IMG/VR virus record: IMGVR_UViG_3300045950_000038
Location: 1-31,302 of that record
Direction: 5' to 3' (one strand)
DNA: 31,302 nucleotides
Origin: a virus
Numbering within the stretch: the stretch's first letter is position 1; the number at the start of each line of letters is the position of its first letter. The translations under genes were made by a program, and so were the position numbers. Positions 1-31,302 of the stretch are shown here, piece by piece. The notes under the pieces are model-generated. The model ran no database searches, was not told the origin of the DNA, and saw nothing but the letters and a program-made list of their open reading frames with translations.

Positions 1-112
1 TCGCTCGCCGCTTACAGTTGCGGGGGCAGTCGGGGACTTGGCGGCTGATGCCTACACCTCACCCCGTTCCCTTTTCACCCGACTGCGCTTTGCGCCGTGC
101 CGGGAACCATCG
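1..112 (-). promoter_or_regulatory. Cobalamin riboswitch (partial, runs off left edge)
   Basis: Read on the minus strand, this stretch carries the conserved core of the adenosylcobalamin riboswitch. There is a GGTTCCC element near 105, then AAAAGGGAA followed by GGGGTGAGGTG, and finally CTGCCCCCGCAACTGTAAGC close to position 10. The distal part (the B12 box that pairs with the loop) and the regulated gene lie left of position 1. In this family ligand binding represses a downstream B12 synthesis or transport gene or a B12-independent isozyme. It belongs to the host chromosome, not the phage, since it sits outside the attachment core at 215-259. The motif match is direct; the regulated gene is unknown. 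Confidence 0.9.
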
Positions 113-214
113 CCTCGTGTCTGCGCCCGATCGGACCCTGGCGCAAGACGGAAAGCGACACCCGGATCGCAGCTTGCGGCAGCGGGCGGAGGGGTCGGAC
201 CGGGAGGGAAAGGA

Positions 215-259
215 TGGTGGCGAGGGAGGGACTCGAACCCTCGACCTTGCGATTATGAG
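215..259 (-). other. Prophage attachment core: 3' 45 nt of a CAT-anticodon tRNA gene
   Basis: On the minus strand this reads, in order, anticodon loop CTCATAA (anticodon CAT), 3' anticodon stem TCGCA, variable loop AGGTC, a perfect T arm (GAGGG TTCGAGT CCCTC), acceptor strand CCTCGCC, discriminator A and an encoded CCA. Upstream of the loop the sequence (TCCGC) no longer pairs with TCGCA, and no D arm or 5' acceptor strand is present. This is therefore a tRNA 3' fragment, elongator Met or Ile2 by its anticodon, not a functional gene. Tyrosine-recombinase phages commonly use tRNA 3' ends as att sites and leave such a fragment at one prophage end. Its orientation places the chromosome to the left and the prophage to the right. 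Confidence 0.85.
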
Positions 260-432
260 GCGGACCTAGAGCGTTGAAATCGCGGCCCGTCGCCGTAAAC
301 CGTGGTCAGATCGGCCCACGACAGATCAATGGGTTACGGGCGATGTGTAAACCGAAAAGCGAGGGTTTTGCCGCTGGCCGAGCGGTCGCGGGATACCCAC
401 AACGCAGGCTCTAGGCCGAAGCCCGAGCAACC
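260..432. other. Non-coding left end of the prophage
   Basis: No convincing gene is visible between the attachment core and the last phage gene. On the minus strand, just after the stop codon at 433, there is a small hairpin with a TTCG tetraloop (GGCTTCGGCC, about 410-421, flanked by GCTC/GAGC). It lacks a run of T, so it is at best a weak or Rho-aided transcript end for the late operon. Short ORFs reading through the tRNA fragment on the plus strand are artefacts. Confidence 0.5.
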
Positions 433-786
433 TCACCCGCCGATCCAGTCCAGCAGACAGACCTGCCCGGTGTCTCCGTCCGGCAGGTCGAGGCGCATTG
501 GATCCGCGATCACGCCTGGCGGCAAAGATACGACCTCGACAACGTCCGAATCAACGGCGTTGTGCCCGCCCACCGTCCGGTAGTGCAGCGTGACCGGCCC
601 GCGCGCTGTTTCCAGCGTCTCGTCGCGGTTGTAGAGGCCGCGCCGGTTCTCGATCACCACCACGGCAAAGCACGGCCCGGCAGGGCCGTGCTTTGCCATG
701 CGCGGCCTGATCACCTCGCCGTGGGCACCGTGCGGTGCCAGCACGACCAGCCCGAGGATCAGGGCCACGCCGAACGCGCGCATCAT
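433..786 (-). CDS. Small exported protein of unknown function
   Basis: A protein of about 117 aa. It begins with a typical signal peptide: Met-Met-Arg, a hydrophobic stretch of about 15 residues (ALILGLVVLAP), then HGAHG as a likely cleavage region. The mature part of about 95 residues has two cysteines (in GPCFAV and QVCLLD) that could form a periplasmic disulphide, and ends in LDWIGG. It is not recognised as a known family. It is the last gene of the late operon, directly after the spanin pair and next to the attachment site, where phages often carry lysis accessories or genes that change the lysogen. The ATG codons at 786 and 783 both overlap the TGA of the preceding gene; a GTG at 795 is a less likely start. 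Confidence 0.7.
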   Translation of the reverse strand: MMRAFGVALILGLVVLAPHGAHGEVIRPRMAKHGPAGPCFAVVVIENRRGLYNRDETLETARGPVTLHYRTVGGHNAVDSDVVEVVSLPPGVIADPMRLDLPDGDTGQVCLLDWIGG

Positions 787-1001
787 TCGGCGCACCGCGC
801 GTCGATCAGGTCGATCAACCGCGCGCCAGCCAGCAGGGCGCGTTCGTCCGCCGTCTCGGCCAGCGCCGCCGCGAGGTCGGCCCGCGCCGCCCGCGTCCCC
901 GCGCAGACCGGGTCCGGCACGTCAACGGGTGCCGGGGTCGCGCTTACGCATCCGCTCACGAGCGGCAGCAGCAGTATCAGACACAGAGCGCGCATCAGCA
1001 T
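783..1001 (-). CDS. Rz1-like outer-membrane spanin lipoprotein (o-spanin)
   Basis: A 72-aa lipoprotein precursor. A short charged start and a leucine-rich signal end in the lipobox LVSG|C, with the acylated cysteine at residue 18. A proline-containing segment (TPAPVDVPDPV) and a helical, alanine-rich tail follow. The gene starts inside the 922-1185 gene in another reading frame, with AAGGA about 7 nt before its ATG. An overlapped lipoprotein gene of this size after endolysin and holin is the hallmark of the Rz/Rz1 spanin pair, which fuses inner and outer membranes in the last step of Gram-negative host lysis. The role is inferred from architecture and position, because spanins diverge too much for a sequence match. 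Confidence 0.75.
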   Translation of the reverse strand: MLMRALCLILLLPLVSGCVSATPAPVDVPDPVCAGTRAARADLAAALAETADERALLAGARLIDLIDARCAE

Positions 1002-1185
1002 CGGCCATCCTTTCCTGGGCTTTGCGGTCGGAGTCAGCGGCGCGCGCCTCGGACTCGGCGCGCCGCGCCTCCGCGACAGCGCGCTCCTCCATCTGCCCGC
1101 CGCGCCGCGCCGCGCGCATCAGGGCCAGGATCATCAGGCCGAGGACGGCGAGGATGCCCCCCGCCGCCAGCAGTTGCGTCCACAC
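922..1185 (-). CDS. Rz-like inner-membrane spanin (i-spanin)
   Basis: An 87-aa protein with one N-terminal membrane segment (residues about 5-24, AGGILAVLGLMILALM). The highly charged helical remainder, rich in Ala, Arg and Glu, is predicted to be a coiled coil. This type II membrane layout is that of an i-spanin, which reaches across the periplasm to the o-spanin encoded in the overlapping frame (783-1001). It follows the holin gene by 3 nt and begins with GTG at 1185. The 80-nt overlap between the two genes resembles other nested or overlapping Rz/Rz1 pairs. Without the overlapping lipoprotein it would only be called a small membrane protein. Confidence 0.7.
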   Translation of the reverse strand: MWTQLLAAGGILAVLGLMILALMRAARRGGQMEERAVAEARRAESEARAADSDRKAQERMADADARSVSDTAAAARERMRKRDPGTR

Positions 1186-1188
1186 GGC

Positions 1189-1395
1189 TCACCCGATCCG
1201 CTTGGTCGCGGTGATACGGCCCCAGATCGCCAGCAGGCCGCCGACCGCCATGACGATCCGCTCGACCATCTCGACCACCGAGGCCTGGTCCTCGGCGCTG
1301 AATGTGTAGCCGAACAGCCCGGCGACGGCGGCCACGACGACCAGCAGGCCGCCCCACACGGTTTTGGAGGCCAGAAGCCCCTTGGTTCCTTCCAT
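1189..1395 (-). CDS. Holin-like small membrane protein
   Basis: A 68-aa protein starting MEGTKGLLASKTVWGG. There are two hydrophobic segments (about residues 11-30 and 48-60), separated by an acidic stretch (SAEDQASVVEMVE), and the C-terminus is basic (TATKRIG). The layout SKTVWGG - membrane helix - short polar link - IVMAVGGLLAIWGR - basic tail is common in phage proteins encoded beside endolysins. Holins form the inner-membrane lesions that time lysis and release or activate the endolysin. AGGAG lies 6 nt before the ATG at 1395, which favours this start over the longer ORF open from 1533. Holin function is inferred from size, topology and neighbours. Confidence 0.7.
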   Translation of the reverse strand: MEGTKGLLASKTVWGGLLVVVAAVAGLFGYTFSAEDQASVVEMVERIVMAVGGLLAIWGRITATKRIG

Positions 1396-1439
1396 CTCAT
1401 GCTCCTGCGTTGATGAATGCCGCCAACCCGGCGGCTGGG

Positions 1440-1922
1440 TTACAGCGCGGCTGCGACCAACCCGCGAATCCGGTCGCCGACCTCCACCGGGTCGCCGGGG
1501 CGGTCCATGCCGGGCAGCCAGCAGATATCCCATTTGCCGCGCTGCGGAATTTTCAGCGTCGGCTGCACCTCGGCGTGCGACAGGAGCGTCGCGCGCGTGA
1601 CCGGAATCCGATACTCGCGCGCCAATGCGGCGCAGAGCCGGACCAGCTCCGACACCTGCGCCGGCGTGATCGGGAATTTCCCCGCGTTGAACGGGCGATC
1701 CACGGCCCCAGCCATCGCGGCCAGCGCGACGCCAATCGACCCGGTGTTGCAGTTGCGCGTGTGGGCCGCGTAGGCGCCGGGCCGAGGCCGCAGATTGGCG
1801 CTGATCGGGAACCGGCCGGGGTGCACACGCCCGGCGCCGTCGATCACCCGGTGATAGTGCGTCAGGGACAGACCGGTCGGCGTGTGCGTGCCCCCGGTCC
1901 AGTGCAGGATGATGCGTTGCAT
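1440..1922 (-). CDS. Endolysin: N-acetylmuramoyl-L-alanine amidase
   Basis: A 160-aa single-domain enzyme of the amidase_2/PGRP fold, which cuts the bond between N-acetylmuramic acid and the L-Ala of the peptide stem. The zinc site can be read as His7 in ILHWTGG, His116 in LLSHAEVQ and Asp132 in RGKWDIC. The central HTRNCNTGSIGVAL segment is the family's conserved core strand. It has no signal peptide, so export would depend on the adjacent holin. No separate wall-binding domain is present. It starts at an ATG with GGAG about 8 nt upstream. It sits between a tail-side membrane/coiled-coil protein and the holin. Confidence 0.92.
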   Translation of the reverse strand: MQRIILHWTGGTHTPTGLSLTHYHRVIDGAGRVHPGRFPISANLRPRPGAYAAHTRNCNTGSIGVALAAMAGAVDRPFNAGKFPITPAQVSELVRLCAALAREYRIPVTRATLLSHAEVQPTLKIPQRGKWDICWLPGMDRPGDPVEVGDRIRGLVAAAL

Positions 1923-1950
1923 TGCCTGATCTCCGAAATGGGCCTGGCGC

Positions 1951-2256
1951 CTACGGCCTCTGGCCAGTGGACAGGGCGCGCAGGATCGCGTTCGTCTCGC
2001 GCTGCGCCAGTTTCAGCTCGTCGAGGGTCTCCTTGATCCCGTCCAACCGCGCCGCCATCGTCGATTGGCCGTTCTCGACCGACCGCAGGCGCGAATCGGA
2101 CCCGGCCGACGCTGCCTCCATTTTCGACAGCCGATCCTCGATATCGCCCACCGAACTGCTCAACTCGCCCCACGCGACCGCCATCGCGACCGCCATCGCG
2201 GCCAGCGGGATCAGCGTGCCGAGGTTGAATTCGAACTTCATCTGCGGTCCTGTCAT
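1951..2256 (-). CDS. Membrane-anchored coiled-coil protein, unknown
   Basis: A 101-aa protein. After a short polar start (MTGPQMKFEFNLG) there is one membrane helix (LIPLAAMAVAMAVAWGE, about residues 14-31). The rest is a long amphipathic helix with heptad-like spacing, probably a coiled coil (IEDRLSKMEAA to ETLDELKLAQRE). AGGAAAG precedes the first ATG (2256), which favours it over Met6. Small proteins of this design often stand next to endolysin genes in prophages of this group, but their role is not established. A lysis accessory or a minor virion component are both possible. Confidence 0.7.
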   Translation of the reverse strand: MTGPQMKFEFNLGTLIPLAAMAVAMAVAWGELSSSVGDIEDRLSKMEAASAGSDSRLRSVENGQSTMAARLDGIKETLDELKLAQRETNAILRALSTGQRP

Positions 2257-2329
2257 CGTGCTTTCCTGCGTAGAATGTGCAACGACCGCCCGGTTGGGCG
2301 GTCGCTGCGGAAGTTGTCGGGGGAGAGCG

Positions 2330-2653
2330 TCACGCGATATCCTCTGTGATCTTTACCCGGATGAAGTCACTGTTCGGGAAGGTCTCGATCGATCCTCCTG
2401 TATAGGTGACCTCGAACTCAGCTTCGTAGAATCCGGCCGTGTCCACGTCTGCTGGATGCCAGTCGTAACGAACTGTCGGCGTCCCGGTGGACGTGACAGT
2501 AACAGCGGCTGCCCTGCTGACCTTCACCGCCCCTTCTTTCATCCGCATGTTGAAGCGTACAGTCGCGCCGGTCAGGTCCACTGATTCCGGGAATAGTGCG
2601 TAGACCAGCGACGGCGAAGTGTCGCCCTTCTTCAGGTAGAACGTTTCCCGCAT
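2330..2653 (-). CDS. BppU N-terminal-like baseplate/tail-tip protein
   Basis: A 107-aa beta-rich protein. It shows the pattern of the N-terminal domain of BppU-type baseplate upper proteins: a start like FYLKKGDTSPSL, VDLTGATVRFNMR, a central valine-rich repeat, YDWHPADVDTAGFYEAEFEVTY, and an end in IRVKI. In tailed phages this Ig-like domain mounts receptor-binding or accessory proteins on the tail tip. Here it stands alone, directly after the glycine-rich fibre gene (1 nt between the fibre stop and its ATG), so it probably decorates the fibre or tip. The family assignment is by pattern, not by search. Confidence 0.72.
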   Translation of the reverse strand: MRETFYLKKGDTSPSLVYALFPESVDLTGATVRFNMRMKEGAVKVSRAAAVTVTSTGTPTVRYDWHPADVDTAGFYEAEFEVTYTGGSIETFPNSDFIRVKITEDIA

Positions 2654-2654
2654 G

Positions 2655-4310
2655 TCACCCCTCGATCAGTGATCCGCCATTGGCCCGCCGGGCCAGGGTT
2701 CCGCCGTTCTGCGATTGGCCCAGCCCGCCGCCGTTGGCGCTTTGGCCGGGGAAGGCTGCGCGGCCCGGCGAAAGCGACTGGACGATGCCCGCCGCCGTCC
2801 CGAACAGCGCGACCGTGCCGACCGCCACGCCCCGCGCCAGCGTGCCGCCAGTGGCCGACCCCGTGAAGCCGACGAAACCGGAAGCCGTGCCGCGCGCCGG
2901 GGCTTGGCCGTTGGCGGCCCCCGTGATCGGGAGCAAGCCGGAAGCCGTGCCCACCACGCGCGCCGCGCCGGGGGCAGACCCGGTGAAGGCTATGACGCCA
3001 CTGGCCTGCCCCCGGACGCGCGCCGCGCCGGAAGCCGCTCCGGCAAGCGGGAACGCCCCGGCCGCCACCCCTGTTGCACTGCCAGCCGCCGCGACGGTGC
3101 CGGATGCCGACCCGGCAAGCGGCAGATCGCCCGTGGCCGCCCCCGCCGCCCTTGCTGTTGCAGCGCCGGACCCGGTAATGGGCAATGCGCCAGAGGCCGT
3201 CCCTGAGGCCCGTGCAGCGCCCGTGCCAGTGCCGGTGATGGGCAGCGCCCCTGATGCCTGCCCAGATACCCTTGCGGCCCCTGTGGCGCCACCTGTGAAC
3301 GGCAGGGATCCGCTCGCCTGCCCCGCGACAGGTGCAACCCCCGTCGTGCTGCCGGTCAGGGGCAGACTGCCCGAGGCTGTCCCGGCGGCTCTTGCTGCGC
3401 CCGTCGCCGATCCGGTAAAGGCCATGCTGCCGCTGGCGGTGCCCGTGACGCCTCCGCCACCCGCCCCATACGGGACGAAGATGATGACCGTGCCGTCGCC
3501 GCCGTCGCCGCCATTAGCCACTGTCCCACCGGCATTGATGCACGCACCACCCGCACCGCCGCCGAGACCGTCAGTGCCCGCGCCGGGGGTCGGGCTGGCA
3601 AAAGTGCCACCAGTGCCGCCGCCACCAGTGCCGGGAGTTCCTGCAGCGGACGCACCGGCACCAGCGCCGCCACCACCATAAGTGACTGACGCCCCCGTGA
3701 TCGACGACGCAACACCGTTGCCGCCGTTCTTGCCAGACGCAGCGGCACCAGCGCCACCGCCGCCACCGGAGTTTGAAGTATCTGCTGCGGCTGCACCGCT
3801 GTTGCCTTGCCCGGCAGTTCCAGAACCACCACTGCCCGGAGAACCGCCGTCTCCACCGCCGCCACCGCCGCCAGAACCACCCGAAAGGCCAGATTGGTTG
3901 GGGTTGCTCTGGGCACCACCGGCACCGCCACCTACGGCCGCAGCAGGAGCATTTGTGCCGACAATCGACGAGTTGCCGCCGCTTGTTCCACGATTGGCTG
4001 GGTCTGTCGATCCAGTCCCCCCCAGACCCACCGTAACAATGTAACTGGACGCAGTGGCAAGGAAGGTCGAGGTCGTCAGACCCCCGACAACACCGCCGCC
4101 GCCCCCAGCACCTGTGGCAAAGCCATAGTTCGCAGCACCGGAAGCGCCGCCACCCGCAACGATCAGGTAGTAGATCGTCGCCCCCGCTACCGGGGTGAAC
4201 GTCCCGCCGCCCGGTCCCCACTCGAACACCTGCCCGAGAACGCCGTCGAACGTGACGTTCTCGGTGATCGTCGGCGAGCCGGTGTAGGCCGTGATCTGGC
4301 TGGTGGGCAT
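2655..4310 (-). CDS. Glycine-rich tail fibre with 20-residue tandem repeats
   Basis: A 551-aa protein in three parts. Residues 1 to about 85 form a beta domain (MPTSQITAYTGSPTIT, VFEWGPGGGTF, IYYLIVAGGG). Residues about 86-285 are a glycine-rich domain with runs such as GGSGGGGGGG and an end in GGDGGDGTVIIFVPYG, as in phage fibre adhesins that fold into a polyglycine-II sandwich. Residues 290-513 hold eleven tandem copies of about 20 residues (consensus GTASGxLPxTGxATGAARxx), followed by a short Asn/Gly-rich tail. The N-terminal part most likely attaches to the tail tip. It resembles the second glycine-rich protein at 5237-6340. Host-receptor binding is inferred. Confidence 0.8.
   Translation of the reverse strand: MPTSQITAYTGSPTITENVTFDGVLGQVFEWGPGGGTFTPVAGATIYYLIVAGGGASGAANYGFATGAGGGGGVVGGLTTSTFLATASSYIVTVGLGGTGSTDPANRGTSGGNSSIVGTNAPAAAVGGGAGGAQSNPNQSGLSGGSGGGGGGGDGGSPGSGGSGTAGQGNSGAAAADTSNSGGGGGAGAAASGKNGGNGVASSITGASVTYGGGGAGAGASAAGTPGTGGGGTGGTFASPTPGAGTDGLGGGAGGACINAGGTVANGGDGGDGTVIIFVPYGAGGGGVTGTASGSMAFTGSATGAARAAGTASGSLPLTGSTTGVAPVAGQASGSLPFTGGATGAARVSGQASGALPITGTGTGAARASGTASGALPITGSGAATARAAGAATGDLPLAGSASGTVAAAGSATGVAAGAFPLAGAASGAARVRGQASGVIAFTGSAPGAARVVGTASGLLPITGAANGQAPARGTASGFVGFTGSATGGTLARGVAVGTVALFGTAAGIVQSLSPGRAAFPGQSANGGGLGQSQNGGTLARRANGGSLIEG
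2772..3443 (-). repeat. 60-bp tandem repeats inside the fibre gene (11 copies)
   Basis: This region encodes residues 290-513 of the glycine-rich fibre as eleven head-to-tail units. Ten are 60 bp and one, the seventh, is 72 bp, carrying four extra residues (GVAAGAF in place of a plain GxLP). Each unit reads roughly G(T/Q)ASG-xLPxTG-xATG-AARxx. The copies differ at the DNA level, so the array is old or kept in frame by selection. Unit-length steps suggest expansion and contraction by recombination without loss of frame. Confidence 0.85.
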
Positions 4311-4334
4311 GGACGATGCGCCCTTCTGGCTGCG

Positions 4335-4736
4335 TCAGGCCCCGCCAGCCGTCAGCGTGAACGCGGTGATCGTGACCTGCTGGCCCACGGCCAGGACGTT
4401 GTTGTCGAGCGTCATGTCCCCGCCGCCGCCGGTGGCGGTCACAGTGCCCTGGATGTGGCAGGTCGCGCCCTGCTTGATGCGGAAGTGCCCGGCGGTCCCG
4501 GCTGCATCCGCCGCCGCATCCTGCCAGGTGCCCGCCAGCGCTTTCGAACCGCCCGAGGCAGCGGCAAGCCAGTCGGACGGCAGCGCCATGGTCGCAAGCA
4601 CGGTGCCGCTGTCCGCGGTGGCGCATGTGGCAGGCGGGGCGCCGGTGCGCAGCTCCAGCGTCGGGCTGACCCCGATAGCGGTTTCGATGGCGTCAAGCGC
4701 GGCGTTGCGGGCCGCGACCGAGAATTGAAAGGCCAT
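4335..4736 (-). CDS. Conserved phage tail-region protein, unknown
   Basis: A 133-aa protein that opens MAFQFSVAARNAALDAIE, continues with ELRTGAPPATC, and has a beta-rich second half that ends in ITAFTLTAGGA. Proteins with this start and ending are frequent beside fibre genes in alphaproteobacterial prophages, and are probably structural parts of the tail tip or fibre. The assignment is from general likeness and location only. GGAG lies 8 nt before the ATG at 4736. It has no signal peptide or membrane segment. Confidence 0.65.
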   Translation of the reverse strand: MAFQFSVAARNAALDAIETAIGVSPTLELRTGAPPATCATADSGTVLATMALPSDWLAAASGGSKALAGTWQDAAADAAGTAGHFRIKQGATCHIQGTVTATGGGGDMTLDNNVLAVGQQVTITAFTLTAGGA

Positions 4737-4795
4737 TGGTCAGTCTCCTTCGTTCGCCCGGTGGGCGGTTGGTCGTGGTGTCGGTGGTGGTTGGG

Positions 4796-5221
4796 TCAGG
4801 GCCAGGTGATCTCGGGAAGTGCTGCGATCACGTCTTCTGGCGTCAGGTCGTCCGGCGCCTCGACCCACAGGGCATGGACCCTGGTCCAGACGGCATCGCG
4901 CCAGCCGACAAAGGCCGCTGCTTCGGCCGCCCAAGCGGGATTTGTGCTGCCGAGGTAGGAGGCGAGCGAGACGCCGCTGTCGTAAAGGCGGGAGACGGCG
5001 ACGGCGTCGACATGGGCCTGCACCGCAGCGCGGCAAGCCTCGATGGTCAACGGTTCTGGAACCGGCGGCTGAGGCGGGGCGAAGGCCTGGCCGTCCCAGG
5101 TCCATCCGATTCCTGCCGCGCCGGTAAGGACGGGCCAGCCAAGTGCCCAATCCGGTATGAGCCCCGCTTCAACCTCGATGACGTTGACGACCATGCCCGC
5201 TTCGATCTGTGCCAGTTGCAT
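4796..5221 (-). CDS. Tail fibre accessory/assembly-like protein
   Basis: A 141-aa protein. The N-terminal part (MQLAQIEAGMVVNVIEVE, WTWDGQAFAPPQPP) has the form of a small domain found in many tail-fibre assembly-type proteins, in which a WxWDGxxF strand precedes a proline-rich hinge. The C-terminal part is helical (EAAAFVGWRDAVWTRVHALW). The ATG at 5221 has GGGAG about 8-9 nt upstream and is preferred over the GTG at 5236. It lies directly after the second glycine-rich fibre, the usual place for a fibre chaperone. The chaperone role is an inference. Confidence 0.6.
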   Translation of the reverse strand: MQLAQIEAGMVVNVIEVEAGLIPDWALGWPVLTGAAGIGWTWDGQAFAPPQPPVPEPLTIEACRAAVQAHVDAVAVSRLYDSGVSLASYLGSTNPAWAAEAAAFVGWRDAVWTRVHALWVEAPDDLTPEDVIAALPEITWP

Positions 5222-5236
5222 GCTGTTCTCTCCCAC

Positions 5237-6340
5237 TCAGATCCAGACGCGGACTTCTCCGCGCGCGCCGGCACCGTTTTCGCCGCCGCCACCGCCAGGC
5301 GCGCTGCCCGCGGTGTTGGGCGCACCGCCACGGCCGCCGTTAAGCGAATAACCTCCTATACCGCTGGACCCGGAAGAGCCTACGCGACCACCTCCGCCAG
5401 CGCCGCCAAGGACTGCATTTCCGCCGTTTCCGCCCGAGTTCGAAGCGCCGCCGCCACCGCCGCCACCGCCGCCGCCCCACAGGGTTTGGGCGTTCCCGCC
5501 TGCCCCGCCGACGACCGACGCCCCGGCGGTGCCGCCAGGTCCGCCCCCGACAGGACCCCAGGAACTGGCATTTGCCGCAGCAAGCTCGCCACCGCCGCCG
5601 CCGCCAGCTCCTCCGGTACTGCCGGAGCCGCTCGTGCCGCGCCCTCCGCCAAATGCGGTCGCAAGCGCCCCGAACGATGTGTTCCCCCCATTTGAAAGCA
5701 CAGCGCCACCCGCACCGATGGTGACGCTGACGCTTGTCGGCACGTCTGCGGCTCGGCGTCTGATGGAAGAGTAGCCGCCTCCGCCACCACCACCCCCGCC
5801 GGCGGTAGAGACACTTGTCCCGCCGCCGCCGCCACCACCCCAAAGCTCGACCGTGATCATCGTGTCGTCATCAAGACCGGCAGGCTTGTTCCATGTTCCG
5901 GATGCCGTGAACTGCCAGTAGTAGCGCGCCCCGCCGCCACCTGCCGCCGACAGAAGCGGGCTGAGGATACGGAACGCGCCGCCAATGTATTCCAGAAGGC
6001 TGCGCAGGCCGGCTCCGATTGACCCGGCGATCAGTGCGCTTCCCGCCGCGTCCAGGACCGGAACGGCCGCCCCGCCGTTCAACGCCAGAGTCACCCCGGC
6101 GGTGTTGGCAGCGCCCCAGGTGATCTGGAACTTCATCCCGTCGACCAGACCGCCTCCATCCAGCGCAGGGTCCAACGTCGCCGTCACCGCGTTCGCAGTT
6201 CCGCCAACCGCCGTCAAGGGCAGGGCCGATGCATCGAAAAGCGTCTTGAACCGTTCGGAATACTGCCGCAACAGCCCGGACGCGCCGCCGCCCGGCAGGG
6301 GCGGCGGCGTCAGATCGCTGAACGTGGTTCTGCTTGCCAT
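5237..6340 (-). CDS. Glycine-rich tail fibre / adhesin
   Basis: A 367-aa protein. Residues 1 to about 140 are a mixed domain (LLRQYSERFKTLFDAS, GMKFQITWGAANTAGVTLALNG) that likely attaches to the tail tip. Residues about 141-170 form a beta stretch (YYWQFTASGTWNKPAGLD, TMITVELWGGGGGG). The remainder is a glycine-rich domain with long Gly runs, ending GARGEVRVWI. The SGTWNKP...ITVELWGGGGGG motif followed by a polyglycine body is a well-known phage adhesin architecture. It starts 7 nt after the stop of the J gene, where the first distal tail fibre is expected. It probably contacts the host surface. Confidence 0.82.
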   Translation of the reverse strand: MASRTTFSDLTPPPLPGGGASGLLRQYSERFKTLFDASALPLTAVGGTANAVTATLDPALDGGGLVDGMKFQITWGAANTAGVTLALNGGAAVPVLDAAGSALIAGSIGAGLRSLLEYIGGAFRILSPLLSAAGGGGARYYWQFTASGTWNKPAGLDDDTMITVELWGGGGGGGTSVSTAGGGGGGGGGYSSIRRRAADVPTSVSVTIGAGGAVLSNGGNTSFGALATAFGGGRGTSGSGSTGGAGGGGGGELAAANASSWGPVGGGPGGTAGASVVGGAGGNAQTLWGGGGGGGGGGASNSGGNGGNAVLGGAGGGGRVGSSGSSGIGGYSLNGGRGGAPNTAGSAPGGGGGENGAGARGEVRVWI

Positions 6341-6347
6341 GTGATCC

Positions 6348-9035
6348 TCAGGGTGTCAGGTCCGGCACGATGCCGGGGGCTTCATCGACCATCGTGATGG
6401 TGGCGGTAAGGTCTGCACCGGGTTCGATGTCCTTGACGATCAGGCGTCGCACCTCGCTGAACAGAGGCCCGACCGATACCAGTGTCCCGATGCCAAGTCC
6501 CGTCGCCGGGATCGGATCGGCGAATGTCAGAAGGTCCGTCAGGCCCGTCGTGCCGCCGAGCGTGTGCACGCTGATCGACCCGGCCCGCCGGATCAGCGCG
6601 CCTGTTTTCTGCCCGAGTGCCAGGATATCCGGCTCGGCCAGGATGTCAGCCGATCCAAGCACATCCGTCGCGCTGATCCGCACCGGCACCGCCCCATCCA
6701 GTTGCAGCGCCGTGACGTTGCCGGACCCGTCCAGTGTGATGTCGATCACGCGGGCCGAGCCGCTGAACTCTTCAAGCGCATCGTGCTGGACGCCGACCAG
6801 GTCCCCACGGCGGCAGATGATCGCCTCAGCCGGGACTTCCAGCGTGTAGAAGGCGGTGCGGCGCTCCATCTGCGCCAGGTCGTAGATTGCGCGGGCGATG
6901 ACTTCGGCCTCGGTCACAAGGCCCTCATACGTCACCTGCTCCAGTCGTCCCGTGTCGCTGGACACGCCGGGCCGGAAGACGGTGATCTGGTGGTTTTCGT
7001 AGTCGCGCGTCGCATCGCGGAAGTTGACGCGGAAGCCTTCCGGCAAGCGGGCAAAGGCCTTCGTCCACTGGAAGCCTCTGGAGTTGCGCGGTGTGAAAAC
7101 TTGCACCGGCGTCTCGGCGCTGCGGTCATAGTCGCGTACCACGCCCCAGATTTCCGACTGGTATGGCTTTGCATAACCGCATGACGCGACGATGCGCAGC
7201 GCGTCATCCACCGTGGCATCCTCGATCAAGGCATTGACCTGATAGCCAAGGGCAGTGCAGGCGGCGCGCCAGCTGAGCAAGCCAACGTCATCCAAGATCG
7301 GCTCTGGCACCGGGTCCAGGTTCTGCCAGCCCGCCATCACGTCGCGGTAGTGTGGCGCGGGGTTCGAGGTGACCGTCCAGTTTCGCCAGGCCGTGCCGTC
7401 CCAGTCGCGGACATAGCCGCCAGCGACGCAGCTGACCCGCTCCAGCGACCGGTTGCGGGCGCGAACGGCCACCACCGCAAGCCCACTCGACGGCATTGGA
7501 TGCTCATTCCACACGCTGACCGACCGCAACAGCACCAGACTATCGCTGACCCCGTTCCGGCTTTGCGCGATCCTGGCAGGGGTTCCGGCATAGGCGAACA
7601 GGTCCCATACCGTGCCGCTGACGGTATAGGAATTCGACGACCAGGCCGAGTTCTGGACATGCTGGCCGCGCACGATCTCGACCTCGTAGCGTCCCTTCGG
7701 AAACACTGCCGTGTCCAGAAGGATCGTCGCAGTGTAGCGGTTCAGGAGGACCCGCTGCACCCGCGTGGTGCCCAGATTTGCGCTGTTCATCCAGGCGTCG
7801 CCAGATCCGTCATCGAAATAGGCATCTGCGGCCCATGGACTGCCCGGCGGGTTTTGCGTCTGCGCCGGGGCGGCCACCCGCGCCTCGACCCAGCCCTCCG
7901 TCACCGCGGCGCCTGGAGAGCTGCTGGCGTCATCCGTCCAGATCAGCTTGACCGTGGCACGCAACTGGCGGGGCGTTGCCGCCATGAAATGCAGTTCCGG
8001 AAGGTTGATCCAGGTCGTCGCCCCGACCTGCCGCATCCGGAACCGCAGGGGCACTCGCAGCAAGTCGGTGTCGCTGGCATTACGGTTGAGTCCTCCGGGA
8101 AAAATCAGGTGCAGCCAGTGTTCGTCGGGAGCATCACGTGTCGCCACGGTGATCGGCTGCGGCAGGGCGGCACTGAAATCTCCGGTTGGCGATTCCAATG
8201 TGAACCCGTTGTTCGCGTCGACCGCATAGCCCCGCAGTTCCGATTGCAGCGGTTCGGTGCGGGCCTGCCGCCGAACCATGCTGATTGGCATGTCGCCCGG
8301 CCAGCCTTCTCGCGTCTCGTATTCGACGTTGGCAAGGCCCTCAATGGAGGCGGCGCCGATACGGATGTCGGTGATCTGGTGCGGCCCGTTCAGGACATAG
8401 ATCGCCTCGACCACTTCATCAGGACCGTCGAAGTAAGTGAAAGGCTCGCAGGCAAGCGGCGGGTAGACCTTGCGCTGTCCCAGGACGCGCGGGATCGGTC
8501 CGTTCGGCTCAAGGATGTTGCCCTCGGCGCTGGCGGCGCCCGGGTTGGTGATCGACTTGCCTCCGGTCGGGATGACCGGAGGCGGGACCAGCGCCGACAG
8601 CAGCAGAGACCCGACAAGCGAAACCCCAGCCGCCGCAAGCGTGGCGCCCACGGTTCCAGCGCCGAAAAGCTTGGCCGAGAAACCCAGTTTTGTGGCAAGC
8701 CCGCCGCCAGCGACGAATCCGGTCACCGCGGTCAGTGCAATTCCGGCGATGATGGCGAGAATGTTCTTTCCGCCGCCTTCCTTCCCGCCGCCCATCGGCA
8801 CGGCGTGAAAGGTAACCTCGACCACCTGCCCATTGTGCTCCGCCTTGGGCCGGATGCTTCCCCAGGACTTGCGATAGACCGGGCGACCGTTGATGCAGAT
8901 CACGCCGCGGGCATCGAAATCCGGCGGCAGGCAGGTCATCTGCGCCCGCAACTCGGCCAGAGTGAGACCCTCGGGAAGCCAGCGGACATGCGGCACGCCA
9001 AGGCTGCCGAACTCCCGGTAGACGGCAAGCTGCAT
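6348..9035 (-). CDS. Tail tip attachment protein J-like (TipJ host specificity protein)
   Basis: An 895-aa protein of the gpJ/TipJ class, forming the central tip that meets the receptor and gates DNA release. A ubiquitin-like N-terminus (MQLAVYREFGSLG) leads to a basic/glycine linker and two hydrophobic segments (about residues 91-112 and 127-150) ending in a proline knot (LVPPPVIPTGG). The conserved GxIPRVLGQRKVYPPLA block follows, then large beta-rich hub domains. The ATG at 9035 forms a TGATG overlap with the NlpC/P60 stop and has the family's expected N-terminus; the longer open frame up to 9422 reads as out-of-frame NlpC sequence. At 895 aa it is shorter than lambda J (about 1130 aa), so some distal fibre function may be moved to the two glycine-rich proteins. 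Confidence 0.88.
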   Translation of the reverse strand: MQLAVYREFGSLGVPHVRWLPEGLTLAELRAQMTCLPPDFDARGVICINGRPVYRKSWGSIRPKAEHNGQVVEVTFHAVPMGGGKEGGGKNILAIIAGIALTAVTGFVAGGGLATKLGFSAKLFGAGTVGATLAAAGVSLVGSLLLSALVPPPVIPTGGKSITNPGAASAEGNILEPNGPIPRVLGQRKVYPPLACEPFTYFDGPDEVVEAIYVLNGPHQITDIRIGAASIEGLANVEYETREGWPGDMPISMVRRQARTEPLQSELRGYAVDANNGFTLESPTGDFSAALPQPITVATRDAPDEHWLHLIFPGGLNRNASDTDLLRVPLRFRMRQVGATTWINLPELHFMAATPRQLRATVKLIWTDDASSSPGAAVTEGWVEARVAAPAQTQNPPGSPWAADAYFDDGSGDAWMNSANLGTTRVQRVLLNRYTATILLDTAVFPKGRYEVEIVRGQHVQNSAWSSNSYTVSGTVWDLFAYAGTPARIAQSRNGVSDSLVLLRSVSVWNEHPMPSSGLAVVAVRARNRSLERVSCVAGGYVRDWDGTAWRNWTVTSNPAPHYRDVMAGWQNLDPVPEPILDDVGLLSWRAACTALGYQVNALIEDATVDDALRIVASCGYAKPYQSEIWGVVRDYDRSAETPVQVFTPRNSRGFQWTKAFARLPEGFRVNFRDATRDYENHQITVFRPGVSSDTGRLEQVTYEGLVTEAEVIARAIYDLAQMERRTAFYTLEVPAEAIICRRGDLVGVQHDALEEFSGSARVIDITLDGSGNVTALQLDGAVPVRISATDVLGSADILAEPDILALGQKTGALIRRAGSISVHTLGGTTGLTDLLTFADPIPATGLGIGTLVSVGPLFSEVRRLIVKDIEPGADLTATITMVDEAPGIVPDLTP

Positions 9036-9427
9036 CAAGATGCGTATCTCCGGAATCCGGCGATCCGACCCCGGATCGTGAAGTGATCGATCGGCACGAC
9101 AACTGCTCCGCTTGCCTCTTCGGCATGCAGGACCCGGCGCACATCGGCGATCACGCCGACATGGCAGATCGCCCGCCCGCCCCTTGCGCTGCGCATCAGC
9201 ACGACATCGAAGACGCCTGGACGATCCGGCTCGTGCCAGATGCACGAGTCCCGTCCGCGCCGCATCTCGTGCGCCACCCGCACAAGATCGCGCGGATCGA
9301 TGTCGCCGAACTCTGGCAGATCGATCTGCAACTGCTCCGCATAGACCCGCCGCACCAGCGACCAGCAGGTCACGTCTTGCGGACCCATACCGAACGAAAG
9401 CCCGACATAGGGCGCCCACCACTGCAT
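9035..9427 (-). CDS. NlpC/P60 tail peptidase (gpK-like)
   Basis: A 130-aa cysteine peptidase of the NlpC/P60 fold. The catalytic triad can be read as Cys21 (VTCWSLV), His89 (AICHVGVI) and His100 (VLHAEE). In tailed phages and gene transfer agents this tip-associated enzyme cuts peptidoglycan cross-links to help the tail through the wall. The ATG at 9427 overlaps the preceding stop as TGATG and gives an N-terminus of family-like length (MQWWAPYVGLSFG); an upstream start at 9478 would overlap the previous gene by 52 nt. It sits between a DUF1833 protein and the J-like protein, the same order as in lambda and GTA tail-tip modules. Confidence 0.88.
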   Translation of the reverse strand: MQWWAPYVGLSFGMGPQDVTCWSLVRRVYAEQLQIDLPEFGDIDPRDLVRVAHEMRRGRDSCIWHEPDRPGVFDVVLMRSARGGRAICHVGVIADVRRVLHAEEASGAVVVPIDHFTIRGRIAGFRRYAS

Positions 9428-9936
9428 CAGCGGAACAGACCAGGCATCCGCGACTGGGTGCAGCGTTGACCGGGCCATGGTTCCTGGCTGTAGTCGCGCA
9501 GCATGACCCTGCCGGAAATCTCCGATGCGGTCACCGTCACGTCGATCAGGTCGAAATCGGCAAATCGGTACAGCACCGACCCGCCCGGAATCTCCGTTCG
9601 CGGGTTCTCGCTCAGGTCGAAGTCGGCCGATGACCTGATTTCCAGGGTCACATTCGCCCTGTCGTTCAGGCCCAGAAGCGCGCGCCCGATGCGAAGATCC
9701 ACGTTCTGCATGCGCAGCTCGGTCTGCGGCGGCCCTTCGATGTCGGTCAACAGGCCAAACTCGAACGGCAGGCCGACATGGGTCTGGCCGTTCACAACAT
9801 AATCCATCACATCCGAAACCACCCGGATCGGGGCAGAAAGCGAAGGATGCGTCACGGTCAGGAACGCCAGAAGGGCATCCGGGCTTTCCGGAGCTTCCAG
9901 ACTGGCCTTGACGGCAGCATCGATGGGTCGGCTCAT
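9427..9936 (-). CDS. DUF1833 family minor tail protein
   Basis: A 169-aa beta-rich protein. It begins MSRPIDAAVKASLEAP and shows LAFLTVTHPSL, IRVVSDVMDYVVNG, FEFGLLTDIEGPPQTELRMQNVD and ends near QRCTQSRMPGLFR. This layout fits DUF1833 proteins encoded just before the tail peptidase in siphophages, in the place of lambda gpL. It is probably a tip or hub component. The true start is the ATG at 9936, which overlaps the previous stop as ATGA; the frame stays open upstream to 10188, but that part is a shadow of the neighbouring gene. Confidence 0.75.
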   Translation of the reverse strand: MSRPIDAAVKASLEAPESPDALLAFLTVTHPSLSAPIRVVSDVMDYVVNGQTHVGLPFEFGLLTDIEGPPQTELRMQNVDLRIGRALLGLNDRANVTLEIRSSADFDLSENPRTEIPGGSVLYRFADFDLIDVTVTASEISGRVMLRDYSQEPWPGQRCTQSRMPGLFR

Positions 9937-10568
9937 GGCGTGAAGTAGATCCTGCGTTTCACCCCGCCCGGGGCGGTGGCCGGGATGTCTCCTGCCCCGA
10001 TCACCACGCCGGCGGTGAAGCTTTCCACGTCTCCGGTCGATACCGAGTAGACATCGAAGGTTCCGGTCACCGACGGCAGCGCGCTGGCTGCGACCTTGCC
10101 ACCGGCAATTCCGTAGATGCCGGAGTCCCAGTCCGCGACGACCTGCGGCACGACCGACTGACCTGGTCTCACGTATGGCGCCCACCATGGGGTCCCGGGA
10201 AGCCGCATCAGCTTTACCGTAAGGTCATGCAGGTCGGCCCCCCGCGGCAGCAGATCGTAAAGCCGACCACCGTTGCCAAGGATCTTCCAAAGGGCCGGAT
10301 CCCCGAATACCGGGTCTCGCCAGCTGAACGCATTCACGCCGCCGGCGAGATCGTCCGCAAGAAACGACCTGAAGGCCTGGACGGCCGTCAGACGCAGATT
10401 GCGGAATGTCGCATCGAAGGTCGCGGGGGCCGCCGTAGTGCGCGCACGCAGGATCGGCGGGCCGTACTCGGTCGAGAAGCTCGCTCGCGTATCCAGCGGA
10501 CCACCGTTGAACCCCTCGCGGCGCGGCAACTGCGGCATGGCCACCGGCCAGGCGGGCGGAACCGGCAT
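9933..10568 (-). CDS. Minor tail protein, unknown family
   Basis: A 211-aa protein between tape measure and DUF1833, the position of lambda gpM. Visible features are an N-terminal proline-rich start (MPVPPAWPVAMPQLPRREGF), the block VNAFSWRDPVFGDPALWKI, a WWAPYVRPGQ segment, and a C-terminal beta part ending VKRRIYFTP. Its TGATG overlap with the tape measure stop and ATGA overlap with the next gene suggest tight co-translation. It is likely a distal tail protein or tip component. The family is not recognised. Confidence 0.68.
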   Translation of the reverse strand: MPVPPAWPVAMPQLPRREGFNGGPLDTRASFSTEYGPPILRARTTAAPATFDATFRNLRLTAVQAFRSFLADDLAGGVNAFSWRDPVFGDPALWKILGNGGRLYDLLPRGADLHDLTVKLMRLPGTPWWAPYVRPGQSVVPQVVADWDSGIYGIAGGKVAASALPSVTGTFDVYSVSTGDVESFTAGVVIGAGDIPATAPGGVKRRIYFTP

Positions 10569-12517
10569 CAGCGCTTCACCGGCATGGGCTTGCTGCCGAA
10601 ACGGCTGCGCAACGCGCTGTCCTGCCGCCCGCTCGCAAAGGATTCGCTGATCAGCACATCCACCTGCCGCTCACCTCTGGGCCCGCGCCTTTCGCTGCTT
10701 TGAACGACTCCGGTCGTCTGGTTGATCACGTTGACCTGCACATTGGATCCCCCGCCGCCACCCTGCGCCATGACCCCGAGCTTCCCGCCGATCCTGGTCA
10801 GCGGCATGATAGCCTCCGGGCCGGCCTCGCCCATCACGCCCATCCCGTTCTTCATCGGAAACATCGTCGCACTCGATACGATGCCGCCGGCTGCGAAGGC
10901 CTGTACCATGCCGCCCTCGAAGACGTTGCCGTTCGCGTTCATAAGCGGAATGAACCCGCTGGACCCGAATACGCGCGGGAAGGATTTCGCCAGCTCCGCA
11001 TAGAGCGCCATCTGGAGCAACTGCTTGGCCAGGTCCTTCAGGGCGGCGGCAGGATCGTCGAACACGTTGTCGAAGGCGCTGCGGATCGTACTGCCCGCCT
11101 TCTTGCCAAGATCACCGGTCTTGCTCAGGTCCTTGCCAAGCTTCTCGACCGCGCGATTGTAGGTCTCCGTGTCCAGATGGCCGGACTTGTGCAGATCGTT
11201 CAGCTTTTCCAGCTCGATTGCATACTTTTCGGCAGCGGTGCGCGTCTGGTCGTAGATGCGCGCTGCTTCCCGCTCGGCCTGACTGACGCCGCCACCACCG
11301 CCGCCACCGCCACGCCGTCCGCCGCCCCCACCCCGGCGAGCCGGTCTCGGATTCAGCATGGCATCTGCTTCCGCCACGACTTCCGGCGAGGGAACGAAAG
11401 GTGTGGCACCGCCGCCCATGAACTGCCGCGGGTCGCCCCTGGCACCGACCTTGCCATAGGTCATATGGGCGCGGTTGAAGGCGTTCTGCGCCGCCGCGGC
11501 ATCCCACAGGTTCGAAGCCAGGCCGCCGGCCTCTGCCGCCGCGGCGCTGATCGGCGATGCGATATCGACGGCAGCCAGACCCAGCGCCGCGAGCTCTGCA
11601 TCCGTCAGGTTCTGAAGAAGAACTATCGCTTCCTCGCTCAGAACCCCGCCCGCAGCGGCGGCATCGATGATCGCGGCGCGCACCCCAGCCATGGCATCAG
11701 CCTGCGCACGGGGGCCTTCGGCCGTGGAAAGCGCCTGCAAGGCATCCACCAGCGCCAAGACCTTTGCCTCGTTGCCATCGAATGCCAAGCCGAAAGAATC
11801 CGCGATATTGGCGAGCGTGGTGCGGTAGTCCTCCTCCAAGTACTCGAGCTGCACCCGCGCCGAAGCGAAGTTGAACTCAAATGCCCCATTGGGGTTAGCT
11901 TCTGCCTGGGCGATCTCGGCACGAAGGGCGGCGATCTTCGCCCGCAGCGCGTCAACGTCCTCTGGCCGGCCGAACATCTCGGCAATCGCGCCGCTGGTCT
12001 TGACCAGTGCATTCTGCGTCCGTGCCGCCGCGATCTGGCGCTGGATCTCCAATACCTCGCGGGCCTGCGCCGCCCCGGCGCCGAAGTCGCCGAACAGCTT
12101 CTCCGGATCGACCTTTGCCGCATTGGTCGCCGATCTCAGCGCGCTCATCGCACTGTTCAGGTCGTTGACCGACGCTTCCAGCTCTTTCGCCTTGTCGGTC
12201 CCCATGCCGAAGGCCGCAAACAACGGGATCGCGACGGCTGTCACCGTGCCGAACAGCACGCCGACCAGTCCAAGGCCTGACAGAAGTTGCGGCAACTGCT
12301 GCGCCAGGGCGCGGCTCACGTCAGTGCCGGCGGCAACCTGAACGGCAAAGTCCTGGACCTGAAAGCCGACGTTCTGCAGCGCCTGTCCGCCGCCGCGCGC
12401 GCCTCGGTCGATCGCACCAAAGCTTTTCTGGGCCTCCGCTCCGATCGACTGGAACTCGGCTTTCAGCTGACTGGCGCCCTCAGCCTTGATCCGGACCGAT
12501 ACCTGCTTCTCTGCCAT
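10568..12517 (-). CDS. Tail tape measure protein
   Basis: A 649-aa protein. It has an N-terminal alpha-helical region (VSVRIKAEGASQLKAEFQSIG), a hydrophobic segment (about residues 80-105, SGLGLVGVLFGTVTAVAIPLF), long helical coiled-coil stretches, a Gly/Arg-rich linker near residue 395-415 and a C-terminal FPMKNGMGVMGEAGPEAIMPL motif typical of tape measure C-termini. It sets tail length and later leaves the tail during DNA entry. At the usual 0.15 nm per residue this length would suggest a tail of roughly 95-100 nm. The gene overlaps the end of the frameshifted chaperone ORF by 38 nt; a GAGG lies just before the ATG at 12517. Confidence 0.9.
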   Translation of the reverse strand: MAEKQVSVRIKAEGASQLKAEFQSIGAEAQKSFGAIDRGARGGGQALQNVGFQVQDFAVQVAAGTDVSRALAQQLPQLLSGLGLVGVLFGTVTAVAIPLFAAFGMGTDKAKELEASVNDLNSAMSALRSATNAAKVDPEKLFGDFGAGAAQAREVLEIQRQIAAARTQNALVKTSGAIAEMFGRPEDVDALRAKIAALRAEIAQAEANPNGAFEFNFASARVQLEYLEEDYRTTLANIADSFGLAFDGNEAKVLALVDALQALSTAEGPRAQADAMAGVRAAIIDAAAAGGVLSEEAIVLLQNLTDAELAALGLAAVDIASPISAAAAEAGGLASNLWDAAAAQNAFNRAHMTYGKVGARGDPRQFMGGGATPFVPSPEVVAEADAMLNPRPARRGGGGGRRGGGGGGGGVSQAEREAARIYDQTRTAAEKYAIELEKLNDLHKSGHLDTETYNRAVEKLGKDLSKTGDLGKKAGSTIRSAFDNVFDDPAAALKDLAKQLLQMALYAELAKSFPRVFGSSGFIPLMNANGNVFEGGMVQAFAAGGIVSSATMFPMKNGMGVMGEAGPEAIMPLTRIGGKLGVMAQGGGGGSNVQVNVINQTTGVVQSSERRGPRGERQVDVLISESFASGRQDSALRSRFGSKPMPVKR

Positions 12518-12833
12518 GTTCCTCGGTGTCCTGGTTGTGGACCTTGATCAGCACTGCCTCAAGCGAAGGCATCACTTCGCAGACCAGCGCCCCCGACAGG
12601 CCGGCGGCATTGGCCATGGCCAGAACGGCCGTCATGTCGAACCCGATCATGGCGCCAGGAATGGCGCGCACCTGACGACCGGCGCGCAGGAACAGATCCC
12701 ACAGCGCCCAGCCCTCTGGCGTGACGGGTTCGTTCAGTGAGTAGGGGCACTCGGCGCAGGGGCTTGCGCATCCGGCGCAGTAGTCTTGTCCACCACCCGG
12801 GCGGAGGTGCCATTCTGCCCGGGCGACGAGACG
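12480..12833 (-). CDS. -1 frameshift extension of the tail assembly chaperone (T-like part)
   Basis: This open frame of 117 codons has no start at its beginning and joins the 12734-13192 gene by a -1 shift at 12833-12839. Its translation starts RLVARAEWHL, contains a four-cysteine cluster CAGCASPCAEC (encoded at 12747-12779, CxxC-x3-CxxC), then YSLNEPVTPEGWALWDLFLRAG, which resembles a conserved phage protein located between tail tube and tape measure. A plain ORF call would begin at the internal ATG at 12671 (63 aa) and lose the cysteines. As in lambda gpGT, the fusion (about 237 aa) would bind tail tube and tape measure during assembly. Frame and motif are read directly; function is inferred from lambda-like synteny. 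Confidence 0.8.
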   Translation of the reverse strand, partial: RLVARAEWHLRPGGGQDYCAGCASPCAECPYSLNEPVTPEGWALWDLFLRAGRQVRAIPGAMIGFDMTAVLAMANAAGLSGALVCEVMPSLEAVLIKVHNQDTEEHGREAGIGPDQG

Positions 12834-13192
12834 TTTTTTTCCGCGTCCAGCGTCAGTCGCGGGCTGACATAGGCGCCATCGAAGGCCTTGAGGAACTGGT
12901 AGATCGACATCAGTGCGGCGACACCTTCCGGCGTGCAGGCGAGGGGATCGCCATTTTCGTCGCCGACGCCTTCCCAGTCGATGATGGCGTGCCGGGCGAC
13001 TGCCAGGTTGAAGCGCAGCCCAAGATCCTCGGGCTGCAACGGCTCGCCATCCTGCGGCAGATCTGCGATCTCACGGCGATAGTCGGCCCGGATGGCAAGC
13101 ATCAGCGCCGAGGTAAAGGGAAGGACCTTGACGCGGACACCGCTGCCAAGGTCGATCCAGACGGGTTCGGTCAGAGCGGGAAGCCGGATCAT
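12734..13192 (-). CDS. Tail assembly chaperone (gpG-like), unshifted product
   Basis: A 152-aa protein encoded between tail tube and tape measure, the place of lambda gpG. It opens MIRLPALTEPVWIDLGSGV and carries a mostly helical body (DYRREIADLP, GLRFNLAVARHAI, MSIYQFLKAFDG). The last 30 residues (after DAEKN) are a low-complexity Ser/Pro/Ala tail that is replaced when ribosomes shift at the A AAA AAC heptamer spanning codons 118-120. The ATG at 13192 overlaps the tail tube stop as TGATG; the frame open upstream to 14254 is a shadow of the tube gene. The short product should be the major one, as for gpG. Confidence 0.85.
   Translation of the reverse strand: MIRLPALTEPVWIDLGSGVRVKVLPFTSALMLAIRADYRREIADLPQDGEPLQPEDLGLRFNLAVARHAIIDWEGVGDENGDPLACTPEGVAALMSIYQFLKAFDGAYVSPRLTLDAEKNVSSPGQNGTSARVVDKTTAPDAQAPAPSAPTH
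12795..12839 (-). promoter_or_regulatory. Programmed -1 ribosomal frameshift signal
   Basis: On the minus strand the reading frame runs GAA AAA AAC GTC, so the heptamer A AAA AAC (12839-12833) is set in the canonical X XXY YYZ phase. After a 9-nt spacer comes CCCGGGC (12823-12817), a 14-nt loop, and GCCCGGG (12802-12796): seven G-C pairs, with a possible G-U pair extending the stem. Heptamer, spacing and stem all meet the established rules for -1 frameshifting. The -1 frame is open for 117 codons to the stop at 12480. Confidence 0.88.
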
Positions 13193-14130
13193 CAGTAGCT
13201 CGCAACCGTGTTGGTCAGGACAGCGGTGCACATCCGGGCAGGACTGACAGCCTTCGCAGCCTGCCATTCGAACTCTGCGCGTATACCGTTCGGCCCCTCG
13301 ACCGCAATCTTGGGGCGCGGCAGATAGACTGCGTGGGCGGTGAACTGGAACTGCGCGTTGGCCCCCAGGCTGTAGAGCGAAACGATCTCGCAGGACGCAC
13401 CGTTGATCGCCTGCGTCAGCAGCGTCGTGTCTGCGAACCGCGCGACGATCCGCCCTGTCAGGCTGGCAATGGTCGGATCGGCCCCGTCGATCTTGCCGTC
13501 GGCGCGGATGGTCTCCACGCGGTCCACGTTGTTGGAATAGATGAACTCGGCGCTTTCGATGTTGCCAAGCGCCGACGCATCCCTGCTGATCGACCCGTTG
13601 AAATGGCCGAATCGCGTCAGGGTATAGCTGGTCGGCGTGCCGGCGCCGGAACTGGTAGCAACGTTCTCGCCCTGCGCGACAACGTCCACGTCCATCCGCA
13701 GCTGGCCGGACCGTTCCATGTTCCAGCGGAGACGGTCCACCACACAGCCGACATTCATCGCATAGTGCGGCACTTCGGGATAGCCCATCTCGATCGCCAT
13801 CGAGGGCAGCGAGGTGGCGCCCGACTGGAACGTGTGCACCTTCGGCGTGGTTCCAGTCGTGGTCGGGCTGCCGAACGCACCCTTCAGCCAGACCCCCAGA
13901 TTCTCGACATCGATCGGCACGCTGATCCTGCCGCCCGCCGTGACCGCATCCTTGATCGGGGCCAGCGGATCGCGGCCGAAGCCCAGAAGCTCGTTCTCGA
14001 TCAGGGGCTGCTCTGCTCCTGCGTTCGCGCTGGCGAAGGGCATGGTCCGGTACCCGCTCGCGGGCGCGGTTCCATAGACGCTTTCGAACGCGACGTTCAT
14101 CTGCGCGCGCGATCCATAGGCTCGTGCCAT
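13192..14130 (-). CDS. Major tail tube protein
   Basis: A 312-aa protein with the pattern of the phage tail tube family 2 proteins: MARAYGSRAQMNVAFESVYGT at the start, EQPLIENELLGFGRDPL, GRISVPIDVENLGVWLKGAFG, and a C-terminal domain that includes RADGKIDGADPTI and FEWQAAKAV. Such proteins stack as hexameric rings around the tape measure to form the non-contractile tube. It lies between the tail terminator and the tail chaperone, as expected. GGAG is 6 nt before the ATG at 14130. An Ig-like decoration may be included in the C-terminal third. Confidence 0.85.
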   Translation of the reverse strand: MARAYGSRAQMNVAFESVYGTAPASGYRTMPFASANAGAEQPLIENELLGFGRDPLAPIKDAVTAGGRISVPIDVENLGVWLKGAFGSPTTTGTTPKVHTFQSGATSLPSMAIEMGYPEVPHYAMNVGCVVDRLRWNMERSGQLRMDVDVVAQGENVATSSGAGTPTSYTLTRFGHFNGSISRDASALGNIESAEFIYSNNVDRVETIRADGKIDGADPTIASLTGRIVARFADTTLLTQAINGASCEIVSLYSLGANAQFQFTAHAVYLPRPKIAVEGPNGIRAEFEWQAAKAVSPARMCTAVLTNTVASY

Positions 14131-14139
14131 GGTGATCTC

Positions 14140-14571
14140 CTACTGAAGCGGATCGGTTGTGTCGTAATGCAGCCATACGCCGACGATGACGGCGCTGAAC
14201 GGCAGCCCGGCCTGCACCGGGATGTCGGATGGTTCCGGAGCTTCCGGCTCGCACCAGTCTGTCAAGCCGCCAAGCGTGCGGTCCTCGGCAAGAATCGTGC
14301 CGATGACCAGAAGGATTTCATCCAATGGCATCTCGCGGGACGAAGCATCCTGAAAATAGACCTCGACCTCGGCGCGATGCTGCCAATGATACCGCAACGG
14401 AGACAGCGTGTGCTCTGGCTCTCCGGGGTTTCCGTCGCGCAGGATCACTGTCCCGCGCAGCCCGATCTTGGTCGGCACGGCCCGGTTCCGGTAAAACTCG
14501 ATGCGCAAGGGCCGCAACCCGGCGGACAGCCGCTCGTCCAGCGCCTGCAGAATCGTCTCGCGCTTGCTCAT
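14140..14571 (-). CDS. Tail terminator-like / minor tail protein (gpU position)
   Basis: A 143-aa protein: SKRETILQALDERLSAGLRPL helix, then LRGTVILRDGNPGEPE, RAEVEVYFQD, and a C-terminal VIVGVWLHYDT strand. The helix-beta plan, length, and place between DUF6441 and the tail tube match tail terminator proteins such as gpU, which cap the tube at the right length and join it to the head. The ATG at 14571 overlaps the previous TGA (TGATG); an ATG one codon upstream (14574) is equally possible. The family is judged by order and shape rather than strict motifs. Confidence 0.7.
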   Translation of the reverse strand: MSKRETILQALDERLSAGLRPLRIEFYRNRAVPTKIGLRGTVILRDGNPGEPEHTLSPLRYHWQHRAEVEVYFQDASSREMPLDEILLVIGTILAEDRTLGGLTDWCEPEAPEPSDIPVQAGLPFSAVIVGVWLHYDTTDPLQ

Positions 14572-15209
14572 CATCCGCGCCCCCATCCTGCGACGATGCG
14601 CTCCGGAAGCCCGGCCGCGATGCGAACTGCGGTTGAATACAGGTTCAACCGCTTGCGAAGCGTGACCTGCGGCACAAGGGCGAAGATGGGGACTGTCCGG
14701 TTCCTGAACCCGCGCGCGGCCTTGCTGAATCCGTCCCGCCCCATGACACGGGCACCGCGCTTGACCTGGCCGTCATCCACCAGCAGCGCCGACCGACCTG
14801 GCCGATAGACGAACCGCAGACGCCGGCCCGTGCGGTTCTCCCATTCTCCAGGTGTAATGCGCCCGCCACGTCCGGACTTCATCACCCCAGGCAGAGGAAT
14901 GGCCAGCCAGAAGCCATTCCTTGCTCGGATGGTTGCCCCTCTTTCGAAGGCTCCCACGATATGCGATGCCTTCGTATAGACCAGACCGGCAGCGTTCATG
15001 CTGATCCCGGACTGCGGATACACATTGGCCCTGACCGTGTTCCCCAGCCGAGTGCCAAGTCCGGCGCCGGTGATTTCGCCGCGCCATGCGCCCTTGATCG
15101 CTTGCGCCGCCCCACCGATTGCCCGGGTGACGGAACGAGCACCGGCCCGCCTTTCTTCGGTAAGGATGTCGTTCACGCTTCCCAGCACCTCGACCTTCAG
15201 GTCAAGCAT
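14571..15209 (-). CDS. DUF6441 family head-tail/tail completion protein
   Basis: A 212-aa protein. It starts MLDLKVEVLGSVNDIL, then reads AWRGEITGAGLGTRL, SISMNAAGLVYTKASHIVGAFERG, FWLAIPLPG and ITPGEWENRTGRRLRFVYRPG. This run of motifs is characteristic of DUF6441 proteins, which occupy the tail completion (HK97 gp10-like) position. The start at 15209 overlaps the preceding stop by 8 nt; the frame is open to 15293, but the extra residues belong to the neighbour in another frame. It probably links the head-tail connector to the tail terminator. Confidence 0.78.
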   Translation of the reverse strand: MLDLKVEVLGSVNDILTEERRAGARSVTRAIGGAAQAIKGAWRGEITGAGLGTRLGNTVRANVYPQSGISMNAAGLVYTKASHIVGAFERGATIRARNGFWLAIPLPGVMKSGRGGRITPGEWENRTGRRLRFVYRPGRSALLVDDGQVKRGARVMGRDGFSKAARGFRNRTVPIFALVPQVTLRKRLNLYSTAVRIAAGLPERIVAGWGRG

Positions 15210-15531
15210 CGTCGCGCTCCTCCGGAACCGCGTCGATGCGCCAGACAAGCCGAAGGCTGTCGCGCATGGGGGTGCCTTGCGCCAGAAAGACATCGCCGCC
15301 GATGACGAACCTGTCGCCTTCCGTCGGCGCTGCGACTTCGCTCACCCGGACATCGATCCGCATCGTCGGCGACACGACGCCTGCGACACTGAAGTTCGTC
15401 AGATCATCCGGCATCGCCAGGATCACCCGGCAAGGCACATCGACATTGGAACCGCAGGCCCGATACACCGCATCCGCCGCCATGTTGGCGTCCCGAAAGA
15501 TCGCGTCGATGGCGGCGGAAAAGCAGGTCAT
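15202..15531 (-). CDS. Head-tail joining protein (gpFII-like)
   Basis: A 109-aa protein: MTCFSAAIDAIFRDANMAADAVYR, VPCRVILAMPDD, a beta-rich centre (MRIDVRVSEVAAP) and a C-terminal FVIGGDVFLAQGTPMRDSLRLVWRIDA strand set. This matches small head-tail joining proteins of the gpFII type that complete the connector under the portal. It lies between the capsid decoration gene and the DUF6441 gene, as expected for lambda-like order. Confidence 0.75.
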   Translation of the reverse strand: MTCFSAAIDAIFRDANMAADAVYRACGSNVDVPCRVILAMPDDLTNFSVAGVVSPTMRIDVRVSEVAAPTEGDRFVIGGDVFLAQGTPMRDSLRLVWRIDAVPEERDDA

Positions 15532-15538
15532 GCTGGCG

Positions 15539-15880
15539 TCAGAGCGTGAAGGCAGCCGTCAGGCGGACACGCCCGATGGTCTCTCCGGCGCCCGAGCCCA
15601 CAGCCGCCGCAGCAACGCCGATCAGCTTGTTGGACGCCGCCGTCGTGGTGCAAACATTCGCGGTATCGTCCCAGTAGATCCGGGCACCGACCGTCCACGC
15701 CTGCGATCCGGCCTTGACCAGATCGAAGACGCCTTCGGTGACGATCTCGACATCCGCGCCGCTTGACGCAGCGGCACTAGCAACACCGAAAAGCGATCCG
15801 ACGAGGCAGCCGGCGCCAGAAGCCACAGCATAGGGCGCGGCGACGGTCATGGTGTGACCGGGTTGAACGAAGTTCTTCAT
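15539..15880 (-). CDS. DUF2190 family capsid decoration/cement protein
   Basis: A 113-aa beta-rich protein starting MKNFVQPGHTMTVAAPYAV, with GCLVGSLFGVA, GVFDLVKAG, GARIYWDD and an end GRVRLTAAF. This is the DUF2190 pattern. Members are encoded next to the major capsid gene and are thought to act like lambda gpD, which trims and stabilises the expanded head. The start at 15880, with GGAG upstream, follows the capsid stop after 107 nt, the longest gap within the head genes. An upstream extension to 15970 is out of character and is not used. Confidence 0.85.
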   Translation of the reverse strand: MKNFVQPGHTMTVAAPYAVASGAGCLVGSLFGVASAAASSGADVEIVTEGVFDLVKAGSQAWTVGARIYWDDTANVCTTTAASNKLIGVAAAAVGSGAGETIGRVRLTAAFTL

Positions 15881-15987
15881 GATGGGTTCTCCACGTTTTT
15901 GAGGGCACCTGGCTGCACCGCGGCGCAGAAACAGGTGTAACCAAGGGCAGCCCGCGCCCCTGGCAGTCACATCTCAGGGAAAGGCGC

Positions 15988-18057
15988 TCACGCGCCCGGG
16001 TTGCGCCATCCGCCGCGCCAGTCGATGGCGCCGACACCGAAATCGCGTTCCACGCTGTAGCGGACACCCTGCATGCCGAAGGGCTCTTCCATCCGCAACC
16101 TGGGACCCTCGTCGCCCTGCAGGAAGCCGTGCATGAACAGGGCCTGCACGCCGGGATCCGGCAACAGATACCATGCGTTACCGGTGATCTTCGGCGTCGA
16201 GACCACGGTCAGGCGACCGGAGAAGGGGTTGACGCCGGACGACTGGTTGGGCGTGATCGTCTCCACGAGCTGCTGCGCTTCGGTCAACTTGTCGGGCCCC
16301 ACCAGAAGAATGGACGGGGTCAGCGCAAGGTCTTCGCCGTTGATCCCCTTGTGCTTCTGGATCGCCGCGCGCCCGGCACCAAGGGAGGCAACGGTGATCG
16401 CGGCGCCGGACGCGGCCAGCGTCGCATCTGTCGTGTTGAAAACGGCACGACCGGTTTCGGTCAGCGTGGGACCAGCACCGGAACCCGTGAGCATCATGGC
16501 GAAGAAGTTCGCTTCCTCCGTCCTCGCCACGGCGGCGCCCTGCGTCGTCAGCATCCGGTCCATCGCGCCGAGATCGTCGTTCACGATCATCTGGCGGGTG
16601 AAGCCGACGGCGATGGCCAGAGCCACCAGGGCAACGGTCTCCTTCTTGTCGCCGATGGTGCCATACTTGATCTCACCCTTCTCGTTCACCGGCTGCAGAA
16701 GCGGCATCGATCCGGTGTTCACCATCGGGTGGGGCCGGAAGTCGGTGAAGTCTGCGCGCATGGAGATCTGGCTGTACACCGGAGTGGCCAGCTGATAGCC
16801 CGCGATGAGGCGCTTGTTCAGGGCGTTCTCGAACACCGCCGGAAAGTCGCTGGTGGTGTGCATGGCGCTCATGAACACGTCGAGCTTGTCCTGTGCAGTG
16901 CGCACGCGGCCCTTGTGCCCGATGGCCTGGGCCGCCATCTCGACCAGCGTCAGATCCATGTAGGGCCTTGCCTGATCGCTTTCCGGATCCGTGCGGCCAA
17001 GCTGGGCGACGATGGCCTGCCCCATGCCGGTCCGCATCGTCTCGCGCTCGTCGCGCAGGATCCTGGCCGTGGTACGGCCCTGCATCGGAATGTCCATGTC
17101 GCCCTGTTCCTTCCACTTGGCGTTGATCTGGTCGAGGCAGGTTTCCAGCGAAGCCGTGCTTCCGATCAGTTCGGAAGCAAAGGCAATCGGCAGGCCGGCC
17201 ATTGCCACAGCGTCGGTGATCCGCTTGGCGCGGGCATTCGCAGCGGCGAAGGCGCGCGCGGTCGCCTTCTCCGCTTCGAGGTCGTGCGTGTCATTCTGCG
17301 ACGCATCGTCGGCCTCGATCATGTCGAGTTCGTCGTCTTCGACTGCGGCGGTCACCCCCGCAGGCTTCTGCGCTTTCTGTCCCATCGAGGGCTCCTTTCC
17401 GGTGGTGCGGGGCAGGCCCGCGATCATGGCCATGACGGCCGAGCGCCCCGGAGCGGGTGCCCCGAGGGATTCCGACGCCTCGCGCAGGTCCTGCGGCGCG
17501 GTGGCATAGATGCGATAGTCGAACCTTGCGGCCGGTGCGGCCGGCTCATCGACCTCGACACGAGTCGCAAAGCCGAGATCTACCGCCATGGTTCCGTCCA
17601 TGACGGTTTCTTCCCGCATGATCTTCCGGGCGTCTTCCCGGCTGAGACCGCTACGGTCCGCGTAGATGTCGGCATAGGCGTTCGAGATGACCGCCAGAAG
17701 GTCGGCTTCCTTCCGGTGATCATCCTCGGTCCCCCGGCCCATCGTCCATGGCGTCGCCGGGTCGTGGATCAGCATCCACGCGCCAAGTCGCATGATGATC
17801 TCTTCCCCTGCCATTGCGATCAGCGATGCCGCAGACGCGGCCACGCCATCGACCTGAACAGTGACTTTTCCGGGATAGTCCTTCAGGGCGGTGTAGATTG
17901 CCTGCCCTTCGGTTGCTATTCCACCACCCGAGTTGATGCGGACAAGCAGGTCACCGGACATCCCCGCCAGTTTCTCGCGAACCTGCTTGGCGGTGAAGTA
18001 ATCCTCATCCCACCAGGATGCGCCGACCGTCCCGTAAAGCGTCAGCTCATTCATCAT
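15988..18057 (-). CDS. ClpP-like prohead protease / major capsid protein fusion
   Basis: A 689-aa fusion. Residues 1 to about 200 are an S14 (ClpP-type) protease with SGGGIATEGQAIY, the nucleophile region GVAASAAS (Ser75) and MLIHDP (His98). Residues about 225-320 are a charged helical scaffold-like segment (DDELDMIEADD, DLEAEKATARAFAAANARAK). Residues about 330-689 are a Mu gpT/HK97-fold major capsid protein (TDFRPHPMVNTGSMPLLQ, EANFFAMMLTG, ending AIDWRGGWRNPG). The same fusion is a recognised class in prophages of this group; the protease would shape the scaffold and free the capsid. The first ATG (18057) overlaps the portal stop by 11 nt; the ATG at 18054 has better spacing to GGAG. An internal start at 17385 is listed separately. 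Confidence 0.9.
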   Translation of the reverse strand: MMNELTLYGTVGASWWDEDYFTAKQVREKLAGMSGDLLVRINSGGGIATEGQAIYTALKDYPGKVTVQVDGVAASAASLIAMAGEEIIMRLGAWMLIHDPATPWTMGRGTEDDHRKEADLLAVISNAYADIYADRSGLSREDARKIMREETVMDGTMAVDLGFATRVEVDEPAAPAARFDYRIYATAPQDLREASESLGAPAPGRSAVMAMIAGLPRTTGKEPSMGQKAQKPAGVTAAVEDDELDMIEADDASQNDTHDLEAEKATARAFAAANARAKRITDAVAMAGLPIAFASELIGSTASLETCLDQINAKWKEQGDMDIPMQGRTTARILRDERETMRTGMGQAIVAQLGRTDPESDQARPYMDLTLVEMAAQAIGHKGRVRTAQDKLDVFMSAMHTTSDFPAVFENALNKRLIAGYQLATPVYSQISMRADFTDFRPHPMVNTGSMPLLQPVNEKGEIKYGTIGDKKETVALVALAIAVGFTRQMIVNDDLGAMDRMLTTQGAAVARTEEANFFAMMLTGSGAGPTLTETGRAVFNTTDATLAASGAAITVASLGAGRAAIQKHKGINGEDLALTPSILLVGPDKLTEAQQLVETITPNQSSGVNPFSGRLTVVSTPKITGNAWYLLPDPGVQALFMHGFLQGDEGPRLRMEEPFGMQGVRYSVERDFGVGAIDWRGGWRNPGA
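17383..17400 (-). promoter_or_regulatory. Internal ribosome binding site for scaffold-capsid product
   Basis: On the minus strand, GGAAAGGAG stands 6 nt before an in-frame ATG at 17385, which encodes Met225 of the protease-capsid fusion (MGQKAQKP). It is a stronger Shine-Dalgarno than that of the full-length gene. It sits exactly at the junction between protease and scaffold, so translation from it would give a 465-aa scaffold plus capsid without protease, as with the nested C/Nu3 and Mu I/Z genes. Use in vivo is inferred. Confidence 0.7.
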
Positions 18058-19576
18058 CGTCTCCGTTTGTCGGTGTCAATGGCGCAGGAACGGCGCTGGC
18101 CTCACCTGCAAACTGCGTCTGGAAACTCACGTCGCTGTCGAAGCGCAGGCCAGTCGCGCGACAGGTTTCGAGGTCCTCGATCTGCTCTGCCGTCAGATCC
18201 TCAGGGTCATAGCCAAGCTCGCGAATAACGCCCTGTCGGCTGGCAAATCCGGCTTTCACCTTGTCGCGCAGGGCGGTGATCTCGCGGTTCGGATCCACCA
18301 TGATGCGATGCGGCGGAACCCAGAGCAATTCCGCATCCCGCGGCACCTGAACCGATGCGACCTGTGTCAGCGCCTCCATCGTCCAGCGACCGATCGGCTC
18401 CAGCATCTGCGGGATCAGCATCAGCCATTGCCAGCTGGACACATTCCGATCCATCTCCATTCTGCCCATCCGGGCCGAGGAGAAGTTCACGTTGCTGAGG
18501 TCGCCCGTCAGCGCCTCGTAGGTGATACCCAGCCCGGCGGCGGCACTTTGCATCACCATTCTCGAGAAAGCATCGAACCCGTCCACCCCGGGCGGAGTGC
18601 TGAACTTGATGTCCTCGCCGGGGCGCAGGTTCTGGATGCGACCCGGCGTTATGCTGTTCAGACCGCCCGGATTGTCGTTACCGGTCTCGTCGCTGTTGGC
18701 CGCGTCGCCGACCCGTTCATCCTCAGGCACGACGCGGAAACCCGCAAAACAGGCGGCGATCTTCTGCCGCATCAGGTGCGCATCTTGCGCATCGGCCATA
18801 TCCTGGATCGCCAAGGCAACCGGTGCGAACCACGACACTCCGCGCATCTGTCCAGGCCGGTCCTGCCGATAGATGTGCAGGATCTCGGATGCCGGAACTC
18901 GGCGGGACAGATACTGCCGCGACATGCGGCGGCTGCTTCCGGGATGTTCCGGGAAAAGCCAATAGGCCACTCGCTGCCCGATGGAATTGTACTCGATTCC
19001 TTCGCGCACCCAGTTGCCTTCCGGAATACCTGTTACCAGTCCGTCTCGTGCAGCGTCGATGAAGTCCGGTTCCAGGATCTGCAGCTGGAACGGCAGGGCA
19101 AACCCGTCTCCAAGGCGACGGCGGCGGCGGCGGATCAGCACCTCGCCGCTGTCAACGATGGTGTTCAACGCAAGGCGCTGAAGCCCGTAAAGGTTCTGCC
19201 GCCCGTCGGCGTCGATGTCAGTCGTGTCGAGATGACGCTTCAGCACCCTGCCCAGGCGCTTCAGCGCGGGTCTTGACTTGCTTTCCGTTTGCACCTTCCA
19301 GACAATGCCATCTCCGACCACGTTGTTGGCGATGACCTGCTGCGCCCTTGCCGCGAAGGGCGAGTTGCGGATCATATCCCGTGCCACATAGGCCAGCACG
19401 TTCCGTCGCGACGCAGCCGCATCCGCATCGCTTGAACTGCGACGCCAGGATGACCCTCGCTTTCCGGTCGTCGTGGCCCTGTAGTTCATCATGAGGTCGA
19501 GCACGGCGCGGGCACGGACCCGGTCAACTGCCCGACGAGGCGAAAGCTCGGCGATGATCCGGTCAAGCAGGTTCAT
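18047..19576 (-). CDS. Portal protein, lambda gpB family
   Basis: A 509-aa protein. The N-terminal part has the family's arginine-rich helical start with SRRNVLAYVARDMIRNSPFAARAQQVIANNVVGDG. A central part shows LNTIVDSGEVLIRR, FQLQILEPDFID and GVSWFAPVALAIQDM; later come GEDIKFSTPPG and GLGITYEALTGDLSNVNFSSARMG. All are hallmarks of lambda-type portals, the dodecameric ring at the head vertex through which DNA is packed and released. It lies between gpW and the capsid fusion. The last 11 nt overlap the protease start. Confidence 0.93.
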   Translation of the reverse strand: MNLLDRIIAELSPRRAVDRVRARAVLDLMMNYRATTTGKRGSSWRRSSSDADAAASRRNVLAYVARDMIRNSPFAARAQQVIANNVVGDGIVWKVQTESKSRPALKRLGRVLKRHLDTTDIDADGRQNLYGLQRLALNTIVDSGEVLIRRRRRRLGDGFALPFQLQILEPDFIDAARDGLVTGIPEGNWVREGIEYNSIGQRVAYWLFPEHPGSSRRMSRQYLSRRVPASEILHIYRQDRPGQMRGVSWFAPVALAIQDMADAQDAHLMRQKIAACFAGFRVVPEDERVGDAANSDETGNDNPGGLNSITPGRIQNLRPGEDIKFSTPPGVDGFDAFSRMVMQSAAAGLGITYEALTGDLSNVNFSSARMGRMEMDRNVSSWQWLMLIPQMLEPIGRWTMEALTQVASVQVPRDAELLWVPPHRIMVDPNREITALRDKVKAGFASRQGVIRELGYDPEDLTAEQIEDLETCRATGLRFDSDVSFQTQFAGEASAVPAPLTPTNGDDDE

Positions 19577-19579
19577 CGA

Positions 19580-19783
19580 TCAGAATCCCGGATCATAGGT
19601 CGGGTTCACGTGGGTGATGCGTGGCGCGGCATTACCAAGCCCGGCTCGAACGGCGTCACGCGCACGGATCAGCTCGTTCATGCTGCGGTACTTGATGCGC
19701 TTTCCGTCGTACTCCGACTCCAGGACGCCAGTGGCGATCATGGCCTCCAGAGCGTCCAGCTGTGCCTGCGTGAAGCTGCTCAT
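19580..19783 (-). CDS. Head-to-tail joining protein gpW-like
   Basis: A 67-aa protein: a helix (FTQAQLDALEAMIATGVLE), a short beta hairpin (SEYDGKRIKYRS), then a second helix (MNELIRARDAVRAGLG). This helix-hairpin-helix plan and length match lambda gpW, which binds below the portal and is needed for tail attachment. It sits between the large terminase and portal genes as in lambda. Its ATG overlaps the terminase stop as ATGA, and its stop is 3 nt before the portal ATG. Confidence 0.85.
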   Translation of the reverse strand: MSSFTQAQLDALEAMIATGVLESEYDGKRIKYRSMNELIRARDAVRAGLGNAAPRITHVNPTYDPGF

Positions 19784-21792
19784 ATCCAGTCAGCCCTTGG
19801 CTCGATCCAATCGGTTTCCGTGGCCGGTCGCTCCGGCCTCTTGTCGTCTGCCGGCTTCTGCGCCTCGACAGGCGCCACCACCGGGATCGTCCGCTCGAAC
19901 AGGTCCCCCTGTCCATCCGCAGGGGCTGCGCCACGCTCGTCGGCGAGCTTCTCCCACTGCAGATCTGTCATCGACAACCAGGCTTTCCGGCGGGCAGCAG
20001 CCTCGGCGTAGTTCATCGTGTCCAACGCCTCGTTCCGGCGGCCGGCCTCGGCCAGCTGCCACGAACTTACCATCACGCCGCTCGTCGCCCGCTTCAGAAC
20101 CCTGACCTCGGCGGTCAGCTGCCGGTAGTACTCGTCCCCCATGGCCCTGGCGAACCCGACAAAGCCTCGTTCCAGAGGATCATGTTTTGCCAGCCAGGCA
20201 TAGAAATCCGCCTTCATCTGGCTGACGTTGACGACAAAGGCATGCTTGTCGTCGCCGAGGACCTTTCCATCCGCGCGGCGGCGCTTCATCGGCACCAGCA
20301 TCGGTCCGTTCGAACTGCTGGAGCCCTTCACCATGATCACCCGGTTGTGCGGGTGCCGCTTGACGAACAGCCTCACATCCTCGGTGAAGGCGGATCCGTC
20401 GATGGCCAGCATGTCCAGCGGCAACCGGAGGCCCCGTTCTGTCCGCCAGGTCTGTTTCAGCAGCGCGTCGAGGGCTTCGCGCCCTTCCTTGTCCCCGATG
20501 TAGTAGGGGATCGTCAGATAGGCGATGACGCGACGCTGCACGTTGCGCATGAAGGCGACGATCTGCACCTCGATACGGTCGGCCTGACAGTCAGCGCCCG
20601 CCGCGAGGATGAAGCCCGTCGATGGCAGGATCCCCTGCGGTAAGGTCTCAGCCTCGGGGGCCTTCTCGGCGCGGTCGCGCAGTGCCTCCCAGTCTGGCCC
20701 CTTGCTCGCCTGCTCGTATGGCAGCCCCAGAACGTCGTTCCAGAACACCTGCTCGGTTTCTGCCTCGATCTGCTTCTTCAGCGTCTCGGTCGTTTCGCCG
20801 GTCAGGCTCAGCGTGTTCCATCCCATGACCTGGGCATAGCTGACGGCGATCGAGGCCCAGTCGCGTTGCGGCGTGTAGGCCCGCCAGAGGTGGAACCCGG
20901 GATGATCGCCCCGCGGGTTGGCCGGCACCCAGCGGCCCAGGCCTACGATCTTTTCCTTGTCGCCGTGACTGATGACGCACCCGCAGGCATCGCAGGTGAA
21001 ATGTGCGGCATGCAGCCGTTCCGGGTCGATGTTGGCCCGGAAGTTCTCCCACGTCAGAGGTGCGAAGTGCCCGCAGTGCGGGCATGGCACATGATAGAAC
21101 CGCTGGTCGCTCCGTTCGAACGCCCGACTGATCCGGCAGGTGCCCTTGATCAGCGGGGTGGAGACCCGGAAGATCTTCGCATCCTCGAACGCTTCCGCCC
21201 GGCTGACCATCAGCGCCTCCGGATCTCCTTTGTCGCTATTCTCCCATTTCGAGATATCATCGCCGATCACCAGCCGCCGCGATGTTCCCGTCAGGTCGGC
21301 CGGCGATCCCGCCGATGCGACCTTGAGGCTCCCATTGCGATCCGCTGTTTCCATGTTGAACATGGCATCGACGTTCTCGCCGCGCCCGTCGCCGAAGATC
21401 TCGCGAAGGGCCTGGGTGGACCGCCGCATCGGCAGCCACTTGTTCATGACCCACTCCTTTGCGGCGGTCTGGGTCGGATGCACGACCAGCGAATCCAGCG
21501 GCCCGTTGGCGTGCCAGGCGCCCAGGCACGGCTGGATCAGGGAAACCGTTTTCCCGATCTGGGCCGAACCGCGCATCGTCACTTCCCGGGCCGGATGATC
21601 CGGCGAAAGCACCTCGTGCACTTCCCGCAGGAAGGGGAAACGCTCGATCCGGAACGGACCTGGCATCGGAGACCGATCGTCGAAGACGATGTTCGCTTCG
21701 CACCATGCCGTGATATCCGGCGGCGGCGGAGGCAGCATGATCCGAGCCGCGGCGCGGAAGACCACGGCCTCGGCCGGCGCCAGCATCCCCAT
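19780..21792 (-). CDS. Terminase large subunit, lambda gpA family
   Basis: A 670-aa DNA packaging motor and cos-cutting nuclease. The ATPase has GSAQIGKT (residues 75-82, Walker A) and LVIGDD (174-179, Walker B). A zinc ribbon follows with Cys237, Cys240 (CPHC), Cys267 and Cys270 (CDAC). The C-terminal nuclease begins with GADCQADRIEVQIVAF and continues with DMLAIDGSAFTEDV. Length and order fit gpA-type enzymes, which work with a Nu1-like small subunit at cos sites; unit-length packaging with cohesive ends is therefore inferred. The ATG at 21792 overlaps the small subunit TGA as TGATG. The gene for gpW follows with an ATGA overlap. Confidence 0.95.
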   Translation of the reverse strand: MGMLAPAEAVVFRAAARIMLPPPPPDITAWCEANIVFDDRSPMPGPFRIERFPFLREVHEVLSPDHPAREVTMRGSAQIGKTVSLIQPCLGAWHANGPLDSLVVHPTQTAAKEWVMNKWLPMRRSTQALREIFGDGRGENVDAMFNMETADRNGSLKVASAGSPADLTGTSRRLVIGDDISKWENSDKGDPEALMVSRAEAFEDAKIFRVSTPLIKGTCRISRAFERSDQRFYHVPCPHCGHFAPLTWENFRANIDPERLHAAHFTCDACGCVISHGDKEKIVGLGRWVPANPRGDHPGFHLWRAYTPQRDWASIAVSYAQVMGWNTLSLTGETTETLKKQIEAETEQVFWNDVLGLPYEQASKGPDWEALRDRAEKAPEAETLPQGILPSTGFILAAGADCQADRIEVQIVAFMRNVQRRVIAYLTIPYYIGDKEGREALDALLKQTWRTERGLRLPLDMLAIDGSAFTEDVRLFVKRHPHNRVIMVKGSSSSNGPMLVPMKRRRADGKVLGDDKHAFVVNVSQMKADFYAWLAKHDPLERGFVGFARAMGDEYYRQLTAEVRVLKRATSGVMVSSWQLAEAGRRNEALDTMNYAEAAARRKAWLSMTDLQWEKLADERGAAPADGQGDLFERTIPVVAPVEAQKPADDKRPERPATETDWIEPRADWI

Positions 21793-22424
21793 CAGATGTC
21801 CGCCGCCTCTTCCGCTTGCGTCATGACGGCGCCACTGGCCTGCTCGGAAAGAACCAGGCTCCTGTCGTGGCGCTGCTTGCGCCAGACATCCAGGAGTATC
21901 TGCCTGACCGCACGGAAATCCACGCCAAGCTTGTCGGCAACGGCCCGTGCCCCGGTGCGCAGGGCCTCTTCGACCTCGGCAATCTCCTGGCGCAGGACCC
22001 TGGCGACCTGACGCTCAACCTCGCTCACGAGAACCATCGTCCCCTCGTCAAGCTCGTTCTGACGCCTGATGCGCCGAACCTCTTCGGCCAGCTTGGCCTG
22101 CCGTGCCATGCGGTAGCCGTCGGTGTCGTCGTCAGACAACCTGCCGTCCGACGCTCCAGACGCGCTGCGGTCGATAGGCGCCTCCGCCGACGATTCCGCC
22201 AAGACAGAGGCAATTGCCCGGCCCGTGGAGGCCCCGTTGCCAAGCATCTGTCCCTGATCGAGCGCGCCCTTCAGTCTGCGCGCCACGAGGTCCGGATCGA
22301 ACCGCCGCGCGCGACCATCTCCGATGTAGCACCCATCCAGACGCCCGTCGCTCACCAGTTGACTGATACGCCCCTTGCTCAGATTGAGCGTGGCGGCAAG
22401 CTCAGTCGCATTAAGCGTGTGCAT
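21792..22424 (-). CDS. Terminase small subunit (Nu1-like)
   Basis: A 210-aa DNA-binding protein. The N-terminal winged helix-turn-helix (MHTLNATELAATLNLSKGRISQLVSDGRLDG, then a wing with ARRFDPD) matches the Nu1 DNA-binding domain, which recognises cosB. A low-complexity linker precedes a helical C-terminal half (AKLAEEVRRIRRQNELDEG, VLRQEIAEVEEALR) that should assemble the protein and bind the large subunit. It is the first gene of the late operon, and the 147 nt upstream contain repeated GTTTAG motifs that could be its target. Confidence 0.87.
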   Translation of the reverse strand: MHTLNATELAATLNLSKGRISQLVSDGRLDGCYIGDGRARRFDPDLVARRLKGALDQGQMLGNGASTGRAIASVLAESSAEAPIDRSASGASDGRLSDDDTDGYRMARQAKLAEEVRRIRRQNELDEGTMVLVSEVERQVARVLRQEIAEVEEALRTGARAVADKLGVDFRAVRQILLDVWRKQRHDRSLVLSEQASGAVMTQAEEAADI

Positions 22425-22571
22425 CAGGATCAGGGTTACCTAGTTGAGCCAACCCCATCTGGTTTAGCGGGCCGGTTTAGGCTTCGCAGCGCGTTTAGCA
22501 ACGCAGAATACTCGCGCCTCCGTCCGCCGCATACGTCGAGGCTTGGGGAAGGACCCGAAGGGGTTGGGATT
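22425..22571 (-). promoter_or_regulatory. Region upstream of terminase: candidate cos/cosB site
   Basis: This 147-bp non-coding stretch lies directly before the terminase small subunit gene. It holds three direct copies of GTTTAG (22462-22467, 22475-22480, 22493-22498; spacings 13 and 18), read as CTAAAC on the transcribed strand. In lambda the cos cutting site and the R repeats bound by gpNu1 lie in exactly this place. No clear -35/-10 promoter was found, although the late operon needs one here or upstream. The cosB role is inferred from position and repeat character. Confidence 0.45.
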
Positions 22572-22612
22572 GATAAAACAGAAGCGCCCGGTCGGGTTTC
22601 CCCGCCGGGCGC
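22572..22612 (-). terminator. Intrinsic terminator after the 213-aa gene
   Basis: On the minus strand GCGCCCGG (22612-22605) pairs with CCGGGCGC (22591-22584), and inner GGGG/CCC pairs extend the stem; the exit side reads TTCTGTTTTATC. A strong GC stem with a T-rich tail is a standard Rho-independent terminator. It ends transcription of the gene at 22657-23298 before the terminase genes, or acts as a gate for late transcription if an antiterminator exists. Confidence 0.8.
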
Positions 22613-22656
22613 AAATCTGCTGCTGGCGACTTGTCTAGTCCTCATCGCGTTTCGTG

Positions 22657-23298
22657 TCAAGCGGTCGTGTCCCAGGGCCGCTGCGGCGGCATCTCGCGCG
22701 TCAGCTCGATCCGCCGCAGGCCGGCGCCCGCAATCTCGTCGCGCAGGTGCAGGAGGGCGGACCACCACAGCAGGTATTCCCGCCGCGCCGCCGCGATCTG
22801 CGCCGCCGTCGGGCGGAACGTGACCGGGCAGGCCAGCACGTCCACCACCTTCCTGCGCCCGCGCCGGCCGCGCACCTCGACCCGCCCGACCACCGAGGTG
22901 CGGGCAAAGACCCCGTGCCGGTTCTCCACCACATCCACCGGCACGCAGCGCGGCACCGCGCCCGGCATCCAGTCAGGCACCGCGCCGCATCTGGCGAGCC
23001 TCGCGATCTCCACCGCCATGCCGCGCCCGCCGCAGCCCTCGCGCAGGTTGGCCACGAACGAGGCGATGATCTCGGCGTCGTCGTGCCGCGGCGACCGGCC
23101 GCCGCCATCCACCCGACAGCCGAGCCGCCCGCGCTGCATCATCCGCCAGATCGTGTCCACACCGCCCGGCCCCTCGCCGATCTCGTCGAACTCGACCGAG
23201 ACCCGCTCCACCGCGAAGGCCCATTCCAGCGCCTGCCGGATCGACATCTGCCGCTTCACCGGGGTTGCACTGTCAAATCCCTTGGACTGATCGGTCAC
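22657..23298 (-). CDS. Conserved prophage protein of unknown function (213 aa), late-regulator position
   Basis: A 213-aa protein. The N-terminal part reads IRQALEWAFAVERVSVEFDEI, then GVDTIWRMMQRGRLGCRVDGGG, SPRHDDAEIIASFVANL, GCGGRGMAVEIARLARCG and WMPGAVPRCVPV; the C-terminal part has CPVTFRPTAAQIAAARREYLLWWSALLHLRDE. It resembles a conserved unknown found between primase and terminase genes in alphaproteobacterial prophages. It has no recognised catalytic motif. It starts with GTG at 23298, 7 nt after AAAGGG. It has an operator-like palindrome upstream and a terminator downstream, so it forms a single-gene unit where lambda has its late antiterminator Q. A late-gene regulator is plausible but unproven. 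Confidence 0.75.
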   Translation of the reverse strand: MTDQSKGFDSATPVKRQMSIRQALEWAFAVERVSVEFDEIGEGPGGVDTIWRMMQRGRLGCRVDGGGRSPRHDDAEIIASFVANLREGCGGRGMAVEIARLARCGAVPDWMPGAVPRCVPVDVVENRHGVFARTSVVGRVEVRGRRGRRKVVDVLACPVTFRPTAAQIAAARREYLLWWSALLHLRDEIAGAGLRRIELTREMPPQRPWDTTA

Positions 23299-23305
23299 GG
23301 CATGG

Positions 23306-23355
23306 CCCTTTCGCTATATCTTGTAGCCACATTTCCATTCAACCCAATGGGTTGA
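23306..23355 (-). promoter_or_regulatory. Candidate promoter with 17-bp palindromic operator
   Basis: A perfect 8-bp inverted repeat with a 1-nt centre, TCAACCCAATGGGTTGA, lies at 23339-23355. A possible -35 box TTGAAT (23342-23337) overlaps it, and ATATAG/TATAGC (about 23319-23313) lies 17-18 nt downstream on the minus strand. A repressor on the palindrome would block this promoter. A caution is that transcripts would start very near the AAAGGG ribosome site (23311-23306) of the 22657-23298 gene. The palindrome is certain; promoter and operator roles are inferred. Confidence 0.45.
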
Positions 23356-23373
23356 TTCTCTTTCATTTCGTAA

Positions 23374-23720
23374 GGGAGGTTGGGGAGGATGGAAGAAGAA
23401 GAAAGGGAGGATGGAACGCGAAGTCAGGGAGGATAGGTTATCAAGCCATATCAATGACTTGCCGCACAAAAAGGGAGGTTGGGGAGCTTGGGGAGGATGT
23501 TTTCTCGCCTCATGTGAGAGACCATCCCCTCACCCATTCCCGAGCCAGACCCCCATACCCCTTGTCGCGCGCGCACGCATGTAAGGGTCGGATTTATCCT
23601 CCCCAACCTCCCCAACCTCCCCGAACGTCCAGTAACCAGCGGATCTGCAAGGATTTCCCCCGAACCCCGAAAGGCGTCGCAACCTCCCCGACGGGGGAAT
23701 TCCATCCTCCCCGACCTCCC
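23374..23720. repeat. Nested imperfect palindrome of GGGGAGG(T/A)T units, candidate replication origin
   Basis: Seven units on the plus strand (starting near 23374, 23382, 23405, 23427, 23473, 23481, 23490) face six on the minus strand (23596, 23605, 23614, 23681, 23704, 23713). Outer arms 23374-23394 and 23700-23720 match at 20 of 21 positions. Inner arms 23473-23498 and 23596-23621 match at 25 of 26. Both pairs share the centre 23547 and are separated by exactly 78 nt on each side, so the whole is one symmetric structure. The G runs could also form G-quadruplexes. Iterated repeats near a phage helicase gene suggest an origin or initiator-binding site; this is inference. Confidence 0.85.
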
Positions 23721-23755
23721 CGGAATAGCACTGCGACGGGTGCGGGCGGCGCGCA

Positions 23756-25657
23756 TCAGAAGTCCTCCCGGTAATCGGCGGCCGGCGGATCCTCGGGCGG
23801 CATCGCCCCGACGGTCAGCGCGCGACCCCTCTGGTCCTTGGGCGCGGCGTCCCAGTCCTTGCGGAAGAAGGCGGTGAAGCGGATGCCGTCGTAGAACATC
23901 CGCCCGCCGCTCTTGACCTGGGCGAACTTCTGGCCGGTGCGCCTGGATCGCCAGCGCCGGGCATGGTCGGCCAGGGCGCGGGCGATGGTCCGGTCGCGAT
24001 ACTGGCCCTCGCCCCGGGCGGTCAGCCAGTAGTTGAAGGCGTTGACCAGTTCGGCCGCGCCGATCCGGTCGCCTTCCTCTCCTGTCACCTCGCAGGCCTC
24101 GTCGAGGAAGGCGCCGTAGGGATCGCTCTCCTCGCGCAGCGCGCTGGTCGCGTTGCGGACCTGGGCGGGCTCCATCAGCCCGCCTTCCAGATAGGCCAGC
24201 GTGCCCTGCACCATCCAGTTCAGGACGCCCGAGGCCTCGGCGAACAGCGCGGCATCCAGCTCCTGCTTCGGCCGCCGCTCGGCCTCGGGGATCTGCACCG
24301 GGAACTCGATCAGCTTGACCCGCCGCCATATCCCGTCGTCGGTGCCCTTGAACACCGGCTTGTGGTTGCCCGAGACGATGGGCTTGAAATAGGGCTGGAT
24401 CTCGACGAATCCCTCCTGCAGGGCGCGGATCAGCATCGGCTCGCCGCCGGTCATCTCCTTGATCAGGCCCTCCTGCCAGGACACGCCCTCGGCGGGTTCC
24501 GCGGCGGTCGCCATCCGCGCCCCGATCAGCGGCACGAGGTCCGGAGTGGCGTCGCCGCCGCTGCGCCGGTTGGTGCCGGTCAGGCTTTCGATCTTGGCCT
24601 TGGCGGCATAGTCCGCCAGCATGCGGTGGATCAGGTCCACCAGCACCGACTTGCCGTTCGCCCCGTCGCCGTGCAGGAAGAAGATCACCTGTTCGATCAC
24701 GGCCAGCATGGACAGGCCGAAGACGCGCTGCAGATAGCCCTGCACCTCGGGTTCGGGCTGGATCCGGTTGAGGAAGGCGCGGAAGGTGGGCGCCTCGGCA
24801 TCCGGGTCATAGGCCACGTCCATCCTCTTGGTGATCAGGTCGGCGCGGTCATGCGGGAGGAACGCGACGCTGGCGCGGCGGAACCGGCCCTCGGTATCCA
24901 CGCGGAAATGCAGGGTTCCGTTCAGGCAGTTGACCTTCAGCGGATCGGCATCCAGCCGGTCCACCGTGACCGACAGGTTGACCCCGCCCTCCTTCAGCAT
25001 GTTGTTGAGGGTCGCGGTGTTGCCGGCCTGCTTGGCGTGGCGCAGCCGCTGCGCCACCTTGTCCTGCGCCAGCGACAGGACGCCCTCGATTTCCGTGCGC
25101 TCCTTCCGCAACGCCGCCAGCTCGGCGGCAGCCTGGGCGCTGCGGTCCTTCGACGGCACGGCCTCGATCTCGTCGAGACGCGCCCCGATCGCGCGCAGGC
25201 GGGCGTGCAGGTCGGATTCGTCGCGCGGGCGCAGAAAGACCGTCTCGCGCGCGATCAGGTCCGACATGGTATGCGTCAGCTTGCGCGTCGCAACTCCACC
25301 CGGCATGTCCTTCACCGCGGGCGGGTCGAACTTCCAGCGCGTGCCGTCCCAGATGTGCCAGCCGACATTCGGCACGAAGCGCGCGTTCTCGCCGTGGTGG
25401 ATCCCGAAGCGCAGCCCGTTGCCCACGTCGTGCATCGGCAGGGCCGACGCGCGTTCGACCTTGCCCCAGTCGATCCCGTCGGCGTCGGACGGATCGTCCG
25501 GCGGCGGCAGCCCGTCATCGCCGCCCCGGTCATCCGGCGCCGGCCCCGGATCATGCGGATCGTCCGGCGGCGCGCCAGATCGCACCAGCCCATCGGGCAG
25601 GTCCACGTCCTCTGGGTTCGCGAGGATCCTGGCAACGCGGTCGGTGTCTGCGGTCAT
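23756..25657 (-). CDS. P4-type primase-helicase (SF3 helicase, DUF5906/D5-like)
   Basis: A 633-aa replication protein. Residues 1-65 are an acidic, proline-rich start. Residues about 75-225 hold a D5_N-like region (WHIWDGTRWKFD, then helices). The SF3 helicase core starts near residue 290 with Walker A GDGANGKS at 330-337, the sensor segment KPIVSGNHKP, and an arginine-rich WRRVKLIEFPVQIP. The C-terminal winged-helix-like part follows (AELVNAFNYWLTA). This C-terminal plan is that of the phage/plasmid primase P4 family, which unwinds the origin. No zinc-finger primase domain is visible; that activity is carried by the 26499-27623 gene. Its ATG overlaps the upstream gene as ATGA. Confidence 0.92.
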   Translation of the reverse strand: MTADTDRVARILANPEDVDLPDGLVRSGAPPDDPHDPGPAPDDRGGDDGLPPPDDPSDADGIDWGKVERASALPMHDVGNGLRFGIHHGENARFVPNVGWHIWDGTRWKFDPPAVKDMPGGVATRKLTHTMSDLIARETVFLRPRDESDLHARLRAIGARLDEIEAVPSKDRSAQAAAELAALRKERTEIEGVLSLAQDKVAQRLRHAKQAGNTATLNNMLKEGGVNLSVTVDRLDADPLKVNCLNGTLHFRVDTEGRFRRASVAFLPHDRADLITKRMDVAYDPDAEAPTFRAFLNRIQPEPEVQGYLQRVFGLSMLAVIEQVIFFLHGDGANGKSVLVDLIHRMLADYAAKAKIESLTGTNRRSGGDATPDLVPLIGARMATAAEPAEGVSWQEGLIKEMTGGEPMLIRALQEGFVEIQPYFKPIVSGNHKPVFKGTDDGIWRRVKLIEFPVQIPEAERRPKQELDAALFAEASGVLNWMVQGTLAYLEGGLMEPAQVRNATSALREESDPYGAFLDEACEVTGEEGDRIGAAELVNAFNYWLTARGEGQYRDRTIARALADHARRWRSRRTGQKFAQVKSGGRMFYDGIRFTAFFRKDWDAAPKDQRGRALTVGAMPPEDPPAADYREDF

Positions 25658-25875
25658 ACCTCGTCGTCACCCCGCATTATTCGGGCGTGGACGGCACTCG
25701 CATGGATCCGCCGCGCCCAGGTGCCGCCGGCCCGCGACATTCCGCAGCCGGTCGCACGCCGGCGCGCATGATCCAAACGGCCGGCCAGAGACAACGATTC
25801 CGATCGGCGTTCGCCTGCGCTCTTGGCCGGAACCCTGATCCGCGCCTCGCCCTTCCGGTCGTCGTCCCGCGTCAT
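25654..25875 (-). CDS. Small basic protein of unknown function
   Basis: A 73-aa, strongly basic protein (MTRDDDRKGEARIRVP, RRSESLSLAGRLDHARRR). It is joined to both neighbours by ATGA overlaps (25872-25875 and 25654-25657), which is the main support that it is real; it is much shorter than the frame open upstream to 26400. The charge suggests nucleic acid contact, but no motif is recognised. It is encoded directly before the primase-helicase, so a helper of replication is possible. Confidence 0.6.
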   Translation of the reverse strand: MTRDDDRKGEARIRVPAKSAGERRSESLSLAGRLDHARRRATGCGMSRAGGTWARRIHASAVHARIMRGDDEV

Positions 25876-26120
25876 GGCACCTCCCAGGGAAAGGCCGGCA
25901 GGGTGATTTCGCGCGACGCGGCCAGCGTGCTGCACCCCGGCATCAGGGCCACCGTGACCTTGCGCAGCCCGGGGCGAACCGCCCGCACCGGCGCATCTGC
26001 AACCGGCTGGTGCGCGGTGCACAGCCCGGTCGGAAAGTTCCAGCTGCCCTCGCGGATGGTCTTGCAGCAGCCGGGATGCCCGCAGCGCGCGGTGCGCTTG
26101 CCCTGGTTGCGCCCGGTCAT
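25872..26120 (-). CDS. Small Cys/His-rich (zinc-binding-like) protein
   Basis: An 82-aa protein. A basic start (MTGRNQGKRTAR) leads to Cys13, His15, Cys18, Cys19 and then Cys34-x2-His37 (CGHPGCCKTIREG, GLCTAHQ), which could hold one zinc ion. The rest is a beta-like segment (LRKVTVALMPG) ending FPWEVP. Its ATG overlaps the stop of the previous gene (ATGA) and its stop overlaps the next start. Family and function are not recognised. A role in DNA or RNA binding within the early operon is possible. Confidence 0.62.
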   Translation of the reverse strand: MTGRNQGKRTARCGHPGCCKTIREGSWNFPTGLCTAHQPVADAPVRAVRPGLRKVTVALMPGCSTLAASREITLPAFPWEVP

Positions 26121-26497
26121 GCCTGCACCCGCTTCGGCAGCCGACGATCCGTGTCGGTCGCATCCGTGATCCATTGCCCGGGCGGCCTGGCTGCAATCTC
26201 CGACAACAGGTCGGCGACCGTGCGGCGCGGCTTGCGAATCCGGTAGGCCTCGATCGGCGCATAGGCCGGATCATCGCAGACGCGGCGGCGCTCGGTCTTG
26301 AACCAGCCGGTCCGGACGTGCCTCCACCGCCAGAAGAACCCGGGAAAGTCCGAAGTGATGGCATCGAAGTCCGAGACGCAGATCTTCCCTGCGGCCTCAC
26401 GATTCAACATCCTCACTTGAATCCGTTGAGTGCGCGGGACGACCGGGCCTTTTCCCCCGTCATGGTCGATCCATGGCCCCCATTCCTGCGCACTCAT
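26117..26497 (-). CDS. Conserved early phage protein, unknown
   Basis: A 126-aa protein. It begins MSAQEWGPWIDHDGGKGPVV and contains a tryptophan-rich centre (FPGFFWRWRHVRTGWFKTERRR) and a basic C-terminus (DRRLPKRVQA). Starts of the form WGPWIDHDG recur in small early genes of alphaproteobacterial prophages, but no function is known to me. It starts 1 nt after the primase stop and overlaps the next gene as ATGA, so it is co-transcribed with the replication genes. Confidence 0.65.
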   Translation of the reverse strand: MSAQEWGPWIDHDGGKGPVVPRTQRIQVRMLNREAAGKICVSDFDAITSDFPGFFWRWRHVRTGWFKTERRRVCDDPAYAPIEAYRIRKPRRTVADLLSEIAARPPGQWITDATDTDRRLPKRVQA

Positions 26498-26498
26498 C

Positions 26499-27623
26499 TC
26501 AGCCTCCCATCAGCACGTCGTTCACGTCAAATCCGTTCGGTGCCGCGGCGATCTGCCCGCGCAGGCCTGGGCGCAGGAACATGGCCCGGCGCAGCCCGGA
26601 TTCGAGCTTCGCCCGCGTGTCCCGCGGGTCGCTGTCGCCGTCCATCACGTAGATCAGCCGCTCCACCCAGGGCGGCGGCACGAAGGCCTCGTCGTCGTCT
26701 AGATCCGGCAGCCCGGCATGGCGCAGGCCCGGGCCGGACTGCCGCCGTCCGCTCATGTTGCCGAGATCGACGAGGCACCAGAAGGCGGCGTCCGGATAAA
26801 GACCCGACGCGGCATTGCCCATCATCGCCGACCAGGTGGTTTCCAGACCCTCGCCGCAGATCATCGTGGAGGCGTGCAGGCCGCCGGTCAGCCGGATCGC
26901 ACCACCCTTCTTTGACCCCAGCGCCTTCTTCACCTCCAACGGCTCGCCGGTCTCCGGGTGGATCACCCGGGCCTTGCCCTTGGGCTGCGACAGGTCCAGC
27001 CAGGTGCGATGCAGCCCGCTGAACCTTCCGTCCGGCCCCTGGATCGCGGCCAGCATCGCCGGGCCGCGATGCACCACGCGCCATTCTCCCCCGATGTGAT
27101 GGGCGTAAGGCAGGTCCGGGTGAAGCCGGATGCAGGACCGGAATCCGCCCAGGGCCTCGATGTCGATCGCGCGGCGGGCGAGATAGGCCTGCACCTCGGT
27201 CCCGGCCGGATTGCGGCCCTGTTCCCAGATCCGGCGCGCCTGGCGGATCGCATCGGCGCGAAACCGCTCCGCGTCCCGCTTCGCCTCGGCCTCCCTGCGC
27301 CGCGCCTCCTCGATCCGCGCCTTGCGCTCCGCTTCGGTGACACCGTCGATCTCGCCGCAAAGCCAGGTCAGCGCGGCGGGGAAATCGCAGCCCCGGTCAA
27401 ACATGACCAGAGCGACCCCGTCGCCCTTGGCGCCGCAGATCCGACACTGGAACACGCCCTTGCGGGTGTTCACCGCGAAGCGGTCCCTGCCGCCGCATTT
27501 CGGGCATGGGCCGACCAGTTCGTGCCCGGTGCGTTTCAGGTTCGGGATGCGCAGCAGGTGGACGATCTCGGCGATGGGCCTCGCATGCGCCTCGGCGATC
27601 CTCGGATCCTCGGCCCGCATCAT
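26499..27623 (-). CDS. DNA primase with CHC2 zinc finger and Toprim domain
   Basis: A 374-aa primase. The N-terminal zinc finger has Cys40-Pro-Lys-Cys43 and Cys60-Arg-Ile-Cys63, the pattern used to recognise template DNA. A charged helical linker (residues about 95-130) follows. The Toprim domain has ICGEGLETT (Glu258) and VMDGDSD (Asp328, Asp330, Asp332), the metal-binding acidic residues of primases and topoisomerases. It ends GFDVNDVLMGG, typical of phage P4-type primases. The true start is at 27623 or 27620, overlapping the TGA of the preceding gene; the frame open up to 27749 is a shadow. It should prime at the origin opened by the helicase at 23756-25657. Confidence 0.92.
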   Translation of the reverse strand: MMRAEDPRIAEAHARPIAEIVHLLRIPNLKRTGHELVGPCPKCGGRDRFAVNTRKGVFQCRICGAKGDGVALVMFDRGCDFPAALTWLCGEIDGVTEAERKARIEEARRREAEAKRDAERFRADAIRQARRIWEQGRNPAGTEVQAYLARRAIDIEALGGFRSCIRLHPDLPYAHHIGGEWRVVHRGPAMLAAIQGPDGRFSGLHRTWLDLSQPKGKARVIHPETGEPLEVKKALGSKKGGAIRLTGGLHASTMICGEGLETTWSAMMGNAASGLYPDAAFWCLVDLGNMSGRRQSGPGLRHAGLPDLDDDEAFVPPPWVERLIYVMDGDSDPRDTRAKLESGLRRAMFLRPGLRGQIAAAPNGFDVNDVLMGG

Positions 27624-27958
27624 GCCGCCTCCACCTTCGCCAGTGCGACGCGGATCGCGTCGCGGGCCAGAGCCGAGGACAGGTCGAGATGCGCGCGCAC
27701 CCAGTGCACGGCGCCCTCGCCGCGCTTGCGCCGGTGCGGCCAGGCGCACAGGATGCCTTCGGCCGCGTCGCGCAGCGCCTCGATCCGGCTGGACCGGCTG
27801 GCCAACGGCAGACAGCGGCCGATCAGATGGATCGCCAGTTCCTGGTCCGGCGTGTCGATCCGGCTGGTCGCCACGCAGATCAGGCTCGCGATCAGCACCT
27901 GGTCGGCGTTCTCGCGCCGGATCCGCCCGGAGGGCAGGTATGCCGACCCGTCAGCCAT
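27620..27958 (-). CDS. Early phage protein of unknown function
   Basis: A 112-aa, mainly helical protein (MADGSAYLPSGRIRREN, VLIASLICVATSRI, IHLIGRCLPLASRS, ALRDAAEGILCAW, VHWVRAHLDLSSALARDAI). It starts at 27958, overlapping the preceding gene by 8 nt, and its stop overlaps the primase start. The short hydrophobic stretch near residue 20-32 is too polar around it to be a clear membrane anchor. Not recognised. Confidence 0.62.
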   Translation of the reverse strand: MADGSAYLPSGRIRRENADQVLIASLICVATSRIDTPDQELAIHLIGRCLPLASRSSRIEALRDAAEGILCAWPHRRKRGEGAVHWVRAHLDLSSALARDAIRVALAKVEAA

Positions 27959-28238
27959 GGATGTCCACCCGATCCGCATCGACCGGCACGAAGGCAAGCC
28001 GCCGCGCGACCGCGTCGCGCATCGCGCGGCCCGCTGCGGCGACGCGACGAAGGTCGCCGTGGGCCGTTACGAGCTGCGCCGTGAACCGCGCGCAGTCCGG
28101 GGCAAAGGTTGTATCCGCAAATGCCCGGTGCAGCGCGCGTGCCGCCGGCAGCGGCACGACCCCGGTCTCGGGCGCGACCATCGCCGTCATGGCGACGGCA
28201 TGGGCCTGGCTCAGGCGGGCAAGCTCGGCGCGGGTCAT
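27951..28238 (-). CDS. Small early phage protein, unknown
   Basis: A 95-aa helical protein: MTRAELARLSQAHAVAMTAMVA, PAARALHRAFADTTFAPDC, RFTAQLVTAHGDLRRVAAAGRAM. The start at 28238 overlaps the preceding stop as ATGA, which rejects the long shadow frame reaching to 28748. No family is recognised. The N-terminal helices could form a DNA-binding or protein-binding bundle, but no helix-turn-helix is clear. Confidence 0.6.
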   Translation of the reverse strand: MTRAELARLSQAHAVAMTAMVAPETGVVPLPAARALHRAFADTTFAPDCARFTAQLVTAHGDLRRVAAAGRAMRDAVARRLAFVPVDADRVDIHG

Positions 28239-28573
28239 GGCGCACCTCCGGCGAGTTCGCCGCCGCAGGCCGCGTAGCCCGCCATGTCGATCCAGTTGTC
28301 GAGGTGGCCGGGGTTGTTCCAGCCCCGCACCGTCTTCAGGTCGATCATCAGGATCGCCACCTGCGCCGGGGTCAGGCTGACGCCCAGGCGCACCGACCAG
28401 ATCGCCGCGATCTGCGCGAAGGACGATTCCGGCGCGCCATGGGTCGCCGCGCGGTCCACGGTAACGGCGGCTTTCGCATCGTCGCGGATCGCGGCACGGG
28501 TCGCGCCGCCCGGCACGATCCGATCCGCAATGGCCCCGTCCAGCTTTGCGGGATTGGAAGCCGCCAGTGTCAT
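28235..28573 (-). CDS. DUF6378 domain protein
   Basis: A 112-aa protein. The C-terminal half shows the DUF6378 pattern: THGAPESSFAQIAAIWSVRLG, SLTPAQVAILMIDLKTVR, then NPGHLDNWIDMAGYAACGGEL. This domain is common in phage early operons and its role is not established; some members are linked to nucleotide or DNA metabolism regions. The first about 45 residues (MTLAASNPAKLDGAIAD) are not part of the domain. The start at 28573 overlaps the previous stop as ATGA. Confidence 0.82.
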   Translation of the reverse strand: MTLAASNPAKLDGAIADRIVPGGATRAAIRDDAKAAVTVDRAATHGAPESSFAQIAAIWSVRLGVSLTPAQVAILMIDLKTVRGWNNPGHLDNWIDMAGYAACGGELAGGAP

Positions 28574-28833
28574 GCCACCACCTCCGCCCCAGCGGGGCCT
28601 GTCTTCGGAACCGGAGCCCCGGCAACGGGACAGGCAGCGCCGCCGCCGGCCCGCAGAACGCATCGCACCCATGCCACAAGGTCCGGATGCGGCGATCCGT
28701 CGTCCGCCACGACGGCATCGCGGGCCAGCAATGCGTCGAACCCGGCAAGGTCGGTCTCGGACAGACGCGGCAGGATCGCCTTCAGCCCCGCCCTGTAGCC
28801 CGAAACCAGCGAGATCCGCAGCAGGTCGCTCAT
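28570..28833 (-). CDS. Small early phage protein, unknown
   Basis: An 87-aa protein: MSDLLRISLVSGYRAGLKAILPRLS, ETDLAGFDALLARDAVV, HPDLVAWVRCVLRAG, then a Gly/Ala/Pro-rich tail. It lies between the ParB-like and DUF6378 genes with ATGA overlaps at both ends. The N-terminal helical repeat is regular, but no family is recognised. Confidence 0.6.
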   Translation of the reverse strand: MSDLLRISLVSGYRAGLKAILPRLSETDLAGFDALLARDAVVADDGSPHPDLVAWVRCVLRAGGGAACPVAGAPVPKTGPAGAEVVA

Positions 28834-29624
28834 GCGGTCACCCCCGCCCTGGCGATGAGATTGCACAGCCCCTTGCGCCCGCCATTGGCGCCCGAGGTCT
28901 CCAGGATCTTGAACGGATTGGCCATGGACAGGGCGCGCAGCAGGACATCGAAATCCGGGCAGCCTGCGTCGCCGACGGCCGTGATCCACGGCCGCAACAG
29001 GAAATCGGTATAGGCGACTGGACGCTCGGCCAGCGACGGCGCATTCGCGATCGCCTGCAGGCCCAGCGTGATCGCCCGGTCGTTGCCGGCCTCGACCTGC
29101 CTCCGGATGAACCCGATGCAATAGACCTGCCGCGCCTGCTTCTGCGCGCCCGTGGTGTTGTAGGTCATCAGCCTGCAACCCGCCGCCGAGACCGCCGCAT
29201 CGGCCCGCAGCGCCCAGTCCTCGCCCGCGGCCAGCGCCGCCTTGAGGACGTGGAAACCCGTGACACGGATCTGCTGGCTGTTGATCCAGGCGAAGGCGCG
29301 GCTCTGCTCCTCGAGTCCGACCTGCACCACCATCGCCGGAACCTCGGCCAGCCCGCACAGCGCGGCGGCATGGACCCGATGCTGTCCGTCGATGATGGCA
29401 AACATGCCGCCCTCGACCGGGGCCACCAGCACCGGCCCGAACCGGCTCCAGCGGAAGTTGGCGGCGATCCTGTGGATCGACTTCCAGTTGCCCTTGGACA
29501 GCGGGCGCTGATAGCGATCGTCGATCACCATCCGCTCCAGCCCGATCCACTGCAACATCGGTGCCGGTCCGGGTGCGGCCTCGACCGGATCGTGCCCCCC
29601 GATATCGATGCCGCGCCGGGTCAT
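28830..29624 (-). CDS. ParB-like N-terminal domain protein
   Basis: A 264-aa protein. Residues about 25-110 carry a ParB/sulfiredoxin-type fold: LERMVIDDRYQRPLSKGN, FGPVLVAPVEGGMFAIIDGQHR (DGQHR at 79-83, the phosphate/CTP-binding-like box), AALCGLAEVPAMVVQV. The remaining 150 residues are helical (FAWINSQQIRVTGFHVLKAAL, QARQVYCIGFIRRQV) and differ from chromosomal ParB, and no ParA gene is present, so classical partitioning is unlikely. Proteins of this domain in phages may be DNA binders, nucleases or transcription regulators. It is the longest gene of the early operon before the replication proteins. It starts at ATG 29624 within an ATGA overlap. Confidence 0.8.
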   Translation of the reverse strand: MTRRGIDIGGHDPVEAAPGPAPMLQWIGLERMVIDDRYQRPLSKGNWKSIHRIAANFRWSRFGPVLVAPVEGGMFAIIDGQHRVHAAALCGLAEVPAMVVQVGLEEQSRAFAWINSQQIRVTGFHVLKAALAAGEDWALRADAAVSAAGCRLMTYNTTGAQKQARQVYCIGFIRRQVEAGNDRAITLGLQAIANAPSLAERPVAYTDFLLRPWITAVGDAGCPDFDVLLRALSMANPFKILETSGANGGRKGLCNLIARAGVTA

Positions 29625-29926
29625 CGTGCCATGCTCCGGGACACCCCCGCCGCCGGGGACACCACTCCGTGACGGCGGGGGCTCAACAGGCAGACCCGCA
29701 CAGGACTGTTGCCTTGCCGCGCCGGCGTTTCCTCCGACCTGACATCACTCAACGGCCTGAATGGCCTGGGGCTGCCGGTGCCGCCGGCACGGATCGCCCG
29801 CGACGCGCGGGGATGGGAATTGATGCCCCCGAAAAGGCCCCCGACGCCTCGCGACGCCGGGGAGGTCCAACAGGGAGGCAGAGGAGCAGCATTGCCCGGC
29901 TGCACGGGATGGGTGGCGGCGGTCAT
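29621..29926 (-). CDS. Small early protein, unknown
   Basis: A 101-aa protein (MTAATHPVQPGNAAPLPPCW start), rich in Pro, Ser, Arg and Gly, with little predicted structure. Support comes mostly from ATGA overlaps at both ends (29923-29926 and 29621-29624). The composition is unlike its neighbours, so a non-coding spacer with a chance ORF is possible. It has no recognised motif. Confidence 0.45.
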   Translation of the reverse strand: MTAATHPVQPGNAAPLPPCWTSPASRGVGGLFGGINSHPRASRAIRAGGTGSPRPFRPLSDVRSEETPARQGNSPVRVCLLSPRRHGVVSPAAGVSRSMAR

Positions 29927-30084
29927 GACAAGGCCCACTGCGCAAGGATCAGGATCAGGACGGCAGACAGGACGACGACCCCGACCACGGCGCGGATCGG
30001 CGTGCGCAGGTCCGGGCGCGGCGGCGCGCGCCAGTGCTGCGCGTCGCGGATCGTCGGGCCGCGCGGCTCGTCCGGCCCGGTCAT
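29923..30084 (-). CDS. 53-aa single-pass membrane protein
   Basis: A short protein: a polar N-terminus with TIRDAQHWRAPPRPDLR, then one membrane helix near the C-terminus (AVVGVVVLSAVLILILAQW). It is paired with a second small membrane protein at 30081-30344 with an ATGA overlap. The topology (cytoplasmic start, C-terminal anchor) is seen in phage superinfection-exclusion and inner-membrane effector proteins, but also in many unknown early proteins. Function is not assigned. Confidence 0.62.
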   Translation of the reverse strand: MTGPDEPRGPTIRDAQHWRAPPRPDLRTPIRAVVGVVVLSAVLILILAQWALS

Positions 30085-30344
30085 GGCGTCACCATCACGG
30101 CAAGGCCGACGACCAGGCAAAGCCCGCCGGCCGTCGCGACCACGCCCCAGCGGAATCCGGCCTGCCAGTCGGCGCGGGCCAGCGCGCGGCACCAGCCCCG
30201 GTCGGCCCCGCGGTCAAATTCCCTTGACCGGACCGCCGGCCGCAGGCTCGGCAGGGCCTCGGCCTTGCGCCGGGTGGTGAAAACCGGCGGCGCGGCGGGT
30301 TCGTCCGGCAGGTCGGGCGGAAGGCGGGTCGGGGTTACGGCCAT
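30081..30344 (-). CDS. 87-aa C-terminally anchored membrane protein
   Basis: An 87-aa protein with a proline-rich start (MAVTPTRLPPDLPDEPAAPP), a basic middle (TTRRKAEALPSLRPAVRSRE) and one membrane helix at the C-terminus (WGVVATAGGLCLVVGLAVMV). It starts 1 nt after the stop of the HTH gene and overlaps the next small membrane protein as ATGA. The two may form a complex. Function is not recognised. Confidence 0.62.
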   Translation of the reverse strand: MAVTPTRLPPDLPDEPAAPPVFTTRRKAEALPSLRPAVRSREFDRGADRGWCRALARADWQAGFRWGVVATAGGLCLVVGLAVMVTP

Positions 30345-30345
30345 G

Positions 30346-30726
30346 TCACACCCCCGTCAGAAGCTGCGCCGCCGCCGCGGGATGCAGCGTGAAGGCGTGG
30401 CCGATCTTGTCCCCCGTCGGCACCCGCTCGGCGTTGAACCAGTTGCAGGCCGTCTGGAACGTCACGTCGTATTCCCGCACCACGGCGGTCCGCGTCCGCG
30501 AGGTCTGCCGCAGGAACCGCGCCCAGGCCTGCATGAAGCGGTCCCGGTCCGGCGGCGAGGCGAAGGTCACGCTGCGCGGGCTCAGCCGCCCGACGCGGTG
30601 CCGCGCGGCGCCCGGCCACCGCCCCCGGCCTTCGAAGGCATTTGCCGGGGACATTTGAACCGCCGCCGTGCGAGGCACGGGACCGGAGTTCGACACGACG
30701 AGACGGGGCGACGATGGACGGGACAT
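30346..30726 (-). CDS. Putative HTH regulator (second gene of the early operon)
   Basis: A 126-aa protein. The first about 55 residues are low complexity, rich in Ser/Pro/Arg. The C-terminal half holds a helical domain (DRFMQAWARFLRQTSRTRTAV) and a helix-turn-helix-like segment, VREYDVTFQTACNWFNAERV. It follows Cro directly (TGATG overlap), the place of lambda cII, so an early regulator is plausible. The start at 30726 is set by coupling; a shorter form from the ATG at 30654 lacks a ribosome site. Confidence 0.6.
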   Translation of the reverse strand: MSRPSSPRLVVSNSGPVPRTAAVQMSPANAFEGRGRWPGAARHRVGRLSPRSVTFASPPDRDRFMQAWARFLRQTSRTRTAVVREYDVTFQTACNWFNAERVPTGDKIGHAFTLHPAAAAQLLTGV

Positions 30727-30968
30727 CAGGCAGCATCCTCATCAGGGGTAGGGGCAACGAAGAAATGCTCGGGCCGAAGGTCCTTTCCCTCGGCCCGGGC
30801 AGCATCAAGCAGCGTCTGCTGGCAATCCGACGGAATCAGCCCGCCGGTTCCACCCTTTTCCTTGGGATACTCCCAGCGGCGAACGCGGACTTCGCTTCGT
30901 CCGGACATCCGTGCGGTCTCGGCATAGCCGCCGCAGATGGTGATGACTGTGTGCGCAGGTTCAAGCAT
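30726..30968 (-). CDS. Cro-like DNA-binding protein
   Basis: An 80-aa protein that begins MLEPAHTVITICGGYAETARM and shows GRSEVRVRRWEYPKEKGGTGGLIPSDC, then LLDAARAEGKDLRPEHFF. The helix-turn-helix (ETARMSGRSEVRVRRWEYP) and the ending IPSxxQQxLLDxAR are typical of short Cro/YdaS-like proteins next to phage repressors. It is the first gene of the leftward early operon and faces the CI-like gene across a 98-bp region. No Shine-Dalgarno is seen, and the likely -10 box ends only 7 nt before its ATG, so its mRNA may be leaderless. Confidence 0.8.
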   Translation of the reverse strand: MLEPAHTVITICGGYAETARMSGRSEVRVRRWEYPKEKGGTGGLIPSDCQQTLLDAARAEGKDLRPEHFFVAPTPDEDAA

Positions 30969-31066
30969 GATTGCGATACTTGCGCTAATCGCAACTTTCG
31001 GTCAAGCCCCAATCTTGCGATTTCCGCGCGTATCGTCGCGGCCGGCTTTGCGGCAGAAGATCGTCT
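30969..31066. promoter_or_regulatory. Immunity region: repressor/Cro operators and early promoter
   Basis: This 98-bp region lies between divergent regulators. The 7-mer TTGCGAT occurs at 30971-30977 and 31015-31021 and, inverted (ATCGCAA), at 30988-30994; a near copy TTGCGCT is at 30980-30986. The first pair forms a 24-bp inverted repeat. On the minus strand TTGACC (31005-31000) and AAGTAT (30981-30976), 18 nt apart, make a plausible early promoter overlapping these sites, so bound repressor would shut it. The rightward repressor promoter is not clear by eye. Confidence 0.65.
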
Positions 31067-31302
31067 ATGGATGTGATCGACGCAGACTGGATCCGGCGGC
31101 ACCTCACGCATCGCCATGGCGAACTGAAGGCGCTTGCCGATGCCGTGGGAATCGGAGCCGACAAGATCACCAAGATCCTGAACGGCACGCGCAGGGTGCA
31201 AGCGCATGAAGCGCCCCGCATTGCAGCATTTTTCCAGAAGGACCGCCCCGGTTTTGCCGAACCAGCCCAGACCTATCGCGCCGCGGTCACGCCGATCAAT
31301 CC
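31067..31302 (+). CDS. CI-like phage repressor, N-terminal part (cut by window end)
   Basis: The only phage gene on the plus strand, running off the right edge after 78 codons. It begins MDVIDADWIRRHLTHRHGEL and has a helix-turn-helix: LKALADAVGIGADKITKILNGTRRVQAHEAPRIAAFF. This is the DNA-binding domain of XRE/LexA-type repressors. A C-terminal S24 autocleavage domain is expected beyond the window, so SOS induction is likely but not shown. The start ATG at 31067 has only a weak AGAAG upstream; the ATG at 31071 hits a stop at once. It should keep the prophage silent by binding the TTGCGAT sites at 30971-31021. Confidence 0.85.
   Translation, partial: MDVIDADWIRRHLTHRHGELKALADAVGIGADKITKILNGTRRVQAHEAPRIAAFFQKDRPGFAEPAQTYRAAVTPIN

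Follow-up and report, generated by a model that had tools for sequence, protein, structure and literature searches.

A probable G/GT-type -1 frameshift tail chaperone with a conserved four-cysteine head in a viral genome

Introduction

Is the frame that follows the tail chaperone gene of this virus translated through a programmed -1 frameshift, and what would be the role of the four cysteines that such a shift adds to the protein? The DNA analysed, hereafter the window, is a 31,302-nt virus record from IMG/VR with the G/GT locus on its minus strand. A sequence-only reading had proposed a frameshift of the lambda G/GT kind and, at the boundary of the two parts, a metal-binding knuckle. We compared the locus with two sets of relatives with respect to slip site, RNA structure, substitution pattern and cysteines. 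The sequence evidence points, with a probability of roughly 93%, to a programmed -1 frameshift tail chaperone of the lambda G/GT type whose T part carries a Cys4 module, most likely zinc-binding. The frameshift itself is an ordinary member of the G/GT type, and Rhodobacter phage records already give it as a joined gene; less familiar is the Cys4 head right after the shift, which is conserved and lies outside the matching Pfam and PHROG models.

Results

The locus

Features of the locus are listed in Table 1. The gene order, tail tube, G, T and tape measure, is that of G/GT-type frameshift chaperones, and the last 38 nt of T are shared with the start of the tape measure gene. The -1 frame is open from a stop at 13073 to the stop at 12482-12480. 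Translation bore out the slip site, the 117 open codons and the fusion described earlier (120 + 117 = 237 aa), as well as the CxxC-x3-CxxC cluster after the shift. The in-frame start at 12671, previously given as ATG, reads GTG. Upstream of it, no ATG, GTG or TTG occurs within the open -1 frame of the window, so the cysteine segment cannot be reached from a common start without a shift.

Table 1. Features of the G/GT locus in the window.
Feature	Coordinates	Strand	Basis or detail
Tail tube protein	13192..14130	-	Pfam PF18906 Phage_tube_2, E 1.5e-49; directly upstream of G
G, tail assembly chaperone, 152 aa, made by normal translation	12734..13192	-	ORF; PHROG 313, E 3.8e-16
Slippery heptamer A AAA AAC, in phase with G	12833..12839	-	X XXY YYZ phase
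Downstream hairpin	12791..12828	-	Predicted fold, arms 12828-12817 / 12802-12791
GT fusion, 237 aa (predicted)	12480..13192	-	13192-12833 in frame 0, then 12833-12480 in frame -1
Four-cysteine cluster CAGCASPCAEC, start of T	12747..12779	-	C-x2-C-x3-C-x2-C
T core, DUF7697 (PF24752)	12516..12662	-	Pfam match 55.1 bits, cut-off 27 bits
Tape measure protein	10568..12517	-	PHROG 1716 and others

Elsewhere in the window, a single 689-aa ORF (15988-18057) is a fusion of a ClpP-type protease (PF00574) and a capsid protein (PF25209). Close to the tail end are two long Gly/Ala-rich ORFs (2655-4310 and 5237-6340), perhaps parts of a tail fibre or adhesin; the second has a sub-threshold match to Gly_rich_2 (PF21722). 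Near the early genes, an ORF at 28830-29624 resembles ParB and DUF6551, both matches being under the Pfam cut-off.

Relatives

A tblastn search returned 16 phage records and three plasmid records; 11 of the phage records belong to Rhodobacter capsulatus phages, with about 38% identity (37-39%). A single-protein scan of viral contigs with the fusion as query gave no confirmed relative. In RcKemmy and RcFrancesLouise the fusion is annotated as a two-piece joined CDS, "tail assembly chaperone". The earlier statement that a standard ORF call misses the extension holds for simple callers, but curated Rhodobacter phage records already contain the frameshifted protein. Seven database relatives were translated and kept out of the counts given below. 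Their heads read approximately KR(L/I)xALxxWHFGxGxxYCxxCxxxCxxCP immediately after the slip site, which is GGGAAAC in two Rhodobacter phages and a run of A in the other five; in MT836000 the third and fourth cysteines have a different spacing.

Two larger sets of loci were assembled. The pattern set was collected with a degenerate DNA pattern for WHFGxGxxYC, slip site not included, and comprised at least 234 loci among the matches listed (120 viral and 114 genomic stretches). Sixteen of the 234 were dropped as non-homologous or too short, leaving 218, and removal of 11 duplicates gave 207 unique loci. Fixed by the pattern are W, H, F, G, G, Y, the greater part of the first cysteine (C1) and just a few hairpin bases, whereas C2-C4 and the heptamer are left free. 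Loci of the DUF7697 set were chosen solely by the core downstream of the cysteines (105 loci, one duplicate, 104 unique); they are the best-scoring of a longer list plus 40 regions hand-picked from lower down, and include loci from five genomes reached through loci. There is a slight overlap between the sets, as some DUF7697 loci come from genomes that the pattern set had already brought up. One class had DUF7697 matches in 11 of 385 genomes, one family in 90 of 394 and another order in 16 of 347.

Conservation of the slip site

AAAAAAC occurs once on the two strands of the window, against an expectation of 0.77, so its presence by itself is weak evidence; phase, place and conservation are what make it convincing. 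In 204 of the 207 unique pattern relatives among the matches listed, an in-phase XXXYYYZ lies at a distance of exactly 21 nt ahead of the same Trp codon, with 115 AAAAAAC, 79 GGGAAAC, 8 AAAAAAA and 2 AAAAAAG. The three misses are one GTGAAAC (L114) and two sites that contain an N (L167 and L210). The DUF7697 set gave a similar picture: among the matches listed, 102 of 104 unique loci have four or more cysteines as well as the heptamer, and in 101 of 104 the G frame is one ahead of the T frame. The conservation check proposed in the sequence-only reading thus came out positive for heptamer and cysteines in both locus sets, and for the hairpin in the family test described below.

A few loci depart from this arrangement. 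Signal was absent from L256 and L329, which we read as decayed remnants. In L256, head and core are in different frames close to a transposase-like ORF; in L329, tail-tube-like sequence runs into the T core, with G and head absent. The slip site of L296/L355 has eight A, which is either an in-frame fusion that occurs naturally or a sequencing error in the homopolymer. The eight A put G and T of L296 in one frame, and the shift is therefore not universal.

Downstream hairpin

The hairpin of the window begins 4-9 nt after the slip site and ends just before C1. Its all-GC core is the 7-bp stem reported earlier (12823-12817 with 12802-12796). The predicted energy of -27.2 kcal/mol is within chance (z -1.24 vs. 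dinucleotide shuffles, 27 of 200 of which fold as well; z -0.53 vs. synonymous recoding). Taken alone, the window hairpin is not exceptional for GC-rich sequence, and its conservation is shown by the family comparison alone.

That comparison was based on per-sequence folds and on synonymous controls, which preserve the T-frame protein and not the G tail. A stretch of 54 nt around the Trp codon, folded for 70 representatives, had a mean z of -1.80 relative to synonymous recodings (65 below 0, 52 below -1), vs. -0.19 and -0.18 for two downstream control windows in the same representatives. Column-wise permutation of synonymous codons in 182 sequences gave a mean of -24.8 kcal/mol for the native sequences vs. 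-21.1 kcal/mol for the permuted ones (sd 0.2, 15 permutations). A single RNAalifold consensus of the family hairpin was poor, apparently due to a hairpin register that differs by a bulge. Downstream RNA structure is thus kept in the family, with a putative role in stimulating the slip.

These results bear on whether the -1 frame might be supplied by transcriptional slippage on the A7 run rather than by slipping ribosomes. The window and the AAAAAAC class do have an A run, some slippage on the A7 of the window would be allowed, and the eight A of L296 give G and T in one frame. However, 79 of the 207 relatives among the matches listed use GGGAAAC, with just three A, at the same position; such sites without a long A run favour ribosomal over transcriptional slippage, and a kept hairpin also suits ribosomal shifting. 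We regard slippage during transcription as very improbable.

Overlap layouts and selection on the two frames

The layouts of the 204 pattern loci among the matches listed are bimodal, with either an immediate G stop or a long overlap. In 98 of the 204 the G stop falls one codon past the slip site, and in 106 G and T overlap by 20-57 codons. The window belongs to the second layout, so its cysteines are also read as G tail: most of the cluster is dual-read, the G frame translating the same stretch as a Ser/Ala/Pro-rich tail.

Substitutions were counted by codon position in both layouts; because the pairs are not independent, the counts show direction and carry no significance test. Before the site, long-overlap pairs (766 pairs, 101 loci) have 10097 substitutions at G-frame position 3 and 5518 and 4756 at the others; after the site, the same pairs have 6844 at T-frame position 3, compared with 3603 at position 1 and 3841 at position 2. 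The position bias thus switches from the G frame to the T frame at the slip site. Where G stops at once (1383 pairs, 95 loci), the T-frame bias is stronger than with the long overlap, with 13497 at position 3 vs. 2592 and 4345. The stretch from the slip site to the T core is among the most conserved parts of T. Together, the counts and this conservation indicate that the -1 frame is under selection at the protein level.

The same evidence speaks to the possibility that T is a separate protein made from the internal GTG at 12671, with the -1 reading upstream of it untranslated. Such a start would fit the Pfam and PHROG models, which match the core alone, and the annotation of Nostoc phage Nsp-JY21, where the locus is given as two separate ORFs, the second one short. 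Against it stand the high conservation of the segment between slip site and core, the T-frame third-position substitutions, and the scarcity of start codons between slip site and C1, found in just 2 of 204 loci among the matches listed; in 123 of 204, also among the matches listed, the open T frame has no ATG, GTG or TTG at or before C1. We therefore consider an internal start scarcely credible.

The Cys4 head and the T protein

At least four cysteines are present in 202 of 204 pattern loci among the matches listed; L044 has three and L126 breaks off. Their spacings vary, with (2,3,2) in 98 loci among the matches listed, (2,6,3) in 54, (2,6,11) in 15 and others in fewer. The Cys4 head probably binds a metal, likely zinc. 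Alternatively, the cysteines could make up a redox-active or Fe-S cluster, or could be retained for the sake of the hairpin or of the G frame that overlaps them. The hairpin does end just before C1, and the cysteines are dual-coded in long-overlap loci, yet they persist despite widely varying spacing and also in the set with 98 immediate-G-stop loci, so neither hairpin nor G tail demands them. This persistence across spacings and layouts does not separate zinc from Fe-S, and overall we judge a non-zinc explanation unlikely.

An AlphaFold2 model built on 70 aligned T parts is mostly helical (pLDDT 93.0, pTM 0.83), with pLDDT 84-85 for residues 11-30 around the cysteine segment. Foldseek against viral structures gave weak matches only (best E 0.037), among them tape measure chaperones and the Loki tail chaperone. 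Searches of the PDB by sequence and by fold returned no significant match for T, an absence that does not show a new fold. DUF7697 matches 62 of 70 T members and PHROG 11212 matches 53 of 70, and in the window both match T solely from residue 57-60 on, past the cysteines. DUF1799 (PF08809) scored 16.6 bits with the window and 18.1 bits with T alone, under the Pfam cut-off of 26 bits, and NCBIfam contains no relevant model for T. In the accessible part of the open-licence PMC literature on tail chaperones, tail assembly and DUF7697, we found no description of a cysteine module in the shifted T part.

Discussion

The analysis shows the signal in the sequence and its conservation, the coding nature of the -1 frame and the retention of the cysteines; we infer the slipping and its frequency, the zinc and the binding partner, and propose the following model. 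Most ribosomes would make G (152 aa), while a minority, aided by the hairpin, would move back by one base on A AAA AAC and so produce GT (237 aa). If the lambda model applies here, G would coat the tape measure protein, and the scarce GT molecules would bring tail tube protein to the G-coated tape measure, where the tube would polymerise to a set length. The Cys4 module at the start of T, most likely holding a structural zinc, may cap the T N-terminus; the capped T could then be held in a defined orientation to G, or the module could form part of the tube-recruiting surface.

A further suggestion, which we make tentatively and consider possible rather than probable, is that, in a large phage lineage found mainly in Alphaproteobacteria, the shift opens up a zinc module tied to the slip site, with slip site, hairpin and Cys4 start in one short stretch, and that the Cys4 fold is needed for tube recruitment by GT. 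If so, tail assembly and tail length would be zinc-dependent. The mechanism by which T couples tape measure and tube is poorly resolved, and the head is a conserved element of this protein. Its position outside the family models examined probably reflects that only shifted translation produces it. If DUF7697 and PHROG 11212 were extended upstream to take in the slip site, annotation would be repaired in many prophages and T function would gain a clear mutational handle.

Comparison with known systems

Gene order, a kept in-phase heptamer, a hairpin, frame-specific substitutions and relatives with a joined CDS strongly support the lambda G/GT arrangement first proposed for this locus. As here, lambda G/GT lies between tail tube and tape measure and shifts by -1 near the end of G to give a T fusion. 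The lambda heptamer is GGGAAAG (J02459) in contrast to AAAAAAC in the window, and lambda T lacks the four-cysteine cluster. In lambda, according to the available part of the published account, G binds the tape measure and T binds the tail tube protein (PMC5009743). The earlier idea that a cysteine knuckle sets the recruitment of the tape measure fits this division poorly and is not supported.

Joined tail chaperone genes are recorded in 2476 of 3679 SEA-PHAGES genomes in the part of that study available (PMC10885494). HK97 gp13/gp14 and gp12/gp13 of Acinetobacter phage Loki are likewise annotated as a joined CDS with a -1 shift, and the Loki slip site is given as AAAAAAC in the accessible text (PMC5313236). 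Unlike the window, the shifted parts of HK97 and Loki have no four-cysteine cluster. The accessible portions of the lambda, Loki and SEA-PHAGES tail chaperone papers (PMC5009743, PMC5313236, PMC10885494) make no mention of a cysteine module in T.

Among the family models, Pfam DUF7697 and PHROG 11212 cover the T core with 52 and 55 positions, short of the Cys4 head, and were probably built on truncated ORFs. Pfam DUF1799 and PHROG 680 are weakly similar to the T core, and the cysteine head is outside the match. RcKemmy, RcFrancesLouise and their kin are direct homologs and share both the hairpin-forming sequence and the four cysteines with the window. The two named phages have the heptamer GGGAAAC where the window has AAAAAAC, and relative to the Rhodobacter phages the window carries a two-residue insertion, WHLRPGGG for WHFGKG.

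Follow-up and report, generated by a model that had tools for sequence, protein, structure and literature searches.

The gene of a D5/SF3-type helicase in this 31.3-kb virus record (the window) is followed by a noncoding stretch in which short G-rich units face one another around a common center. What is the function of this array? The original prediction had offered a phage replication origin, a multi-site binding platform for the helicase or its helper proteins, or a G-quadruplex switch. From comparison with the DNA of related phages, we conclude that the array is most probably the replication origin of the phage, its units being iterons recognized by the helicase.

Genes around the array

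All the genes around the array lie on the minus strand. In the order of transcription they are the DnaG-like primase, the helicase, then (after the array) the phrog_9306 gene, an HTH protein in the terS position and a GpA-type terminase. The array starts 35 bp past the helicase stop codon and is noncoding. Three of these genes are:

23756-25657, minus strand: D5/SF3-type helicase (D5_N, DUF5906, P4-family primase C-terminal domain), proposed iteron-binding initiator; from profile matches and predicted model
26499-27749, minus strand: DnaG-like primase (CHC2 zinc finger, DUF7146), likely partner; from profile matches
22657-23298, minus strand: phrog_9306 gene, directly after the array in transcription order; from PHROG match

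The helicase has 633 amino acids and matches D5_N (1.7e-22), DUF5906 (3.4e-6) and TIGR01613, the P4-family primase C-terminal model (5.4e-64); its nearest PHROG is phrog_1156. The invariant Walker A sequence GxGxNGK(S) is found at residues 330-337. The predicted model (pLDDT 85) has a winged-helix-like C-terminal region at approximately residues 531-604. It aligns with the African swine fever virus (ASFV) PrimPol (9ivf, Z 28.3) and with SaPI5 Rep (7om0, Z 26.5 over 400 residues), and with D5 too; a profile search agrees with the structural alignment (7ola, 1.9e-12). The predicted fold matches that of self-loading initiators such as SaPI5 Rep.

Elsewhere in the window, a single 689-aa frame on the minus strand (15988-18057) combines a ClpP-like protease domain with a phage capsid domain, and a minus-strand gene among the early genes (28830-29624) gives weak matches to ParB_N and DUF6551, below the Pfam cut-offs. 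Searches for RNA families, tRNA and promoters found none in the array stretch or in the window.

A mirrored array of nine-base units

Thirteen nine-base units matching GGGGAGGWT with at most one mismatch lie within 23373-23721, seven exactly and six with one mismatch. As had been proposed, seven units on the plus strand (starting at 23373, 23382, 23404, 23426, 23472, 23481 and 23490) face six on the minus strand (23596, 23605, 23614, 23681, 23704 and 23713). The nested arms were also confirmed. The outer arms (23374-23394 and 23700-23720) are 95% complementary and the inner arms (23473-23498 and 23596-23621) 96%; they share a common center at 23547 and are separated by 78 nt on each side. The array is mirrored in its arms but imperfect as a palindrome: its plus-strand arm carries one more unit, at 23426. 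Its units are arranged as follows:

23373-23721, unstranded: the complete mirrored array of iterons, candidate core of a replication origin; from unit counts and a layout kept in relatives
23373-23390, plus strand: outer unit pair (AGGGAGGTT, GGGGAGGAT); unit search
23404-23412, plus strand: single unit AGGGAGGAT, in the slot about 85 from the inner edge; unit search and slot geometry
23426-23434, plus strand: extra seventh unit AGGGAGGAT, having no mirror partner; unit search and slot geometry
23472-23498, plus strand: inner unit triplet (AGGGAGGTT, GGGGAGCTT, GGGGAGGAT); unit search
23596-23622, minus strand: inner triplet of inverted units; unit search
23681-23689, minus strand: single inverted unit GGGGAGGTT; unit search
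23704-23721, minus strand: outer pair of inverted units (GGGGAGGAT, GGGGAGGTC); unit search

Could such a cluster arise by chance? Allowing one mismatch, GGGGAGGWT is found 19 times in the whole window against 16.7 expected, and 13 of the 19 fall inside the 349 bp of the array. The exact sequence NGGGAGGWT occurs 11 times in the 31-kb window, every time inside the array. In dinucleotide shuffles of the whole window no 349-bp stretch contained more than two copies, and the array when shuffled never had more than three. Comparison of the array with those of two close relatives, L051 and L195 (whose helicases are respectively 79% and 65-68% identical to that of the window), gave identities of 85-87% in the units and 53-59% between them; in these two relatives the units are thus more conserved than the spacers.

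Arrays beside related helicases

Helicase-guided scans together with annotated phages provided 110 nonredundant loci, 109 of which were used to count arrays. We employed a de novo scan that assumes no motif, taking as an array any 450-nt stretch with at least seven copies of its best 9-mer. In 72 of the 109 loci such an array immediately followed the helicase gene; among matched control stretches the counts were 1/105 further downstream, 4/97 upstream and 0/109 inside the gene. The remaining 37 loci had fewer than seven copies in the first 450 bp; some of them have a displaced array or five or six copies, and some have no array. Examination of 19 low-scoring loci revealed arrays displaced 0.3-1.9 kb downstream (L204, L206, L207, L213, RR1-A and L224), while some of the 19 gave none. 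Absence of the array from close relatives that keep the helicase had been named beforehand as evidence against an origin; most relatives do have it. In L206, L073 and L224 the array is retained more than 1 kb from the helicase gene, with the same spacing in L206, and it seems to move or stay as one unit.

When viral contigs were scanned for pairs of adjacent units, further phages having this layout came up, many of the arrays lying beside a relative of the helicase. The clearest form is L042 (the contig of L195), with units at +0, 9, 32, 99, 108 and 117 and at -224, 233, 242, 309, 331 and 340. Mirrored units are also present in Mycobacterium phage Patt (AGGGACAT) and Staphylococcus phage IME1365_01 (GTGAATACC). 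RcCronus (30% identity) has only a weak, unmirrored cluster, and the archaeal Methanoculleus virus L4768 only a short set of units. A pattern scan of genome contigs returned many unrelated cyanobacterial tandem repeats plus a few real arrays (L084, L127, L139 and L171). In L079, L100, L114, L128 and similar loci (genomes of Laspinema, Okeania and Oscillatoria) the G-rich 9-mer of the window forms tandem runs that mostly keep to one strand and do not adjoin the helicase of this family; these are probably an unrelated repeat. Records named as cyanophages (L068, L069, L070 and L075: Pan4, Sc-Yong805-1, Nsp-JY21 and Mae-JY02) carry helicases and arrays that are both of alphaproteobacterial type, and the array positions of Synechococcus phage Sc-Yong805-1 and Nostoc phage Nsp-JY21 are identical; the stated hosts of these four may be worth checking.

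The distribution of the arrays bears on two other functions. The first is DNA packaging, the array being a cos or pac site for the small terminase. In the window the array does sit between the replication genes and terS/terL, and in the record of RcapNL the annotated cohesive ends fall inside the array, as 3′ overhangs at L194:1-26 and L072:5957-5982. However, the two "ends" are the same 26 nt and the phage is listed as circularly permuted (PMC8601537), and they therefore look like a break in a circular assembly. Moreover, the array adjoins the helicase in phages of many kinds, and in phage Sfi21 cos (at 40722) is 6 kb away from the annotated origin at 34487. A packaging role is thus highly unlikely. 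The second is a regulatory platform, an array of promoters, operators or terminators that switches the late genes or the phrog_9306 gene. The array lies 75 bp upstream of the phrog_9306 start, and one short palindrome (23339-23355) was picked out as resembling a terminator. Yet no sigma-70-like promoter was found within the stretch, the gene that follows the array varies among phages, several arrays are 0.3-1.9 kb from the helicase, and origin annotations exist for two arrays at this position. We regard regulation as very unlikely indeed.

Constant geometry and a changing unit

The letters of the unit differ by clade. GGGGAGGWT of the window is replaced by GGGAAGAT in Pan4, AGGGACGAT, AGGGACG in RcapNL and AGGGAGGCW in AmM-1; other clades have GGGCTTGA, GGGCYTGA (Paracoccus phage Pthi1 and its kin), GCGAGGGTT or TGGAAGG, and GTGACAGTT and TGGACCAAT are further removed. 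In the 11 loci having at least six units in both arms the units lie at 0, 9, 18, 83-86, 105-108 and 114-117 from the inner edge, although their sequences differ; the sole exception is the left arm of L276, where the outer units are shifted by about 10. Six clear units per arm are found in only these 11 of the approximately 70 arrays. Mirror partners within 2 nt exist for 54% of the outer units in 69 loci; random placement gives 15% (500 trials, maximum 22%). The length of the center varies, from 71 to 110 bp in the 11 six-unit loci and from 55 to 117 bp in all 70, and no helical period of the central gap stands out among the 70 (R ≤ 0.22). In some clades the unit in the middle slot is flipped.

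These comparisons also bear on the idea that the array acts through DNA structure, either as a switch made of G-quadruplexes or as one large cruciform. In favor of this are the G-rich units and the folding of the 349 nt as a single strand, with -84.4 kcal/mol compared with -58.1 kcal/mol for shuffles (z -6.45), a strong fold that results from the inversion of the units. But a mirrored layout is kept with units that lack G-tracts, such as GTGACAGTT, TTAGTTAC (Sfi21) and GTGAATACC (the Staphylococcus phage), a cruciform would not be expected to have so long and variable a center, and flipped units occur. A structural element is extremely improbable, and a G-quadruplex switch is not supported as the conserved function, given the relatives with units GTGACAGTT, GTTACT and GTGAATACC, none of which contains a G-tract.

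The unit sequence tracks the helicase (Mantel rho 0.37, 0/2000 permutations), close helicases sharing a unit. The correlation is modest and is not limited to the C-terminal domain, and other linked genes would correlate too; when identity was correlated across the domains of the helicase, no single domain stood out as setting motif specificity. It is possible, at somewhat less than even odds, that there is a family-wide origin code, in which two rigid facing half-sites of six 9-bp units each (0-9-18-85-106-115) would accept one helicase hexamer apiece across a flexible center, with the unit changing together with the helicase.

Spacers, center and flanks

The sequence between the units had been described as mostly not conserved. 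The spacers do show the lower identity in L051 and L195, but they also carry conserved boxes that are not mirrored. In the window the relevant features are:

23657-23668, minus strand: G-box GGGGTTCGGGGG, confined to one side, in the spacer separating outer from inner units; from conservation of the GGGGTNNGGGG box
23550-23561, minus strand: second G-box GGGGTATGGGGG, in the center; GGGGTNNGGGG is in the center of 21/70 loci
23566-23584, unstranded: tract of alternating C and G (TTACATGCGTGCGCGCGCG as read on the minus strand), in the center; from CGCGT enrichment in centers
23435-23471, unstranded: AT-enriched spacer, putative unwinding element; from AT content over 70 loci
23310-23369, unstranded: flank with the highest AT content (GC 38%), separating the array from the next gene; from base composition

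Over the 70 loci the GGGGTNNGGGG box is found in the left spacer of 31, the center of 21 and the right spacer of none, with about 0.1 expected. CGCGT is present in the center of 46/70 (7.3 expected). The right spacer has a mean AT content of 0.56 compared with 0.37 for the loci (+20 percentage points), and is above its own locus in 97% of the 70. In the array of the window the AT enrichment is in one spacer and the flank; the center is not AT-rich, unlike those of A2 and Sfi21. The one-sided boxes and spacers suggest that the array has a polarity beyond that which the palindrome alone would give. A near-perfect palindrome TCAACCCAATGGGTTGA at 23339-23355, between the array and the phrog_9306 start, is also present in L051, and boxes related to it (TCAAYGGGTT, CAACCCATTGA) occur within the spacers of other arrays.

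How the probable origin might function

What was observed directly is the array with its conserved layout, the fact that it accompanies this family of helicases, and its agreement in position and layout with the annotated origins of two phages. Arrays of similar mirrored layout accompany related helicases, and two of these are annotated as origins; for this reason we favor an origin. The first proposal, an origin and multi-site platform for the helicase, is well supported.

How might such an origin work? The helicase, whose gene directly precedes the array in the direction of transcription, would bind the nine-base units as iterons, probably with its C-terminal domain. On two opposed half-sites, each of some six units, a pair of hexamers would form face to face. 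Melting would take place in the AT-enriched spacer or flank; the rings would then be loaded onto single strands and separate, and the phage DnaG-like primase would prime synthesis. We infer the helicase, rather than another phage protein, to be the binder, and likewise its binding domain. Two hexamers, with the six sites of each arm loading one, are suggested by analogy, and the melting site and direction of the forks are putative. We estimate a probability of about 0.88 for this explanation, in which the array is the replication origin of the phage.

The loading of D5-type ring helicases at origins, including the poxvirus and ASFV enzymes, is poorly known. The set of approximately 70 natural origins, in which layout is kept while the recognition word changes, provides matched helicase-unit pairs for finding the residues responsible for recognition, and would allow the loading of two hexamers on two six-site halves to be tested. 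The layout could also predict origins in phage genomes that have none annotated.

Comparison with known systems

The helicases of two phages with annotated origins belong to the same PHROG families as that of the window. In Lactobacillus phage A2 (NC_004112) the rep_origin (32208-32717) directly follows the homologous primase-helicase, as in the window. It contains mirrored ACGGGAGGA units, close to GGGGAGGWT, at +19, +37, +49 and +113 and at -188, -196, -252 and -264, four each way (shuffle maximum 5). Its middle is AT-rich. It differs in having units at approximately 0, 64, 76 and 94 from the inner edge, and the A2 helicase, 29-30% identical to that of the window, is the C-terminal portion of a larger primase. 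The annotated 302-bp origin of Streptococcus phage Sfi21 (the phage-encoded resistance element) is likewise noncoding, directly after the primase-helicase, with mirrored short units, here TTAGTTAC, around an AT-rich center. It has TTAGTTACT in place of GGGGAGGWT, and the units are fewer and weaker (five copies of the 9-mer compared with a shuffle maximum of four).

The alpha primase-helicase of P4 resembles the window helicase in its P4-family helicase domain (TIGR01613). The P4 phage also has an iteron origin, in this case with two separate sites, ori and crr. By description, the SaPI Rep-ori and the putative SCCmec Cch2 origin are alike in having a self-loading D5-type initiator with iterons directly downstream of its gene, for which two hexamers have been proposed (PMC7581432); these belong to islands, whereas the array of the window belongs to a phage. 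The open papers searched contained none giving the GGGGAGGWT unit or the geometry of the array. The statement that there is no named element of this form is only partly right, since origins of such a kind are known; for the exact geometry no description was found in those papers. Among searchable papers the fixed half-site geometry and the drifting unit look undescribed, in what seems to be an origin of a known kind.
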